DNA of 64,000 bases, from contig NZ_CP040174.1 in the NCBI RefSeq assembly GCF_007858535.1, forward strand, positions 1,426,001 to 1,490,000. Direction: 5' to 3'. Source of the stretch: Arthrobacter sp. UKPF54-2 (GTDB lineage: Bacteria > Actinomycetota > Actinomycetes > Actinomycetales > Micrococcaceae). Below, in pieces: positions 1 to 64,000 of this stretch (its first letter is position 1; every line of letters begins with the position of its first letter). The notes beneath the pieces are model-generated. The model was not told the DNA's origin and did no database searches. It saw only the letters and a program-made list of their open reading frames with translations. Position numbers and translations under genes: made by a program.

Positions 1-225
1 GAGTAGCCCACACCCGTGTGCCCACGAAAGCGATCTATTTAACTTGGGGGACCGCAGCCAACAAAACTAAACGCTAGAGGGTCCAACTATGCTTTTTCGG
101 ACGTCAATAGGTGTCACTGCTTTCCGGACCATGGGTGGAGTCCGCCGGCCAATTACCGCGTGCAGGGAGATTCGGGCCGCCGTCCATAACCTGGGGGACC
201 CTGCCGGCACCACGCTGAGGCCGTG

Positions 226-1803
226 ATGAGCGAACTCAAGCAGCGCCGGCATTTCCATGCAACCGCCCGAGTGGCCGCTCCGCCAAGGTCCGCGAACCGC
301 CTGCACACTGCGCTGCGGCATCAGCACTCGGTGCGGGAGGACGAACCCGGTCATGCCCTCGAGGCCTCGAGGGCCGTGGTCTCCCGGATGTGGAGGAACT
401 TCGCAAACCGGCTCCGTCTCACCGACGCCGCCGGAATTGCAGTGGCGGTGACGTCGGCGTATTTGCTCAGGTTCGACAGCGACGCTGCGGCTCCCGCGGG
501 GGATGGATTCGAGGCCAGGTACGTGGTGGTCTCCGTGCTGCTCTTGGGTGGGTGGCTCGCTGTTTTGGAGATTTTCCACACCCGGGACCGGCGGACCTTA
601 GGCGTCGGCGGCGCCGAATATAAACGCGTGATCCAAGCAACGCTCAAATTGTTCGGGGCCTTGGCTATCGCGATGGTCTTCGTCCGTTTCGATGCGCTGC
701 GTGGCTACTTTGCCGTCGCCTTACCCCTGGGGATCGTCCTGCTGACCGGCAGCCGCTGGCTCTGGCGCAAGTGGCTGAACCGCAAGCGCTCCGAGGGCCG
801 ATACTTATCCCGGGTCATCGTGATCGGGGACAGGGCCGACGTCGAGTACATCATCAGCCAGTTTGAAAAGAACCCCAGCGCGGGGTACGAGATTTCCGGG
901 GTGGGGCTGCCGACTCTGGACCAATCCATGGAACTCCGGCCGCCTTGGTACCGGATCCCGGTGGTTTCGACCCTGGCGGATGTTTCGAAAGCCGTGGAGC
1001 TCGCGAGGGCAGACGCCGTCGTGGTGGCCGGCCATGTTCCGGGCGGCAGCACCTACATTCGGGAACTGGGATGGAACCTAGAGGCGACCGGAACGGAACT
1101 CGTCCTGGCCTCCAGCCTCACCAACGTCGCCGGCCCCCGGATCCACTTCCGCCCCGTCGACGGGTTGCCGCTGGTACACGTCGAGCTGCCGCAATATTTC
1201 GGCGGTAAGCATGTCCTCAAAAGAGTCATCGATATCGCCGTGGCCGCTCTGGCGCTCGTAGCGCTGTCGCCACTCATGCTGGTCGTCGCCCTCATCGTCA
1301 AACGCGACAGCCCAGGACCGGTTCTCTTTCGCCAGCAGAGGGCAGGCAAAAATGGCGCCCCCTTCCAGATGCTGAAGTTCCGTTCGATGGTCGAGACCGC
1401 CGAAGCGGACCTGGATGCCCTCAGGGAGCTCAACGAAGGTTGCGGACCCTTGTTCAAGATCCGTAACGATCCGCGGATCAGCCGGTGCGGGCGATGGATG
1501 CGGAAGTACTCCCTCGACGAACTCCCGCAGCTATGGAACGTGCTTACCGGCGAAATGAGCCTGGTTGGCCCCCGGCCGCCGCTGCCTTCCGAGGTTGAAC
1601 GCTACGAAAGATTCACCAGCCGCCGTTTGCTCATCAAACCCGGCATCACGGGGCTGTGGCAGGTCAACGGTCGCTCCACGCTCCCTTGGGAGGAAAGCAT
1701 CCGTCTGGACCTCTACTACGTGGAGAATTGGTCGCTTACCGGTGACCTGATCATCATGTGGAGAACTTTTAGGGCCATACGCACCTCAACAGGGGCTTAC
1801 TGA
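226..1803 (+). CDS. Polyprenyl glycosylphosphotransferase (exopolysaccharide initiation)
   Basis: A 525-residue membrane enzyme that should load the first sugar-1-phosphate onto undecaprenyl phosphate to start exopolysaccharide synthesis. Seen: about four hydrophobic segments between residues 60 and 180, a soluble middle domain, then a fifth membrane segment ([18 protein letters not shown]) leading into the bacterial sugar transferase domain with [36 protein letters not shown] and [12 protein letters not shown]. The length fits the WbaP/CpsE family. The start is ATG at 226 or the adjacent GTG at 223, behind GAGG. No other polysaccharide genes follow inside the window, so a capsule cluster may lie upstream. 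The transferred sugar cannot be told from sequence. Confidence 0.9.
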
Positions 1804-1847
1804 CGGGACGATGTGGACGCCGCCCGGAGTGGGGTATTTTTGAACCT

Positions 1848-2423
1848 GTGCTGATCTCTGACCGCGACATTCGTACCGAAATCGATTCCCAGCGGATTGT
1901 GCTGGAGCCGTTCGACCCCGCCATGGTCCAGCCCTCGTCGGTGGACGTGCGGATTGACCGGTATTTCCGGCTGTTCGACAACCACAAGTACGCGCACATC
2001 GACCCGGCCGAGGACCAGCCCGAGCTGACGCGCCTGGTGGAGGTGGATCAGGGGGAGCCGTTTATCCTGCACCCGGGCGAGTTTGTCCTGGGCTCCACCT
2101 ACGAGACGGTCACCCTGCCGGATGACATCGCGGCGCGGCTCGAGGGCAAGTCCTCGCTGGGCCGCCTCGGCCTCCTGACGCACTCGACGGCGGGGTTTAT
2201 CGATCCGGGGTTCTCCGGCCACGTGACCCTGGAGCTCTCCAACATGGCGACGCTGCCGATCAAGCTCTGGCCGGGGATGAAGATCGGCCAGCTGTGCTTC
2301 TTCCGCCTGAGCTCGGCGGCCGAGCACCCCTATGGCTCCGGTGAGTACGGCAACCGCTACCAGGGCCAGCGCGGCCCGACGGCGAGCCGCAGCCACTTGA
2401 ACTTCCACCGCACCGACATCTAG
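1848..2423 (+). CDS. dcd: dCTP deaminase, probably the dUMP-forming type
   Basis: A 191-residue enzyme of pyrimidine deoxynucleotide synthesis. It starts at GTG with MLISDRDIR, the classic N-terminus. The family core is present: [14 protein letters not shown] near residue 23, [12 protein letters not shown] near 75, [19 protein letters not shown] near 105 and [11 protein letters not shown] near 125. In many Actinobacteria this protein both deaminates dCTP and hydrolyses the resulting dUTP to dUMP; the close match makes that likely, but the deaminase-only activity cannot be excluded by eye. It stands alone between the glycosyltransferase and the convergent antiporter gene. Confidence 0.95.
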
Positions 2424-2435
2424 GCCGGCCGGACC

Positions 2436-3632
2436 TCAGCCGGCCGGACGGACCGGGAGCGTCGCGCGCCGGGCCGGCCGCCGCAGCATCCGCACCACGG
2501 GCTCGACGAAGCGGGCTGCCAGCGGACCCATGATGGCCATGATCAGCACGTAAGCGGTGGCCAGGGCGGCGAGCTCGCGGGGCACCACGCCGGAGGCCAC
2601 GGCGAGCCCGGCGATCACAATCGAGAACTCGCCGCGGGCAATCAGGGCCGCCCCGGCACGGAAGCGCCCGGCGATGGCGATTCCGGCCCGCTTGGCTGCC
2701 CAGACTCCGGTGATGATCTTCGTGGCCGCCGTCAGGACGGCCAGGACCAGCGCCCAACCGAGGACCGGCGGAATGGATGCAGGATCCGTGTTCAGGCCAA
2801 AGACGACAAAGAAGATTGCCGCGAACAGGTCCCGCAACGGCTCCAGGATCCGTGTAGCGCTGTGCGCGGTGGCGCCCGAGATCGCAATCCCGAGCATAAA
2901 GGCGCCCACCGCCGCCGAGACCTGCATCGCGGCGGCCAGCCCCGCGACGAGCAGGGCCGCGCCGAGCAGGTTGAGCAGGAAGACCTCGGAGTTTTCGCTG
3001 TGGACGGCCTTGGACACGTGGTGGCCGTGGCGAAGGGCGACCACCAGCACCAGCGTGACGACGGCGAGCGAGATTCCTACGGTCTGCAGGCCCACCAGGA
3101 ACGTCACCCCCGCGAGGGTGGCGGTCAGGATCGGCAGGTAGATGGCCATGGCCAGGTCCTCGAACACCAGGATGGACAGGATCACCGGTGTCTCGCGGTT
3201 ACCGATCCGCCCCAGATCGGTGATGACCTTTGCTGCGATTCCCGACGAGGAGATGTAGGTGACGCCGCCCATCACCATGGCTCCCACCAATCCCCAGCCG
3301 AGCATCAGCGCCAGGGCCGCCCCCGGGACGAAGTTCAGGACGAGGTCCAGCACGCCGGCCTGCCAGGAGCGCCGGAGGCCGGTGACGAGCTCGGCCGCCG
3401 TATATTCCAGTCCGAGCATAAGCAGGAGGAGGATGACACCGATTTCACTGGAGAGATGGGCAAACTCGTGCATCCCCTCGAGCTTGACGACCCCGCCGGC
3501 GCCGAAAAACAGGCCGCCGACCAGGTAGAGCGGGATGGGGGACATGCCGATCCGCCCGGCCAGCCTGGCCAGCAGGCCAAGGCAGAACACGACAGCCCCC
3601 AGTTCGATGAGGGTCAGGGCGAGCGGATCCAT
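2436..3632 (-). CDS. CPA2-family K+(Na+)/H+ antiporter, KhtU/KefB-like
   Basis: A 398-residue protein with about 12 hydrophobic segments and no soluble C-terminal RCK domain. Seen: a Kef-type core with GLEYTAAEL, ISSSGIAAKVITDLGRI and LSILVFEDLAMAIYLP, and RGEFSIVIAGLAVASG near the C-terminus. It lies 5 bp downstream of an RCK_C-type regulatory protein on the same strand, the arrangement of the KhtTU potassium efflux system of Bacillus. The likely role is pH-linked K+ efflux. The transported ion is inferred from this pairing. Confidence 0.85.
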   Translation of the reverse strand: MDPLALTLIELGAVVFCLGLLARLAGRIGMSPIPLYLVGGLFFGAGGVVKLEGMHEFAHLSSEIGVILLLLMLGLEYTAAELVTGLRRSWQAGVLDLVLNFVPGAALALMLGWGLVGAMVMGGVTYISSSGIAAKVITDLGRIGNRETPVILSILVFEDLAMAIYLPILTATLAGVTFLVGLQTVGISLAVVTLVLVVALRHGHHVSKAVHSENSEVFLLNLLGAALLVAGLAAAMQVSAAVGAFMLGIAISGATAHSATRILEPLRDLFAAIFFVVFGLNTDPASIPPVLGWALVLAVLTAATKIITGVWAAKRAGIAIAGRFRAGAALIARGEFSIVIAGLAVASGVVPRELAALATAYVLIMAIMGPLAARFVEPVVRMLRRPARRATLPVRPAG

Positions 3633-3637
3633 GCCGC

Positions 3638-4120
3638 TTATCCGTTGCGCAGGATGCTGGCTGCCGTGTCCAGGCCCTCCTGCGTGCCCACCGCGACCAG
3701 CAGGTCACCGGGGTGCAGGACGACGTCGGGGCCGGGGGAGGGGAGGACTTCGCCTTCGCGCATGATGGCAACAATGGAGGCACCGCTGCGTGTCCGGATG
3801 CAGGCATTCCCCATCGGCTGGTTCTGGAAGGGGGAGTCCGCGGCGATGGAGAACTGCCGGGTGACGATCCCCGGGACCTCCCGGTGCGCCTCGGACAACT
3901 GCATGGCCAGGCGCTGCCCGCCCAGCAGATTGCCGAGCGCGGCGGCCTCGTCGGCGGTCAGCGGAATGGACGCCTGGCAGGTGTCCGGGTCGTCCCAGGT
4001 CGAGACGATCAGCTCGGTCTGGCCTTCGCGGTACTCGACGACGCCGATCCGGCGCCCCGAGGCGGTCATGAAGTCCTTGCGCCGGCCCAGGCCGGGAAGG
4101 TCTGTCTCATCCACGTTCAT
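3638..4120 (-). CDS. RCK_C (TrkA-C) regulatory subunit of cation/proton antiporter, KhtT-like
   Basis: A 160-residue soluble protein. The C-terminal half, about residues 80-158, is an RCK_C domain (ACIRTRSGASIVAIMREGE, then PDVVLHPGDLLVAVGTQEGL). The N-terminal half resembles KhtT, the cytoplasmic subunit that gates KhtU. It is translated just ahead of the antiporter gene in the same operon. RCK_C domains in this family bind cyclic di-AMP in other bacteria; whether this one does is not visible from sequence. Confidence 0.85.
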   Translation of the reverse strand: MNVDETDLPGLGRRKDFMTASGRRIGVVEYREGQTELIVSTWDDPDTCQASIPLTADEAAALGNLLGGQRLAMQLSEAHREVPGIVTRQFSIAADSPFQNQPMGNACIRTRSGASIVAIMREGEVLPSPGPDVVLHPGDLLVAVGTQEGLDTAASILRNG

Positions 4121-4158
4121 GCCTCCAGCCTAGTGCGCCTGCCGGGTTTTGGGGCGGT

Positions 4159-5559
4159 TCAGGCCGGGGGCACGACGGCGATTTCGGTCTTTCCCGGCGG
4201 CTTGACCGGCAGCATCACCAGCAGCCCGGCCAGCAGCACCACCATGATCCCGAGGATGCCCCAGCGCTGAGCTTCGCCGGGGGCAACGAGGGGCGTCGCG
4301 ATGGTGATGCACAGGGTGAAGAGCGCCGGCGCCAGGAAGCTGACGGCCCGGCCGGTGGTGGCGTACAAGCCAAACAGTTCGCCGGATTCTCCGTGCGGGG
4401 CGAGCCGGGCCAGGTAGGCGCGGGACGAGGACTGGGCCGGGCCCACAAACAGGCACAGGAAAAGACCGAACACCCAGAACGTGGTGCTGCCGGCCCACTC
4501 CATGCCGAGGAAGGAATACTTTCCGTTCCCCAGGGCCAGGAGGACGCTGCCCGCGACCAGCAGGCCGGCCAGCGAGCCGATGATGACCGCCTTGGGTCCC
4601 GCCTTGTCGTCGAGGAAGCCGCCCAGCAGGGCGCCGAGCGCGGCAACCACGTTGCCGAAGATGGCGAAGAAGATGACCTGTTTGAGCTCAAAGCCAAAGG
4701 TCCCGGCGGCGATGATGCCGCCGAAGGTGAATACTGCGGCGAGCCCGTCGCGGAAGATCGCGCTGGCGAGCAGGAAGAAGATCGTGTGCGGGCTGGTCCG
4801 GTAGATGGCGCGGATCCGGCGCACCAGCAGTCCGTAGGAGGCGAAGAATCCCAGGCCGGCCTGCCGGGCCTTGGGCAGCTCGGGGACCGCGAACATGACC
4901 GGAATGGCGAAGGCCAGGAACCAGAGGGCGGAGAACACCGCCACGAGGCGGATGTTCAGGCTGTCCGCGGTGGAGGCGCCGAACCAGTCGATGCTGGGCT
5001 GGACGAAGAGCTGCAGCACAATTAGCAACGCCACGATGCCCCCGAGGTAGCCCGAGGCCCAGCCGAAGCCGCTGATCTTTCCGATATTGGCGGGGGTGGA
5101 GATCTGGGCCAGCATGGCGTTGTAGATGACGCCGGCGAATTCGAAGAACACGTTGCCCAGCGCGATCAGCGTCACTCCCAGGAGCAGGAACTCCGGGCGG
5201 GGGAAGACGAAGAAACAGAGCCCGGTCAGCAGGGCGACCGCGGCGGTGTTGACGCCAAGCCAGAGCTTGCGCCGGCCGCCGGTGTCCGAGCGCTGCCCGG
5301 TGACCGGGGCCAGCAGGGCGATGGCCAACCCCGCGATGGCCAGGGCACCGCCCAGGACCGCCGAGGCTTCGTCTTCGCCGCCGAAGGCCTTGGAGGTCAG
5401 GTAGACGGTAAAGACAAAGGTGGTCATCACCGCGTTGAAGGCAGCGGAACCCCAGTCCCAGGCGGCCCACGCAACGACCTTGCCTTTGCTTGTGGCGTGG
5501 CTGCCGGACTCGAGTTCCGAGGCCGGGCGCATGGCCTCGGGGGCGGTGGCGGAGTTCAT
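4159..5559 (-). CDS. MFS transporter of the UMF1 (Atg22-like) family
   Basis: A 466-residue membrane protein with about 12 transmembrane segments. The sequence starting VVAWAAWDWGSAAFNAVMTT near residue 28 and the long stretch near FFEFAGVIYNAMLAQI are typical of the UMF1 branch of the major facilitator superfamily, related to yeast Atg22. The substrate is unknown; amino acid or peptide export is the usual guess. It is encoded as a separate unit from the antiporter pair, with a 38-bp gap, and is divergent from the mrp operon. Confidence 0.85.
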   Translation of the reverse strand: MNSATAPEAMRPASELESGSHATSKGKVVAWAAWDWGSAAFNAVMTTFVFTVYLTSKAFGGEDEASAVLGGALAIAGLAIALLAPVTGQRSDTGGRRKLWLGVNTAAVALLTGLCFFVFPRPEFLLLGVTLIALGNVFFEFAGVIYNAMLAQISTPANIGKISGFGWASGYLGGIVALLIVLQLFVQPSIDWFGASTADSLNIRLVAVFSALWFLAFAIPVMFAVPELPKARQAGLGFFASYGLLVRRIRAIYRTSPHTIFFLLASAIFRDGLAAVFTFGGIIAAGTFGFELKQVIFFAIFGNVVAALGALLGGFLDDKAGPKAVIIGSLAGLLVAGSVLLALGNGKYSFLGMEWAGSTTFWVFGLFLCLFVGPAQSSSRAYLARLAPHGESGELFGLYATTGRAVSFLAPALFTLCITIATPLVAPGEAQRWGILGIMVVLLAGLLVMLPVKPPGKTEIAVVPPA

Positions 5560-5734
5560 AGCCTGATGTTAGCCGTCCGGTCCGGCCCGGCCGCGGAGGA
5601 AACGGCGCGGCCGCGGCACCGTCATGCGGAAAAGAATTTGTGCACGCTTGGTAAACTTGCCGCACCGAACCTAACCAATGCCCCGCCTGCTCCAACTTTT
5701 TGACAATCGAGTTCCTGACGTTGCGGAGATACCA

Positions 5735-8700
5735 GTGATCACAGTCCTTGCCGTGCACTTCGCGGTGGCTGCTGTGGCGCCGTTCCTCTTCCGCCGGCTG
5801 GGCCGGAACGCGTTCTCCGCGCTGGCCGCGGTGCCCGCGGGGTCGTTTGTCTGGCTGGCCTTCCAGCACGATGCCGTGTATTCCGACGCAGGGTCCACCT
5901 CTGCGGTGCTGCCCTGGATCCCGGACCTCCAGCTGGAGCTGGCCTTCCGGATGGATGCCCTGGCCTGGGTCATGTCGCTGCTGATCCTGGGCGTTGGGGC
6001 GCTGGTCCTGGTCTACTGTGCCCGCTACTTCAAGGACAAGGACAGCTACCTGGGGGGGTTCGGCGCCCAGCTGCTGGCTTTCGCCGGGGCGATGTTTGGC
6101 CTGGTCACCGCCGACGACCTGCTCCTGATGTTCGTCTTCTGGGAACTGACCACGGTGCTGTCCTACCTGCTGATCGGCTACGCCCGCACCCGGTTGTCGG
6201 CCCGCCGCTCGGCGCTGCAGGCCCTGGTGGTCACCACCGCCGGGGGCCTGGCCATGCTGGTCGGGCTGATCATGCTCGGAGCCGCCGCGGGAACCTACCG
6301 GATCTCGGCGCTCCTGGCGATGGCGCCGGAGCTGGTGACCGGCCCCGCCGCAGACGCGGTGGCGGCCGCCGTCGTGCTGGTCCTGCCAGGGGCGATCACG
6401 AAGTCCGCGCTGGTCCCCTTCCACTTCTGGCTTCCCGGGGCGATGGCCGCGCCGACGCCGGTGAGTGCGTACCTGCACGCCGCTGCCATGGTCAAGGCGG
6501 GCATCTACCTCGTGGCGAGGCTCGCCCCCGGGTTCGCCGAGACGGCGTTCTGGCTCCCGGTGGTGCTCGGCCTGGGGCTGGCCACCATGCTGGTGGGCGG
6601 CTACCGCGCCCTGCGCCAGACCGACATCAAGCTCATCCTCGCCTACGGCACCGTCAGCCAGCTGGGCTTCCTGACCATGGTGGTGGGCCTCGGCCAACCC
6701 GACGCGGCGCTCGCCGGACTCGCCCTGCTGCTGGCGCACGGACTCTTCAAAGCCACCTTGTTCCTGGTGGTCGGCATTATCGACCACCAGGCCGGGACCC
6801 GCGACATCCGCAAGCTCTCCGGGGTGTACCGCTCCTCCCGCGCCCTGGCCATCGTGGCCGCCGTCGGCGCGGCCTCCATGGCCGGCATCCCGCCGCTGGC
6901 CGGCTTCGTGGCCAAGGAATCCGTCTTCGAGGCGTTCGTGCACTACGGCACCGGCGCCGCGGCAGGCCCGTGGGGGCCCGTGCTCCTCGTCGGGCTGGTC
7001 GTGGGCTCCGTCCTGACCTTTGCCTACAGCGCACGGTTCATGTGGGGCGCCTTCGCGGTGAAGCCCGGCGTAGAGACCACCCCGTTCAAAGCCGTTGAGC
7101 CCGCCTTCCTGGCGGCCCCCGCCGTCCTGAGCCTGCTGACCATCCTCTACGGGCTGTGGCCTGCCGCGGCGGATGCGTGGATCCAGCCCTACGCCGCGCT
7201 GTTCGTGCCCGACGGCGAGGATCCGGCGGCCGTGGCCGGGCACCTGACGCTGTGGCACGGGCTCACCCCGGCGCTGGGGATGACCGCGATCACGTTCGCC
7301 CTCGGTGCGGCCATGTTCTACGGACGGAACGCGGTCGCCCGCGCCCAGGGGCTGGTCCCCGGCTGGGTCGACGGCGACCGCGCCTACCAGCTCACCATCG
7401 GCGCCCTCGACGATGCCGCGGTCTGGGTCACCGGCCGCACCCAGCGCGGTTCGCTCTTCTTCTACCTGGCCGTCATCCTGAGCGTCGCCTTTGTCCTGCC
7501 GCTCACCGCGCTGCTGCTTTCCAACAAGCCGCTGCCCGGGGGCCTGTACTTCATCGACCCGGGCTCGCCGCTGCAGCCGGTGATCGGCGCCGGCATCGTG
7601 ATCGGAGCGCTCGCCGCGGTGCGGGCCAATAAGCGTTTCCTGGCCGTGCTGATGGTCTCGGTCACCGGCTACGGGATCGCCTTGATGTTCGCGCTCCAAG
7701 GCGCCCCGGACCTCGCCCTGACGCAGATGCTGGTGGAGACCATCATCCTGGTGGCCTTCGTCCTCGCCATGCGCAGCCTGCCGGCCGAACTGCGCGACCG
7801 CACCGGCGGCAAGTACCGGGTGGTCCGGGTGATCATCGGCGCGGCGTTCGGCCTCACGATGATCTTCGTCGCGATCCACGCCCTGGGTGCGCGGGTGGCC
7901 ACCCCGGTCTCGCTGGAGTTCCCCCGCCTGGCCTATGAAGGCGGCGGCGGCCTGAACATCGTCAACGTCACCCTCGTGGACATCCGGGCCTGGGACACCT
8001 TCGGCGAGATCTCGGTCCTGGCCCTCGCGGCCACCGGCGTCGCCAGCCTGATTTTCGTCCGCGGCCGCGGTGACCGTATTGGACGGTCCGCCTCGGTGGC
8101 CGAGGGGACGGTCGGGCGTCGCGCGGGCGTGGCCGGCAACACCCGGGACAACGCTGCGCTGGCCATGAGCCGGCGTTTCGCCGCGTCAGCGCGCGACGCA
8201 TGGCTGGTGGCCGGCCGGACCATGGCTCCCGAACGCCGCTCGATCATCTTCGAGGTGGTCACCCGGCTGATCTTCCACTCGATGATCGTCTTCTCCCTTT
8301 ACCTGCTGCTCGCCGGGCACAACCTGCCCGGCGGTGGCTTCGCCGGCGGCCTCACCGCCGGCCTGGCGCTGGCCATCCGCTACCTGGCCGGGGGCCGCTT
8401 CGAACTCCGTGAGGCCACGCCGGTCAGCGCCGGGGCGCTGCTGGGGATCGGCCTCGCCACCGCCGCGGCGTCCGGGGTCGCACCGCTGCTGCTGGGCGGC
8501 CAGGTCTTCCAGAGCGCCGTGATCGAGCTCTGGCTGCCGGTCTTCGGCGACATCAAATTCGTCACGTCCACGATCTTCGACATCGGCGTCTACGTCGTCG
8601 TCGTCGGCCTGGCCCTGGACGTGCTGCGCAGCCTGGGCGCGAAAATCGACGAACATTTCGAAGAACGGCCGGAAGACCAGCCGGACGAGCAGCCTGGGGT

Positions 8701-8764
8701 GCTCTTCGACGACGATCAGCCTGACGGCGTCCCGGCCGAAACCACCGCCAAGGGGAGAACATGA
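5735..8764 (+). CDS. mrpA: Mrp Na+/H+ antiporter subunit A fused to subunit B
   Basis: A 1009-residue subunit of the multisubunit Na+/H+ antiporter, related to NuoL of complex I. I chose GTG at 5735, preceded by GGAG with 7-nt spacing, because it gives the MITVLAVHF start; the upstream ATG at 5678 adds 19 unlikely residues. Seen: the proton-channel core with LLLMFVFWELTTVLSYLLIG, HFWLPGAMAAPTPVSAYLH and the lysine-bearing helices, then the DUF4040 segment (GAPDLALTQMLVETI). From about residue 835 onward an MnhB/MrpB domain follows (ARLIFHSMIV-like, HNLPGGGFAGGL). The fusion of A and B means no separate mrpB is needed. It is the first gene of an overlapping six-gene operon. Confidence 0.93.
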   Translation: MITVLAVHFAVAAVAPFLFRRLGRNAFSALAAVPAGSFVWLAFQHDAVYSDAGSTSAVLPWIPDLQLELAFRMDALAWVMSLLILGVGALVLVYCARYFKDKDSYLGGFGAQLLAFAGAMFGLVTADDLLLMFVFWELTTVLSYLLIGYARTRLSARRSALQALVVTTAGGLAMLVGLIMLGAAAGTYRISALLAMAPELVTGPAADAVAAAVVLVLPGAITKSALVPFHFWLPGAMAAPTPVSAYLHAAAMVKAGIYLVARLAPGFAETAFWLPVVLGLGLATMLVGGYRALRQTDIKLILAYGTVSQLGFLTMVVGLGQPDAALAGLALLLAHGLFKATLFLVVGIIDHQAGTRDIRKLSGVYRSSRALAIVAAVGAASMAGIPPLAGFVAKESVFEAFVHYGTGAAAGPWGPVLLVGLVVGSVLTFAYSARFMWGAFAVKPGVETTPFKAVEPAFLAAPAVLSLLTILYGLWPAAADAWIQPYAALFVPDGEDPAAVAGHLTLWHGLTPALGMTAITFALGAAMFYGRNAVARAQGLVPGWVDGDRAYQLTIGALDDAAVWVTGRTQRGSLFFYLAVILSVAFVLPLTALLLSNKPLPGGLYFIDPGSPLQPVIGAGIVIGALAAVRANKRFLAVLMVSVTGYGIALMFALQGAPDLALTQMLVETIILVAFVLAMRSLPAELRDRTGGKYRVVRVIIGAAFGLTMIFVAIHALGARVATPVSLEFPRLAYEGGGGLNIVNVTLVDIRAWDTFGEISVLALAATGVASLIFVRGRGDRIGRSASVAEGTVGRRAGVAGNTRDNAALAMSRRFAASARDAWLVAGRTMAPERRSIIFEVVTRLIFHSMIVFSLYLLLAGHNLPGGGFAGGLTAGLALAIRYLAGGRFELREATPVSAGALLGIGLATAAASGVAPLLLGGQVFQSAVIELWLPVFGDIKFVTSTIFDIGVYVVVVGLALDVLRSLGAKIDEHFEERPEDQPDEQPGVLFDDDQPDGVPAETTAKGRT

Positions 8765-9303
8765 GCGTCAACCTGACCCTGCTGACGGTGATGGGAGCCC
8801 TGTACGCCTGCGGCATCTACCTGCTCCTGGAACGCAGCCTCACCCGGGTCCTGCTCGGCCTGATGCTGCTGGCCAACGCCACCAACCTGCTGATCCTGGC
8901 CACCGGGGGCTACGCCGGGCTCGCCCCGCTCTTCAGCAAGGACACCCCCGCGGGGGACTACAGTGACCCGCTGCCGCAGGCGCTGATCCTGACCTCGATC
9001 GTGATCTCCTTCGCGGTCACAGCTTTTATGCTGGGCATCATCTACCGCACCTGGGTGCTGGCCCGGCAGGATGAAATCCAGGACGACGCCGAGGACCGCC
9101 GCGTGGCCGAAACCCCCAGCTTCGACGCGGAGGACGACGCCGTCATCCCCGCCGAGACCTCCGAGTTCCCGCTCGTATCCGCCGCCGGAAGCGACGACGT
9201 CGTGCTGGCCGGTGCCCGCCTGATGCCTGCCGCGGACGCCGCGGCCGAGGAACAGCCCGGCTCCCAAAACCTCGACGCCGGCCCGGACGGAGGGACCACG
9301 TGA
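8761..9303 (+). CDS. mrpC: Mrp Na+/H+ antiporter subunit C
   Basis: A 180-residue NuoK-like subunit. It has three transmembrane segments in the first 105 residues (LTVMGALYACGIYLLLERSL, LLGLMLLANATNLLILATGG, ILTSIVISFAVTAFMLGI). An acidic, poorly conserved C-terminal tail of about 70 residues makes it longer than the usual 110-120. The start ATG overlaps the mrpA stop by 4 bp, which indicates translational coupling. Confidence 0.92.
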   Translation: MSVNLTLLTVMGALYACGIYLLLERSLTRVLLGLMLLANATNLLILATGGYAGLAPLFSKDTPAGDYSDPLPQALILTSIVISFAVTAFMLGIIYRTWVLARQDEIQDDAEDRRVAETPSFDAEDDAVIPAETSEFPLVSAAGSDDVVLAGARLMPAADAAAEEQPGSQNLDAGPDGGTT

Positions 9304-10910
9304 ACATCGCCAGCTTCGCCCCCCTCGCCGTCGTCCTCCCCATCCTCGGGGCCGCCCTGACCTTCCTCCTCATCCGGCATTCGAGGGCCCAGCGGACCGT
9401 GAGCATCGCGCTGCTGTCGCTGACCCTGCTGCTGGAATGCTGGCTGCTGGCCTCCGTCTGGGAGGGCGGCACGGCAGCGGTAAACATCGGCGGCTGGCTG
9501 CCGCCCTGGGGCATCGTGATGGTGGTGGACCAGTTCTCCTCGCTCATGCTGGTGGTGTCCTCGGCCGTCAGCCTCGCCGTGCTGGTCTACGCCACCGGCC
9601 AGGGCATGGCCGACGGGGACAGCGACGCCCCCGTGTCGATCTTCCACCCCACCTACCTGATCCTCGTCGCGGGCGTGTCCAACGCCTTCCTCTCCGGCGA
9701 TCTCTTCAATCTCTATGTGGGCTTCGAGATCCTGCTGACCGCCAGTTACGTGCTGATGACCCTCGGTGGGACGGGACCCAGGATCCGCGCCGGCGTGACC
9801 TACGTGGTGGTCTCGGTGGTCTCCTCCGTGCTCTTCCTGATCGCGATCGCCATGATCTACGGCGCCACCGGCACCATCAACATGGCGGACCTCGCCATCA
9901 AGCTCGCCGACCTGGACCAGGGGACCCGAAATCTCCTGCACGTGCTGCTGCTCGTGGCATTCGGCATCAAGGCCGCCGTGTTCCCGCTGAGTTTCTGGCT
10001 CCCCGACTCGTATCCGACGGCGCCGGCCCCGGTCACCGCCGTGTTCGCCGGGCTGCTCACCAAGGTGGGTGTCTACGCGATCGTCCGCACCGAGACCCTG
10101 CTTTTTCCCGGGGACACCTTCAATACCCCGCTAATGGTCGCGGCGCTGCTGACCATGGTGGTGGGCATCCTGGGCGCCCTGGCGCAGAGTGACATCAAAC
10201 GGTTGCTCTCCTTCACCCTGGTCAGCCATATCGGCTACATGGTGTTCGGTCTGGCCATGTCCTCGGTCGCGGGGCTCGGGGCTGCGGTGTTTTACGTGGC
10301 GCACCACATCACCATCCAGACCAGCCTGTTCCTTGTGACCGGCCTGATCGAGCGCCGCGCCGGGAGTTCCTCGGTGGACCGGATCGCCGGCCTGGCCAAA
10401 CTCTCGCCGCTGCTGGCCGTGCTGTTCTTTGTGCCGGCCATGAACCTGGCCGGCATCCCGCCGCTCTCCGGCTTCCTCGGCAAGCTGGGCCTGCTGCAGG
10501 CCGGTGTTGCCCTGGGGACCCCGCTGGCCTACGCCCTCGTGGCCGGCGGCGTGCTGACCAGCCTGCTGACCCTGCTGGCCGTCGCCAGAGTCTGGAACCG
10601 TGCGTTCTGGCGCGAGCCCGAGGACGCCGAACACCCGGATCCCGTGCTGCTCGCGGCCCCCGGGGACCAGGCCACCGGCGACCGCGCCGGCCAGCAGAAC
10701 GTGACCCTGCTGCCCCGCACCATGGTGGGCTCCACGCTTGCCCTGGTGCTGCTGGGGGTGGCGTTGACGGTCTTCGCCGGGCCGCTGTTCCGGGTCGCCG
10801 GGCAATCGGCCTCCGAGATGCTGGACCGGTCCTCCTACATCCAGGCCGTGCTGGGTGACGAGGCCCCGGTGCCGGTGATCGCGCAGCAGCGGCAGGAGGG
10901 GGCACCATGA
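9300..10910 (+). CDS. mrpD: Mrp Na+/H+ antiporter subunit D
   Basis: A 536-residue NuoM/NuoN-like proton-channel subunit starting at GTG, which overlaps the mrpC stop. Seen: about 14 hydrophobic segments, with NLYVGFEILLTASYVLMTLG, FGIKAAVFPLSFWLPDSYP and AVFAGLLTKVGVYAIVRTE carrying the conserved Glu, Lys and Pro residues of this family. It works in the membrane complex with MrpA to exchange Na+ for H+, giving alkaline and salt tolerance. Confidence 0.94.
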   Translation: MNIASFAPLAVVLPILGAALTFLLIRHSRAQRTVSIALLSLTLLLECWLLASVWEGGTAAVNIGGWLPPWGIVMVVDQFSSLMLVVSSAVSLAVLVYATGQGMADGDSDAPVSIFHPTYLILVAGVSNAFLSGDLFNLYVGFEILLTASYVLMTLGGTGPRIRAGVTYVVVSVVSSVLFLIAIAMIYGATGTINMADLAIKLADLDQGTRNLLHVLLLVAFGIKAAVFPLSFWLPDSYPTAPAPVTAVFAGLLTKVGVYAIVRTETLLFPGDTFNTPLMVAALLTMVVGILGALAQSDIKRLLSFTLVSHIGYMVFGLAMSSVAGLGAAVFYVAHHITIQTSLFLVTGLIERRAGSSSVDRIAGLAKLSPLLAVLFFVPAMNLAGIPPLSGFLGKLGLLQAGVALGTPLAYALVAGGVLTSLLTLLAVARVWNRAFWREPEDAEHPDPVLLAAPGDQATGDRAGQQNVTLLPRTMVGSTLALVLLGVALTVFAGPLFRVAGQSASEMLDRSSYIQAVLGDEAPVPVIAQQRQEGAP

Positions 10911-11452
10911 CGCGCAAGCGGGTCTCGCTGCGCCAGGAGCTGCCACTGCTGGTCTGGCTCGTCATCGTCTGGGGCGCCCTCTGGCAGGACTTCAGTGCCG
11001 GCAACCTGCTTTTCGGCGCCCTGATCGCCGTCGTGGTGGCGCGGGTGTTCTACCTGCCCCCGGTGGAACTGGGCGGCCGCTTCAACGTGCTGCGTGCCGT
11101 GCCGTTCGCCCTGGTGTTCCTTGCCAAGGTGGTGGCGGCCAGCTTCCAGGTCCTGTTCCTGGCCCTGGCCCGGGGCCCGCGGGTGATCAGCGCCGTCGTC
11201 GCTGTCCCGCTCCGGAGCCACTCCGACCTGCTGGTGACCGCCACCGGGCATGTCATCTCACTGATCCCGGGGTCGCTGGTGGTGGAGGTGGACCGGTCGA
11301 CGTCCACGCTGTACATCCACGGCATCAACGTCCGCGACGCCGAGGATGCCGCCAAGGTCCGCAAGGAAGTCCGCGACACGGAGGCCGGTCTGATCCGGAT
11401 CATGGGCACCAAGGCCGAACTCTCCGCCCTGAAACAGGAGGTGGGCGCATGA
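10907..11452 (+). CDS. mrpE: Mrp Na+/H+ antiporter subunit E
   Basis: A 181-residue MnhE-family subunit. Two N-terminal hydrophobic stretches (LPLLVWLVIVWGALW and NLLFGALIAVVVARVFYLP) precede a third near AVPFALVFLAKVV. A soluble C-terminal region contains SLIPGSLVVEVDRSTSTLYIH, the family signature. The ATG overlaps the mrpD stop by 4 bp. Confidence 0.92.
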   Translation: MTRKRVSLRQELPLLVWLVIVWGALWQDFSAGNLLFGALIAVVVARVFYLPPVELGGRFNVLRAVPFALVFLAKVVAASFQVLFLALARGPRVISAVVAVPLRSHSDLLVTATGHVISLIPGSLVVEVDRSTSTLYIHGINVRDAEDAAKVRKEVRDTEAGLIRIMGTKAELSALKQEVGA

Positions 11453-11727
11453 TGCCCCTGGTCCTGGCCATTACCGCCGTCGTGCTGTCCCTCGCCGCCG
11501 GCGGGGCGATCATCCGCATCGCGCGCGGACCCTCGCTCCTGGACCGGGTGCTCGCCGCCGACGTGCTGCTCGCCATCCTCGGCGCGGCGCTGTGCATCGA
11601 CATGGCCGTGAACCGGCACCTGAACAACCTGATGCTCCTGGTGGCCATCTCGATCATCGGCTTTGTGGGCTCGGTGACGGTGGCCCGTTTTGTGGCGGAC
11701 CGGAGGAAGCAGCCCAATGAATCCTGA
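11449..11727 (+). CDS. mrpF: Mrp Na+/H+ antiporter subunit F
   Basis: A 92-residue subunit with three transmembrane helices. The conserved IRIARGPSLLDRVLAADVL motif between helices one and two marks the MnhF family. It overlaps mrpE by 4 bp and mrpG by 11 bp. Confidence 0.93.
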   Translation: MMPLVLAITAVVLSLAAGGAIIRIARGPSLLDRVLAADVLLAILGAALCIDMAVNRHLNNLMLLVAISIIGFVGSVTVARFVADRRKQPNES

Positions 11728-12115
11728 GACGTTCCCCGCCGACGCCGTGATCGACGCCGTCTCGGCCGTGTTTATGGTGCTCGGGGCGGTGATGTCCCTC
11801 GGCGCGGCGATCGGCCTGCTGCGATTCCCGGACCTGATGAGCCGGATGCACGCCGCGACCAAGCCGCAGGTGCTGGGGCTGTTCCTGCTGCTCTGCGCCG
11901 TGGGGCTGCAGCTGCGCACCTGGTGGGTGTGGCCGGTGCTGGTGGTGGCGTGGATCTTCCAGCTGCTGACGGTGCCGGTCTCGGCCCACATGGTGGGACG
12001 GGCCGGCTACCGCACCAAACACCTGCACCCGGAGCTGCTCAGCGCGGACGAGCTGGAGGCCGTGGTGCAGCAGGCGGCCGGGAAGAGCGGGTTCACCGAC
12101 GACGACGTCGAGTGA
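11717..12115 (+). CDS. mrpG: Mrp Na+/H+ antiporter subunit G
   Basis: A 132-residue MnhG-family subunit. I chose ATG at 11717 (MNPETFPAD), which has GGAGG at 11702-11706 inside the end of mrpF; an in-frame start at 11690 is less likely. Seen: FMVLGAVMSLGAAIGLLRFPDLMSRMHAATKPQVLGL, split here over helices one and two, which is the family hallmark, then a third helix and a charged tail. It is the last gene of the operon. Confidence 0.93.
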   Translation: MNPETFPADAVIDAVSAVFMVLGAVMSLGAAIGLLRFPDLMSRMHAATKPQVLGLFLLLCAVGLQLRTWWVWPVLVVAWIFQLLTVPVSAHMVGRAGYRTKHLHPELLSADELEAVVQQAAGKSGFTDDDVE

Positions 12116-12152
12116 CGCCGCCGCCGGGACACGCGGCTCTCTACGAGGCGGC

Positions 12153-12416
12153 TTAGACCAGATCCTGGGTCTTCGCGAAGCGGGTGATCGCGCGCTGCGT
12201 GCCGCGGTTGGCGAGGACCTGGATGATGGCGCTGACCGAGGCCGAAATCAGGGCGAAGGTCAGGGCCTGGCGCAGCGTGGTGGGAACGTCGTCGTCGTGG
12301 CCCTTGGGCGGCTTGTTGCCGGTGGTCTTTTCCCAGACGGTGTCAACCACCTTGGTGCCGACGAAACCGGCGACGAGGCTGATGCCGGTGCCAAGCAGTT
12401 TGATGAAGATGTTCAT
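12153..12416 (-). CDS. DUF4235 small membrane protein
   Basis: An 87-residue protein. An N-terminal hydrophobic helix (FIKLLGTGISLVAGFVGTKV) is followed by a short charged segment with GNKPPKG, then a second helix (ALTFALISASVSAIIQVLA) and a basic tail. This pattern is the DUF4235 family, common in Actinobacteria and of unknown function. It is convergent with mrpG. Confidence 0.8.
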   Translation of the reverse strand: MNIFIKLLGTGISLVAGFVGTKVVDTVWEKTTGNKPPKGHDDDVPTTLRQALTFALISASVSAIIQVLANRGTQRAITRFAKTQDLV

Positions 12417-12457
12417 GCGTCGTACTCCTTGCGGGAGGGAACAGGGCTTCCCCTAGC

Positions 12458-13006
12458 CTAGCCTCCCCTGGCGCCCCGGCCGCCGAGGAATTCGGTCAGG
12501 GCCTCGACCACCAGCTCGTGGTCGGCCTTCTGCGGCAGCCCCGAGACCGTGACCGTGCCCACCGCCCCGGTTCCGCGCAGGTAGATGGGGAACGAGCCTC
12601 CGTGGGCGGCGAACTCCTGCTGGTCGAACCAGGCGTTGTCCTCGATCCTGCGCCCGGCAGCCCGGGCACGCAGGCCCACCAGCAGCGACGGGACCTCATA
12701 CCGCGAGGCCGTGCGCTGCTTGGCCCTGATCCAGCGCTCGTTGTCAGGGGTGGCGCCCTCGAGGGCCGCGTGGAAGAGCACCTGCTCACCCTTGGTGATG
12801 TCGATGGCGATGGGGTGGGAACGCTGCCGGCCGAGTTCCACCAGCAGGAACCCGAGCTCAAGCGCGTCATCCTTGCTGAAGGATTCGAACTGCAGTTCGT
12901 CGATTTCCGTCAGGATCCGGCCGATGAGCGCGGCCAGGGCTCCCGGCGGCTGCGGATCCGCGGAGTCCGGGTCGTAGTCGGGGGAAGGCGCTGGTGCGTC
13001 GCTCAT
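12458..13006 (-). CDS. UPF0303 / heme-degrading-domain (GlcG/HbpS-like) protein
   Basis: A 182-residue cytoplasmic protein. After a Pro/Asp-rich 25-residue leader comes the HbpS/GlcG-like domain: ALELGFLLVELGRQRSHPIA, IDITKGEQVLFHAALEG, AFDQQEF-like and GGSFPIYLRGTGAVGTVTVS. This is the UPF0303 family, described in databases as heme-degrading domain proteins. The biochemical role is not established. It lies divergently next to the TPP riboswitch unit but shows no functional link to it. Confidence 0.8.
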   Translation of the reverse strand: MSDAPAPSPDYDPDSADPQPPGALAALIGRILTEIDELQFESFSKDDALELGFLLVELGRQRSHPIAIDITKGEQVLFHAALEGATPDNERWIRAKQRTASRYEVPSLLVGLRARAAGRRIEDNAWFDQQEFAAHGGSFPIYLRGTGAVGTVTVSGLPQKADHELVVEALTEFLGGRGARGG

Positions 13007-13090
13007 GGGACTCAGCTTCCGTTACGTTCTGCCGCTGCGCAAGCCTTACCGGGTGTAAACTGGCCCAGCCCACAAGGGCGATTTTAAATA

Positions 13091-13212
13091 CGACAGGGGA
13101 GCGCCGCCGTCGGCAATCCGGAGCAGTCCGGGGATCCACAGGTGGGCGCTGAGAGTGCGGACAGCCGCAGACCCTCGAACCTGATCCGGTTAGTACCGGC
13201 GCAAGGGAGTCG
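13091..13212 (+). promoter_or_regulatory. TPP riboswitch (thi box)
   Basis: The conserved thi-box blocks are all present in order: GGGGAGC at 13097, GCTGAGAGTGCGG at 13148, then ACCCTCGAACCTGATCCGG at 13171 and TAGTACCGGCGCAAGGGAG through 13209. CGAC at 13091 and GTCG at 13209 can form P1. The P3 arm is extended by a G/C-rich hairpin. It lies about 80 nt ahead of ykoE and should turn the transporter off when thiamine pyrophosphate is abundant. Confidence 0.93.
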
Positions 13213-13268
13213 AGTTCTCAGGGTGCCCGGCACCACGGCGGAAGCCGCGCTCAGCCGGACCACCCTCC

Positions 13269-13287
13269 CCTCCTGTACCTCAGGAGG
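13269..13287 (+). promoter_or_regulatory. Hairpin enclosing the ykoE ribosome binding site
   Basis: CCTCCTG (13269-13275) and CAGGAGG (13281-13287) form a perfect 7-bp stem over a 5-nt loop. The right arm is the Shine-Dalgarno sequence, five bases before the ATG at 13293. The likely role is the expression platform of the TPP riboswitch: ribosome access is blocked when the hairpin forms. GGGAG at the 3' end of the riboswitch could compete for the CTCCC at 13265-13269. Confidence 0.75.
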
Positions 13288-13292
13288 ACGAT

Positions 13293-13925
13293 ATGACTGA
13301 TATTTCTGCGAAGCAGACACTGGCCACCGGCAAATACCACTGGCGTGTGGTCGACATTGTGCTGGCAGCGTTGATCGCCGTTGCCGGCGGCGTGATCTTC
13401 TGGGCCTGGTCCCAGGGCTCCAACCTCGTAGCCGTGCCGCTCAACGCGGTCTACCCGCCGCTGACCGGGCTCTACGCCGGCGGCTGGATGATCCCGGCGG
13501 TGCTCGGCATGCTGGTCATCCGCAAGCCGGGGGCCGCGCTGTTCTGCGAGACCGTGGCCGCCACGGGCGAGCTGATCATGGGCTCGCAGTACGGCGCGTC
13601 CGTGCTGTTCTCCGGCTTCGTCCAGGGCCTCGGCGCTGAACTGATCTTCGCCGCCTTCCTCTACAAGCGGTTCAACCTGCCGGTGTCCCTGCTGGCCGGC
13701 GCCGGCGCGGGCCTGTTCTGCGGCCTCAACGACTCCTTCCTGCCCTGGGGCTGGAACATCGCCTACGAGGCCGGTGACAAGGCCGCCTACATCGTCTTCT
13801 GCGCCGTCTCCGGTGCCGTGATCGCCGGCGGACTGTCCTGGCTGGCCACCCGCGGGCTCGCCAAGACCGGGGTGCTCGCCTCGTTCGCGTCCCGCAAGGC
13901 GGCATCGGAACCCGTGTTCTCCTGA
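13293..13925 (+). CDS. ykoE: ECF transporter substrate-binding component YkoE (thiamine precursor uptake)
   Basis: A 210-residue membrane S component. Six hydrophobic segments and family motifs are visible, including LYAGGWMIPAVLGMLVIRKPG and ATGELIMGSQYG. YkoE binds a thiamine-related compound, believed to be hydroxymethylpyrimidine, and docks on the YkoD/YkoC energy module encoded next. The riboswitch and the sequestered ribosome site directly upstream support the substrate assignment. Confidence 0.9.
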   Translation: MTDISAKQTLATGKYHWRVVDIVLAALIAVAGGVIFWAWSQGSNLVAVPLNAVYPPLTGLYAGGWMIPAVLGMLVIRKPGAALFCETVAATGELIMGSQYGASVLFSGFVQGLGAELIFAAFLYKRFNLPVSLLAGAGAGLFCGLNDSFLPWGWNIAYEAGDKAAYIVFCAVSGAVIAGGLSWLATRGLAKTGVLASFASRKAASEPVFS

Positions 13926-13938
13926 TGCCCGCACACGC

Positions 13939-15549
13939 ATGACATCCCTCGACGCCGGCCGCCCAGCCGCGGTCACCGCCCGCGGCTGGGGCTGGCGGCA
14001 CGCCGGCCGGCCCCGGCCCGCCGTCAGCGGACTGGACCTGGAGATCCGCCCGGGAGAGCGTGTGCTGCTGCTGGGCCCCTCCGGCGCCGGCAAGTCCACG
14101 CTGCTGTACGCCCTGGCCGGGGTGCTGGGGGAGGGGCCCGGCCCGTCCGCAGCCGCTTCCGCCGACGCGGACGACGCCGACGAGACCGGCAGCCTGCTGA
14201 TCGACGGTGTCCCGCCCCGGGCCGCGCGCGGACGGGCCGGCCTGGTGCAGCAGGACCCGGAAACCCAGGTGGTGCTCTCCCGGGTCGGCGACGACGTCGC
14301 CTTCGGGGCCGAGAACCTTGCCGTTCCCCCGGCGGAGATCTGGCGGCGGGTGGCGGAAGCGCTCGACGACGTCGGGCTCGGCGGGCTTCCGTTGGAGCAC
14401 CCGACGTCGGCGCTCTCCGGCGGCCAGAAACAGCGGCTGGCGCTCGCCGGCATCCTCGCGATGAGGCCCGGGCTGCTGCTGCTGGACGAACCCACCGCCA
14501 ACCTCGACCCCGCCGGTGTCCTGGAGGTCCGCGACGCCGTGGGGCGCTGCCTGGACAAGACCGGGGCCACGCTGGTGGTGGTGGAACACCGCGTCGCCGT
14601 CTGGAAAGACCTCGTGGACCGCATCGTTGTGCTGCAGCCGGGGTCCGCCGCGGACTCCGCCGTGCTCTTGGACGGGCCGCCCGACCAGGTCCTGGAGCAG
14701 GCGCGGGACCTGCTCATCGCCGCCGGCGTCTGGGTGCCCGGCCACGTCCCGGCCACGCGGGCGCGCAGCGCGGGCACCCGCGGTGGCGGCCCGGCGGGCT
14801 CAAATGCCGGGCAGCTGCTGCTCGCCGCCGAGAAACTGGCCGTCTCCCGCGAACGGCCCCGCCGCGCCGGCCTGCGCGGGGGCTTCCGGACCGTCCCGCC
14901 GCAACCGGTGCAGTCCGGGATCACGGCCCAGGTCCGGGCCGGGCAGGCCCTGACCATCACCGGCCCCAACGGCTCAGGCAAATCGACGTTCGCCCTGACC
15001 CTGGCCGGGCTGCTGGCGCCGGTTGCGGGGGCCGTCTCCGCCACCACCGGGCTGAGCGCCGGCGCCGGCATTGATCCGTACAAGTGGAAGGCCCAGCAAC
15101 TGATCGCCAGGATCGGCACGGTGTTCCAGGAACCCGAGCACCAGTTCGTCACCGGCCGGGTGCTGGACGAACTGATGTTCGGCCCCCGCCATCTGGGCCG
15201 CGGCGAAGAGCGGGTGGACGAACTGCTGGAGCGCCTGCGGCTGCGCGACCTCGTGGACGCCAACCCCTACACGCTCTCCGGTGGCGAAAAACGTCGGCTC
15301 TCGGTGGCCACCGTGCTCGCCGCGCACCCGCAGGTGCTGGTGCTGGACGAACCCACCTTCGGCCAGGACGCCAACACGTGGGCCGAGCTGGCCTCCTTTC
15401 TTTCCGAGCTGCTCGACGCCGGCACGGCCGTGGTCTCCGTGACCCACGACGCCGAATTCAGCCAGGTCCTTGGCGGCGCCGAACTCGCCCTCGGCGCCCC
15501 GCAGCCCGGACTGCCCGGCCGGGCGGCCCCGGGGGTGGCTGCGCCGTGA
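13939..15549 (+). CDS. ykoD: ECF transporter double ATPase YkoD
   Basis: A 536-residue protein carrying two ABC ATPase domains in tandem. Domain one: Walker A GPSGAGKST near residue 52, Q-loop LVQQDPE, signature LSGGQKQR near 158, Walker B LLLLDEPTANLD. Domain two: Walker A GPNGSGKST near 348, FQEPEHQFV, signature LSGGEKRR, Walker B VLVLDEPTFGQD. It powers the transporter with YkoC and YkoE. It starts 13 bp after ykoE and overlaps ykoC. Confidence 0.93.
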   Translation: MTSLDAGRPAAVTARGWGWRHAGRPRPAVSGLDLEIRPGERVLLLGPSGAGKSTLLYALAGVLGEGPGPSAAASADADDADETGSLLIDGVPPRAARGRAGLVQQDPETQVVLSRVGDDVAFGAENLAVPPAEIWRRVAEALDDVGLGGLPLEHPTSALSGGQKQRLALAGILAMRPGLLLLDEPTANLDPAGVLEVRDAVGRCLDKTGATLVVVEHRVAVWKDLVDRIVVLQPGSAADSAVLLDGPPDQVLEQARDLLIAAGVWVPGHVPATRARSAGTRGGGPAGSNAGQLLLAAEKLAVSRERPRRAGLRGGFRTVPPQPVQSGITAQVRAGQALTITGPNGSGKSTFALTLAGLLAPVAGAVSATTGLSAGAGIDPYKWKAQQLIARIGTVFQEPEHQFVTGRVLDELMFGPRHLGRGEERVDELLERLRLRDLVDANPYTLSGGEKRRLSVATVLAAHPQVLVLDEPTFGQDANTWAELASFLSELLDAGTAVVSVTHDAEFSQVLGGAELALGAPQPGLPGRAAPGVAAP

Positions 15550-16349
15550 GGGACACCCTGACCCTGCGCGGCAACCAGGCCCTGCTCACCCGCGCCAACC
15601 CGCTGGCCAAGTTCTCCGGCGTCCTGCTCATCACCGTGGCGCTGGCGCTGTCCATCGACTGGGTCTCCGCGTCCCTGGCGCTCGCCTTCGAGCTCCTGCT
15701 GTTCCCGCTCGCCGGGCTGACGCTGGCCCTGCTCTGGCAGCGCGGCTGGCCGCTGATCCTCGCCGCGGCCGTGGGCGGCTGGAGCACCGCGATCCTGGCG
15801 GCAGACCACGGGCGGACACTGCTCGACGTCGGCGTCTGGTCCATCAGCGAGGGTTCACTGCAGCTCGGGATCGGGTTCCTGCTGCGCGGCCTCGCGATCG
15901 CCCTGCCCGCCGTCCTGCTGATGAGCTGCACGGACCCGACAGATTTGGCCGACGCCCTGGCGCAGCAGGCGAAACTGCCGCACCGCTTTGTCTTGGGCAC
16001 CCTGGCCGCGCTGCGGCTGGTGGGGCTGATGGCCGAGGAATGGCAGACCATCGGCATGGCCCGCCGCGCCCGCGGGGTGGGCTCGCACGGAAACCCCGTG
16101 CAGCGGCTGAAGGCCACGCTGGGGCAGAGCTTCGGGCTGCTGGTCCAAGCGGTCCGCCGCGCCTCCCGGCTCGCGGTGACCATGGAAGCGCGGGGTTTCG
16201 GCGGCGCACAGCGGACCTGGGCGCGGAAGGCGACGTTCAGCCGGCTGGACGTCTGGGTGCTGCTCGGGGGCGTGCTGATCGCCGCCGCCGCGGTGGCCAC
16301 GGCGATCGCGGCCGGCACCTGGAACATGGTGTTCCTGGGTCAGCAGTAG
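15546..16349 (+). CDS. ykoC: ECF transporter transmembrane component YkoC (CbiQ family)
   Basis: A 267-residue T component. The GTG start at 15546 shares GTGA with the ykoD stop. Seen: six hydrophobic segments, and the CbiQ-type coupling motifs ARRARGVGSH near residue 178 and VTMEARGFGG near 214, whose ARG cores contact the two ATPases. It completes the TPP-regulated ykoEDC operon. Confidence 0.92.
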   Translation: MRDTLTLRGNQALLTRANPLAKFSGVLLITVALALSIDWVSASLALAFELLLFPLAGLTLALLWQRGWPLILAAAVGGWSTAILAADHGRTLLDVGVWSISEGSLQLGIGFLLRGLAIALPAVLLMSCTDPTDLADALAQQAKLPHRFVLGTLAALRLVGLMAEEWQTIGMARRARGVGSHGNPVQRLKATLGQSFGLLVQAVRRASRLAVTMEARGFGGAQRTWARKATFSRLDVWVLLGGVLIAAAAVATAIAAGTWNMVFLGQQ

Positions 16350-16476
16350 CCGCCCGGCCGGCCCCGGATCCGGGCATGGGAGTCGATATATCGCACGAGG
16401 TGAATATTTTGTGAGATTGACTGCTATTCGCGCGGCCAGAAGAGGTCCAATAGCTCATCCGTGATATTTGTTGGAT

Positions 16477-18000
16477 ATGACTCAACAGACTGCAGAATAC
16501 GTTGGCGCCGTGCTCCGGGATGCCCGCGGCGAGAAAGGCTGGACCCAGGGACAGCTCGCCGCCGAGCTGGGAACCAGCCAGAGCGCCATCGCCCGGATGG
16601 AGCAGGGCAAGCAGAACCTGAGCCTGAAAATGATCCAGCGGCTCGAATCGATCTTCGGCCGCACCATCGTCAAGGTGGGCCGGCCCGCCATGACGCACCT
16701 CCGGGTGGAGGGCGGCCGCACGCTCTCCGGTGCCGTGGACGTGAACAGCAGCAAAAACGCCGGCGTCGCGCTGCTCTGCGCCAGCCTGATCAACCGCGGC
16801 ACCACGGTGCTGCGCCGGCTGGCCCGGATCGAGGAGGTCAACCGGATCGTCGAGGTCCTGACCAGCATCGGCGTCGAATGCACCTGGCTCAACGCCAACG
16901 ACCTGCAGATCCGCCGCCCGGCCGTGCTGGACCTGGACTCGATGGACGTCGAGGCGGCCCGCCGCACCCGGAGCGTCATCATGCTCCTGGGCCCGCTGCT
17001 CGATGAGTCCACCGAATACCGGCTGCCCTACGCCGGCGGCTGCGACCTCGGCACCCGTACCGTGGAGCCGCACATGCAGGCCCTGCGCCAGTTCGGCCTC
17101 AGCGTGGACGCGAAATCGGGCTTCTACAGCGTGCAGGCGCCGCCCTCGGACGGCCACGACCGCTCCTTCGTGCTGAGCGAACGCGGCGACACCGTCACCG
17201 AGAACGCCATCATGGCCGCCGCCCACCGCCGCGGCACCACGATCATCCGCAACGCCAGCCCGAACTACATGGTCCAGGACCTCTGCTTCTACCTGCAGAT
17301 GCTGGGCGTGGAGATCGACGGCGTGGGCACCACCACGCTGAAGATCGTCGGCCGCCCGTCGATCGAGGCCGACATCGAGTACTTCCCGTCGGAGGACCCG
17401 ATCGAGGCGATGAGCCTGATCACCGCCGGCATCGTGACCAACTCCGAGGTCACCATCCGCCGGGTCCCGATCGAGTTCATGGAGATCGAACTCGCGACGC
17501 TCGAGCAGATGGGCCAGCGGCTGGAGGTGTCCGCCGAATACGTCGCCCGGAACGGCCGCACCCGGCTGGTGGACGTCACCACCCAGCCCTCGGAGCTGCG
17601 GGCGCCGGAGGACAAGATCCACCCGATGCCCTTCCCCGGGCTGAACATCGACAACCTGCCGTTCTTCGCCGTGATCGCCGCCAACGCCCACGGCCAGACC
17701 ATGATCCACGACTGGGTCTACGAGAACCGGGCCATCTACCTGACCGAGCTGAACAAGCTCGGCGCCCAGGTCCAGCTCCTGGATCCGCACCGGATCTACG
17801 TCAACGGGCCCACCAAGTGGCGGGCCGCCGAGGTAGGCTGCCCGCCGGCCCTCCGCCCGGCGGCCTGCCTGCTGCTGGCCATGCTGGCGGCCCGCGGCGT
17901 GTCCGAGCTGCGCAACATCTACGTGATCGAGCGCGGCTATGAGGACCTGGCCGAACGGCTCAACACGATCGGCGCCAAGATCGAGTACTTCCAGGACTGA
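16477..18000 (+). CDS. HTH-MurA fusion: UDP-GlcNAc 1-carboxyvinyltransferase paralogue
   Basis: A 507-residue protein. Residues 5-62 form an XRE-type helix-turn-helix (GWTQGQLAAELGTSQSAIAR, then MEQGKQNLSLKMIQRLES). Residues 74-507 are a complete EPSP/MurA-type domain: Lys93-Asn94 in VNSSKNAGVALL, a cysteine at residue 189 (YAGGCDLGTRTVEPHM) at the place of the MurA catalytic Cys, and FPGLNIDNLPFF near 385. MurA transfers enolpyruvate to UDP-GlcNAc in the first committed step of peptidoglycan synthesis. I chose ATG at 16477; it has no good Shine-Dalgarno, so the mRNA may be leaderless. Whether it is catalytic, DNA-binding or both is unknown. Confidence 0.85.
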   Translation: MTQQTAEYVGAVLRDARGEKGWTQGQLAAELGTSQSAIARMEQGKQNLSLKMIQRLESIFGRTIVKVGRPAMTHLRVEGGRTLSGAVDVNSSKNAGVALLCASLINRGTTVLRRLARIEEVNRIVEVLTSIGVECTWLNANDLQIRRPAVLDLDSMDVEAARRTRSVIMLLGPLLDESTEYRLPYAGGCDLGTRTVEPHMQALRQFGLSVDAKSGFYSVQAPPSDGHDRSFVLSERGDTVTENAIMAAAHRRGTTIIRNASPNYMVQDLCFYLQMLGVEIDGVGTTTLKIVGRPSIEADIEYFPSEDPIEAMSLITAGIVTNSEVTIRRVPIEFMEIELATLEQMGQRLEVSAEYVARNGRTRLVDVTTQPSELRAPEDKIHPMPFPGLNIDNLPFFAVIAANAHGQTMIHDWVYENRAIYLTELNKLGAQVQLLDPHRIYVNGPTKWRAAEVGCPPALRPAACLLLAMLAARGVSELRNIYVIERGYEDLAERLNTIGAKIEYFQD

Positions 18001-18063
18001 ACTCTCTGATGCCCGGCCGTTGGGGGTAGCGCGACGGGGGAGGTGCTGGCGGACAATGGTTCC

Positions 18064-19281
18064 ATGCGCACCTTTGGCGTTGAGGAGGAACTGCTGATCG
18101 TGGATCCCGCCACCGGGGTCCCGTTGGCGCTGGCCGACGCGCTGCTGGGCGGTCTGAAGCCGGCCGCCGCCGGGGCGGCGGCGGCCGCGGCCACGGAGCC
18201 CGCCCACGACGATTCGGGGTACAGCTTCGAGCTCAAGCTGGAGCAGATCGAAACCCAGACGCTGCCCTGCCTGGAGTACGGCGCCCTGCTCCGGCAGATC
18301 CGGCAGGCCCGGGCTTTCACCGACCGGGCCGCCCGGGCGCACGGCGCCCGGGTGGCGGCCCTGGCCACGTCGCCGCTGGCCTCCGTTACGCACACCACGC
18401 CCAACCCGCGCTACGCCACTATGCAGAAGCGTTTCGGCCTCACCGTGCAGGAGCAGCTGACCTGCGGGTTCCACGTCCACACGTTTGTGGAGTCCCCGGA
18501 GGAGGCGGTGGCGGTGCTGGACCGGATCCGGGACAAGCTCGCCGTGCTGATCGCACTCAGCGCCAACTCGCCCTACTGGAACGGCACGGAGACCGGGTTC
18601 GAAAGCTACCGGACGCAGGCGTGGAACCGCTGGCCGGGGTCCGGGCCCACCATGATCTTCGGCAGCCTGCCGGTTTACCGCCGGGTGGTGAATCGGCTGG
18701 TGGACACCGGCGTGCTGATGGACGAGGGGATGGTCTACTTCGATTCGCGGCTGTGCCGGCACCACCCCACCGTGGAGGTCCGGGTCGCCGACGTCTGCCT
18801 GCGGGCCGAGGATGCGGCGCTGATCGCCGTCCTGGTGCGGGCGCTGGTCGAGACGGCGGCCCGGGAATGGGACGACGGCGTCGACCCCGCCCCGGTGCCG
18901 ACGCTGCTGCTGCGGATGGCCGCCTGGCAGGCCAGCAACTGCGGGCTGCGCGGGCAGCTGCTGGACTTCGGAACCTTCACCCCCGCCCCGGCCGCCGAGG
19001 TGGTGCATGCCCTGGTGGACTTCCTGGCCCCCGTGCTGGCGGAGCAGGGCGAACTGGACCTGGCGCGCCGCGGTGTCAACCGGATCCTGGCGGACGGCAC
19101 GGGGTCGGAGCAACAGCGGCAGGCGCTCAGCGCCCCGGGCCGGGAGACCCCCGCCGACGACGCCGGGCTGGCCGCCGTCGTCGCCCACGCGGTGCGGGTC
19201 TCCACACGCGGCGCGGAGACTGAGGAGATGGAGGGCGCGGCGGAACCGGCCCCCACACTGTCCCGGGTCCGCCGGAGCTAA
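18064..19281 (+). CDS. YbdK-family carboxylate-amine ligase (GCS2 type)
   Basis: A 405-residue member of the glutamate-cysteine ligase 2 superfamily. ATG at 18064 gives [15 protein letters not shown], the standard N-terminus. [39 protein letters not shown] and [18 protein letters not shown] are characteristic. E. coli YbdK has weak glutamate-cysteine ligase activity; the physiological product here is not known. The C-terminal tail, about 50 residues, is Glu/Ala-rich. It overlaps metZ tail to tail by 4 bp. Confidence 0.85.
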
Positions 19282-20486
19282 ACCTGCTTGAGTGCGTGCC
19301 CGAGGTCCAGGATCAGGTCCTCCACGTCTTCCAGGCCCACCGACAACCGCACCACGCCGTCGCTCAGCCCGATCGCCGCGCGGCCCTCCGGGCCCATGGC
19401 ACGGTGCGTCGTGGTGGCCGGATGGGTGATCAGCGACTTGGAGTCGCCCAGGTTGTTGGAGATGTCGATGATCCTCAGCGCGTCCAGCAGCGCGAAGGCG
19501 GCCTCTTTCGCCGAACGCCCCGGGGAGGGGGACAGCTCGAAGGTCAGCACGGTGCCGCCGGCCTTCATCTGCCGGGCGGCGAGTTCGTGCTGCGGGTGGG
19601 AGGGCAGCAGCGGGTACTTGACCCAGCTGACCGCGGGCTGCTCCTCAAGCCAGCCGGCCAGCCGCAGCGCGGAGGCGGAGGAGTGGTTCACCCGAAGGCC
19701 CATGGTCTCCAGGCCCTTGGTGAGTACCCAGGCGTTGAAGGCGGAGAGTGCCGGTCCGGTGTGGCGCATCAGCTGCTTGACCGGGCCCTCGATGAACTCT
19801 TTGGTGCCCAGGATCGCGCCGCCGAGCACCCGGCCCTGGCCGTCGATGTGTTTGGTGCCGGAGTAGACGATCACGTCCGCGCCGAGGTCGCCGCAGCGCT
19901 GCAGCAGCGGGGTGGCAAAAACATTGTCGACGACGACCGTCGCGCCGGCGGCGTGGGCCAGCCCGCTCACCGCGGCGATGTCCACGATTTCCTGCATCGG
20001 GTTCGAGGGGGATTCGAAGAAGACCGCCGTCGTCGGCTCCGAGAGCGCGGCGCGCCACTGCTCCAGGTCCGGGCCGTCGACAAAGACGGTCTCCACACCC
20101 CAGCGGGGAAGGATCTCGTTGAGGATCACAAAACAGGAGCCGAACAGCGAGCGGGCCGCGACCACCCGGTCGCCGGCGGCCAGCAGCGCCCCGAGCGCGG
20201 TGAACACCGCGGACATGCCCGAGGCGGTCGCGAAGCATGCCTCGGTGCCCTCGAGCAGCCGGAGCCGCTCCTGGAACGTGGCCACCGAGGGGTTGCCGTA
20301 GCGGGAGTAGACAAAGCGCTCGTCCTCGCCGGTGAAGGCACGCTCCGCCGCTGCCGCGGATTCGTAGACGAAGCCGGAGTTCAGGAAGATCGGCTCGGTG
20401 GTCTCCTGGAAACCGGTGCGGTCCAGCCCGCCGCGGACGGCCTGGGTATCCGGGCTCCAGCCCTGGGCGTCGGGATTGAAGCCCAC
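19278..20486 (-). CDS. metZ: O-succinylhomoserine (or O-acetylhomoserine) sulfhydrylase
   Basis: A 402-residue PLP enzyme of the Cys/Met metabolism family. Seen: [20 protein letters not shown] near residue 81, [35 protein letters not shown], and the PLP lysine in [18 protein letters not shown]. The N-terminus ([11 protein letters not shown]) and the sequence KHIDGQGR fit MetZ better than cystathionine gamma-synthase. It makes homocysteine directly from sulfide. It is last in an operon behind an S-adenosylmethionine riboswitch, a rhodanese and a DUF1737 protein, which fits methionine supply. Confidence 0.9.
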
Positions 20487-20897
20487 TTAGTGCTTTCCGG
20501 GGTTGGTGGGGAGGCCGCGGTTCTTCCAGCCATTCACGGTGCGGGCGCCGGAGGCGTCCGGTTCGCCCTCGAAGCCCTCCAGGACGTTGTAGGCGGTGAA
20601 GCCGGCGGCCGTGGCGGCGGTGGCTGCCGCCACGGAACGCGCGCCGGAGCGGCACAGGAAGATGAGGTCGGCGCCGTCGTGGTCCGGTAGTTGCGCCCGC
20701 AGCTGGTCCAGGAACTGCCGGTTGGGGTACCCACCGGCCAACGTCCACTGGATGAACAGCGGCTCCCGGCGTCCGCCCGCGGTGTCGGGGACGCCAATGT
20801 GCGCCCACTCGCCCTCGGTCCGGACGTCCACCAGGACAGCGCCGGCCGCAAGCCGTTCCCAGGCCTCCTGCGGGGTCAAGTCTCCGGCGTAGCTCAC
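20487..20897 (-). CDS. Single-domain rhodanese-like sulfurtransferase
   Basis: A 136-residue protein. The GTG start at 20897 (MSYAGDLTPQEAWERL) overlaps the DUF1737 stop by 4 bp; the longer in-frame extension upstream is an out-of-frame reading of that neighbour. Seen: VLVDVRTEGEWAHIGVPDT and the active loop FLCRSGARS, with the catalytic Cys in the CX4R form. It may supply or trap sulfane sulfur for the methionine gene metZ, which begins directly after its stop. Confidence 0.88.
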   Translation of the reverse strand: MSYAGDLTPQEAWERLAAGAVLVDVRTEGEWAHIGVPDTAGGRREPLFIQWTLAGGYPNRQFLDQLRAQLPDHDGADLIFLCRSGARSVAAATAATAAGFTAYNVLEGFEGEPDASGARTVNGWKNRGLPTNPGKH

Positions 20898-21202
20898 GCG
20901 TGGCCTTCGCCCTCGAACTCGACGGCGTCGAGTTCGTCCACGGCGTTCGCGACGGCCGCGTCGGCGCTGGCGATCGCGGCGGGCAGCACCACGGCCTGCG
21001 CCACAATGACGGTGCTGCCGTTGAAGGTGGCGGAGGGGCTGCCATGCAGGACGTAGCCTTCGGCCAGCGCGGCGGACACGCGCTCGCAAAAGGCGCGGTC
21101 GTCGGGGCCCGTGAACAGGCGGTAAGCCAGCTTCTCCTCGGCGCCGGCGGGGGACGATGCGGTTGCTGTATCAGGCACAGCGGGGGCGGACGCGTCAGGC
21201 AC
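20894..21202 (-). CDS. DUF1737 domain protein
   Basis: A 102-residue protein that starts at GTG behind AAGGAG. The core YRLFTGPDDRAFCERVSAAL, then EGYVLHGSPSATFNG and VIVAQAVVLP, is the DUF1737 domain. The function is unknown. It is the first gene of the SAM-riboswitch operon with rhodanese and metZ, so a sulfur-metabolism role is inferred. Confidence 0.8.
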   Translation of the reverse strand: MPDASAPAVPDTATASSPAGAEEKLAYRLFTGPDDRAFCERVSAALAEGYVLHGSPSATFNGSTVIVAQAVVLPAAIASADAAVANAVDELDAVEFEGEGHA

Positions 21203-21244
21203 GACGGATCTCCTTCTTTCACGCTTGCAGCTCGAATTTCGATA

Positions 21245-21333
21245 TGCCGAGTATTCACCTGAGGCACCCCGCCGCGAAAGGGAGGGTTGCCGACCGGCCA
21301 GTCAGGGCTTGGCGCCGGGTCTCATTACTCACC
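21245..21333 (-). promoter_or_regulatory. SAM-IV riboswitch
   Basis: Read on the minus strand, the leader contains GCGCCAAGCCC, GGTCGGCAACCCTCC and GGCGGGGTGCCTCAGGTGA in that order, the hallmark blocks of the actinobacterial SAM-I/IV class. GAGTA (21326-21330) and TACTC (21249-21253) can form the closing helix. It ends about 45 nt before the DUF1737 start and should repress the DUF1737-rhodanese-metZ operon when S-adenosylmethionine is plentiful. SAM-IV rather than SAM-I is judged from the overall pattern. Confidence 0.82.
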
Positions 21334-21414
21334 AAAAACGTAACACCCGCGACGCCGGCCCGCAGAGCCGCCGTCGTCATGTTAAGTAACCGGACCCGCG
21401 CCGGCGCCTGGACC

Positions 21415-22371
21415 TTACTCGATCGTGGCGTACAGCGCGTTCAGCTCGGCCGTCAGCTGCCGGCGCAGTTCGGGTGTTCCGATTTCCTTGCCGTCGATGT
21501 GGTTTACCGGCGCAAGGAGCCGGATGCTGGAGATGAGCCACACGGCGTCGGCGTCGTAGAGGTCGGCGGGTACCAGCGGGCCGTAGCCCAGTTCCCAGCC
21601 GGCGGCCTTGGCCGCGGTGAACAGGGCGCCCTGCGAGGTGCCGGGAAGGATGCCGCTGTCCAGCTGCGGGGTGATCAGCCGGCGCACGGTGCGGACCCCG
21701 CCCGCGCCGTCGTCGGAAGTCTCCAGGTGCGCCAGCAGGACGGTCGACGTCGGGCCCTCCAGCACCCTGCCGTCGGCGGAGGTGAAGATGACGTCGTCCG
21801 CGCCCTGGTGGTGGGCGTAGCGGAGCGCCGCCATGTTCACGGCGTAGGACAGGGTCTTGGCGCCCAGCAGCAGCCACGGCGCGCGTTCGCCGACCTCGCT
21901 GTCATAGCCGCGGTCGAGCAGGAGGACGTCGATGCCGCTCTCGCGCTGCTGGCGCCCGGCGGCCGGGGGCGGGGAGGCCTGGACCCAGCAGGTGGGGGTG
22001 GCGGCGCCTTCGACGCCGCGGGTGGCGAGGAGTTTCACCACCAGTTCGTCTGTCCCGTCGGCGTCGCCGCCGGACCGGCTGCGGAACTCGCTGATCGCGG
22101 TCCCGATCGCGCGGCGCCAGGCGTCCTCGGCCGGGATTTCCAGCTCCAGTGCCCGGGCGGAGCCGGCCAGCCGGCTCAGGTGGGCCTGCAGCTTCCGCGG
22201 CGTACCGCCCACCGCCAGCAGCGACTCGAAGACGCCGTCGCCGCGGGTGGCCCCTTGGTCCGTGGCCATCAGTTGCGGCCGGGACGAGTCGGCGATCCGG
22301 CCGTTCTCGTGCGCGGGATCGAGGAACACCAGCACCGTGGCGGGGGCGGGAACAGAGGCGGAGGCAGTCAT
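21415..22371 (-). CDS. pabC: 4-amino-4-deoxychorismate lyase (class IV aminotransferase)
   Basis: A 318-residue PLP enzyme that releases pyruvate from aminodeoxychorismate to give 4-aminobenzoate for folate. Seen: DQGATRGDGVFESLLAVGG near residue 38, the PLP lysine in LGAKTLSYAVNMAALRYAHH near 190, VIFTSADGRVLEGPTSTVL near 210 and LDSGILPGTSQGALF. Branched-chain or D-amino acid aminotransferase is the alternative, but the nearby aminodeoxychorismate synthase gene at 24-26 kb supports PabC. Confidence 0.85.
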   Translation of the reverse strand: MTASASVPAPATVLVFLDPAHENGRIADSSRPQLMATDQGATRGDGVFESLLAVGGTPRKLQAHLSRLAGSARALELEIPAEDAWRRAIGTAISEFRSRSGGDADGTDELVVKLLATRGVEGAATPTCWVQASPPPAAGRQQRESGIDVLLLDRGYDSEVGERAPWLLLGAKTLSYAVNMAALRYAHHQGADDVIFTSADGRVLEGPTSTVLLAHLETSDDGAGGVRTVRRLITPQLDSGILPGTSQGALFTAAKAAGWELGYGPLVPADLYDADAVWLISSIRLLAPVNHIDGKEIGTPELRRQLTAELNALYATIE

Positions 22372-22464
22372 GCCTTCAGCTTAGTGCGGCCCGCGGCGGG
22401 ATAAGCTGTGCGGGTTGCCCGTTCCGGAACTGTTCCGCGGGTCTGGAGCTTGAGGGGTACGCCT

Positions 22465-23940
22465 GTGCTGTGGCCGTTTCCGCTGACCGGGATATTGCCG
22501 TCCTGGGTGATTCTGATCCTGACGGTGATTGATCTCGTCATCCGTGTGCTGGCGTTGGGCATCATTCCCGGCAACCGCCGGCCCACCACCGCGATGGCCT
22601 GGCTGCTGGGCATCTTCTTTGTGCCGGCCCTTGGCCTGGTGCTGTTCCTGCTGTTCGGCAACTTCCGGCTCTCCCGCCGCCGCCGCGCGCAGCAGGAGGC
22701 GGTGAACACGCGGGTGCGGGCCGGGACCTCGGCCTTGGCCGCCGCTGAAAGCAACTATGACGGGCCCGAGTGGGTGGCGTCCGCCGCGGAACTGAACAAG
22801 ACCCTCGGCTCGCTGCCGATGGTGGACGGCAACAGCGTGGAGCTGCTGCCCGGCTACCCGGATTCCATCAAGGCAATGGCCGCGGCGGTCCGGGAGGCCA
22901 AATCGTTCGTCAACGCCGAGTTCTACATCATGAGCTCGGACCACGTCACCGACGATCTGCTGACGGCCCTGGAGGACGCCGCCGAGCGCGGCGTCGAGGT
23001 CCGGATCCTGTTCGACCACCTTGGCACGTTGCGCATCAAGGGGTACCGCAAGCTGATTGCACGGCTCGAGGCGAGCAAAATCCGCTGGCGGCCCATGCTG
23101 CCGCTGCGGCCGGTGCACGGCCAGTGGCGCCGGCCCGATCTGCGCAACCACCGCAAAATCATGGTGATCGACGGCGAGGTGGCCTTCACCGGATCGCAGA
23201 ACCTGATCGAACCGTCCTACAACAACCCGAAGCACCGCAAGGTGGGCCGCGAGTGGGTCGAGCTGATGACCTGCATGCGCGGCCAGATCGTCACCACCCT
23301 CAACGTGGTGTTCGCCACCGACTGGCTCAGTGAGACGGATGAGTCGCTGGAACACCAGCTGGCCCACCAGCCCGAATCCGCCCCGGGCCATGTCACCGCC
23401 CAGGTGGTGCCCAGCGGCCCGGGGTTCATCACCGAGAACAACCTGCGGCTGTTCAACACGCTGATCTACTCGGCGCAGCACAAGCTCTCGATCTGCAGCC
23501 CGTACTTTGTCCCGGACGACTCGCTGCTCTACGCGGTGACGACGGCAGCCCAGCGCGGGGTCGACGTCGAACTGTTCGTTTCGGAGAAGGGTGACCAGTT
23601 CCTGGTCCACCACGCCCAGCAGTCCTACTATGAGGCGCTGCTGGAGGCCGGGGTGCGGATCTACCTCTACAAGGCGCCTTTTGTGCTGCACGCCAAGCAC
23701 TTCACGGTGGACGACGAGGTGGCCGTGCTGGGCTCGAGCAACATGGACATGCGCTCGTTCTCGCTCAACCTTGAGGTCTCCGTGATGCTGCTCGGCGAGG
23801 ACATCGTGCAGCGGATCCGCGCCGTGGAGGACACCTACCGGGGCATTTCGCGCGAGCTCAAGCTCGAGGAATGGGTCAAGCGGCCAATGGGCGTCAAGTA
23901 CGTGGACAATGTCGCCCGGCTCACGGCCACCCTGCAGTAA
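22465..23940 (+). CDS. cls: Cardiolipin synthase (phospholipase D family)
   Basis: A 491-residue membrane enzyme. GTG at 22465 with AGGGG seven bases upstream gives MLWPFPLTGILPSW; an in-frame GTG at 22408 would add 19 residues. Two N-terminal transmembrane helices precede two phospholipase D domains, each with an HKD motif: HRKIMVID then AFTGSQN, and HAKHFTVDD then VLGSSNMD. It condenses phosphatidylglycerol into cardiolipin at the membrane. Confidence 0.93.
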   Translation: MLWPFPLTGILPSWVILILTVIDLVIRVLALGIIPGNRRPTTAMAWLLGIFFVPALGLVLFLLFGNFRLSRRRRAQQEAVNTRVRAGTSALAAAESNYDGPEWVASAAELNKTLGSLPMVDGNSVELLPGYPDSIKAMAAAVREAKSFVNAEFYIMSSDHVTDDLLTALEDAAERGVEVRILFDHLGTLRIKGYRKLIARLEASKIRWRPMLPLRPVHGQWRRPDLRNHRKIMVIDGEVAFTGSQNLIEPSYNNPKHRKVGREWVELMTCMRGQIVTTLNVVFATDWLSETDESLEHQLAHQPESAPGHVTAQVVPSGPGFITENNLRLFNTLIYSAQHKLSICSPYFVPDDSLLYAVTTAAQRGVDVELFVSEKGDQFLVHHAQQSYYEALLEAGVRIYLYKAPFVLHAKHFTVDDEVAVLGSSNMDMRSFSLNLEVSVMLLGEDIVQRIRAVEDTYRGISRELKLEEWVKRPMGVKYVDNVARLTATLQ

Positions 23941-23950
23941 CCCGCCGCGG

Positions 23951-23992
23951 CCCCGGTGCGGCCTCAGGCTTAGGCATGCACCTAGCCCGGGG
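23951..23992. terminator. Possible bidirectional terminator between cls and pabB
   Basis: GGTGC (23955-23959) pairs with GCACC (23978-23982), and inside it GCCT (23961-23964) pairs with AGGC (23972-23975); CCCC and GGGG runs flank both sides. It sits between two convergent genes and reaches the pabB stop. There is no T-run, which is common for actinobacterial terminators. Confidence 0.4.
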
Positions 23993-26027
23993 GGAACTCA
24001 GCGCCGAGCGCCGAAAGAACCCCGAAGGCCTTGGTCCTGATCTCCTCGTACTCTTCCTGCGGGGAGGAATCTGCGGTGATCGCACCGCCGACGCCGAGGC
24101 TCACGGTGTCGCGGTCCGGGCCGGAGGCGACCACCAGGGTGCGGATGGCCACCGCGAGGTCGGTGGCGCCGCTGAGCGAGAAGTAGCCGATCGCGCCGGA
24201 GTAGACGCCGCGCGGCGCGGCCTCGAGCCGGTCCAGGATGGCCATGGTGCTGACCTTGGGCGCCCCGGTCATGGAGCCGGCCGGGAAGCAGGCCGCGACG
24301 GCCTCGGCCCGCGGCATCCCGGGCCGGAGCCGTGCGTCGATGGTGCTGACCATCTGGTGGACCGTGGCGTAGCTTTCGATCGCGCACAGCCGGGTGACTG
24401 ACACCGAGCCGGGCACAGCGAAATGGCTGAGGTCGTTGCGCAGCAGGTCGACGATCATGATGTTCTCTGCCCGGTCTTTGGGCGAGGATTCGAGGTCGTG
24501 GCGCAGTCTCTCGTCGAGGGCGGCGTCGGAGTCCCGGCCGCGGGTGCCCTTGATCGGCTCGGCCCGCATCGCGCCGTCGGCGCAGATGCGCAGGAAGCGC
24601 TCCGGCGAGGTGCTGGCCACGGTGAGGTCCGCCAGCCGCAGGAAGCTCGCGAAGGGCGCCGGGTTGCGGCGCCGCAGCGCCAGGTAGGTCTGCCACGGGT
24701 CGATCTCCCCGGCAGCCACGGTGGCGGTCAGAGCAGTGGTGAGGCAGACCTCGTAGCTGTTGCCCTCGGTGATCTCGTGCTGCGCCGCGGCGATCTTGGC
24801 CTTGTACGCGGCCTCGGAGTCCCGTGCGCCGAAGTCCAGGGCGGTCCCGGCCGAAGGTCCGACGCCGCTGCTCCCGCCGGCAGCGGACCCGAGGACCTGC
24901 TCCGCCGCCGCGACGGCGGCGCGGGCCGTGGCCAGCCACTCGCCTGCATCCGGGGTGTCGAGGGCGAGCAGCCACGCGGTGCGTTCGAGGTGGTCCAGGA
25001 CCACGGCGCGGCCGGCGAAGATCAGGCTGGCATCCGGGGTCGCGGCGTCCACTTTGCTGCCGCCGGTCTCGCGTTTGAGTTCGTAGCCGAGGTAGCCGAG
25101 CCAGCCGAGGGTGAACTCGCACGGGTAGCCCTCAGGGGCGCGCAGTGCTCGGCGGCCCCACACGCCGTCAAGCCAGCGGAAAAACCCGCCATCGGTCTGC
25201 ACGGTGGAGTTGCCGACGGTCACCCAGGTCCGGCCCGAACGGTGCCGGACGGACTGGCCGTAGCTGCCGCCGTCGTCGGCCAGGATGCTGAAGCGGCTGC
25301 GTTCGGCGGCGGCGCCGCCCTCGGCCAGCGAGGAATCGAGCCACACGGCGTTCGGCGAGCCGCCGTAGAGCAGTTCGAAGAGCCTGGCCGCGTGGGGCGC
25401 GGCGTCGATCCGCTCGGCCGCCAGCTGCAGCCCCCGGCGTGCCGAGAGCTCCGGGAGCAGCGCCGGGGCCACGGCGGGAAGGTATTGGAGGGCCTGCAGC
25501 ACCTCGGCCGGGGCGGCGCCGTCGGCAAGGTTGAGGACCCGCACGTCGGCCCGGGACGGGACATTGTCCGCGGCCAGCCATTCGTCTTCCTGCCGCGCCC
25601 ACTGCTCCCAGTAGGGGCCGTAGCTCTCGCCGTCGCGGGCCAGCGCCCGGGTTTGGCGGTCCTCGTCGGGGGAGTCGGCCCAGATCACGGCGTCAAGATA
25701 GGGTGCGGCGGCCGCGGCAGCCGCACCGACACCCTCGACCAGGACGATCTCGGCCGGCTGGGTCAGCCGTGTTTCGCCGTCGTAATGCCGTTCCCAGTCC
25801 CAGCTGACCCAGCGGGCCGCCTCGCCGCGGCGTAGCGGGGCCAGCACGGTGGCGGCGTAGCGATCGATGCCCGCGGCAAGCCCGTTCCAGCCGGGGTAGA
25901 TGTCTTCGAGGTGGAAGAGGGAGACCTTGTGGTGTTCGCGGAGCCGGGCCGCGAGTTCGATCGCCAGGGTAGTTTTGCCAGCGCCCGAGCGTCCGTCGAT
26001 GGCGATGATGACGGGTGCGGGGCTCAT
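23982..26027 (-). CDS. pabB: P-loop (uridine kinase-like) domain fused to aminodeoxychorismate synthase component I
   Basis: A single 681-residue reading frame. Residues 1-190 form a P-loop kinase-like domain: Walker A GRSGAGKTT at about 12-20, then LFHLEDIYPGWNG and IVLVEGVGAAA. From about residue 210 comes a full chorismate-binding enzyme: PIKGTRGRDSDAALDERLR, KDRAENIMIVDLLRNDLSH and GSMTGAPKVSTMAILDRLE. The lysine in PIKGT is the PabB hallmark (TrpE has Ala), so the product is 4-amino-4-deoxychorismate for folate. The ATG at 26027 overlaps the phosphatase stop. The kinase-like domain has no obvious place in the pathway. Confidence 0.85.
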   Translation of the reverse strand: MSPAPVIIAIDGRSGAGKTTLAIELAARLREHHKVSLFHLEDIYPGWNGLAAGIDRYAATVLAPLRRGEAARWVSWDWERHYDGETRLTQPAEIVLVEGVGAAAAAAAPYLDAVIWADSPDEDRQTRALARDGESYGPYWEQWARQEDEWLAADNVPSRADVRVLNLADGAAPAEVLQALQYLPAVAPALLPELSARRGLQLAAERIDAAPHAARLFELLYGGSPNAVWLDSSLAEGGAAAERSRFSILADDGGSYGQSVRHRSGRTWVTVGNSTVQTDGGFFRWLDGVWGRRALRAPEGYPCEFTLGWLGYLGYELKRETGGSKVDAATPDASLIFAGRAVVLDHLERTAWLLALDTPDAGEWLATARAAVAAAEQVLGSAAGGSSGVGPSAGTALDFGARDSEAAYKAKIAAAQHEITEGNSYEVCLTTALTATVAAGEIDPWQTYLALRRRNPAPFASFLRLADLTVASTSPERFLRICADGAMRAEPIKGTRGRDSDAALDERLRHDLESSPKDRAENIMIVDLLRNDLSHFAVPGSVSVTRLCAIESYATVHQMVSTIDARLRPGMPRAEAVAACFPAGSMTGAPKVSTMAILDRLEAAPRGVYSGAIGYFSLSGATDLAVAIRTLVVASGPDRDTVSLGVGGAITADSSPQEEYEEIRTKAFGVLSALGAEFPPG

Positions 26028-26560
26028 GAAGTAGAGCGTACCGGGTGCACTGTGTGCTGCCGGGCGGCGCGGACGTGCTCGAGGATGCCCGGGACCGCGG
26101 CGTGGATCAGGTCCCAGGTGAGGTCGAAGTCGGCATGGCCGCCGTACCAGGGGTCCTCGATGCCTTGCTCCAGCGGATCCCTGCCGGCGACTGCGGGGTC
26201 GAAGCTGCGCAGCATCCGGATCTTCGCCAGCGAGGCCGGATCCGGCGCGGCCTGCCGCAGCCAGCCGTAATGGTCCACATCCAGGGCCAGGATCAGCTCG
26301 CGGGAGTGGAACCAGTCGCTGCGCCACTCGCGGGCGACGTGCAGCTCGGAGCCAATATGGTGGGCGGCCAGCTTGCGGGCGGCGCGGGGGTCGATCGGCC
26401 GGCCCACCTCGTAGGCGGTGATGCCCGCTGAATCGACCTGGACGCCGGTGAGCTGCGCCGCGGACGCGGCCTCCGCCAGCATCAGCTCGGCCATCGGGGA
26501 CCGGCAGATGTTTCCGGTGCAGACCGTGATGATCCGGTACTGGCTCGACATTGAGGTCAT
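26024..26560 (-). CDS. Low-molecular-weight protein tyrosine phosphatase
   Basis: A 178-residue phosphatase. The signature loop CX5R(S) is at residues 14-21 (CTGNICRS), and the general-acid motif appears as EDPWYGG near residue 140. The start may be ATG at 26560 or 26551. It overlaps the downstream pabB fusion by 4 bp, so the two are co-translated. Low-Mr phosphatases in Gram-positive bacteria often act on exopolysaccharide or arsenate pathways; neither is visible nearby. Confidence 0.88.
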   Translation of the reverse strand: MTSMSSQYRIITVCTGNICRSPMAELMLAEAASAAQLTGVQVDSAGITAYEVGRPIDPRAARKLAAHHIGSELHVAREWRSDWFHSRELILALDVDHYGWLRQAAPDPASLAKIRMLRSFDPAVAGRDPLEQGIEDPWYGGHADFDLTWDLIHAAVPGILEHVRAARQHTVHPVRSTS

Positions 26561-26690
26561 GATTAAGCATGAGGGATTCGGTGGCGGCTTGGCCAGTTGT
26601 GCCGGTCCGCCAGGCAGCGCGGCCGGGCCCGGCCTGCCGGCGGGTCCTTTGGCTCTGGACCGCCGGCCGGGGCCGCTTCAGACTGGGCTT

Positions 26691-27719
26691 ATGACGGATC
26701 AGGAGCCGCCGGCCTTCCGGACGTCCGGATACGGCCCTGAGCCCTGGGCCGCGGACGGGGATGCGCCCTACGGGTCTCCGCCGGGGGAACCTGCGCTCGA
26801 ACGCGAGGGGCCGCCGCCGTCGGAGAATGTACCAGCGCGGCGGGACCCGCCGCCCCCCGAGGGCAGGAATCCCAGCCGGCGGGCGAAGCGGTTCTCGCTG
26901 GGGTTCCTGCAGCTGCTGGGACTCGTCCTGGTCGCTGCGCTGGCCGGCGCCGGATCATCCCTGCTGGTCGCGCGGTTCAGCGGCTGGGGAACCCCGACCG
27001 TGGTCAAGCAGTATGTCAGCACCGGCGGCGCGGTGTCCGACCACCCCACTGACATCAAGGGGCTGCTGGCAACCTCGCTGCCGGCCGTGGTCTCGGTGAA
27101 GGCCACCACCACCCAGTCCAACCCGTTCCTGGATCCGAGCGGCGCAACCCGGGTGACGGCCGAGGGGACCGGCATTGTGATCGGGAGTGCCGGGGAGATC
27201 CTCACCAATGCCCATGTGGTCCGGGGCGTGGTCAGCGGCGCGTCGACCGTGAGCGTGACCTTCCACGACTCTAGCCGGCGCGCGGCCCAGATTATCGCCT
27301 CCGACAGCGGGAACGACTTGGCGCTGTTGAAGGTTACCGGCATAGCGGGCCTGACCGTGCTGGAACTGGGCGATTCGGGGGCTATGGCGCCCGGCGACCC
27401 GGTCATCGCGATCGGCTACGCCCTGGGGCTGGACGGCGGCCCCAGCGTCACCACCGGCATCATCTCGGCAACCGGGCGGACGACGACCACCGAGACCGGT
27501 TTCGGCACAGACTCCCGGCTCACCAATCTGCTGCAGACCGATGCGCCCATCAGCTCGGGTGACTCCGGCGGCCCGCTGCTCAACACCGAGGGCCAGGTGA
27601 TCGGCATCAACACCATGGTGGCCACATCCACCTCGCAGACCGCCGCGAACGGCATTGGCTTCGCGATCGCTGCGGACACGGTGAAAGCACTGCTGCCGGC
27701 CCTCCGCGCGGGCGGTTAG
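26691..27719 (+). CDS. Membrane-anchored trypsin-like serine protease (S1C, HtrA-like without PDZ)
   Basis: A 342-residue protein. ATG at 26691 begins a Pro/Glu-rich cytoplasmic tail, one transmembrane helix follows at about residues 69-96, then an extracellular protease domain. The triad is visible: His175 (LTNAHVV), Asp209 (DSGNDLALLKV) and Ser292 (SSGDSGGPLL). The protein ends right after the protease domain, with no PDZ domain, unlike most HtrA/DegP proteins. The likely role is extracytoplasmic protein quality control. It overlaps the convergent marR gene by 4 bp. Confidence 0.88.
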   Translation: MTDQEPPAFRTSGYGPEPWAADGDAPYGSPPGEPALEREGPPPSENVPARRDPPPPEGRNPSRRAKRFSLGFLQLLGLVLVAALAGAGSSLLVARFSGWGTPTVVKQYVSTGGAVSDHPTDIKGLLATSLPAVVSVKATTTQSNPFLDPSGATRVTAEGTGIVIGSAGEILTNAHVVRGVVSGASTVSVTFHDSSRRAAQIIASDSGNDLALLKVTGIAGLTVLELGDSGAMAPGDPVIAIGYALGLDGGPSVTTGIISATGRTTTTETGFGTDSRLTNLLQTDAPISSGDSGGPLLNTEGQVIGINTMVATSTSQTAANGIGFAIAADTVKALLPALRAGG

Positions 27720-28192
27720 TCCCGGTTCCAGAGCGCCTTGCGGAGCAGTCCCTTCAGCGCGCTGATTTCGTCGCCGCTGAGCCCGGCCAGGGCCGCCGCT
27801 TCCGCGGCCCGCGCGGCGGCTTCAGCCTGCCGGAAGAGCGCCGCTCCGTCCGCGGTGGCGGAGACAATCTTGGCCCGCCGGTCCAGCCGGCCCGGCGCGC
27901 GGACCACCAGGCCGCGCTGCTCCAGCTCGTCAATGAGCGAAACAATCTGGCTGGGGTCGAGGCTGAGGAACTCGGCCATTTCGCGCTGGGTGGGCTCCAG
28001 CTCGCTGTTGGCCAGGGCCAGGACAGAATACGAGCGTTCCTTGAGGCCGAACTCGGCCAGCGCGCGGTTGTTCAGGACCGAGCCGGCGGCGTGCAGCTTC
28101 GCCAGCAGGAAGCCCGCATCCCGGCTGATGGAAGCCGCCACGAGCTTGTCCTCCGGCCGGGTATCCGGCTGGGCGTCTACTTCGGTCGTCAT
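27716..28192 (-). CDS. phdR: MarR-family repressor of the adjacent phenylpropanoid cluster (PhdR-like)
   Basis: A 158-residue winged-helix regulator: LPTQREMAEFLSL-like recognition region near residue 70 (TQREMAEFLSLDPSQIVSLI) and the wing LVVRAPGRLDRRAKIVSAT. It is transcribed divergently from the SDR-to-CoA-ligase cluster. In Corynebacterium the equivalent MarR protein PhdR represses phenylpropanoid degradation until a CoA thioester intermediate accumulates; the same logic is inferred here. An inverted repeat suitable as operator lies between the two units. Gene symbol by synteny. Confidence 0.8.
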   Translation of the reverse strand: MTTEVDAQPDTRPEDKLVAASISRDAGFLLAKLHAAGSVLNNRALAEFGLKERSYSVLALANSELEPTQREMAEFLSLDPSQIVSLIDELEQRGLVVRAPGRLDRRAKIVSATADGAALFRQAEAAARAAEAAALAGLSGDEISALKGLLRKALWNRD

Positions 28193-28222
28193 GCGGGCTC
28201 CAATAGTCTAAAAAATAAATCG

Positions 28223-28255
28223 TTGACATTTTCAATTATCCATACTTTCATGGAT
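28223..28255. promoter_or_regulatory. phd intergenic promoter and MarR operator
   Basis: A perfect inverted repeat ATCCAT-N6-ATGGAT (28238-28255) sits between the divergent marR and SDR genes in an AT-rich island. A consensus -35 box TTGACA lies at 28223-28228 on the plus strand, directly before it, so a bound dimer would block the start of transcription. The matching -10 is not clear. Confidence 0.6.
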
Positions 28256-28314
28256 GCAGAACAGCATCCCACGCCGGACGGCCGGATGCACACGGCAGCT
28301 AGCAAAGGAGCAGC

Positions 28315-29250
28315 ATGAGCCTGTCAGGAAAAGTAGCAATCGTCACCGGAAGCGGCCGTGGCCTCGGCCTGGCCTACGCCCGGGAGCTGGCCCGCCAGGG
28401 CGCCGCCGTCGTCGTCAACGACGTGGACGCGGCGGTCGCCGAAGAGGCGGTCCGGACCATTGCCTCCGACGGCGGCCGGGCAGCGGCCGTCGTGGCCCCG
28501 GTGGGCAGCTCCGAGGTCGCCAAGCAGCTGGTCCAGGCCGCCGTCACCGAGTTCGGCCGGCTCGACATCCTGGTCACCAACGCCGGGATCCTGCGGGACA
28601 AGAGCCTGCTGAAGATGACGGACGAGGACTTCGACGCCGTGATCAACGTCCACCTCAAGGGCACCTTCACCTGCGCCCGGGAAGCATTCGGGTACTTCAA
28701 GGAGAACGGCATTGCCGGCCGCATCATCACCATCGGCTCGCCCACCGGCCAGCGCGGCAACTTCGGCCAGACCAACTACGCGGCCGCCAAGGCCGGGATC
28801 GTCGGCATGGTCCGCACCTGGGCGCTGGAGATGAAAAAGGCCGGTGTCACCGCCAACGCCGTCATCCCGGTTGCTGCCACCGCCATGACCAAGACCGTCC
28901 CGTACTTCCAGAAGGCTGTGGAGGCCGACGAGCGCGGTGAGGCCATGCCGGCCTTCTTCCGCCACGACCTCGGCTTCGGAACCGCCGACGACGTCGCCGG
29001 GCTGGTCGCGTTCCTCGCCTCCGACGCCGCCGCCGGAGTCACCGGCCAGGCCATCGGCGCGGGCGGTGACCGTCTGCAGCTCTGGACCCATCCCGAGGCG
29101 GCCGCCACCGAATACCGCGAAGGCGGCTGGGGCTACGCGGACCTCGTCGAGAACTTCGGGGCGCTCTTCGGGGACAAACTGCAGAGTGTGGGCGAGGAGT
29201 TCCTGCCGCTGCCGGAGGACCTGCAGCCCGAACCGGCCCAGGTCCGCTGA
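28315..29250 (+). CDS. phdB: SDR 3-hydroxyacyl-CoA dehydrogenase (PhdB-like)
   Basis: A 311-residue short-chain dehydrogenase. Seen: the cofactor loop TGSGRGLGLAYA near residue 12, LVTNAGILRDKSL, and the catalytic Ser/Tyr/Lys region IGSPTGQRGNFGQTNYAAAK. It resembles the dehydrogenase part of multifunctional beta-oxidation enzymes. It should oxidise the beta-hydroxyacyl-CoA of a phenylpropanoid side chain to the beta-keto form. It is first in a six-gene unit, behind AAAGGAG. Confidence 0.85.
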   Translation: MSLSGKVAIVTGSGRGLGLAYARELARQGAAVVVNDVDAAVAEEAVRTIASDGGRAAAVVAPVGSSEVAKQLVQAAVTEFGRLDILVTNAGILRDKSLLKMTDEDFDAVINVHLKGTFTCAREAFGYFKENGIAGRIITIGSPTGQRGNFGQTNYAAAKAGIVGMVRTWALEMKKAGVTANAVIPVAATAMTKTVPYFQKAVEADERGEAMPAFFRHDLGFGTADDVAGLVAFLASDAAAGVTGQAIGAGGDRLQLWTHPEAAATEYREGGWGYADLVENFGALFGDKLQSVGEEFLPLPEDLQPEPAQVR

Positions 29251-29251
29251 G

Positions 29252-30145
29252 ATGGCCAACGCACGCTACGAACTCGGTATCGACGCCGCAAAGCTCGCTG
29301 CGATCGACATGCACGTCCACCTCGAGGTGGACGGCCACGGCCACGGTTCGCTGCCGGCCGAGCTCACCGAGGCCTCTGCCAAGTACTTCAAGGCCGAGGA
29401 CCGGACGCCGTCGCTGGACCGGATCGCGGAGCTCTACCGCGAACTGAACATGGCCGCCGTCGTCTTCACCGTCGACGCCCGGACCCAGCTCAAGCACGAG
29501 CCCAACAGCATCCCCGAACTGATCGCCGGGGCCGCCCGGAACAACGACGTGCTAATTCCGTTCGGGAGCGTCGACCCGCGCACCGGCGCCGAGGCCATCC
29601 AAGGCGCCAAACACCAGGCCGTGGACCTGGGCGCCCGGGGCTTCAAGTTCCACCCGAGCCTGCAGGGCTTCGACCCCTCCAACGAGCAGTTCTACCCGCT
29701 CTGGGAAACGCTGCAGGAACTGGGCCTGCCGGCGATCTTCCACACCGGCCAGAACGGCATGGGCGCGGGCCTGCCCGGCGGTTTCGGCATCAAGCTGGCC
29801 TACTCCAACCCGCTGCTGCTCGACGCCGTGGCCGCCGACTTCCCCGAGCTGCAGATCATTATGGCCCACCCCTCGGTGCCGTGGCAGGACGAAGCCAACT
29901 CCATCGCCACGCACAAGACCAATGTGTTCATCGACCTGTCCGGCTGGTCCCCGAAATACTTCCCCGAGTCGCTGGTGAAGATGTCCAACTCGGTGCTGCA
30001 GGACAAGGTGCTGTTCGGCACCGACTTCCCGCTGATCACCCCGCAGAAATGGCTGGCCGCCTTCGCGGACCTGCCGCTCAAGGACGAAGTCCGGCCCAAG
30101 ATCCTCAAGGGCAACGCCGTCCGCCTGCTCGGGCTGGAGGGCTGA
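29252..30145 (+). CDS. phdC: Metal-dependent amidohydrolase-family hydrolase (PhdC-like)
   Basis: A 297-residue TIM-barrel protein. The metal-binding HVH motif (IDMHVHLEV) is near residue 19, GFKFHPSLQGF near 130, a histidine in IIMAHPSVPW, and FGTDFPLITPQKW near 260. The ATG at 29252 shares GA with the preceding stop. In the Corynebacterium phd cluster the equivalent protein cleaves the beta-keto thioester into benzoate and acetyl-CoA; the same role is inferred. Confidence 0.8.
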   Translation: MANARYELGIDAAKLAAIDMHVHLEVDGHGHGSLPAELTEASAKYFKAEDRTPSLDRIAELYRELNMAAVVFTVDARTQLKHEPNSIPELIAGAARNNDVLIPFGSVDPRTGAEAIQGAKHQAVDLGARGFKFHPSLQGFDPSNEQFYPLWETLQELGLPAIFHTGQNGMGAGLPGGFGIKLAYSNPLLLDAVAADFPELQIIMAHPSVPWQDEANSIATHKTNVFIDLSGWSPKYFPESLVKMSNSVLQDKVLFGTDFPLITPQKWLAAFADLPLKDEVRPKILKGNAVRLLGLEG

Positions 30146-30146
30146 G

Positions 30147-31373
30147 ATGGATACGACGACGGCGGAACCCTCAGTGAGTGCCCCGCAACGGCTTTTCGAG
30201 GTGGCTGACTTCTACGATGCGGAATCCCTCCTGACCGACAGCGAGCGCCGCGTGCTGGGCAGGCTCCGCACTTTCCTTGACGAGAAGGCACGCCCGCTCC
30301 TGGCGGAGTACTGGGAACGCGGGGAATTTCCCGACCAGCTGGCCCGTCCTCTGATCGACCTGGACCTGATGGAGCCGGCCGAACTGACCGCTGATGCTCC
30401 GGCACGCGGGATCTATCAAGGCTTCCGGATCTTCGAACTTGCCCGCACGGACGCCTCGCTGGCCACCTGGTACACGTCCCAGGCGGGCCTGTTCCGCACG
30501 GCCATCCGCGTGGGCGCTTCGGAAGAGCAAAAACGCGAGTGGATGCCCAAGGTGATCGACTTCTCGCTTAAGGGTGTCTTCTCATTGACCGAGCCCGAGT
30601 CCGGTTCGGACATCGCCGGCGGCCTGTCCACGACGGCCCGCTTCGAAGAGGACGCCGACGGCGGCACCTGGGTTCTGGATGGCGCCAAACGCTGGATCGG
30701 GGGCGCGGCCACCGCCGACGTCCTGGCCGTCTTCGCCCGCGACGAAGCCGACGGGCAGGTCAAGGCCTTCCTCGTGGAGCGCGAGGCCCCCGGCGTGACC
30801 CTGGAGAAAATCCACGGCAAGACCGCGCTGCGGATGATGCAGAACGCGCACATCACCCTCGACGGCGTCCGCGTCCCGGAGTCGATGCGCCTGCACAACG
30901 TCAACTCCTTCAAGGACGTGGCCGCGATGCTGCGGGCCATGCGCTCGGATGTGGCCTGGATCGCCACCGGCATGGCCGCGGGCGCCTTCGAGGCCGCGCT
31001 GCGCTACGTCACGCAGCGGGAACAGTTCGGCCGGCCCGTGGGGTCCTTCCAGCTCGTCCAGGAAAAACTGGCCCGGATGCTCGGCAACGTCACCTCGGCC
31101 CTGTCCCTTGTGGTCCGGCTGACCGAGCAGCAGGCCAAGGGCATCTACCGGGACCCGGACTCTGCGCTCGCCAAGATGCAGACCTCCCTGCTGATGCGCG
31201 AGACCGTGGCGCTGGCCCGCGAGGTGGTGGGCGGCAACGGCATCACCCTCGAGACCGACGTCGCCCGCTTCCACGCCGACGCCGAGGCCGTCTACTCCTA
31301 CGAGGGCACCCACGAAATCAACGCCCTGATCATCGGCCGCGCCCTCACCGGCCACAGCGCCTTCACCCGCTAG
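30147..31373 (+). CDS. phdD: Acyl-CoA dehydrogenase (PhdD-like)
   Basis: A 408-residue flavoprotein of the glutaryl-CoA dehydrogenase-like branch. Seen: FSLTEPESGSDIAGGLSTTA, WVLDGAKRWIGGAA, QREQFGRPVGSFQLVQEKLA and, near the C-terminus, the Glu-bearing YSYEGTHEINALIIGRALTG. It should introduce the alpha-beta double bond into an aryl-propionyl-CoA. It starts 1 bp after the hydrolase gene. Confidence 0.85.
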   Translation: MDTTTAEPSVSAPQRLFEVADFYDAESLLTDSERRVLGRLRTFLDEKARPLLAEYWERGEFPDQLARPLIDLDLMEPAELTADAPARGIYQGFRIFELARTDASLATWYTSQAGLFRTAIRVGASEEQKREWMPKVIDFSLKGVFSLTEPESGSDIAGGLSTTARFEEDADGGTWVLDGAKRWIGGAATADVLAVFARDEADGQVKAFLVEREAPGVTLEKIHGKTALRMMQNAHITLDGVRVPESMRLHNVNSFKDVAAMLRAMRSDVAWIATGMAAGAFEAALRYVTQREQFGRPVGSFQLVQEKLARMLGNVTSALSLVVRLTEQQAKGIYRDPDSALAKMQTSLLMRETVALAREVVGGNGITLETDVARFHADAEAVYSYEGTHEINALIIGRALTGHSAFTR

Positions 31374-31437
31374 ACCCCGACGCCGGCCCGTCCCGCCGCC
31401 GTCGATCCGCTCAGCCCAACCACCAGAGGAGCCCAAG

Positions 31438-31893
31438 ATGCCCAACCTCGTCGTCGACTTCGACAAACTGCTCACCCTCTCCGGCACCGACCTCGGCGCC
31501 ACCGAATACCGAGAAATCAGCCAGGAACAAATCAACAAATTCGCCGACGCCACCGGTGACGACCAGTGGATCCACGTGGACCCGGAACGCGCCAAGGACG
31601 GGCCCTTCGGTGCCCCGATCGCGCACGGCTTCCTCACCCTCTCGCTGATCATCCCGTTCTGGGGCGAGCTGTTCGACGTCGAGGGCGTCACCACCAAGGT
31701 CAACTACGGCTTGGACAAGGTCCGCTTCACGTCCCCGGTCAAGGTCGGCTCGAGGATCCGGATGCGCGCCACGATCGCCGAAGTCACCGAGGTCAAGGGC
31801 GGCGCCCAGATCAAGGTCGCCAACACCATCGAGATCGAGGGCCAGGAACGGCCCGCCGTCGTGGCCGAATTCCTCGCCCGCTTCTACAAGTAG
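31438..31893 (+). CDS. phdE: MaoC-type enoyl-CoA hydratase (PhdE-like)
   Basis: A 151-residue single hot-dog domain. The catalytic Asp/His motif is present as FADATGDDQWIHVDPERAK and APIAHGFLTLSLI. It should hydrate the cinnamoyl-type CoA ester to the beta-hydroxy form for the SDR. It sits between the dehydrogenase and the transporter on the same strand. Confidence 0.87.
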   Translation: MPNLVVDFDKLLTLSGTDLGATEYREISQEQINKFADATGDDQWIHVDPERAKDGPFGAPIAHGFLTLSLIIPFWGELFDVEGVTTKVNYGLDKVRFTSPVKVGSRIRMRATIAEVTEVKGGAQIKVANTIEIEGQERPAVVAEFLARFYK

Positions 31894-31927
31894 ACCCGCC
31901 ACCCCCCTCTGCCCCTAAGGAACAACG

Positions 31928-33274
31928 ATGTCCCAGATTTCGCAGTTGCAGGCCATGGACGTGGGCACACGCCGCCGGGAAGCCCGGACCGTCATCGCCT
32001 CCAGCTACCTCGGCAGCACCATCGAGTACTACGACTTCCTGCTCTACGCCACGGCTGCGGCCGTGGTCTTTCCCAAGGTGTTCTTCACCGGCATGGACGA
32101 CTGGGTCGGCGTCGTGGCCGCCTACGGCACCTTCGCCGCGGGCTACGTCGCGAGGCCCCTGGGCGGCATCATCTTCGGCCACTTCGGCGACAAACTCGGC
32201 CGCAAGGGCATGCTGATTGTCTCGATGCTGGTCATGGGCATCGCGTCCACACTGATCGGGCTCGTCCCGGACGCCTCCGTGGCCGGCCCCTGGGGCGCCG
32301 TCCTGCTGGCGATCCTGCGCGTATTCCAGGGCATCGCCGTCGGCGGCGAATGGGGCGGGGCGGCGCTGATGGCACTGGAGCACTCCGAGTCCGGCAAACG
32401 CGGCTTCGCGGCCTCCTTCGTCAATGCCGGCGCCCCCACCGGCGCGGTGCTCGGCACCCTAGTGATGGGCGCCTTCTCCGCCCTGCCGAACGCGCAGTTC
32501 CTGGCTTGGGGCTGGCGCGTGCCGTTCCTGCTGTCCTTCGTGCTGCTGGGCGTGGGCATGTTCGTCCGGCTCAAGGTCTCCGAGAGCCCGATCTTCAAGG
32601 CCGCGCTGGAGAAGGAGCAAGCCGAGGAGGCGGCGCAGGGAGCGGCGGCCCGCCGTGAGGTCCCGCTGCTGCAGGTCCTGCGGCGGCCGAAGACCCTGAT
32701 CTTCACCATGCTGGCCGGAGCCGCCGGGTTCGCGCTGCAGGTGGTGCTGGCTACTTTCTCCGTCACCTACGCGGTGTCCAAGGGCGCCGACCGCCAGGGC
32801 GTGCTCTACGCGTTCGCGGCGGCGTCGTTTGTCTCGATCATCTTTGTGGTCATGGGCGGCCGGCTCTCCGACAAGCTGGGCCGGCGGCCCGTGATGATCG
32901 GCGGCCTGGTGCTCTTCATCGCCTACCTCGTCCCGATGTTCCAGCTGCTCTCCTCCAACAACATCGGCCTGATCTTCGTAGCGTTCGCGGTGGGCCTGAT
33001 GATCCACTCCACGCTGTTCGGCCCGCTCGCGGCCTTTGTCTCCGAGCAGTTCGGCACCACCTCCCGCTACACCGGGGCCTCGCTGGGCTACCAGCCGGCC
33101 ACCCTCCTGGGCGCAGGGTTCACCCCCGGGATCGTGGCGCAGATCTTCAAGGACTCGGGACAAAACACCTCCTCCGTGGTCTGGTACCTCGCCATCATGT
33201 CGGTCGTGTCGATCATCTTCATCCTGCTGACCCGGGAGCCGAAGAATAACGATCTGGAAGCCGTCCGGTCCTAA
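31928..33274 (+). CDS. phdT: MHS-family aromatic acid/H+ symporter (PhdT-like)
   Basis: A 448-residue, 12-helix MFS protein of the metabolite:H+ symporter family. IASSYLGSTIEYYDFLLYAT at the first helix, ARPLGGIIFGHFGDKLGRK between helices two and three, and VGGEWGGAALMALEHS are family marks. The position inside the degradation cluster suggests uptake of hydroxycinnamates or arylpropionates. Confidence 0.87.
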   Translation: MSQISQLQAMDVGTRRREARTVIASSYLGSTIEYYDFLLYATAAAVVFPKVFFTGMDDWVGVVAAYGTFAAGYVARPLGGIIFGHFGDKLGRKGMLIVSMLVMGIASTLIGLVPDASVAGPWGAVLLAILRVFQGIAVGGEWGGAALMALEHSESGKRGFAASFVNAGAPTGAVLGTLVMGAFSALPNAQFLAWGWRVPFLLSFVLLGVGMFVRLKVSESPIFKAALEKEQAEEAAQGAAARREVPLLQVLRRPKTLIFTMLAGAAGFALQVVLATFSVTYAVSKGADRQGVLYAFAAASFVSIIFVVMGGRLSDKLGRRPVMIGGLVLFIAYLVPMFQLLSSNNIGLIFVAFAVGLMIHSTLFGPLAAFVSEQFGTTSRYTGASLGYQPATLLGAGFTPGIVAQIFKDSGQNTSSVVWYLAIMSVVSIIFILLTREPKNNDLEAVRS

Positions 33275-33316
33275 CCGGCCCGGCAGGCACTACCGTCGAA
33301 CTAGAAAGGATTTGCC

Positions 33317-34924
33317 ATGGAGAATCTTGGCATCGGCTCCTGGCTGCAACGTCGCAGGCCAAAGTCGGGCACAAAGGCCGCCGTTATCGCCGGAACCCGG
33401 GAGCTCAGCTACGAGGCGTTCGCCCGGCGCGCCGCCCGGCTGGCGAACGCCCTGCGGGACCGCGGGGTGGCCAAGGGCGACCGGGTGGCGTACCTCGGTG
33501 AGAACGATCCGTCCTTCTTGGAGACCCTCTTTGCGGCAGGGCTGCTCGGTGCGGTGTTCGTGCCGCTCAACACCCGGCTGGCTCCGCCCGAAATCCAGTT
33601 CCAGCTCCAGGACAGCGGAGCGGTGCTGCTGGTCCATGCGGCCGCCCTCGCCGGCCTCGCCGAGCGCGGCTCGGCGGGGACGGCGGTGCGTGGCCGTGTT
33701 GTCGTCGCCGACGACGCGACGGCCGCCGGCGCGGCGGTGCCCGACGGAGGCGGCGCAGCCCCCGCATCCGGAGCTTCCGCTTCTGCCGCGTCGGTCGAGG
33801 AGTTCGAGGCGGTGCTGGCCTCCGGCGCCGAGCCGGCCCCCGACGTGCCCGTGGGGCTCGACGACCCGGCCATGATCCTCTACACCTCGGGAACCACCGG
33901 CAACCCCAAGGGGGCCCTCCTGACGCACGCCAACATCACCTGGAACTGCATCAACGTGCTGGTCGACTTCGACTTCTCCTCCGCCGACGTGGCCCTGATG
34001 ATCTCGCCTATGTTCCATGTGGCCTCCCTGGACATGGGCGTCCTGCCCACGCTCCTGAAGGGCGGCACCGTGGTCCTGGAACCCAGGTTCGACCCCCGCC
34101 GTACTCTGGAGCTGATCCAGCAGCACCGCGCCACCACCATCAGCGGAGTACCCACCACCTACCAGATGCTCTGCGAGCACCCGGACTGGGATTCCACCGA
34201 CCTCAGCTCGCTGAACAAACTCACCTGCGGCGGGTCCGCAGTCCCGATGCGGGTCCTGGAGGCCTACGAGCAGCGGGGCCTGCGGTTTTCCAACGGCTAC
34301 GGCATGACCGAGACCGCCCCCGGCGCCACCACCCTGCCGGCCGCCCGGTCCCGGGACAAGGCCGGATCCTCCGGCCTGCCGCACTTCTTCACGGACGTCC
34401 GGGTGGCCGATCCGCTGGACCCGGAGGCCGGCCAGGCCCCGCCGGGCACCGTGGGGGAGATCCAGATCAAAGGGCCCAACGTCATCGACCAGTACTGGAA
34501 CCGGCCCGAGGCGACGGCCGATTCGTACACCGCCGATGGCTGGTTCAAATCCGGCGACATGGGCTACAAGGACCCGGACGGATTCGTGTTCATCTCCGAC
34601 CGGCTCAAGGACATGATCATCTCCGGCGGGGAAAACATCTACCCCGCCGAGGTGGAGCAGGCCATCGCCGAGCTCGACGCCGTCGGAAGCGTCGCCGTGA
34701 TCGGCGTGCCGGACGAGAAGTGGGGCGAGGTGCCCCGGGCCGTGGTGCTGCTGCGGGAGGGGGCCCGCCTCACGGAGGATCAGCTGCGCGCCCACCTGGA
34801 CGGCCGGCTCGCGCGGTACAAGATCCCCAAGTCCGTGGTGTTCGTGGACGAAATGCCCCGGACCGCCAGCGGCAAGATCCGGAAGGCCGATCTGCGGAAA
34901 CTGGCACCCGCCACGGGGCAATAA
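33317..34924 (+). CDS. phdA: AMP-forming aryl/acyl-CoA synthetase (PhdA-like)
   Basis: A 535-residue ANL-superfamily ligase. Core motifs: LYTSGTTGNPKGALLTH near residue 190, SNGYGMTETAPGATTLP near 325, DGWFKSGDMGYKDPDGF near 415 and the C-terminal lysine in PRTASGKIRKADLRK. It activates the acid as its CoA thioester, the first step of the pathway. An Ala-rich loop near residues 140-160 lengthens it slightly. Confidence 0.87.
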   Translation: MENLGIGSWLQRRRPKSGTKAAVIAGTRELSYEAFARRAARLANALRDRGVAKGDRVAYLGENDPSFLETLFAAGLLGAVFVPLNTRLAPPEIQFQLQDSGAVLLVHAAALAGLAERGSAGTAVRGRVVVADDATAAGAAVPDGGGAAPASGASASAASVEEFEAVLASGAEPAPDVPVGLDDPAMILYTSGTTGNPKGALLTHANITWNCINVLVDFDFSSADVALMISPMFHVASLDMGVLPTLLKGGTVVLEPRFDPRRTLELIQQHRATTISGVPTTYQMLCEHPDWDSTDLSSLNKLTCGGSAVPMRVLEAYEQRGLRFSNGYGMTETAPGATTLPAARSRDKAGSSGLPHFFTDVRVADPLDPEAGQAPPGTVGEIQIKGPNVIDQYWNRPEATADSYTADGWFKSGDMGYKDPDGFVFISDRLKDMIISGGENIYPAEVEQAIAELDAVGSVAVIGVPDEKWGEVPRAVVLLREGARLTEDQLRAHLDGRLARYKIPKSVVFVDEMPRTASGKIRKADLRKLAPATGQ

Positions 34925-34961
34925 GCGCGAACGGACATTTGCGGCCCCGGAACCGCCGCGA

Positions 34962-35585
34962 CTAGTGGAGCAGGGCCAGCAGGACGCCGACGGCCATAAA
35001 CAGCACACCGAAGGTCCGGTTGAGGATCCGCTGGCCCCGGGCATCGTGCGTGAAGCGCTGGAAGGTGGTGGCCGCCGCCGCAAAGAAGAACCACATGACC
35101 AGGATGTCGATCACGATCACGGTGGCGGCGAGGACCAGGTACTGCGCCAGCAGCGGCTGTTCCGGCCGGATGAACTGGGGCATAAAGGCCAGGAAGAAGA
35201 CGATCGCCTTCGGGTTGAGCAGGTTGACCCAGAGGCCTCGGCGGAACATCGAGAACGCGGGTTCGTTGCGCAGCGCCGCGGCCTTCTCCTGGTCCAGGTC
35301 GGGCTTGTGCCGGAACTGCTGGATGCCCAGGTAGACCAGGTAGGCGGCGCCGGCGTACCGGATGATGTTGAAGGCCAGCGGCGAGCTCGCGACGAGCACC
35401 CCGACGCCGAGGGCCACAACGAGGATGTGCACCACCAGCGCTGCCTGCTGCCCCAGGATGCCCCAGATGGAGCGCCGGAAGCCGGAGTTCAGGGAGTTGC
35501 TCATGGTGTTGATCGCGCCCGCGCCCGGAGTGAAGCTGATCAGGACACCGGCGCCGGCCAGGGCGAGCCAAAGGGAGAGTTGCAC
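34962..35585 (-). CDS. LysE/RhtB-family amino acid exporter
   Basis: A 207-residue protein with about six hydrophobic segments. GAGVLISFTPGAGAINTMSN near the N-terminus and GLWVNLLNPKAIVFFLAFMP near residue 115 are the family signatures. The cargo is unknown; homoserine or threonine lactones are typical for RhtB relatives. Confidence 0.87.
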   Translation of the reverse strand: MQLSLWLALAGAGVLISFTPGAGAINTMSNSLNSGFRRSIWGILGQQAALVVHILVVALGVGVLVASSPLAFNIIRYAGAAYLVYLGIQQFRHKPDLDQEKAAALRNEPAFSMFRRGLWVNLLNPKAIVFFLAFMPQFIRPEQPLLAQYLVLAATVIVIDILVMWFFFAAAATTFQRFTHDARGQRILNRTFGVLFMAVGVLLALLH

Positions 35586-35610
35586 CTGCCAAGTTTACGG
35601 TTCCGGCCCT

Positions 35611-35639
35611 GCCCGGCCCGCCTTGATGACGGGCCGGGC
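35611..35639 (-). terminator. Hairpin downstream of the DHFR-like gene
   Basis: GCCCGGCCCG and CGGGCCGGGC form a perfect 10-bp stem with a 9-nt loop, 17 bp past the stop of the DHFR-like gene and ahead of the LysE start on the same strand. A terminator role is likely, without a U-run. Confidence 0.45.
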
Positions 35640-35656
35640 CCATGGGCGGGCCGGGT

Positions 35657-36208
35657 TCAGCCCTGGCGGATGCCGTATTCGAGGATCATGTTGCCCTTGC
35701 TGGTCTGCTGGGACGACTGCAGCTCGAGCCGGGTCAGGGGGTCGCCGTCGTTGAACAGCCGCCGGCCGCTGCCGGCAATCACCGGATGGACGATCAGCAT
35801 CAGGCTGTCGAGCAGTCCGGCGAACAGCAACTGGCGGACCAGGGAGATGCTGCTGAAGACGCCGATGTCGCCGCCGTCGCCGTTCTTCAGGTCCGCCACG
35901 AAGTCCTCCAGCGGCCGGTCGATCAGCCGGGAGTTTTGCCACTCCAGCTCGCCGGTCAGGGTCCGGGAGGCCACGAATTTGGGCAGCGGATTGATGAAGC
36001 CGCCGAAGTCGGCGTCGGCTTCGGCGTTCGGCCAGTACTGGGCCCACTGCTGGTAGCCGACGCGGCCCAGGATCCCGGCGTCGATCCGGCCCATCATCTC
36101 GCCCATCCCCGCTCCCAGCTCCGCGTCGAAGCTGTCGAACTGCCACAGGAACGGGTCTTCCACCACACCGTCCACGGAACTGAACAGGCCGGCCGTCACC
36201 TTGCGCAT
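35657..36208 (-). CDS. Dihydrofolate reductase-like (RibD C-terminal) protein
   Basis: A 183-residue protein with the RibD_C/DHFR fold: MRKVTAGLFSSVDGVVEDP at the N-terminus, GILGRVGYQQWAQYWP, and the C-terminal strand VHPVIAGSGRRLFNDGD. Relatives are NADPH-dependent reductases of unknown substrate; it is not the housekeeping folate enzyme. It forms a single-gene unit. Confidence 0.82.
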   Translation of the reverse strand: MRKVTAGLFSSVDGVVEDPFLWQFDSFDAELGAGMGEMMGRIDAGILGRVGYQQWAQYWPNAEADADFGGFINPLPKFVASRTLTGELEWQNSRLIDRPLEDFVADLKNGDGGDIGVFSSISLVRQLLFAGLLDSLMLIVHPVIAGSGRRLFNDGDPLTRLELQSSQQTSKGNMILEYGIRQG

Positions 36209-36284
36209 ACTTTCTCCTCACCGTTGGGTACTTGACTGCACCCTAGCGGCAGTCGGGATGACGGGGAAAGGGCCGCAGGAAGAT

Positions 36285-36317
36285 GCTCCGGACCGCGGCG
36301 CCGCCGGGGTCCGGAGC
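36285..36317 (-). terminator. Hairpin downstream of the PepSY-like gene
   Basis: GCTCCGGACC (36285-36294) and GGTCCGGAGC (36308-36317) form a perfect 10-bp stem with a 13-nt G/C loop; GGAAAG and CTTTCC further out extend the dyad. It is 20 bp past the stop of the secreted protein gene, so it probably terminates it. Confidence 0.5.
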
Positions 36318-36337
36318 CTTTCCGAGCGGGGTGCGGG

Positions 36338-36799
36338 TCAGCCGTTGGCCGCGGACCCGTCCGAATCCGCGTCGCCGGGGCCGCCGTGCCCGCCCGGGCC
36401 CTGGCCCTCCTGGGTGCCGGTCACGGCGAAGTTGTCATCCAGCAGCACGGTGGCACGCGTGCCGTCGGCCTTGGTGATGTGCGCTTCGTACGTCGCGCCG
36501 TCGGCGTCGGTCTCCATCCGCTCGATCGTCGCACCGGGCTGGTCTGCCTTCACCGCCGCTTCGACCTTCGCGGCGGTGTCACCGGTGAGGATCTCCTCCG
36601 TTTTGCCGTTGGCCTGGTGCGGACCGTGCGCGGCCGCGCCGCTCCCCGCCGTTCCGCTGCCGGTGGCTGCGGTTGTGCTTGACGACGTCGTCCCGGCCGC
36701 GTCGTCGGCCATCGCCGGGAGGGCCGAGACGCCGATCGCGCCGCCGCCGATGACCGCTGCAAGCATGAGTGCCGCTGTGCCTTTGTTGATCTTTGCCAT
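36338..36799 (-). CDS. Secreted PepSY-like protein
   Basis: A 153-residue protein. ATG at 36799 (MAKINKGTAALMLAAVIGG) has AGGAGCAGC upstream, and the signal peptide ends near ALPAMA. A Ser/Thr/Ala-rich linker follows, then one PepSY-like domain (TAAKVEAAVKADQPGATIER, then TYEAHITKADGTRATVLLD). The tail is Gly/Asp-rich. PepSY domains are thought to inhibit peptidases or sense the envelope; no partner is encoded adjacent. Confidence 0.8.
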   Translation of the reverse strand: MAKINKGTAALMLAAVIGGGAIGVSALPAMADDAAGTTSSSTTAATGSGTAGSGAAAHGPHQANGKTEEILTGDTAAKVEAAVKADQPGATIERMETDADGATYEAHITKADGTRATVLLDDNFAVTGTQEGQGPGGHGGPGDADSDGSAANG

Positions 36800-37028
36800 G
36801 GTGCTGCTCCTTCGCTGGGGTCCGGGATTCCGGGCCGGCCGACGTTTGCGGCTGTAACCAGAGTGGTACGCGCAGATTTGGCAGGACTTTGGCGGCACTG
36901 TAGCGCCGCTGTGAAGGCAGCGGAGCCGGCACGGCTCCGCCCGCGCGCGTGGAGACAACCAGGGCGCTGGACGTTACGATGCTCTCAATCGTGCGGCATC
37001 AGTGCGGCAGCCAGGCTTGGGGGAGTCG

Positions 37029-37760
37029 ATGGACAGGATCGTCGGAACGATGGTTGCCGGAGCCTTACTGCTTACCGCGTCGTCCTGCGCGCTGCCCGGG
37101 GCCGGACCGCCGTCGTCGTCCGCACCGCCACTGTCCGCTACGCCCCCATCTACCACGCCCCGGTCCGTGCCGGCCGTGAGCTCGGCGGGCCCGTCCGCCG
37201 TGCCCGGGCTTCGGTTCGCCAACCCCGACTACTACGCCATGCCCGGCCAGACAGTCACTTTCAGCGTCTCCGCATCGCTGCCCCGCGGGGTCAACATTGC
37301 GCAGTACGAATGGGATTTCGACGGCAACGGGGTCGTTGACCAGGTGGGGCCGATCCCGGTGGCGACCCACAGCTATCCCGCCCTGTTCGAGGGCACTGCG
37401 ACGGTGCGGATCACCCATGCCACCGGGGGACTGTCGACGGCCTCGACGGGCGTCCACATCGGCCGCGGCCCCAGGGACGGGCTGCCCGTCGCCCCCGTCA
37501 ACGTAACCGTGGCGGTGACCGCCCATTCCAACGGCATCAGCACCGTGCAGATAACCTGGGAACCGGGCGGCCCGGAGCCCTACCGGTGGGCCCTCACCGT
37601 GGACGGCATCCCCGCGGGCATGGTGGAGGGCGCGGCGCGGTCAGCGACCATCACGGACGTGCACCGGGCCAGGGACGTAAGGATCGGGGTTGTGGGTTTC
37701 ACCCAGAACCAGGGCATGGGGGACCCGGCCGCGGTGACGCTTCCCGCACTTTCCTACTAG
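37029..37760 (+). CDS. Secreted, possibly lipid-anchored PKD-like domain protein
   Basis: A 243-residue protein. The signal sequence (MVAGALLLTASSCALPG) ends in a weak lipobox ASSC, followed by a Ser/Pro/Thr linker. A PKD-like Ig fold is visible at about residues 80-145 (YEWDFDGNGVVDQVGP, THSYPALFEGTATVRI), and a second beta-rich segment follows to the end. ATG at 37029 follows GGGGGAG. The function is unknown; surface binding is the usual role of PKD folds. Confidence 0.75.
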   Translation: MDRIVGTMVAGALLLTASSCALPGAGPPSSSAPPLSATPPSTTPRSVPAVSSAGPSAVPGLRFANPDYYAMPGQTVTFSVSASLPRGVNIAQYEWDFDGNGVVDQVGPIPVATHSYPALFEGTATVRITHATGGLSTASTGVHIGRGPRDGLPVAPVNVTVAVTAHSNGISTVQITWEPGGPEPYRWALTVDGIPAGMVEGAARSATITDVHRARDVRIGVVGFTQNQGMGDPAAVTLPALSY

Positions 37761-37785
37761 GCTCCCGCTCCACGCCCGCAGGGTC

Positions 37786-38601
37786 TCAGGCCCGGGCGAT
37801 CACCTCGCCGTTCGGGATCAGGAACCAGCCGTCGTCCGTGGAGCCCCAGCGGTGCCAGCCCGCGGAGATCCGGGCGAGGTCCGCGGCGGTGGCGAACCCG
37901 TACTCGAGCGCCTGGTCTGCGAACGCCGAATGCAGCACCCGCTCGCCCCACACCCGGGCCTGCCAGCGGCGCTGCTGGCCGGTCGCGTAGAGCCAGTTGC
38001 TGCTCGACGGCGCGACGTCGGTGAACCCGGCGGCCTGCGCCCAGGACACGAGCCGCCGCCCGGCGTCGGGCTCGGCACCGTTCCGGCGCGCGATGCGCTG
38101 GTAGAGCTCCATCCACTCATCCAGTTCGGGGACGGCGGGGTACCAGCTCATGCCGTGGAAGTCGGCGTCGCGCACCGCCACGATTCCGCCGGCCTTGGCG
38201 ACCCGGCGCATCTCCCGGAGGGCGGCCACCGGATCGGTGAGGTGCTGCAGTACCTGGTGGGCGTGGACGACGTCGAACGTCTCGTCCCCGAAGCCAAGGT
38301 CGTAGATGTTGCCGGCGACGAACTCGACGCTCTGTACGCCGCGCTCGGCCGCGAGGGCAGCGGCATGGCCGATCACCTCGGTGGAGCGGTCCAGCCCGGT
38401 GACTTTCCCGGCGGACACAAGCCCGGCGAAATCGCACGTGATGCTGCCGGGTCCGCAGCCGACGTCGAGCACCGACACCCCCGGGGCGAGGTGCGGAAGG
38501 ACGAACGCCGCTGAGTTCTCCGCCGTGCGGGAAGCGTGGGCGCGGACCACGGATTCGTGGTGGCCGTGGGTGTAGACGTCGTCGGGCTGCTGGGCGCTCA
38601 T
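37786..38601 (-). CDS. Class I SAM-dependent methyltransferase (UbiE-like)
   Basis: A 271-residue enzyme. Motif I LDVGCGPGSITCDFA is near residue 44, the acidic end of strand two in GLDRSTEVIG, and the post-motif DVVHAHQVLQHLTDPVAAL. The substrate is unknown. It is a single gene next to, but separated from, the marR-mmpL pair. Confidence 0.85.
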   Translation of the reverse strand: MSAQQPDDVYTHGHHESVVRAHASRTAENSAAFVLPHLAPGVSVLDVGCGPGSITCDFAGLVSAGKVTGLDRSTEVIGHAAALAAERGVQSVEFVAGNIYDLGFGDETFDVVHAHQVLQHLTDPVAALREMRRVAKAGGIVAVRDADFHGMSWYPAVPELDEWMELYQRIARRNGAEPDAGRRLVSWAQAAGFTDVAPSSSNWLYATGQQRRWQARVWGERVLHSAFADQALEYGFATAADLARISAGWHRWGSTDDGWFLIPNGEVIARA

Positions 38602-38630
38602 AAGGAAACGCTACGCCGACCGCGGCCGGA

Positions 38631-39122
38631 TTAGGGGCCGGTGGCGGCTTCTTCGCCGGCCTTGACCGTTGCGTCGATCATCGCGTGCATAAACCGGGTG
38701 GCGAGTTCGAGCTCCTCGGGCGTGAAGCCCGCAAGTGCGGCGGCCATGTGCCGGGCGAGCGGCGCGAACATGGCGCCGCCGTCGCGGTAGGCCTTGGGGG
38801 TCATCCGGAGCTGGACCTGGCGGCGGTCCGTGCCCTGCCGTTCCCGGACCACGTGGCCGGACTTGTCGAGCCGGTCGATCAGGGCGGTGGTGGCGGGGGA
38901 AGAGAGGTGGAGCTCCCGGCGCAGCACCCCGGGCGTGACCACCTGGTTCCTGGAGGTGTGCTGCATGATCACGGACAGGGCGTTGAGGTCGGTGCGGTGC
39001 ATGTCATTGCGGGCGCCGGCCGCGTCCGCAAAGCGGTTGGCTTCCAGGCTGAACTCCTGCAACAGGCTGACCAGCGGCGGCGGGCCTGCGGCGTCGGGGC
39101 GTCCCGGCGGTTCAGTTGACAT
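38631..39122 (-). CDS. MarR-family transcriptional regulator of the MMPL transporter
   Basis: A 163-residue winged-helix protein. The recognition region LRRELHLSSPATTALIDRLD is near residue 65, and the wing HVVRERQGTDRRQVQLRMT follows. It is divergent from the MMPL exporter gene, with a strong palindrome between them. The likely role is repression of the exporter until a toxic ligand binds. Confidence 0.85.
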   Translation of the reverse strand: MSTEPPGRPDAAGPPPLVSLLQEFSLEANRFADAAGARNDMHRTDLNALSVIMQHTSRNQVVTPGVLRRELHLSSPATTALIDRLDKSGHVVRERQGTDRRQVQLRMTPKAYRDGGAMFAPLARHMAAALAGFTPEELELATRFMHAMIDATVKAGEEAATGP

Positions 39123-39225
39123 CTCACCCCTCCTGCTCCGCCCCGCGGGGCTTGCGCGGTTTGCGCCATCCGGAGTTTACTCCAGCCCGTCCGCCGGACC
39201 GGCGAAATTATTTCTAGACTGTCAC

Positions 39226-39246
39226 TTATATCCATGATGGAGATAA
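39226..39246. promoter_or_regulatory. MarR operator between marR and mmpL
   Basis: The half-sites TTATATCCAT and ATGGAGATAA flank a central G and match as inverted repeats at 9 of 10 positions. TATGAT at 39249-39254 is a good -10 for mmpL, placing the palindrome over the -35 region. The region is AT-rich compared with its surroundings. Confidence 0.65.
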
Positions 39247-39295
39247 TCTATGATTTACTAAATTCTACTCCGCGTCACCACCCGAGAAGGACACC

Positions 39296-41503
39296 ATGAA
39301 ACACAGCCGGCAAAATCCCCACCGAGTCCCGTTCTGGCTGCGCTGGCTCGTGCCCGCCGTGCTGGTGGTCGCCTGGCTGGCCATCGCTGGCATCGGCGGC
39401 CCCACCTTTGGCCGGCTCAGCGAGGTCTCCTCCAACGACCAGGCCTCATTCCTCCCCGCGGGGGCCGAGGCCACGGAGGCGCAGGATTGGCAGGCCAAGT
39501 TCCGCGACTCCAAGGAGATCCCCGCGGTCATCGTGATCGAGAGCGATTCCGCGTTCACCCCCGCGCAGCTCGGTGAAGCCGCCGCCATCAAGGGCAAGCT
39601 GGAAGAGCTCAAGGCCGGCAGCAGCGTGATCGGGCCGATCCCCTCCAAAGACGCCAAGGCCGTGCAGTTTGTGGTCCCCATTGCCTCCTCGGACGAGGTC
39701 AAGAACGTGATCAAGGAGGTCCGCGACGAGGTCAAGGCCTCGGCGCCGGAGGGCATGCGGACCTTCGTCACCGGCCCGGCGGGCCTCACGGCAGACCTGG
39801 TCAGCGCCTTCGGCGGCATCGACGGCATCCTGCTGCTCGTGGCGCTCGGGGCCGTGTTCGTGATCCTGCTGGTGGTCTACCGGTCCCTGCTGCTGCCGAT
39901 CGCGGTGCTGTTCACCTCGGTTTTCGCGCTCTGCGCCGCCATTCTGCTGGTGTTCGGCATGGCGAAGCTGGGCTGGATCCAGCTCAACGGCCAGAGCCAG
40001 GGCATCCTGTCCATCCTGGTGATCGGCGCCGCGACGGACTACGCGCTGCTCTACGTGGCACGGTTCCGCGAGGCCCTGACGCACACCACCAACCGCACCG
40101 CGGCTGCCCTCACCGCCTGGAAAGCTGCGTGGGAGCCGATCCTGGCCTCCGGCGCCACGGTGATCATTGCGCTGCTCTGCCTGCTATTCTCCGACCTGAA
40201 CTCGAACAAGGCACTGGGCCCGGTGGCGGCCGCTGGCATCCTCTGCTCGCTCTTCGCCGCGCTCACCCTGCTGCCGGCCATGATGGCGCTGCTCGGCCGC
40301 ACCGCGTTCTGGCCGTTCCGGCCCAAGTTGCTCCCCGAGGAGGAGCGCGAGCCTGAATTCGTCACCGGTCTCGAGGGCCAGAGGGGCCTGTGGCGGGCCA
40401 CCGGCACGCTGGTTTCCCGCCGCCCGCGCACTGTCTGGGTGGCCTCGGTACTGCTGCTGGTGGTGGCCGCCGCGGGCGTGCTCCAGCTCAAGGCCAACGG
40501 CGTCCCGCAGACCGCCGTCATCCTCTCCGCCTCCAACGCGGTAGACGGACAGAAGGCCTTGGCCCGCCACTTCGACGCCGGCAGCGGCAGCCCCGCCGTG
40601 ATCGTCACCGACCAGGCCAAGGCCCAGGACGTGCTGGCCAAGACCAAGGACACCGACGGCGTGGGCGACGCCTATCTGGTGGCCGACTCCGGCGCCCCCG
40701 TTATCCCCGGCGCCCCCGGTGCCGCCACCAAACCCGCGGTCCGCGACGGCCGGGTCCTCATCAACGCCACCCTGAACGACGCGGCCGACTCCAACGAGGC
40801 CGAGAACGTCGTCGTCCAACTCCGCACGGAACTCAAGACCATCGACAGCGGCGCGCTCGTCGGCGGGGTAACCGCCACGGCGCTGGATACCAACACCACC
40901 GCCCAGCGCGACCTGGTCACCATCATCCCGGTGGTTCTGGCCGTCATCCTGGTCATCCTGATGCTGCTGCTCCGCTCGATTCTGGCGCCGGTGCTGCTGG
41001 TGGCCTCGGTGGTGCTCTCCTACGGCGCCGCGATGGGCGTCTCCGCCGTCGTGTTCAACCACATCTTCGGCTTCCCCGGGGCGGACGCCACCGTTCCGCT
41101 CTTCGGCTTCGTCTTCCTCGTCGCCCTCGGCGTGGACTACAACATCTTCCTGATGAGCAGGGTCCGCGAGGAGTCCATCAAACACGGCACCCGGCCGGGC
41201 ATCCTGCGCGGCCTCGGCGTCACCGGAGGGGTCATCACCTCGGCCGGCGTGGTGTTGGCGGCGACCTTCGCGGCCCTGGGCGTCATCCCCATCATGTTCC
41301 TGGTGCAGCTTGCCTTCATCGTGGCGTTCGGGGTGTTGCTGGACACCGTCCTGGTCCGCTCCCTACTGGTCCCGGCCCTCGCCTATGACATCGGCCCGCG
41401 GATTTGGTGGCCGGGCAAGCTCGGACGCCCCGACGCGGACGCGGCCGGGCGTGAGCTCCCGGCCGCCCCGGAGCCGGAAACCGCCGAGGCGGGAATCCGC
41501 TAG
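39296..41503 (+). CDS. MMPL/RND-family transporter
   Basis: A 735-residue membrane protein made of two repeated halves. Each half has one helix, a large extracytoplasmic loop, then five or six helices. Seen: AATDYALLYVARFREAL in half one and VALGVDYNIFLMSRVREESI in half two, carrying the Asp-Tyr pairs of the MMPL proton path. The substrate may be a lipid or a hydrophobic drug. Control by the divergent MarR protein suggests a detoxification pump. Confidence 0.9.
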   Translation: MKHSRQNPHRVPFWLRWLVPAVLVVAWLAIAGIGGPTFGRLSEVSSNDQASFLPAGAEATEAQDWQAKFRDSKEIPAVIVIESDSAFTPAQLGEAAAIKGKLEELKAGSSVIGPIPSKDAKAVQFVVPIASSDEVKNVIKEVRDEVKASAPEGMRTFVTGPAGLTADLVSAFGGIDGILLLVALGAVFVILLVVYRSLLLPIAVLFTSVFALCAAILLVFGMAKLGWIQLNGQSQGILSILVIGAATDYALLYVARFREALTHTTNRTAAALTAWKAAWEPILASGATVIIALLCLLFSDLNSNKALGPVAAAGILCSLFAALTLLPAMMALLGRTAFWPFRPKLLPEEEREPEFVTGLEGQRGLWRATGTLVSRRPRTVWVASVLLLVVAAAGVLQLKANGVPQTAVILSASNAVDGQKALARHFDAGSGSPAVIVTDQAKAQDVLAKTKDTDGVGDAYLVADSGAPVIPGAPGAATKPAVRDGRVLINATLNDAADSNEAENVVVQLRTELKTIDSGALVGGVTATALDTNTTAQRDLVTIIPVVLAVILVILMLLLRSILAPVLLVASVVLSYGAAMGVSAVVFNHIFGFPGADATVPLFGFVFLVALGVDYNIFLMSRVREESIKHGTRPGILRGLGVTGGVITSAGVVLAATFAALGVIPIMFLVQLAFIVAFGVLLDTVLVRSLLVPALAYDIGPRIWWPGKLGRPDADAAGRELPAAPEPETAEAGIR

Positions 41504-41555
41504 CCGAATCCCCGCCAGCCGAAACCGCCCGCGGCACCCTCCGCCGCAGCCGCCG

Positions 41556-42518
41556 TCACCGTCCCTGGTTCCCCCACCAGGCCACGGTTGCGGCGGCTGC
41601 TTGCGCAAGTGGCGTCGGCTGCAGGCCCAGCGCCGCCTCACTTGCCTGCGAGTCCATCACGAAGGGGTACTCGAACTGGTACAGGGTTTCGGCCAGTTCC
41701 CGGGTGCCGGGAGAGACTGCCCCCAAGGCCCGCAGCGCCCAGCCCGGGACACCCGCCACCCGGGGGCCCCGCATCCCGGCAGCGGCGGCGAATGCTGCGG
41801 CCATCGCGCGCTGGCTCGCCGCGGGTCCGGTGGGCGCATGCCACACCCGGTTCCACAGCGAAGGATCCTGTGCCGCCCTGATCATGGCGGCGGCCAGATC
41901 CGGCACATAGGTGAACGAGTGCGGTTGGTCCGCGCTGCCGACCACCAGCAGGCGCCTGCCTGCCAGCACCGGCTTCAGCATGCGCTCGCCGGCGTGCGCG
42001 CCGAGCACCCGGGGACCAAAGAAGTCGCTGGCCACCACGCTGACGGTGTCCGTGGCGGACGCGGCCCGCGCCCTGAGCAGTGCGGTGCGGATCCCGCGCT
42101 TGCCGCCGCGGGCCTCTCGCGGACTGTCTTCGCGCATCGTCCGGGCAGGTTCGCTGTAGGAGTACAGGCTCTCGGGGAAGACGACGACGGCTCCGGCTTC
42201 GGCTGCCGCCGCCAGCACCGTCTGCTCCGCGCCCGGAAGCTCGGCTGCCCAGGCGTTGGCCGTGTACTGCGAACCGTGGATGCAGTGGAAGACGGCTCTG
42301 GCGTCCCTGAACAGCTCGCCCAGCCGCGCCGGGCTGGAGACGTCTACGGCGATTCGCTCGACGCGCGGATGGATCGGCCCGCTGCCGGAGCGGGTGAGCA
42401 CCCGCACCCGGTGGCCGGCCGCGGCAAGTTGCTCGGCAACCGTCCAGCCGACCGGACCGGCGCCGGTGACGACAAACATTGCAGGGCCCGGGACGCCGGG
42501 GAAGCCGGAGGGGGACAT
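41556..42518 (-). CDS. NAD(P)-dependent epimerase/dehydratase-family (extended SDR) protein
   Basis: A 320-residue Rossmann protein. The nucleotide motif VVTGAGPVGWTVAEQLAAAG is near residue 15. A Tyr occurs in ESLYSYSEP where the SDR catalytic Tyr is expected, but the partner Lys is not evident, so activity may be atypical. The C-terminal part resembles sugar-nucleotide epimerases. It is transcribed divergently from a TetR regulator that shares its promoter region. Confidence 0.8.
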   Translation of the reverse strand: MSPSGFPGVPGPAMFVVTGAGPVGWTVAEQLAAAGHRVRVLTRSGSGPIHPRVERIAVDVSSPARLGELFRDARAVFHCIHGSQYTANAWAAELPGAEQTVLAAAAEAGAVVVFPESLYSYSEPARTMREDSPREARGGKRGIRTALLRARAASATDTVSVVASDFFGPRVLGAHAGERMLKPVLAGRRLLVVGSADQPHSFTYVPDLAAAMIRAAQDPSLWNRVWHAPTGPAASQRAMAAAFAAAAGMRGPRVAGVPGWALRALGAVSPGTRELAETLYQFEYPFVMDSQASEAALGLQPTPLAQAAAATVAWWGNQGR

Positions 42519-42548
42519 GGTCTTCTCACTTTCGCTGCTACGGTCATT

Positions 42549-42609
42549 GAGAGCAGTGCTCTCTCAGTCAGAATGCGGCGAGTTAGGGCAAAAGTCAAGA
42601 GCAGTGCTC
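42549..42609. promoter_or_regulatory. Two TetR operator palindromes
   Basis: GAGAGCAGTGCTCTC at 42549-42563 is a perfect odd palindrome, and GAGCAGTGCTC at 42599-42609 repeats its core. The centres are 48 bp apart, between the divergent epimerase and tetR genes. A third half-site, ACTGCTC, lies at 42622-42628. They are the obvious binding sites for the TetR protein and suggest autoregulation plus control of the epimerase. Confidence 0.7.
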
Positions 42610-42650
42610 ACATTTGTTGACACTGCTCCGGGCTGTGGAATGCTGGAGGC

Positions 42651-43394
42651 ATGCCGCAGACTGCCTCCGCTCCGCCCGTCGAGCCCTCCATCACGCCCTC
42701 CACGCCGCGCGCGCGGGCCCGGGAGCGGACCATCCAGGACATCGTGCGCATCGGCCGGGAGCATCTGGCCCTGCACGGCGCCGCCGCGCTGTCCCTGCGC
42801 GCCGTCGCCAGGGAGCTCGGCGTCGTTTCGTCAGCCGTGTACCGGTATGTCGAGAGCCGCGAGGAACTGCTGACCCTGCTGCTGGTCGATGCCTACAACG
42901 AGCTGGGGGATGCGGTGGACGCCGCCGTGGGGGCTCGCCCGGAGGGCGATTTCGAGGGGAGGTTCGAGGCGCTAGGAGGGGCGGTTCGGGCCTGGGCGGT
43001 GGCGCAGCCGGCCAGCTACGCGCTGCTCTTCGGCAGTCCGGTACCCGGCTACCAGGCTCCGTCGGAGCGGACCATGGTGCCGGGGACGAGGGTCATCAAC
43101 TCCCTCATGACACTGCTTGACGGCGCCTACCGCTCCGGCCTGCTGGCGGTGCCCGACGACCGGGCCGCCGTCGTGCCGGCGCTTGCCGCTGACCTGGAGC
43201 GGATCCGCAGCGAGGCCGGACTGGAAGTGCCGGACGAGCTGCTGGCGCGTGGTGCCTTGGTCTGGACCTCGCTGTTCGGCGCCATCAGTTTCGAAGTGTT
43301 CGGCCAGTACGGCGCAGACACCTTCGCGGCCCGGGATGAGCTGTTCGCGCATCATCTTGCCGTCCTCGCCGGGATTGCCGGGCTGCGATCCTAG
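42651..43394 (+). CDS. TetR-family transcriptional regulator (WHG C-terminal domain)
   Basis: A 247-residue regulator. The N-terminal HTH is ARELGVVSSAVYRYVESREE near residue 60. The C-terminal domain (AWAVAQPASYALLFGSPVPG, then LVWTSLFGAISFEVFG) is the WHG type common in actinobacterial regulators of this family. It is divergent from the epimerase gene, with duplicated operators in between. Confidence 0.87.
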   Translation: MPQTASAPPVEPSITPSTPRARARERTIQDIVRIGREHLALHGAAALSLRAVARELGVVSSAVYRYVESREELLTLLLVDAYNELGDAVDAAVGARPEGDFEGRFEALGGAVRAWAVAQPASYALLFGSPVPGYQAPSERTMVPGTRVINSLMTLLDGAYRSGLLAVPDDRAAVVPALAADLERIRSEAGLEVPDELLARGALVWTSLFGAISFEVFGQYGADTFAARDELFAHHLAVLAGIAGLRS

Positions 43395-43510
43395 GTGTAC
43401 GTCCGCGCCGGGCTGCGCGTCGGCGCGGACCCCTGTTGCCTCCCGGTGGTGCTCGATAGACTGCGACTGCGCCAACGCCGGCGCCCACCGCCTGCAGGAG
43501 GGATCCACAC

Positions 43511-43957
43511 ATGTCTGAAAACAGTGAGTTTGATCGAACGGCAGCACAGCAGCGCCCCGGCGCCGCCCCGGTCCCGGCTGCCGCCGAGCCCGCAGCCGAC
43601 GCCGACGCCGGCCAGTACGTTGAGGGCGACTACGGCAAAGCGGGCGTTGCGGGCGAGAACCCGGCAGACGCGCCCGAGGGCGAATACCCGGAGGGTGACT
43701 ACGGCAAGGCGGGGGTGGCCAGCGGCACGCGCGTAGGCGACGAAGCGGGCGACTACCCCGAGGGTGACTATGGGCGCGCCGGCGCAACCGGACCGGACAC
43801 CGTCGTCGGCGAGGAAGGCGAGTACCCCGAAGGCGATTACGGCACGGCGGGCGCCGCCGGTCCTCGGCGTGCAGGGCACCGGGCCGAGGGTGCCGCGGAG
43901 GAACCGGCGGGGCGCGACGGCGCAGTCAGGGACGACGCGGGCCGCGAGGACACCTAG
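43511..43957 (+). CDS. Acidic 23-residue-repeat protein of unknown function
   Basis: A 148-residue hydrophilic protein starting behind GGAGGG. The middle consists of four tandem repeats with a strict 23-residue period, beginning at residues 34, 57, 80 and 103. Each opens with G-[QED]-Y-[VP]-EGDYG-[KRT]-AG, while the linkers between differ. The flanks are Ala/Pro- and Gly/Asp/Glu-rich. There is no signal peptide and no membrane segment. It probably is disordered or forms a repeat scaffold. I recognise no family function. Confidence 0.75.
   Translation: MSENSEFDRTAAQQRPGAAPVPAAAEPAADADAGQYVEGDYGKAGVAGENPADAPEGEYPEGDYGKAGVASGTRVGDEAGDYPEGDYGRAGATGPDTVVGEEGEYPEGDYGTAGAAGPRRAGHRAEGAAEEPAGRDGAVRDDAGREDT
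43610..43858 (+). repeat. 69-bp in-frame tandem repeat
   Basis: Four coding repeats spaced by exactly 69 bp encode the EGDYG units of the acidic protein. The conserved core covers about 13 codons per unit; the remaining ten codons vary, so the repeat is old rather than a recent slippage product. Confidence 0.75.
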
Positions 43958-44100
43958 GCCGCCCGAACTCACTTCGCTCCTCCACCCGGCGTTCTCGCAC
44001 AGCGAAACCAGCCGCCACGGCGCCTCGTCGCGCCCAAAACCCGCGGAAATTCGGGGCCTTGAGAAGGACTTGGCGCGCCCGAATCGCCCCTGCGCCCAGA

Positions 44101-46146
<2,046 letters not shown>

Positions 46147-46148
46147 TC

Positions 46149-46793
46149 ATGCCGCACCACGGTAACGAAGAAGAGCACGCTGGCGAGGGCCGGGACGAGA
46201 ACCAGAAGCCGGTGATCCACGACAACCGCAAGGTTGATCCGAAGACCGGCCAGGCCCGCCACCCCGACCAGGAACGCGCGGGGGACGCCGACGCCGGGGA
46301 CGCGCTGTCCCAGGCCGAGGACATCCTCAACAGCGTCGACGTTCCGGCAGCGGAGTCGGTGGCCCAGGGCGTCGACGCCGGGGAGGCGGAGGAACTGAAG
46401 AACGACCTCCGCCGCCTGCAGGCCGAGTACGTCAACTACCGCAAGCGGGTTGAACGCGACCGTGCCGTGGCAGGGGAGATGGCCGTCATCGGCGTCCTGA
46501 ACGCCCTGCTCCCGGTGCTCGACGACGTCGACGCCGCCCGGCAGCACGGTGACCTCGCGGACGGACCGTTCGCCGCGATCGCCGCCAAGCTGGAGAATGC
46601 GCTGAAGACCTACGGCTTGGTGCGCATTGATGAGACCGGCGTGGAGTTCGATCCCACGATCCACGAGGCCCTCATCCAGCAGCCCGGCCCGGACGTCGTC
46701 ACCGACACCGTCAGCCAGGTCCTGCGCTCCGGCTACAAGTCCGGCGACCGGGTGCTCCGCGCAGCCCAGGTCATCGTGTCTGTTCCGGCGTAG
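46149..46793 (+). CDS. grpE: Nucleotide exchange factor GrpE
   Basis: A 214-residue protein that starts 2 bp after dnaK. An acidic disordered N-terminus of about 80 residues is followed by a long coiled-coil helix (ELKNDLRRLQAEYVNYRKR) and the beta-domain with GVEFDPTIHEALIQQPGPDV near residue 160. It releases ADP from DnaK. A 322-bp gap with two large hairpin elements separates it from dnaJ. Confidence 0.97.
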   Translation: MPHHGNEEEHAGEGRDENQKPVIHDNRKVDPKTGQARHPDQERAGDADAGDALSQAEDILNSVDVPAAESVAQGVDAGEAEELKNDLRRLQAEYVNYRKRVERDRAVAGEMAVIGVLNALLPVLDDVDAARQHGDLADGPFAAIAAKLENALKTYGLVRIDETGVEFDPTIHEALIQQPGPDVVTDTVSQVLRSGYKSGDRVLRAAQVIVSVPA

Positions 46794-46810
46794 TCACCTT
46801 TGGCGCCTCC

Positions 46811-46930
46811 ACGCCTTCGCGGATGAGGGGGCCCCGCCCCTCCGCGTGGAGGCTATGGTCCTGCGGACCACAGCCTCCACGCTCCGGCAGGCCCGAAGCC
46901 ACACCCGGGCCCCCTCATCCGCTACGGCGT
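46811..46930 (+). repeat. 120-nt structured element, copy 1
   Basis: An exactly 120-nt unit built as a 24-bp outer stem (46811-46834 with 46907-46930), a 9-nt loop CGCCCCTCC (46835-46843), an 18-bp inner stem (46844-46861 with 46865-46882) closed by triloop TGC, and a 24-nt loop (46883-46906) starting TCCGGCAGGCCCGA. The outer stem has T.C and C.T mismatches at positions 6 and 8 only; the inner stem has one A.C mismatch. Copy 2 has the same plan in opposite orientation. No U-run follows, so a plain terminator is unlikely. I do not recognise this element. Confidence 0.9.
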
Positions 46931-46942
46931 TCAGCTTTCGGG

Positions 46943-46955
46943 TCACCTAAGGTGA
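46943..46955. repeat. Palindrome at the centre of the element pair
   Basis: TCACCT and AGGTGA flank a central A at 46949, within one base of the midpoint (46948) of the two inverted 120-nt elements. The whole 275-bp block is therefore nearly symmetric. It could be a protein site or the junction of the two copies. Confidence 0.55.
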
Positions 46956-46965
46956 GATGATCACA

Positions 46966-47085
46966 AGCTCGCAGCGATACATGGGCCCCGGGAGTGGCAT
47001 CGGGCCTGTCGGAGCCGGGTGTCTTGGGATCGCAGATCCCAAGACACCCGGCGAAGGGGCGGGGGCCCATGTATCGCGGAGAGCT
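46966..47085 (-). repeat. 120-nt structured element, copy 2 (inverted)
   Basis: Read on the minus strand it follows the same plan as copy 1: outer stem 47085-47062 with 46989-46966, 9-nt loop CGCCCCTTC, perfect 18-bp inner stem (47052-47035 with 47031-47014) with triloop TGC, and a 24-nt loop starting TCCGACAGGCCCGA. Each part has the same length as in copy 1. The mismatch bases at outer positions 6 and 8 are identical, while the pair between them changes from T:A to C:G. Loops are 32 of 36 identical; stems differ at 18 of 42 positions. It lies 30 bp before dnaJ. Confidence 0.9.
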
Positions 47086-47115
47086 CGGTAAGAACAGATT
47101 TGAAAGGAAACGCCA

Positions 47116-48096
47116 GTGGCTAGCCAGGACTGGGTGGACAAGGACTTCTACAAGATCCTTGGAGTCGCCAAGGACGCTTCCGACGCCGACATCAAGAAGG
47201 CCTACCGGAAGCTTGCTCGGCAGCACCACCCGGATACGAACGCCGGTGACACCGCGTCGGAGAAGAAGTTCAAGGACATCTCCGAGGCGTACTCCGTGCT
47301 GTCCGACCCGGACGAGCGCCAGCAGTACGACGCCATCCGCGCCATGGGCGGCGGCGCGCGCTTCGCCCCCGGCGGCGCCGGTGGGGCCGGTGGCGGCGCG
47401 GGGTTCGAGGACCTCTTCGGCGGCCTGTTCACCGGCGGCGGCGGACGGCACTCCGGCGGCTACAGCACCGCGGGCGGCATTCCGCCCGAATTCGCCGACC
47501 TCTTCGGCGGCGGGGGCTTTGGCGGTGGCCAGTCCTTCCAGCGCGGCCCGCAGAAGGGCGCCGACCGCACCGCGTCGACCAGCATCTCCTTCGCCGGGTC
47601 CATCCGCGGCACCACCATCGGCCTGCGCGAGCCCGACGGCGAGGTCATTGACGTGCGGATCCCGGCCGGAATCAAGGACGGCCAGAAGGTCCGCGTCCGC
47701 GGCAAGGGCCAGTACGGTCCGGCCGGCAACGGCGACCTGATGGTCACCGTGTCCGTGAAGCCGCACGATTTCTACACCCGTGACGGGGACAACCTGCGCA
47801 TCCATGTCCCGGTCACGTTCCCGGAAGCCGCGCTCGGCGCCGACATCGAGGTCCCGACCATCGACGGCGACAAGGTCAAGGTCCGGGTGCCGGCCGGGAC
47901 GCCGTCGGGCCGGACCCTGCGCGTCAAGGGGCGCGGTGTGAAGCACACCAAGGCCACCGGCGATCTGCTGGTCACCATCGACGTCGCCGTGCCCAAGAAG
48001 CTGGACAAGGCCGCCGAGGAAGCGGTGAAGGCCTTCGCCGCGGCCACCTCCGGCGAGGACGTCCGCGCCGGCCTGGCAGCCAAGGCCCGGCTGTAG
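47116..48096 (+). CDS. dnaJ: DnaJ co-chaperone lacking the zinc finger (CbpA-like)
   Basis: A 326-residue J protein starting at GTG behind GAAAGGAAA. The J domain has HPD at residues 38-40, then a Gly/Phe-rich stretch to about residue 150, then two beta-sandwich C-terminal domains ([20 protein letters not shown] and [18 protein letters not shown]). No CXXCXGXG zinc repeats are present, so it is CbpA-type in build although it occupies the classic dnaJ position. It stimulates the DnaK ATPase. Confidence 0.95.
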
Positions 48097-48106
48097 GAGT
48101 CCTGGC

Positions 48107-48532
48107 ATGGACATCGAGTTCGACCAGCCGATCTTCGTCATCTCCGTCGCCGCGGAGCTGGCGGACATGCACCCGCAGACGCTGCGCCAATACGACCGGC
48201 TCGGCATCGTCTCGCCCAGCCGCGCCCCCGGCAAGTCCCGGCGGTATTCGCAGCGTGACGTCAACATGCTCCGTGAGGTGCAGCGGCTCTCCCATGAGGG
48301 GGTCTCGCTGGAGGGTATCAAGCGGATTCTGCAGCTGGAGAACCAGGTCGCGGCGCTGCAGCGCCGCGTTGCCGAGCTGACTGAGGAGCTAGGCCGGCGC
48401 CGGCAGCCATTGGATTCCCGGATATTCGCCGCGGGGGCAGCGGGCGACGTCGTCACGCTGGCCCGCGGCCAGCGGCCCCGCGCCCGTTCGCAGGCCCTGG
48501 TCGTGTGGCGACCCGGAGCGTTGGACCACTAA
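48107..48532 (+). CDS. hspR: Heat shock repressor HspR (MerR family)
   Basis: A 141-residue regulator. The MerR-type HTH is VAAELADMHPQTLRQYDRLG, then SPSRAPGKSRRYSQRDV; a short coiled coil with LQLENQVAALQRRVAELTEE follows and a variable tail ends the protein. HspR binds HAIR repeats, two of which precede dnaK, and uses DnaK as co-repressor in other actinobacteria. It is the last gene of the operon. Confidence 0.95.
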   Translation: MDIEFDQPIFVISVAAELADMHPQTLRQYDRLGIVSPSRAPGKSRRYSQRDVNMLREVQRLSHEGVSLEGIKRILQLENQVAALQRRVAELTEELGRRRQPLDSRIFAAGAAGDVVTLARGQRPRARSQALVVWRPGALDH

Positions 48533-48560
48533 GCGCCGCTATCCGGGACGCCGACCGGGG

Positions 48561-49376
48561 TCAGTAACTGGCGGGGGAGTCGCCGTCGGCCGACCGCACA
48601 AATTGCGCGGCAAGGGCCTCGGAGCCCCGGGCCAGCAGTGCGACGTCGGCCCCCACCAGGATGAAACCGGCACCGCTGGAGAGGTAGTGCCGGGCGGTGT
48701 CCGGGTTGAAAGCGTTGACGCCGGCGGGTTTGCCTGCCGCCTTTGCAGCGGAGAGGCAGTGCTCAACGGCGGCGCGGACCTCGGGATGTTCCTGCTGTCC
48801 CAGCAGGCCCATGGACGCTGCAAGGTCGGAGGGCCCCAGGAAAATCGCGTCCACACCATCCACGTTCAGGATGTCCGCCACGGCATCTACTGCCGCCACC
48901 GACTCGATCTGGACCGTGACGCTGATGGTTTCGCCGGCGCGGGCCAGGTAGTCAGGGACCCGGTTCCAGCGCGCGGCCCGGGCCAAGGCCGAGCCGACGC
49001 CGCGTACGCCGTGCGGCGGATAGCGGGTGGCGGCGACGGCGGCTTGCGCCTCCGCCGCCGAGTTCACCATGGGAATCAGCAGGTTCTGGGCGCCCAGGTC
49101 CAGGTACTGCTTGATCACCACCGTGTCGTTCACCGGGGGCCGGACCAAGGTGTGGACCGGATAGCCGTGGATGGCCTGCAGCTGGGCGAGGATGGATTCG
49201 AGTCCGTTGGGGCTGTGCTCGGCGTCGACCAGGAGCCAGTCGAGCCCGGAGCCGGCACAAATTTCGGCCACGAGGGGGCTGCCCGAGCACACCCACATCC
49301 CGGCCAAAGGCCGTCCGGAGGCGCCGGTCTGGCTGCGCAGGGCGTCCCGGAAAGTGTTGTCTACTCGAAACGGCAT
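48561..49376 (-). CDS. hpaI: HpcH/HpaI-family 4-hydroxy-2-oxo acid aldolase
   Basis: A 271-residue class II aldolase. Seen: GMWVCSGSPLVAEICAGSGL, WLLVDAEHSPNG with the metal and substrate residues, VRPPVNDTVVIKQYLDLGAQ and DAIFLGPSDLAASMGL. It should split 4-hydroxy-2-oxoheptanedioate into pyruvate and succinate semialdehyde, the last step of homoprotocatechuate breakdown. It is the last gene of the hpa operon and overlaps hpaH. Confidence 0.9.
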   Translation of the reverse strand: MPFRVDNTFRDALRSQTGASGRPLAGMWVCSGSPLVAEICAGSGLDWLLVDAEHSPNGLESILAQLQAIHGYPVHTLVRPPVNDTVVIKQYLDLGAQNLLIPMVNSAAEAQAAVAATRYPPHGVRGVGSALARAARWNRVPDYLARAGETISVTVQIESVAAVDAVADILNVDGVDAIFLGPSDLAASMGLLGQQEHPEVRAAVEHCLSAAKAAGKPAGVNAFNPDTARHYLSSGAGFILVGADVALLARGSEALAAQFVRSADGDSPASY

Positions 49377-50146
49377 GTGATGCTCCCCAATGGTCCGTAG
49401 TCCGCGTGGACGGTATCACCCTTGTACACCCACATCGGCCGGGTGAACGAGCCGGCGAGGACGATGTCGCCGGCTTTCATGGCGTCCCCGTGTGCGGCGA
49501 TCTTGTTGGCCAGCCAGTGCACCCCGTTGGCCGGATGGTCAAGGACGCCGGCGGCAACACCGGTTTCCTCCACGGTCTGGTTCTTGTACAGGATGGCCGA
49601 GATCCAGCGCAGGTCGACGGTGTCCGGCTTCACCGGGTTGCCGCCGATCACCATGGCGCCCATCGCGGCGTTGTCCGCGATGGTGTCCACGATGGTCCGG
49701 CCGTCCATCTCGATCCTGGAGTCCAGGATTTCGAGGGCCGGCACCACGTAGTCGGTGGCGTTCAGGACGTCGAAGATGGTGCAGCCGGGTCCCTTGAGCG
49801 CATCCTTCAGCACGAACGCCAGCTCCACCTCAACTCTCGGATGCGTGTACCGGTCCCACTCCACTGAGCAGCCGGTCTCAAGCACCATGTCATCGAAAAT
49901 CGCACCGTAGTCCGGTTCGGTGATGCCCGTGGCGGCCTGCATGGCCCGGGATGTGAGGCCGATCTTGCGGCCCACCAGGGTCCGGCCGGCGTCCTCATTG
50001 CGGCGCCGCCAGAGCTGCTGCACGGCGTAGGAGTCCTCCACGGTCATGTCCGGGTAGCGGGCTGTCAGGCGGGGGACCGGGGTCCGGCTGCGGCCGGCTT
50101 CCAGCAGTTCGTCGGCGATGGCCTCGATCGTCTTGGCATCCAGCAT
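49361..50146 (-). CDS. hpaH: 2-oxo-hept-3-ene-1,7-dioate hydratase
   Basis: A 261-residue hydratase of the fumarylacetoacetase-like fold. ATG at 50146 (MLDAKTIEAIADELLEAGRS). Seen: RTLVGRKIGLTSRAMQAATG, EPDYGAIFDDMVLETG and RVEVELAFVLKDALKGPG. It adds water to 2-oxohept-3-ene-1,7-dioate before the aldolase step. It overlaps hpaI by 16 bp and starts 2 bp after hpaD. Confidence 0.9.
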   Translation of the reverse strand: MLDAKTIEAIADELLEAGRSRTPVPRLTARYPDMTVEDSYAVQQLWRRRNEDAGRTLVGRKIGLTSRAMQAATGITEPDYGAIFDDMVLETGCSVEWDRYTHPRVEVELAFVLKDALKGPGCTIFDVLNATDYVVPALEILDSRIEMDGRTIVDTIADNAAMGAMVIGGNPVKPDTVDLRWISAILYKNQTVEETGVAAGVLDHPANGVHWLANKIAAHGDAMKAGDIVLAGSFTRPMWVYKGDTVHADYGPLGSITCRFE

Positions 50147-50148
50147 GG

Positions 50149-51225
50149 CTACAGCTGCGCCCCGAGCTTGAACCCCTCGGCCGCAGAGCCTTCCTTGCGG
50201 GTGTAGGAGAATCCGTCGGCCCCCACGGTGACGGCCATTTCGGAGGCGTCGGTGCGTTCGATCACCGGTTGGGGGTTCCCGTCGAGGTCCAGGACCAGGG
50301 AGGCTTCGGTGTACCAGGACGGGACCACGGGGTTGCCCCACCAGTCGCGGCGTTGGTTGTCGTGCACGTCCCAGGTGATGGTGGGGTTGTCCGGGTCTCC
50401 GGTGTAGTAATCCTGGGTGTAGATTTCCACGCGGTGGCCGTCCGGGTCCAGGATGTACAGGTAGAACGCGTTGGAGACGCCGTGCCGGCCGGGGCCGCGT
50501 TCGATCCGGTCGCTGATCCGCAGGGCGCCCATCTTGTCGCAGATCTGGATGATGTTGTGCTTCTCGTGGGTGGCGAACGCGACGTGGTGCATGCGCGGGC
50601 CGTTGCCGCCGGTCAGGGCGGTGTCGTGCACGGTCTGCTTGCGGTGCATCCACGCGGCGTACGTGACGCCGTCGGAGTCCTGGATGTCCTCCGAGACGCG
50701 GAAGCCGAGGTCCTCGAGGTACTTGCGGCCGCGCGGGACGTCCGGGGTGACCTGGTTGAAGTGGTCCAGCCGGACCAGCTCGCCGGCGGAGTAGAGATCG
50801 TAGCGCTGGGTGAGGCGTTCCACGTGCTCCACCTCGTAGAAGAATTCGTAAGGGAAGCCAAGCGGGTCCTCGACGCGGACGGCGTCGCCGATGCCCTTGG
50901 TGAAGCCGTCCTTGCGGCGCTCGGTACGGCACCCCAGTTCCTTGTAGTAAGCCTCGGCGGCGTCCACTTCGGCGGGGGACTTCACCCGGTAGGCGAAGGC
51001 CGCGACGGCGGCGATGGGGCCCTTGCGCAGCACCAGGTTGTGGTGGATGAACTCTTCGAGGGAACGCAGGTAGATCGCGTTCTCGTCCTCCTCGGTCACG
51101 TGCAGGCCCAGGAGGTCCACGTAGAACTCACGGGACTTGGCGAGGTCGGTGACCACAATCTCCATGTAGGCGCAGCGGACGATGTCCGGTGCCGGGACCG
51201 TGGGGGTGGGGATGAAGTTGGTCAT
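50149..51225 (-). CDS. hpaD: Homoprotocatechuate (3,4-dihydroxyphenylacetate) 2,3-dioxygenase
   Basis: A 358-residue extradiol dioxygenase made of two vicinal-oxygen-chelate modules. The 2-His-1-Glu metal site is at His155 (RLDHFNQV), His214 (MHHVAFAT) and Glu267 (GHRVEIYT), numbers identical to those reported for the Brevibacterium Fe enzyme and the Arthrobacter Mn enzyme. It opens the ring of homoprotocatechuate next to the hydroxyls. Whether it uses Fe or Mn cannot be read from sequence. Confidence 0.95.
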   Translation of the reverse strand: MTNFIPTPTVPAPDIVRCAYMEIVVTDLAKSREFYVDLLGLHVTEEDENAIYLRSLEEFIHHNLVLRKGPIAAVAAFAYRVKSPAEVDAAEAYYKELGCRTERRKDGFTKGIGDAVRVEDPLGFPYEFFYEVEHVERLTQRYDLYSAGELVRLDHFNQVTPDVPRGRKYLEDLGFRVSEDIQDSDGVTYAAWMHRKQTVHDTALTGGNGPRMHHVAFATHEKHNIIQICDKMGALRISDRIERGPGRHGVSNAFYLYILDPDGHRVEIYTQDYYTGDPDNPTITWDVHDNQRRDWWGNPVVPSWYTEASLVLDLDGNPQPVIERTDASEMAVTVGADGFSYTRKEGSAAEGFKLGAQL

Positions 51226-51275
51226 GGGATTCTCTCTTCTTTGAAAGGGTTCTGGGGTGGCGCTGGCCGGAAGGC

Positions 51276-52790
51276 TCAGGCGCCGAACTTCGGGGTGTGG
51301 ACGGCGCCCAGAGTGATGTGGACGGCCTGCTGGTCGGTGTAGAAGTCGATGGACCGGTAGCCGCCCTCGTGGCCGAGGCCGGAGGCCTTGACCCCGCCGA
51401 AGGGGGTGCGCAGGTCGCGGACGTTGTGGCTGTTGAGCCAGACCATGCCGGCCTCGACGTTCTGGGAGAAGTTGTGCGCGCGGGTCAGGTTCTGGGTCCA
51501 GATGTAGGCGGCGAGGCCGTAGCGGGTGTTGTTCGCGAGCGCGAGGGCTTCGTCGTCGGTGTCGAAGGGGGTGATGGCGACGACGGGGCCGAAGATCTCC
51601 TCCTGGAAGATCCGGGCGTCCGGGGCGACGTCGGCAAACACGGTGGGGGCGATGTAGTTGCCCTCTGGGAGATGGTCCGGGCGGCCGCCGCCGGCCAGCA
51701 GCCGGCCCTCAGACTTGCCGATCTCCACGTAGCGGGAGACCTTCTCGTAGTGTTCGGGGTGGACCAGGGCTCCGACCTCGGTGTTCGGATCATGCGGATC
51801 GCCGACGACGATGTTCTTTGCCCGGGCGGCGTACTTCTCGCAGAACTCCGCGTAGATGCCGCGCTGGACCAGGATGCGGGAGCCGGCGGTGCAGCGTTCG
51901 CCGTTGAGCGAGAACACGCCGAACAGGGTCGAGTCGATCGCGGCGTCGAGGTCGGCGTCGGCGAAGATGATCGCCGGGCTCTTGCCGCCAAGTTCCATCG
52001 AGAGGCCCTTGAGGTTCTCCGCGGCGTTGCGGAAAATCGTCTTGCCCGTGGTGGTTTCACCGGTGAAGGAGATCAGCGGGACGTCCGGATGCTTGACCAG
52101 GGCGTCCCCGGCTTCCTCCCCCAGGCCGTTGACCAGGTTGAAGACACCGTCGGGCAGGCCGGCGTCCTTGAAGATCTTCGCCCAGAGCGAGGCGGAGAGC
52201 GGGGTGAATTCGGCAGGCTTGAGCACCACGGTGTTGCCCGTGGCCAGCGCCGGGGCGAGCTTCCAGGATTCGAGCATAAAGGGCGTGTTCCACGGGGTGA
52301 TGAGGCCGGCGACGCCGATCGGCTTGCGGTTGACGTAGTTGATCTGGGCGCCGGGGACCTTCATGGCGTCGTCGAACTGGGCCACGATCAGGTCGGCGAA
52401 GAAGCGGAAGTTCTCGGCCGCGCGCAGCGCCTGGCCCTTGGCCTGGGTGATCGGCAGGCCGGTGTCGAAGGTTTCGAGCTGCGCGAGGCGGCTCTCCTGG
52501 GCCTCGACCGCGTCGGCGATCCTGTTCAGCACGCGGGCGCGTTCGCGCGGTTTCATCCGCGGCCACGGGCCCTCGGTAAAGGCCTTGCGCGCGGCGGCGA
52601 CGGCGAGGTCGATGTCCTCTTTCTGGCCGGCGGCGGCGGTGGCGTAGGTCTCGTTGGAGACCGGGTCCAGGACGTCGAAGGTCTTGCCGCCCACGGAGTC
52701 CACGAATTCACCGTTGATGTAGTGCTGGATATGGGTGGGCAGGTCCTGCGGGACGTAGCGGGTTGTGGTAGCAGGAGCAGTAAACGTCAT
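51276..52790 (-). CDS. hpaE: 5-carboxymethyl-2-hydroxymuconate semialdehyde dehydrogenase
   Basis: A 504-residue aldehyde dehydrogenase. ATG at 52790 (MTFTAPATTTRYVPQD). Catalytic Glu in MELGGKSPA and Cys in NGERCTAGSR; the cofactor region is PWNTPFMLESWKLAPALATG and the C-terminal EEIFGPVVAITPF is normal. It oxidises the ring-cleavage product of HpaD using NAD. It lies between the GntR gene and hpaD on one transcript. Confidence 0.93.
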   Translation of the reverse strand: MTFTAPATTTRYVPQDLPTHIQHYINGEFVDSVGGKTFDVLDPVSNETYATAAAGQKEDIDLAVAAARKAFTEGPWPRMKPRERARVLNRIADAVEAQESRLAQLETFDTGLPITQAKGQALRAAENFRFFADLIVAQFDDAMKVPGAQINYVNRKPIGVAGLITPWNTPFMLESWKLAPALATGNTVVLKPAEFTPLSASLWAKIFKDAGLPDGVFNLVNGLGEEAGDALVKHPDVPLISFTGETTTGKTIFRNAAENLKGLSMELGGKSPAIIFADADLDAAIDSTLFGVFSLNGERCTAGSRILVQRGIYAEFCEKYAARAKNIVVGDPHDPNTEVGALVHPEHYEKVSRYVEIGKSEGRLLAGGGRPDHLPEGNYIAPTVFADVAPDARIFQEEIFGPVVAITPFDTDDEALALANNTRYGLAAYIWTQNLTRAHNFSQNVEAGMVWLNSHNVRDLRTPFGGVKASGLGHEGGYRSIDFYTDQQAVHITLGAVHTPKFGA

Positions 52791-52800
52791 TGTTGTCTTC

Positions 52801-53475
52801 CTAACTGTTGCCCTGGGCGAGGTAGGCGTCCAGGGTTGCGGAGCGGTGCAGGCGGGCGGCCTTTTCGATCTCGTCGGCGCTCGCGCCCGACTCGATAAGC
52901 CGCAGGAGCATCTCGTGTTCTTGCACCGATTCCCGGGCGCGGCGGGGGACGAAACGGAAGGTGGACGAGCGGAGGGACGCCAGCCGGTTCCAGCCCCGGT
53001 GGACCAAGTCCAGGATGTGGGGGTTGGGGCAGTGCTCAAACAGAATGCCGTGGAAGGCCTGGTTCAAGCGGGTGAACCGGTCGGGGTCGAAGTCCTGCAG
53101 GCACTCGCGCATCTCGGCGTTGACCGCCCGTGCCCTAGCGATGTCCGGCGCGCTGATCAGGGGTGCCGATAGCGCCGTCGCTGCCCCCTCCACGATGCTC
53201 AGGGTCTGCATGGTGTAGAGATACTCGGTGGGGTCGATCCCGAAGACGGTGGCTCCGACGTTCCGCTCGAATTTCACCAGGCCTTCTGCCTCGAGCCGGC
53301 GGATGGCTTCGCGGACCGGCACCACGCTAACGCCCAGGTCCTCGGCGATCTTCGCCAGTACCAGCCGGTATCCAGGGGAGTACGACCCGTCCACGATCCG
53401 GCCCTTGACGGCCGCATAGGCCCGCTCGGACTTGCTGACTGCCTGCGGGCCAGCGGTGCTGGTGGTGTCACCCAT
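52801..53475 (-). CDS. GntR-family regulator with FCD domain (hpa operon)
   Basis: A 224-residue regulator. ATG at 53475 (MGDTTSTAGPQAVSKSERAY) overlaps the preceding gene by 8 bp. HTH: LAKIAEDLGVSVVPVREAIR near residue 50, then RLEAEGLVKFERNVGATVFG. The all-helical FCD ligand domain follows with the conserved His/Asp pattern. It probably senses a pathway intermediate and controls the operon through the palindrome ahead of hpaG. Confidence 0.88.
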   Translation of the reverse strand: MGDTTSTAGPQAVSKSERAYAAVKGRIVDGSYSPGYRLVLAKIAEDLGVSVVPVREAIRRLEAEGLVKFERNVGATVFGIDPTEYLYTMQTLSIVEGAATALSAPLISAPDIARARAVNAEMRECLQDFDPDRFTRLNQAFHGILFEHCPNPHILDLVHRGWNRLASLRSSTFRFVPRRARESVQEHEMLLRLIESGASADEIEKAARLHRSATLDAYLAQGNS

Positions 53476-54928
53476 GGGCTTTGCCGGCTTCCCATTCCTC
53501 AAAGCGCGCCCGCCATGCCGCGTTGAGCGGGTACAGGCCGTCCACGCTGTGGCCCTGCTGCACCATCTCGGCGATGAATGATTCCTCACGCTCCTGCGCG
53601 ATCGAATCATCCGCGAGTTCCTCGGCCAGCGCCGGCGGGATCACCAGGATGCCGTCCGCGTCGGCCACGATGATGTCCCCGGGCTGGACGGTCGTGCCGC
53701 CGCAGGCGATGGTGATGTCCGTGTCCCACGGGATGTGCCGGCGCCCCAGGACCGCCGGGTGCGGGTTGGCGTAGAAGGTGGGCATGTCCAGGGCAGCGAC
53801 GGCGGAGAAGTCGCGGACCCCGCCGTCGGTGATGACGGCCGCCGCGCCGCGGACCTGGGCGCGGAGGGCCAGGATGTCGCCGATGGTGCCGGTGCCCTTC
53901 TCGCCCCGGGCCTCCATGACCAGGATCTCGCCGTCGTTGACGGAATCGATGGCCCGCTTCTGGGCGTTGAAGCCGCCGCCGTGGGTCTTGAACAGGTCTT
54001 CGCGGTTGGGGACGTAGCGCAACGTTCGGGCCAGGCCCACAATCCGCTTGTCCGGCCGGGTGGAGGTCAGGCCGTCGATGCTGACGTTGTCCAGGCCGCG
54101 CTTGCGCAGCTGGGACGACAGGGTGGCGGTGCAGACGCTCTCCAGCTTGGCCTTCAGCTCGGGGGCGAGGGCAGGTGCGGGGGACGCGAGCCCCGCCGCC
54201 TCGCGCGAGCCGTACGCCTCCTCCCGCTGGAGGTCGTCGGTCTTCGGCCGGGCGCCGAAGTCGGCGAACGGCGTCGTTCCCTCGGCGATCCGGGTGGCGA
54301 GGCGGCCGGTGCTGAGGTCTGCGCTGCTGACTTCAACCTCGACGAGGTCGCCGGGCTTGGCCACGGAGGCGCCGGCGGGAGTGCCGGTGAGAATGATGTC
54401 GCCCTTTTCGAGGGTGAGCAGTTGGGAAAGATCCGCGATGAGCCGGGCGAACGGGAAGAGCAGGTCCTCGGTGCTGTCGTCCTGGACCAGGCTGCTGTTG
54501 TGCCAGGTGCGGACCCGGAGTTTGGCGGGGTCAACGGCGTCCGCCGCGAGCAGGGCCGGGCCTACGGGGGTGAAGCCGTCGCCGCCCTTGGACCGGAGGT
54601 TGGATCCCTTGTCCGCGTAACGGAGGTCGTAGACGCCGAGGTCGTTGCTGGCGGTGACCCACTCCACGTGGCTCCAGGCGTCGTCGATGGCCACACGGCG
54701 GGCGGGCTTGCCGATGACCAAAGCGATCTCGCCTTCGAAGCCGAGGAGTTCGCAGCCGGCCGGGCGCTCGACACTCGAGCCGCTGAGCGCCAGGGAGGAC
54801 GATGGCTTCAGGAAGTAGGACGGCTGCTCGGGCGTCCGGCCGCGCTGGGCCGCCCGGCTGGGGTAATTGATGTGCACCGCGATGACCTTGCGGGCCGAGG
54901 CCAGGGTGTGGTCGGTGACCTGTTCCAA
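53468..54928 (-). CDS. hpaG: Fusion of fumarylacetoacetate hydrolase-like and RraA-like domains (HpaG-type)
   Basis: A 486-residue protein. Residues 1-235 are an FAH-type domain: LLGFEGEIALVIGKPARRV, ASNDLGVYDLRY and GDIILTGTPAGASVAKPGDL. Residues 255-480 are an RraA-like domain: TATLSSQLRKRG, VITDGGVRDFSAVA with the Arg-Asp pair, and GDIIVADADGILVIPP. Enterobacterial HpaG is a tandem of two FAH domains that decarboxylates and isomerises; here an RraA-like domain replaces one of them. RraA-like proteins include oxaloacetate decarboxylases and aldolases. First gene of the operon. Confidence 0.85.
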   Translation of the reverse strand: MEQVTDHTLASARKVIAVHINYPSRAAQRGRTPEQPSYFLKPSSSLALSGSSVERPAGCELLGFEGEIALVIGKPARRVAIDDAWSHVEWVTASNDLGVYDLRYADKGSNLRSKGGDGFTPVGPALLAADAVDPAKLRVRTWHNSSLVQDDSTEDLLFPFARLIADLSQLLTLEKGDIILTGTPAGASVAKPGDLVEVEVSSADLSTGRLATRIAEGTTPFADFGARPKTDDLQREEAYGSREAAGLASPAPALAPELKAKLESVCTATLSSQLRKRGLDNVSIDGLTSTRPDKRIVGLARTLRYVPNREDLFKTHGGGFNAQKRAIDSVNDGEILVMEARGEKGTGTIGDILALRAQVRGAAAVITDGGVRDFSAVAALDMPTFYANPHPAVLGRRHIPWDTDITIACGGTTVQPGDIIVADADGILVIPPALAEELADDSIAQEREESFIAEMVQQGHSVDGLYPLNAAWRARFEEWEAGKAHG

Positions 54929-54946
54929 GTGCTACTCCTCAACGAG

Positions 54947-54962
54947 TACGATATCGTATACG
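54947..54962. promoter_or_regulatory. GntR operator upstream of hpaG
   Basis: TACGATATCGTA (54947-54958) is a perfect palindrome that overlaps a second one, CGTATACG (54955-54962). It lies 19 bp before the hpaG start. GntR/FCD proteins often bind short palindromes of this kind, and a GntR gene is in the operon. Confidence 0.6.
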
Positions 54963-55076
54963 AAACTATCCCTCACGAATCGTGGCACGTCAACCCCTAA
55001 CCGGACCAAGTAGTCGGGCCGCCGTAACTGAGTACCCGCGACAAAAGTCAGGTGGTCGTGCCCGCATAGTCGCGTA

Positions 55077-55109
55077 CCGGCAGCCCGTGACTCCCGCCCG
55101 GGCTGCCGG
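55077..55109. repeat. Inverted repeat between hpaG and a small membrane protein gene
   Basis: CCGGCAGCCCG and CGGGCTGCCGG form a perfect 11-bp stem over an 11-nt loop. It lies between divergent genes, where a terminator is not expected; TTGAATTGTCTT follows on the plus strand. Confidence 0.55.
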
Positions 55110-55240
55110 TTGAATTGTCTTGGCAGTCGGGTGGCAGCCCAAAACAGGAGTTCCAGTGCAAATGTCGGGGGGCAGCACATGTTCACTTCACTGATTCCGG
55201 ACGCGACAGCGCCGGTGTCCGCAACGATCGCGGACCGGCC

Positions 55241-55639
55241 ATGAACTCCGGATTGCAGGCCGTCGCCCTCTTCGGAAGCTCTCTGCCCGGGCTGCTCCTG
55301 TTGACCCTCGGACAGGCGCTCGTCGTCGTCTGCGTCTGCTTTGACCTGGTCCGGGCCGTCTCCGTGCCGCGGACCCGACGCCGTTATGTGGCCAACACGG
55401 TGTTCCGCACCCTGGCGCTGCCGTCGATCCTCAGCATGCTCCTGATCGTGTTGGTCCAGGCGGCGTCGGGAGCTTGGGAACAGGTAGCCGGCGGTGTCTT
55501 CGTCCTGGTGTCCGTCATTTTCCGCTGGCACCACGACAGCGACGAGGACAGTTGGTGGAAGGGCAAGGGCAAACAGCTCGGCCGCTGGCTCCGGAGCCGC
55601 GCAGCGACACGTTTCGTCACCGCGCCCGCCGCCGCCTGA
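55241..55639 (+). CDS. Small membrane protein of unknown function
   Basis: A 132-residue protein. ATG at 55241 (MNSGLQAVALFGSSLPG) is preferred over an in-frame upstream start at 55115. Three hydrophobic stretches (LLLLTLGQALVVVCVCF, TLALPSILSMLLIVLVQA, VAGGVFVLVSVIF) are followed by a Trp/Lys/Arg-rich cytoplasmic tail. I do not recognise a family. Confidence 0.6.
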   Translation: MNSGLQAVALFGSSLPGLLLLTLGQALVVVCVCFDLVRAVSVPRTRRRYVANTVFRTLALPSILSMLLIVLVQAASGAWEQVAGGVFVLVSVIFRWHHDSDEDSWWKGKGKQLGRWLRSRAATRFVTAPAAA

Positions 55640-55673
55640 GCCATCCCCGGCCGACCCTCAGCCACCGGGCAGC

Positions 55674-58600
55674 CTAGTCGGTGAAGAGCCCGGCCAGGTC
55701 CTCGGCGGTCAGCGCCCCGCCGGAAAGGGCATCGCCTTCCATCACGTCGGCGAACAGCTGGGACTTCCTGGCCTTGAGCGCCATGACCTTCTCCTCGATG
55801 GTGTCCTTCGCCACGAGCCGGTAGACCATCACGTTGCGCGCCTGCCCGATCCGGTGGGTCCGGTCCACCGCCTGCGCCTCCGACGCCGGGTTCCACCACG
55901 GGTCCAGCAGGAAAACATAGTCCGCCTCGGTCAGGTTCAGGCCGAAGCCGCCGGCCTTCAGGCTGATCAGGAACACCGGGGCTGCGCCGTTTTTGAACTC
56001 GTTGACGACGTCGGTGCGGTTGCGGGTGCCGCCGTCGAGGTAGCAGAACTCGATGTTTTCGTCGATGAGCCGCTCGCGGACCTTCCCGAGGAAGCCGGTG
56101 AACTGGCTGAAAATCAGCGCCCGGTGGCCCTCCGCCACAAGATCCTCCAACTGCTCGAACAACACGTCGAGCTTGCTGGAGCGCACCCCCGAGAGGGAGG
56201 GGTCGATCAGCGACGGATCGAGGCTGAGCTGGCGCAGCAGGGTCAGCGACTGGAAGATCGTGAAGCGGTTCTTGTTGACGTCCTCGATCAGGCCCAGGAT
56301 CTTCTGCCGCTCGCGCTGCAGATGCGTCTGGTAGACCTTCTGGTGCCGCGGGTTCAAGACGACTTCGAGGACCTGCTCCTGCTTCGGCGGCAGATCGTGG
56401 ATGACCTGTTCCTTGGTGCGGCGCATCATGAGCGGGCGGACCCGGCGGCGGAGCTTGTCCAGCTGCGCCTTGTCACCGTTCTTCTCCACCGGCTTCTGGT
56501 AGTACTCCGCGAAGCGCTTGGGGCTGGAGAAGAGCCCCGGCGCCACGATCGAGGTCAGCGCCCAGAATTCCATCAGGTTGTTCTCCAGCGGCGTGCCGGT
56601 GATGGCCAGCCTGAAGCCGGCGGGGAGTTTCCGGGCGCACTGGTACGCCTTGGACTGGTGGTTCTTGACGAACTGGGCCTCGTCCAGCACCAGGCCGGCC
56701 CACTGCCGGGAGGCATAGGCCTCGTAGTCGATCCGGAACAGCGCGTAGGACGTGATGACAACGTCGGCGCCCGCCATCGCCTCGGCCGGCACCGAGCCGC
56801 TCTTCGCGAAGGTTTCGCTGATGGCCCGGACCGTGAGGCCGGGCGCGAACCGCGCGGTTTCGGCCTGCCAGTTGCCCACCACGGAAGTGGGCGCCACCAC
56901 GAGGAAGGGGGCCGTCGCTGGAACGTCTGCCTCAGCGGCCGCGACCTTGGCGGCGCAGATCAGCGCCAGCGCCTGGACGGTCTTGCCCAGGCCCATGTCG
57001 TCGGCCAGCACCCCGCCCAGGCCGTGGCGGTAGAGGAAGCTGAGCCAGTTGAAGCCCTCCAGCTGGTACGGGCGCAGCTCGGCATTCAGGGTGGGCGGCA
57101 GCGGCAGCCCCTTGACCCCGCCCTCCAGCAGCCCGCCCACAGCCTCGCGCCAGGCGGCGGCCTGCTCGTCGACGATCCCCAGCTGCGCCAGCTCGTCCCA
57201 GAGCCCGGCCTGGAAGCGGCTGATCTGCAGCGGTGCGTCCTTGTTGTCCTGCAGCTCCCGGGCTTCCTCGATCAGGGCGCGCAGTTGGTGCAGCTCAGGC
57301 AAGTCCAGGGAGAAGTAGGCGCCGCTGGGCAGCAGCATCTTGGTCTGGCCCGCCGCGAGGGCGGAGAAGACGGCAGCGAAGGAGACCGGCTGGCCCTCGA
57401 GCGAAATCTGGATGCCCAGGTCGAACCAGTCCCGCTGCTCGGTGGCCTTGGTGGAGATCGAGACCACCGGGGCCTCCTCGGCCTCGCGGTAGTCGGCCAT
57501 CTCGCCGGCGGTGTCCACGGAGACCTCCGGCAGTTCGCTGAGCCGGGGCAGGACCTCCTCGGTGAAGGCGAGCGTGTCCAGGCCGCTGAGTTCCGCGGAC
57601 GCCGCCAGCCGGGGAGTGCCCCAGCCGCCCGTGGCGGATTCGCCGAGCTTCGGCACCACGTCCCAGGGCTGGCCCACGGTCTCCAGGATCCGGGCCTCGG
57701 CGGCATCGTCGCGGTAGCCGTGGTCACCCGGGTGACGCCACAGCGGCTGGGCCGTAACCAGGGTGCCGGAGGTGTAGTGCCACTCCCAGTGCAGCCGGAC
57801 CCGGTGGTCGGCGCCGTAGTCCGCCAGCAGGGACAGGGTGGGGACCGCCAGGGCGGGCAGCTCCACGGATTCGTCGGAAGCCGTCACCCGGGCGGTCTGC
57901 TTGAGCTTGGGATAGAACCCGGTCAGGAAGCGGCCTTCGTCCCGGGCCGGAATGCGCAGCGTGGTGCCGGCGGTGACGAAGGTCAGGAGCTCCTCGCTCA
58001 GGCCGCCCTCCAGCGGCGCGAGCGTGATCGCCGCATCCCCCGGAGCGACGCCGGGCAGCGCGTCGGCGTCGGAGGCCAGGAAGATCCCATGGGCTGGCCG
58101 GCCGATTGTGCCCACCGACGCCGGATCAACCACTGTCCCCTCCACGGTGATGGTCGGGGCGAGCGCCAGCCCGCCGCCGTCGTTCTCCTCGGCGCCGAGC
58201 CGGGTCAGGTTGAGTCCGACGGCGGCCGGCTCGCCGGCCAGGTGCACGGGGTCGTCCCCGCGGCCGTGGACCAGGACGAGGCCGATCTTCCGGGCTTCGG
58301 CCAGCAGGCTCCACAGGTTCTTCCCGGCGTAGGTGTTCAGCCCCAGCCAGGGCGCGGTGCCGGAGTGCTGGCGGTTGGCCAGGGCGGTATGCGAGGCCAG
58401 GAATTCCAGCATCCACTCGACGTGCGCTTCGTTGCACTCACGCCGGTAATTCAGGTAGCTCAGCGTGTTCCAGGAAACGTCGCCGCGGATCCACTTGCCC
58501 TTGGCGCCCATGATGACCGGGCGGGCCTTCAGCTGGCGGACGCTGCGCAGCGGATCCCGGCGTCCGGTGTAGGAGAAATGCGGTGCCGGTTCCTCGATCT

Positions 58601-59063
58601 CGAACTGCAGCGCCAGCGGGACGCCGTTGGTCGAGGCGGTGATTCCCGGCCGGGCGAGCAGCGGGCTGAGCGCCTGTTCCCAGTCCGGCAGGTCCTGGGC
58701 CGGGGGCTGGCGGGAGAGCCGGGAGGAACCGGCGGGTGCCAGCAACTGCATGCGGGTGGCCGGGTTGTCCTCGGCGGCGAAAAGCAGCGCCGCCACGTGC
58801 TTGCAGTCCTTCCGGACGGGGCAGCTGCACACCCCGACGCTGCAGCTCCAGCCGCTTCCCTTGCGCACCAGCTTCGCCGTTGTCGAATACGGCACGGGCG
58901 CGCCGCCGCGGACCTTGCCGAGCAGCAGACCGGTGGCGGGATCGAAGGACATCCCGGAAACCCGGCTCCCCATGGCGTAGGCAAGCCCGGCCGCGAGGGA
59001 GCGGTCGTTGATCGCGGGGGTCTGTATTGCCAGTGCCGCACTCTCGTCCGGATGGGATGGCAT
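55674..59063 (-). CDS. SWIM zinc-finger SNF2-family helicase
   Basis: A 1129-residue ATPase. The N-terminal SWIM finger (CSCPVRKDCKH near residue 80) is followed by a long beta-rich region typical of actinobacterial SNF2 proteins. The motor domain shows motif I DDMGLGKTVQALALI near 660, the DEXQ-type motif VLDEAQFVKN, motif III GTPLENNLMEFWAL, motif V LISLKAGGFGLNLTEADYVF and motif VI VDRTHRIGQARNV. It should translocate on double-stranded DNA to remodel proteins; the cellular role is unknown. Confidence 0.9.
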   Translation of the reverse strand: MPSHPDESAALAIQTPAINDRSLAAGLAYAMGSRVSGMSFDPATGLLLGKVRGGAPVPYSTTAKLVRKGSGWSCSVGVCSCPVRKDCKHVAALLFAAEDNPATRMQLLAPAGSSRLSRQPPAQDLPDWEQALSPLLARPGITASTNGVPLALQFEIEEPAPHFSYTGRRDPLRSVRQLKARPVIMGAKGKWIRGDVSWNTLSYLNYRRECNEAHVEWMLEFLASHTALANRQHSGTAPWLGLNTYAGKNLWSLLAEARKIGLVLVHGRGDDPVHLAGEPAAVGLNLTRLGAEENDGGGLALAPTITVEGTVVDPASVGTIGRPAHGIFLASDADALPGVAPGDAAITLAPLEGGLSEELLTFVTAGTTLRIPARDEGRFLTGFYPKLKQTARVTASDESVELPALAVPTLSLLADYGADHRVRLHWEWHYTSGTLVTAQPLWRHPGDHGYRDDAAEARILETVGQPWDVVPKLGESATGGWGTPRLAASAELSGLDTLAFTEEVLPRLSELPEVSVDTAGEMADYREAEEAPVVSISTKATEQRDWFDLGIQISLEGQPVSFAAVFSALAAGQTKMLLPSGAYFSLDLPELHQLRALIEEARELQDNKDAPLQISRFQAGLWDELAQLGIVDEQAAAWREAVGGLLEGGVKGLPLPPTLNAELRPYQLEGFNWLSFLYRHGLGGVLADDMGLGKTVQALALICAAKVAAAEADVPATAPFLVVAPTSVVGNWQAETARFAPGLTVRAISETFAKSGSVPAEAMAGADVVITSYALFRIDYEAYASRQWAGLVLDEAQFVKNHQSKAYQCARKLPAGFRLAITGTPLENNLMEFWALTSIVAPGLFSSPKRFAEYYQKPVEKNGDKAQLDKLRRRVRPLMMRRTKEQVIHDLPPKQEQVLEVVLNPRHQKVYQTHLQRERQKILGLIEDVNKNRFTIFQSLTLLRQLSLDPSLIDPSLSGVRSSKLDVLFEQLEDLVAEGHRALIFSQFTGFLGKVRERLIDENIEFCYLDGGTRNRTDVVNEFKNGAAPVFLISLKAGGFGLNLTEADYVFLLDPWWNPASEAQAVDRTHRIGQARNVMVYRLVAKDTIEEKVMALKARKSQLFADVMEGDALSGGALTAEDLAGLFTD

Positions 59064-59226
59064 GTGCGCACTACTTTCAGCAGTTGGTCATCTGATCCAT
59101 CTTAGCCAGCCCGGCGGGGACCGGAAACTTCGCCAGACGTTCACCTGCCGCAGGGGTCGCCGGCAACGGCGCAGACCTACGGTGGAGGGGACCGGAGCAG
59201 CACCCGCACCACCGTGAGGATTCCCC

Positions 59227-60108
59227 ATGAGCAGCAGCCTGATCCCGAGCCCGACCGCCACCGGCCACGCCCCGGTCCTGACCAGGGACAGCCTGCACGG
59301 CGGCAACGTGGACGTTGTGGACGCGAACGTGGACGTCGTCAATGCCATGTACGCGGAACTGCTCGACGCCGAGGAGATCGCGCCCGCCGCGCTGTGCAGC
59401 TACTACGTGGACTTTTACCTGACGCAGGCCCTCGACGGGGGCTTCGCCCAGTACGTCTTCACCGTGCCGGAGCGTGCGGAAATTGACGGGTACATCCGGG
59501 CCGGGCTCGCCGGCATGGGCGCGACGGCGCACCTGGACCTGTTCAACCGCAGCGTGGCCGCCTTCGACGCCCTCTCGGACGAGGAAGCCGACGCGTACCT
59601 CGACGGGGAAGGCAGCGAGGCCGGGGCGCCGGAGGCCGTCCAGCTCCTGGAGCGGCTCGACGGCGAATTCGAGCCGCTGCTGGAAACCGAGGACCTCGTC
59701 GCACTCAACGCTGCCTGGCTCCGCAGCCAGCCGGACCTGCTGGTCCTGGACGGAGACGAACTCGACCGGCACATCCACGAACGGGTGTCCCGGATCCCCA
59801 ACCTGGCGGAACGCCAGGCCGAGGCAGCCGAGGAGGAACGCCTGACCGCACCGGAGTTCGAACAGATCATCCGGGAACTCTGCGAGGTGGCCGGACACAC
59901 CCTGCTGAAGATCACCATGGGCGACCCGAACCACGACCACAACGGCGAACGGGTCCTGGCCTGGCACTTCACCACGGACCAGGGCGAGTTCCTCATGCTG
60001 GAGGACGACGACGAGGCTTACATGGTCCACCCGGAGACCCGGGAGATCGTGGCCGCCGTCGAGTTTGTGGACGAGGACGGCGACGACGAGCCAGAGTCCG
60101 GCTCCTAG
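59227..60108 (+). CDS. DMP19-family (DUF4375) protein
   Basis: A 293-residue acidic cytoplasmic protein. The central region (LCSYYVDFYLTQALDGGFAQ and YIRAGLAGMGATAHLDLFNR) is the DMP19/DUF4375 domain. The C-terminal 60 residues are rich in Asp and Glu. DMP19 of Neisseria mimics DNA and can bind a repressor; whether this relative does is unknown. It overlaps the lipoprotein gene tail to tail by 4 bp. Confidence 0.78.
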   Translation: MSSSLIPSPTATGHAPVLTRDSLHGGNVDVVDANVDVVNAMYAELLDAEEIAPAALCSYYVDFYLTQALDGGFAQYVFTVPERAEIDGYIRAGLAGMGATAHLDLFNRSVAAFDALSDEEADAYLDGEGSEAGAPEAVQLLERLDGEFEPLLETEDLVALNAAWLRSQPDLLVLDGDELDRHIHERVSRIPNLAERQAEAAEEERLTAPEFEQIIRELCEVAGHTLLKITMGDPNHDHNGERVLAWHFTTDQGEFLMLEDDDEAYMVHPETREIVAAVEFVDEDGDDEPESGS

Positions 60109-60665
60109 TAACCGCCCGCAGCGGAGGTGATCATCTCCCCGGCCGGGTTCACGAGGTACCAGACTCCGCCGACGCCTTGGCCGGTGATGTCGCCGGGGGC
60201 CTTGTCCTTGACGTAGTAGTACACCGGCATCCCGTTGATGGTCAGCTGCTTTTTGCCTTCCGGCGTGGCGATGGTCCCGATCTTGCCCGTGACGCCTTCG
60301 ACAGCGGGCGCGTCGGAGTCGGCGAGCACCGGCGGCCACGCCGCGATGCAGGAGCCGGTGCAGGCGCTGGTGCCGGAGTCCTTGGTGTCCTTGGTGAAGT
60401 AGTAGACGCTCATGCCTTTGGCGTCGACCACCACCTGCCCCGCCTTGGTCGCCGCCGTCTTGAGCGCCGCGGCGGACGCCGGGGCGCCCGACTCGCTGCC
60501 CGCTGCCGGGGTGGACGCTGCCGGGGTGGAGGACGAAGTGGCAGGACCAGTCGTCGTGCCGGCGGTGGACGCCGGCGAGGTGGAGGTTCCGGTGCCGCCG
60601 GCGCAGCCGGAAAGAACCGCGGCGAGGGCGAGGGCGGACAGGGTGGCGCCGTAGTGCTTTGTCAT
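60105..60665 (-). CDS. Secreted lipoprotein with YxFxxD-type repeats (COG4315)
   Basis: A 186-residue protein. The signal peptide ends in a good lipobox, LSGC at residues 18-21, followed by a Thr/Ser/Ala linker. Two repeats of the lipoprotein_15 family follow: MSVYYFTKDTKDSGTSACTG and MPVYYYVKDKAPGDITGQGV. The function is unknown. It is divergent from the ECF sigma factor gene and has the same promoter type. Confidence 0.87.
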   Translation of the reverse strand: MTKHYGATLSALALAAVLSGCAGGTGTSTSPASTAGTTTGPATSSSTPAASTPAAGSESGAPASAAALKTAATKAGQVVVDAKGMSVYYFTKDTKDSGTSACTGSCIAAWPPVLADSDAPAVEGVTGKIGTIATPEGKKQLTINGMPVYYYVKDKAPGDITGQGVGGVWYLVNPAGEMITSAAGGY

Positions 60666-60715
60666 GATTGGCTCCTTGGCTCGGTGCCGGTCCTCTCGCG
60701 GTCCGGCTAGTTGAT

Positions 60716-60743
60716 ACGACGGCGGCGGGTGAAGAATGGTTCA
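60716..60743 (-). promoter_or_regulatory. ECF-type promoter of the lipoprotein gene
   Basis: On the minus strand, TGAACC (60743-60738) and CGTCGT (60721-60716) are spaced by exactly 16 bp, the form typical of ECF sigma promoters. The leader would be about 45 nt. Confidence 0.7.
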
Positions 60744-60755
60744 CGGGCGGGCCGG

Positions 60756-60783
60756 TGAACTTTTTCGATCGTATGGACGTCCT
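60756..60783 (+). promoter_or_regulatory. ECF-type promoter of the sigma factor gene
   Basis: TGAACT (60756-60761) and CGTCCT (60778-60783) are spaced by exactly 16 bp, matching the promoter of the divergent lipoprotein gene. The sigma factor therefore probably activates its own operon. Confidence 0.7.
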
Positions 60784-60818
60784 AGTGGGGCAGCAGGAGA
60801 AAGCCCGGGAGGTGCCGC

Positions 60819-61319
60819 GTGCCGCTTGATGAAGATGTAGTTGCTGCGATCTACCGCGACCACGGCACGGCCCTGCGGCGGTTCGTCCTGGGCGCCTGCC
60901 ACGACCCGCAACTGACGGAGGACGTGGTGCAGGAAACGGTGCTGCGCATCTGGCGGCAGGCGCCGCAGATCACCGGCAGCCTGCGCAGCTACCTGTTCCG
61001 GACCGCGCGCAACATCCTGATCGACAACTACCGCAGGGCCCAGCACCGGCCGCTTGAAGCGGCGGAGCGGGACGTGCCCGACCCGGCCGGGGCCGCCGAC
61101 CGGGTGGATGAGCTGCTCAACCGGGTCCTGATGGAGGAGGCCCTGCTGCGCCTCAGCGCCGAACACCGGGACGTGCTGGTGGCCCTCCATTACCGCCGCT
61201 TCACCGTCCAGGAGGCTTCCGACCATTTGAATATTCCAGCCGGCACGGTGAAGTCCCGGGCCTTCTACGCTGTCCGGGCGCTCCGGACCATCCTGGACGA
61301 AATGGGGGTGCAGCGGTGA
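60819..61319 (+). CDS. ECF sigma factor (SigL-like)
   Basis: A 166-residue sigma factor with GTG start. Region 2: LTEDVVQETVLRIWRQ and SYLFRTARNILIDNYRRAQ. Region 4: LSAEHRDVLVALHYRRFTVQ and IPAGTVKSRAFYAVRALR. It most resembles the SigL group of Actinobacteria. It is followed by an overlapping anti-sigma gene and has twin promoters in the shared upstream region. Confidence 0.9.
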   Translation: MPLDEDVVAAIYRDHGTALRRFVLGACHDPQLTEDVVQETVLRIWRQAPQITGSLRSYLFRTARNILIDNYRRAQHRPLEAAERDVPDPAGAADRVDELLNRVLMEEALLRLSAEHRDVLVALHYRRFTVQEASDHLNIPAGTVKSRAFYAVRALRTILDEMGVQR

Positions 61320-61993
61320 ACGGACCCGAACGCCACCAGTTGCTCGGGGCGTACCTGCTCGGCGGCCTGCGGCCGGACGAGTCCGCGGCCTTCGAACGGC
61401 ATCTGGCCGAATGCCGGGACTGCCGCGCCGAACTCGATGAGCTCGCCAGCCTCCCGGCGCTGCTGGACGCGGTCCCGGTGCCCGACGCCGTCGCGCTCGG
61501 GGCCGCTGCCGCCCCCGGGCGAGAGCCGGCGCCGTCGGATTCCGCTCCGGCGGTGCCCCGGCGGCTGCTCGAGGAATTGTCCTCCCGCCGTCGGGCGATT
61601 CGACGCCGGTGGACCGCGGCGCTCGCTGCCGCTGCGGCGGCGTGCCTGGCGCTCGGCATCCTGGCCGCGCCGCTGTTCAACCAGCCGCCCAAGCCGGATG
61701 CCAGCTACTCCGTCCAGGCCGGCGACGGGCTGCAGTTCACGGTGTCCCTGGTCAAGAAGAGCTGGGGTACCGAGCTCGCCGTCGACGGCCGGAGCCTCCC
61801 GCTGGACGGGACCTTGTCGCTTTGGGTGAGGGCCGGCGACGGCGGCGAAGACCGCGCCTGCGCCTGGACGGCAACGGCGAGCGGGAAGGCGCGCGTCACC
61901 GGAGCCACGCCGCTGCAGCTCGCCAACATCGCCAGGATTGAGATGCGGAACGGCCAGCAGACCATGGCCGTCATAGCCGTGCCGCGGGGGTAG
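61316..61993 (+). CDS. Membrane anti-sigma factor with ZAS zinc motif
   Basis: A 225-residue protein starting at GTG, overlapping the sigma stop by 4 bp. The N-terminal domain has the HX3CX2C motif (HLAECRDC, residues 28-35). One transmembrane helix (AALAAAAAACLALGILAAP) near residue 105 precedes an extracytoplasmic RskA-type domain. It should hold the ECF factor inactive until an envelope signal releases it. Confidence 0.88.
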   Translation: MNGPERHQLLGAYLLGGLRPDESAAFERHLAECRDCRAELDELASLPALLDAVPVPDAVALGAAAAPGREPAPSDSAPAVPRRLLEELSSRRRAIRRRWTAALAAAAAACLALGILAAPLFNQPPKPDASYSVQAGDGLQFTVSLVKKSWGTELAVDGRSLPLDGTLSLWVRAGDGGEDRACAWTATASGKARVTGATPLQLANIARIEMRNGQQTMAVIAVPRG

Positions 61994-62016
61994 GGCCCGT
62001 AGCCGGGGGCCCACTC

Positions 62017-62913
62017 CTACATCCGGGCGAGCCGGGCCCGGACGGCCATAAAAACGCCGTAGCAGATCAGCCCCGCGCCGACGGCGGCCAGCATGTACAT
62101 ACCCAGCGGCTGGTCGCGTAAGGCCTTCAGCCCGCCGTCGAGGCCTGTCGATTCGTCCGGGTCCGCCTTCACCGTGGCTATGACGACCAGCAGGCCCGTC
62201 AGCAGCAGCGCAACACCCTTGGCTGCGTAGCCCGCGATTCCGGTGACGGACACCGCGGTCCGGGCGTGCTCATTGGAGGGCATGCGCAGATACTTGATGA
62301 ATGACTTCCTGAAGCCGCGGATGGCGTAGACCACCCCGGTCACGGCCACCGCGGCACCGATGACGATCAGCAAGAGGACGCCGCCCGGGGCCTGCATGAG
62401 CTGCAGGGTGAGGTCGCTGGTGGAGCGCCGGTGGTCTGCATGGGCGCCGATAGCGACGGAAGCCAAGGTGAGCGCGAACCCGGTGTAGACGACTGCCTGG
62501 AGGGCGGCCTTAGATTTGTTGGCGATCTTCTTCTTGGTCGGCAGGTGTGAGAAGTCGAAGATGGCATCACTGGTCTGCCAGATTGCCAGCGCGACGCAGG
62601 CGGCGAAGGCGCTCCACAGCAGGATGGGGCCCGCCGGTTGGCCGGCCAGCTCCGAAACGGCACCGCTCACATCGGCCTGCCCCTGGCCGCCCATGGCGAG
62701 CCTGATCGCGACCAGTCCGATCAGGAAGTGCAGGATTCCGGAGACGGCAAACCCGGCCCGTGCCGCGTATTCGAGCGGCTTCGAATTGGTGACCTCCTCG
62801 GCGACTTCGGCGGCGTCCTGAAGTTCTTTTTTAATGGTCGGTCCCTTGCGTCCTTGAGCTATTCCGCTGCGGTGTTGCCGCCGCCAGCCATGTATATCCC
62901 GTAATCGTGCCAC
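62017..62913 (-). CDS. DUF1206 membrane protein
   Basis: A 298-residue frame from GTG at 62913. The protein has about six transmembrane helices in three repeated pairs, each repeat opening with a pattern like PLEYAARAGFAVSGILHFLI or VYTGFALTLASVAIG. This is the DUF1206 family, of unknown function. Family members usually start near KKELQDAAE; here that point has no ATG, GTG or TTG but an ATT at 62835 behind AAGGGA. The real start may be either one. Confidence 0.8.
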   Translation of the reverse strand: MARLRDIHGWRRQHRSGIAQGRKGPTIKKELQDAAEVAEEVTNSKPLEYAARAGFAVSGILHFLIGLVAIRLAMGGQGQADVSGAVSELAGQPAGPILLWSAFAACVALAIWQTSDAIFDFSHLPTKKKIANKSKAALQAVVYTGFALTLASVAIGAHADHRRSTSDLTLQLMQAPGGVLLLIVIGAAVAVTGVVYAIRGFRKSFIKYLRMPSNEHARTAVSVTGIAGYAAKGVALLLTGLLVVIATVKADPDESTGLDGGLKALRDQPLGMYMLAAVGAGLICYGVFMAVRARLARM

Positions 62914-62988
62914 GGGAATCGGCCGCGAGACAGCAGCTACGCGGCACCAATGGCGGACCCGGGCCTGCCGTCCCTGCGGCCGGCCGCG

Positions 62989-63915
62989 TCAGCGGCGGCG
63001 GTAGCAGAGATCGAAGATCAGCCGGCCGGCCTCGTGGGCCTTGTTTTCGAAGCTGGTCAGGATCCGGCCCTCGAACCTGGGCGCCCAGCCGCCGACGTCG
63101 TCGACCCCCTCGTTGGGGCCGGTGTGCTCGGTGCTGACCGGGGCGCGGCCTTCCTTGACCGGGGCGCCTCCCACGACTGACTCGACGCCGGACTCCCAGA
63201 CCTGCGTGAGCGGGCTGTCGTCGCCGCTGCGCTCGCCGTCGTGCAGGTTCTCGAAGTCGGCCGAGCCCGCCAGGACCTCACGGACATGCACGGCGTAGTT
63301 GGACCAGTCGGTCGCGATCCGCCAGATGCCGCCGGGTTTGAGCGCTCGGGCCGCGAGTTCCGCGAAGGCGGGCTGGATGAGGCGGCGCTTGTGGTGCCGG
63401 GACTTGTGCCACGGGTCAGGGAAGAAGACCCAGAGCTCGGTGACCGAACCCTCCGGGAGCATGCTGGCCAGCACCTCGGGGGCGTTGGCTTCCACCACCC
63501 GGACATTGGTCAGCCCGCGGCTGTTGATTTTGATGAGGGTGTTGGCCAGGCCCGGGGTGTAGACCTCCACGGCGAGGAAGTCCGTGTCCGGATTCTGCTC
63601 GGCCGCGTGGCACACGGCGTCGCCGAGACCCGAGCCGATCTCCACGATCAGCGGGGCCTTCCGGCCGAATTCGGCTTCAGCGTCGAAGACGTAGTCCGGA
63701 TGTACGGAAGTGTTGGCGACGTGCCGCGGCACTTCGACCGCCCACCGGTCCGAGTGCTCTTCCCACGCGGCCTGGCGCCGGCCCTGCAGGCGGGTTCCGC
63801 GGCGCACGAAACTGACCGGCCGGCCGCCGTAGGTGCCAAAGGAGGCTTGGCTGCCGGGCGTGACCGGGCGGGGATCCTGCGACGGCTGGGGGGATTCTGG
63901 AGACTCACTCATCAC
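62989..63915 (-). CDS. trmB: tRNA (guanosine(46)-N7)-methyltransferase
   Basis: A 308-residue methyltransferase. SAM motif EIGSGLGDAVCHAAEQNPDT, VEVYTPGLANTLIKI, VFFPDPWHKSRHHKRRLIQ with the PDPW catalytic region, and TDWSNYAVHVREVL are TrmB hallmarks. It is longer than usual, with a 55-residue N-terminal extension, frequent in Actinobacteria. It makes m7G46 in the variable loop of tRNA. Confidence 0.95.
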   Translation of the reverse strand: MMSESPESPQPSQDPRPVTPGSQASFGTYGGRPVSFVRRGTRLQGRRQAAWEEHSDRWAVEVPRHVANTSVHPDYVFDAEAEFGRKAPLIVEIGSGLGDAVCHAAEQNPDTDFLAVEVYTPGLANTLIKINSRGLTNVRVVEANAPEVLASMLPEGSVTELWVFFPDPWHKSRHHKRRLIQPAFAELAARALKPGGIWRIATDWSNYAVHVREVLAGSADFENLHDGERSGDDSPLTQVWESGVESVVGGAPVKEGRAPVSTEHTGPNEGVDDVGGWAPRFEGRILTSFENKAHEAGRLIFDLCYRRR

Positions 63916-64000
63916 CTCCAGAATAGTGGAGTTCCGGCGGCCGCTCCGGTTCCGGCCGGGCGGGCTGGCGCCAGCTTGCCCTGTCCGGGCCCCATAGCAG

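Follow-up and report, generated by a model that had tools for sequence, protein, structure and literature searches.

Can stems that covary around conserved loops be taken as evidence of a functional RNA? This question is raised by the gap between grpE (positions 46149–46793, + strand) and dnaJ (47116–48096, +), both identified by NCBIfam models below the curated cut-offs, in a window of 64,000 nucleotides (the whole stretch of DNA analyzed here) from Arthrobacter sp. UKPF54-2. The gap contains two structured elements, and an earlier note, made from the sequence alone, had claimed that their conserved loops on variable stems indicated selection on a folded single strand and on something that reads the loops. 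The same element was found in both orientations, inside and outside genes, and with and without its core, so that the question of whether covariation proves a functional RNA becomes directly testable.

Unit 1 (46811–46930, +) and unit 2 (46966–47085, −) are 120 nt long and lie in opposite orientations, and their identical part lengths (24-9-18-3-18-24-24) were confirmed to the base. The 5' outer arm of unit 1 (46811–46834, +) consists of 5 bp, the TTC of a TNC/TNC internal loop and 16 bp. It is followed by conserved strand 1, CGCCCCTNC (46835–46843, +), the terminal TNC of which faces the TNC opening strand 2, and by an 18-3-18 inner hairpin (46844–46882, +) with one A·C mismatch and the tip C(TGC)G, which reads C(GCA)G on the opposite strand. 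Conserved strand 2, TNCGGCAGGCCCGANGCCACNCCC (46883–46906, +), in which a small GGC-N5-GCC hairpin is possible, and the 3' outer arm (46907–46930, +) complete the unit. Unit 2, read in element orientation on the − strand, comprises a 5' outer arm (47062–47085, with TCC in the TNC/TNC loop), strand 1 (47053–47061), an 18-3-18 inner hairpin with the tip C(TGC)G (47014–47052), strand 2 (46990–47013) and a 3' outer arm (46966–46989). Midway in the 35-nt spacer separating the two units lies a 13-nt palindrome, TCACCTAAGGTGA (46943–46955), and a similar sequence, CTCGCCTAAGGTGAG, is present at the same place in several relatives. The flank GCCTCCACGC (46805–46814; 46844–46853), at the edge of unit 1, has the sequence of the 3' arm of its inner hairpin a second time; an alternative hairpin is possible, and a similar flank was seen by eye in one other genome (G123, locus L067).

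When the units are compared in the same orientation, their loops differ at 4 of 36 bases (one in the 9-nt part, three in the 24-nt part and none in the 3-nt part) and their stems at 18 of 42 pairs. Both sides have changed at 17 of these pairs, which are still Watson-Crick, and the eighteenth is a T:A pair in unit 2, where unit 1 has A·C; all these counts, reported previously, were reproduced exactly. The 5'-TNC/5'-TNC internal loop common to both outer stems, with a T·C mismatch at position 6 and a C·T mismatch at position 8 in each unit, was absent from the earlier note.

The unit pair is not a product of chance. A pattern search of the 3.5-Mb genome of this strain identified six copies, the two units and four more. 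A covariance model (R1) built from these six recovered them from the same genome at E≤3.2e-15, as it must by construction, and nothing else below E 0.04. R1 gave matches at E≤0.1 in all 25 of the same-genus genomes searched and in none of 14 genomes that each represented a different family of the order outside this one. When 295 genomes of the family were sampled, 38 had matches at E≤1e-4; 23 of these belong to the same genus and the other 15 to six further genera. The unmatched genomes listed (all but 237) include the same-genus genome G174. Of 198 genomes sampled from Arthrobacter as delimited by GTDB, 185 were matched at E≤1e-8 in a search subject to the stricter filters that Infernal applies above 40 genomes; the 13 genomes without a match at this threshold include G001, which has an interrupted copy. 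Copy number ranges from one to eight per genome, and copies are also present in Pseudarthrobacter and Paenarthrobacter records. A scan of named genomes gave at least 120 stretches, of which 80 were inspected; the matches in other phyla among these lack a good strand 1 and look like chance matches to the fixed letters.

The searches of Micrococcaceae genomes and of Rfam proposed in the earlier note thus revealed a real family with further copies and no match to a described family, the two outcomes that the note had named as fatal to its claim being a lack both of further copies and of conservation of the gap in close relatives, and a match of this kind. In Rfam 15, nothing reached the gathering score on the element; at a relaxed cut-off, there were 14 weak matches up to E 5, the best scoring 26.8 bits against a cut-off of 41.8. 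No description of the element was found in the open-access literature searched, and this hairpin repeat family of Arthrobacter is apparently undescribed. Elsewhere in the window, a SAM-IV riboswitch aptamer (21216–21329, −) and a TPP riboswitch aptamer (13085–13225, +) score above the Rfam gathering score; there are no tRNAs in the window and one in 32 loci.

Fuzzy matching to both conserved strands in the fetched loci yielded 144 distinct sequences, each covering the element and 30 nt more; these copies are not independent and do not constitute a census. On the basis of neighboring genes, 140 of them were assigned to seven genes or gaps, corresponding to nine positions (the grpE–dnaJ gap and jetB hold two each), and four were unassigned. 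The element is, therefore, present between grpE and dnaJ, as initially described, but is not confined to this gap. Gaps between co-directional genes account for three of these places: the infB–rbfA gap, after infB (40 copies), the rho–prfA gap (29 copies) and the grpE–dnaJ gap (32 copies, 18 sense and 14 antisense). The other four are genes, with copies at the N-terminus of cysD (12 copies, seven sense and five antisense), in the linker behind the lipoyl domain of the E2 acyltransferase gene (eight copies), in the Wadjet gene jetB (17 copies, 14 in the C-terminal tail, two in the N-terminal tail and one unplaced) and at the N-terminus of an ABC permease gene (two copies). Gene identities were established with Pfam, NCBIfam and PADLOC, with RbfA also checked; E2, like GrpE and DnaJ, reaches its NCBIfam models only below the curated cut-offs, and the ABC permease gene was identified by BPD_transp_1 only.

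Orientation is not fixed. Among the assigned copies, 107 are in gene sense and 33 are antisense. In the C-terminal tail of jetB (three sense and 11 antisense) and in cysD, orientation varies between species. The two copies in the N-terminal instead of the C-terminal tail of this gene (L407 and L429) are both antisense. In the grpE–dnaJ gaps read by eye, a sense copy lies behind grpE and an antisense copy before dnaJ. Of the 144 copies, 39 lie in frame inside genes, in both orientations, and the gene frame is open through 38 of them according to a script and through the remaining one (L407) by eye. A 51-nt spacing between the conserved strands was found in all 39 in-gene copies, versus none of 101 intergenic copies. 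Two loci (L246 and L239) from species without the hairpin element in cysD carry other repeats in the same N-terminal tail, and the occurrence of several repeat families there suggests that this site tolerates them.

In general, the element consists of an outer stem of about 22–24 bp, a bulged core of two conserved strands (9 + 24 nt) and an inner hairpin of about 18 bp, with the outer stem broken by the TNC/TNC loop, 16–17 bp from the core, in a third of copies. Strand 1 reads CGCCCC-TNC and strand 2 reads TNC-GGCAGGCCCGATGCCACTCCC. The core is identical at 27 of 33 positions in at least 140 of the 144 copies, and strand 1 at seven of nine positions in at least 143, values biased upwards by the use of the loop motif for collecting the copies. 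Identity in the conserved strands is 0.947 within and 0.936 between loci, as against 0.674 and 0.437, respectively, in the outer stem; ungapped comparison of the 30-nt flanks gave identities of 0.30–0.52. The same core nucleotides encode different peptides in the two orientations, so selection on protein is unlikely to be the cause of this conservation, and it is reasonable to infer that something reads the core. The original statement that conserved loops are read by something stands, therefore, as to the near-invariant core on freely varying stems, its reader being a reasonable deduction.

The covariation claimed for the stems was borne out over the family. For 87 copies aligned to the model, in an alignment fitted to the structure, 25 of 29 stem pairs covary, with changes on both sides. 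The covariation score was 0.682, versus 0.153 in shuffles and 0.099–0.140 when partners were slid by 1–3 columns, and 95.9% of cells were paired, versus 66.3% in shuffles and at most 46.4% after sliding. Changed cells were two-sided in 691 cases and one-sided in 34, with 21 of these 34 at the last pair beside the tip. The weakest measure, the number of further pair types, was 68, versus 62.9 in shuffles, a value reached by 14 of 500 shuffles.

Three points nevertheless speak against stem pairing in the mRNA as the sole cause of this pattern. The first concerns G·T pairs, which do not exceed A·C overall. In the 144 copies, the inner stems contain 2303 Watson-Crick, 18 G·T, 52 A·C and 65 other cells, and the outer stems 3207, 75, 102 and 275, respectively; counted as distinct events, the ratio of G·T to A·C is 16 to 31 in inner and 54 to 71 in outer stems. 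G·T is the more frequent at rho–prfA (6 to 4 in inner and 12 to 10 in outer stems) and in the outer stems of antisense jetB copies (9 to 5). The second point comes from 78 close pairs of copies, which differ at up to 14 positions and are not independent of each other: single changes left 93 A·C, 50 G·T and 104 other mismatches, giving 247 single uncompensated changes, against 54 double Watson-Crick-to-Watson-Crick changes. Mismatches of all kinds thus arise and are resolved at a later stage, and the excess of single changes implies that template correction cannot be fast. The third point is template switching itself, which, according to the available text of two reports (PMC8794818, PMC8604942), creates and repairs stems between inverted-repeat arms and inverts the spacer. 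As this process makes and keeps perfect stems, covarying stems alone are no proof of selection on a folded strand. Spacer inversion of this kind would also explain the presence of both orientations in cysD and in the C-terminal tail of jetB.

The hairpin tips provide information about the strand that folds. The sequences cGNAg, cGNNAg and gCNNGc belong to classes of unusually stable DNA loops. On the strand opposite the core, 114 of 123 distinct inner hairpins have such tips (74 cGNAg, 29 cGNNAg and 11 gCNNGc), compared with 3 of 36 long hairpins outside the elements at the fetched loci (38 hairpins with five such tips before two lying in elements were left out, and with the poly-C/G locus L177 excluded). 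The 29 cGNNAg tips comprise 15 GNRA and 14 GNYA sequences; in RNA, GNRA would be expected to predominate over GNYA. The rule holds for 92 of 107 sense and 27 of 33 antisense copies, indicating that the tips follow the element rather than the gene. The TNC/TNC outer loop, which reads GNA/GNA on the opposite strand, occurs in 52 of 144 copies, 50 of them with the loop 16–17 bp from the core; a GNA/GNA loop on the core strand was found in none of the 144. This loop is unevenly distributed (26 of 32 copies at grpE–dnaJ and 1 of 29 at rho–prfA), and the GNA/GNA pattern recurs at the junction of the core with the inner hairpin, where T-N-C ends strand 1 and starts strand 2. For 140 of the 143 whole elements, the opposite strand was predicted to fold more stably, with RNA as well as with DNA parameters. 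Only one of the two strands is thus structural, and it differs from the mRNA strand in most copies. Folding at the DNA level is the simpler reading, although an antisense RNA would also fit the A·C excess and the GNA tips. The proposed selection on a folded single strand is, therefore, upheld only in part: the covariation and the conserved core argue for it, whereas the in-gene copies, the 33 antisense copies, the lack of an overall excess of G·U over A·C and the structure-stabilizing tips, the strand of which follows the element rather than the mRNA, argue against it.

We read the three intergenic gaps in genomes G000–G024, in which 24 infB, 24 rho–prfA and 25 grpE–dnaJ gaps were found. After infB, there were 20 cores, one core with an interrupted strand 2 (L162), one relic consisting of the 5' arm and strand 1 (L157) and two plain hairpins without the element, in the genus members G008 and G023. 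The rho–prfA gaps contained 12 cores, three interrupted cores (L210, L212 and L221), one other structure, three relics with another palindromic repeat next to them (L227 and L228 recognized by eye, L229 by script) and five core-less plain hairpins with the same kind of stem (L209, L215, L222 and L224 by script, L219 by eye). The sense site of the grpE–dnaJ gap held eight cores, one interrupted core (L188), one plain hairpin on the same stem (L187), seven other long hairpins and, in eight cases (seven by script and the shortened L193 by eye), another cap, GTGCCCGCTTCGCGGTGCCC; seven genomes had an antisense core before dnaJ. This second cap (L181, L182, L189, L192, L193, L198, L200 and L202) has a conserved GTGCCCGCTTCGCGGTGCCCTCCAC and also a TTC tip, and its stems appear to be related to type-1 stems. 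The rho–prfA gap (L219 and L224–L229) contains a third palindromic repeat, TGCAACGCGGGGTCA...TGACCCCGCGTTGCA, which lies beside, or is fused with, the type-1 element or its relics. Within jetB, one locus (L419) has only the palindrome ACGACGACGGTGC-T-GCACCGTCGTCGT, and three others (L412, L413 and L433) have that kind of stem plus the core. The cap carried by a given stem thus differs on the time scale of species, possibly through insertion, loss or recombination with other alleles.

Some of these structures are nested. An element with its own stem lies between older infB arms in L155 and L156, and behind an older 5' arm in L166 and L173. At nine loci (L162, L188, L210, L212, L221, L396, L398, L426 and L433), another hairpin module, often with an TCGCAAGCTCG or CGAGCTTGCGA tip and also found inside genes, occupies the small tip of strand 2. 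In the rho–prfA locus L208, the 5' arm of one allele was seen by eye to be combined with the 3' arm of another, as recombination through the core would give. Each core-less operon gap read also holds some hairpin. On a tree of the 25 genomes (five genes, 17 to 25 genomes per gene), core states and sites look, by eye, mosaic and scattered. We suspect that the 3' arm may be an inverted copy of host upstream sequence at some loci (a terminator-like half at infB, cysD in L257 versus L259, and E2 in L382); deletion relics keeping the 5' arm and strand 1 look the same as such cases.

Taking these observations together, we put at roughly 0.48 the probability that these elements are small palindromic DNA repeats of the Arthrobacter group, acting at the DNA level, with arms kept by template switching and a core read by a putative protein. 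The element would work as a single-stranded or extruded DNA hairpin rather than as part of an mRNA. Template switching during replication would be the main process keeping its arms complementary and would also invert the core between them, and the core would be maintained by a putative protein that binds or cuts the hairpin. Copies would persist where a long hairpin is tolerated, in operon gaps, protein tails and linkers, and might spread between species mostly by homologous recombination of housekeeping loci and, rarely, by insertion into a new hairpin tip. The family, its sites, the covariation, the conservation of the core, the two orientations, the in-frame copies, the strand asymmetry, the same stem with or without the core and the nested caps are observed; template switching at these loci, a protein reader and the mode of spread are what we infer from them. 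No protein reading the core was found. The natural partner, a Y1 transposase (PF01797), was absent from all 34 genomes searched, with 5 of 14 control genomes positive, and a Y1-type partner transposase, of the IS200 or RAYT kind, is excluded at Pfam sensitivity in these 34 genomes. Several other observations go against the DNA-repeat interpretation: the hairpins of the core-less gaps could indicate an mRNA role of the hairpin itself, 107 of the 140 assigned copies are in gene sense, G·T is more frequent than A·C at single sites, the TNC/TNC loop is unevenly distributed, and single uncompensated changes are commoner than double ones in close relatives.

The hairpins of the core-less gaps and the predominance of sense copies also speak for a cis-acting mRNA structure, in which an operon-gap hairpin would tune termination, processing or stability and the core would serve as an internal loop binding a protein or a ligand. 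Of the seven places, three lie between genes of the same direction, and a hairpin is present without the core, as in the plain hairpins after infB in G008 and G023. We nonetheless consider such a structure improbable, given the 39 copies inside coding sequence, the 33 in antisense orientation, the failure of G·U to exceed A·C in the mRNA strand overall, the location of the stable tips on the other strand in sense copies and the absence or replacement of the core at the same stem in sister species. Despite the covariation, the fixed orientation in a transcribed, largely non-coding leader or gap and the tolerance of G·U on the transcribed strand that would be expected of a structured cis-regulatory RNA were not observed, with 33 of 140 copies antisense, 39 in coding sequence and 18 G·T against 52 A·C cells in the inner stems. 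A self-cleaving ribozyme was likewise rejected, by inference from the copies in coding sequence in both directions, and, in the copies inspected by eye, the outer arm is not immediately followed by a long T run of the kind expected for an intrinsic terminator.

Alternatively, the core might be a mobile hairpin cap, a non-autonomous element of some 72 nt, formed by a hairpin with the two conserved strands on either side, which would insert into the tips of pre-existing DNA hairpins and move out of them again. Transfer would occur via the folded strand opposite the core, with a putative recombinase of no known family, and the cap would compete with at least one other type of cap at the same tips. 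The same kind of stem with and without the core, the nesting (L155, L156, L166, L173 and the nine strand-2 tip modules), the inner-hairpin types seen by eye to be common to E2, cysD and jetB, the strand-specific fold and the second position in jetB, with two copies in the N-terminal tail, are all consistent with this possibility. We nevertheless regard it as doubtful: the 140 assigned copies occupy just nine positions, by eye neither a target duplication nor an unambiguous empty site was noticed among the sites compared, the Y1 transposase is absent from the 34 genomes, and the relics in which the 5' arm and strand 1 are kept point to the occurrence of losses. An origin in phages or plasmids was rejected: a blastn search with unit 2 gave no match among plasmid or phage records, and none of 10 viral contigs matching a 17-letter pattern has strand 1 nearby. 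The recurrent sites, the conserved core and the use of either orientation would also suit a binding site for a chromosomal DNA-binding protein (involved in architecture, replication or repair) fixed by selection. This explanation is very unlikely, as copy number varies from one to eight between species, presence at a given site differs between close species and no match at E≤1e-8 was obtained for 13 of the 198 genomes of the genus (G001, with its interrupted copy, among them).

This family offers a clean example from nature of overwhelming textbook covariation combined with evidence that, in large part, points away from RNA. It serves as a practical warning for covariance-based RNA discovery in actinobacteria. 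If the core did prove to be a hairpin-tip cap, this would be a new way for a small DNA to move.

Several known systems resemble the element in part. It is a small palindromic repeat, like Rickettsia palindromic elements (RPEs), other bacterial MITEs and REP-like sequences, but it lacks the two tested marks of such repeats, a common terminal sequence and a Y1 partner. The attC sites of integrons have stems of variable sequence, conserved unpaired features and a single folding strand. The Arthrobacter element shares these three traits and is set apart from attC sites by its location in housekeeping genes, where no cassette structure was seen. REP and BIME sequences are short hairpins of strand-specific folded DNA, with conserved stems and hundreds of copies. 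The fold of the element is similarly that of a short hairpin and strand-specific, but, unlike REP sequences with their RAYT, its stems vary, its copies are few and the Y1 domain is absent from 34 of 34 genomes. The RPEs, in the available description (PMC10969869), and MITEs are, like the element, palindromic, about 120–150 bp long and dispersed in several copies between genes and, in some cases, in frame inside them. The Arthrobacter family differs from them in that its outer arms are only 44% identical between loci, with no common terminal sequence; its conserved part is a bulged core; its few copies lie at recurrent sites; and both orientations are read in frame, with no target duplication noticed by eye. 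Hairpins maintained by template switching resemble it in having arms that stay complementary through multi-base changes and in spacer inversion, as far as the available text of the two reports goes (PMC8794818, PMC8604942), but they are the product of a mutation process rather than an element, and the invariance of the core is not explained in this way. Finally, the double-hairpin and repetitive hairpin elements of mitochondria are, according to the available text (PMC2800124), dispersed in spacers and genes and potentially mobile, and the Arthrobacter hairpins are similarly dispersed in spacers and genes. In the sponge mitochondrial elements, as described in the same text (PMC2800124), the stems are conserved and the loops vary, the opposite of the pattern in the Arthrobacter family.
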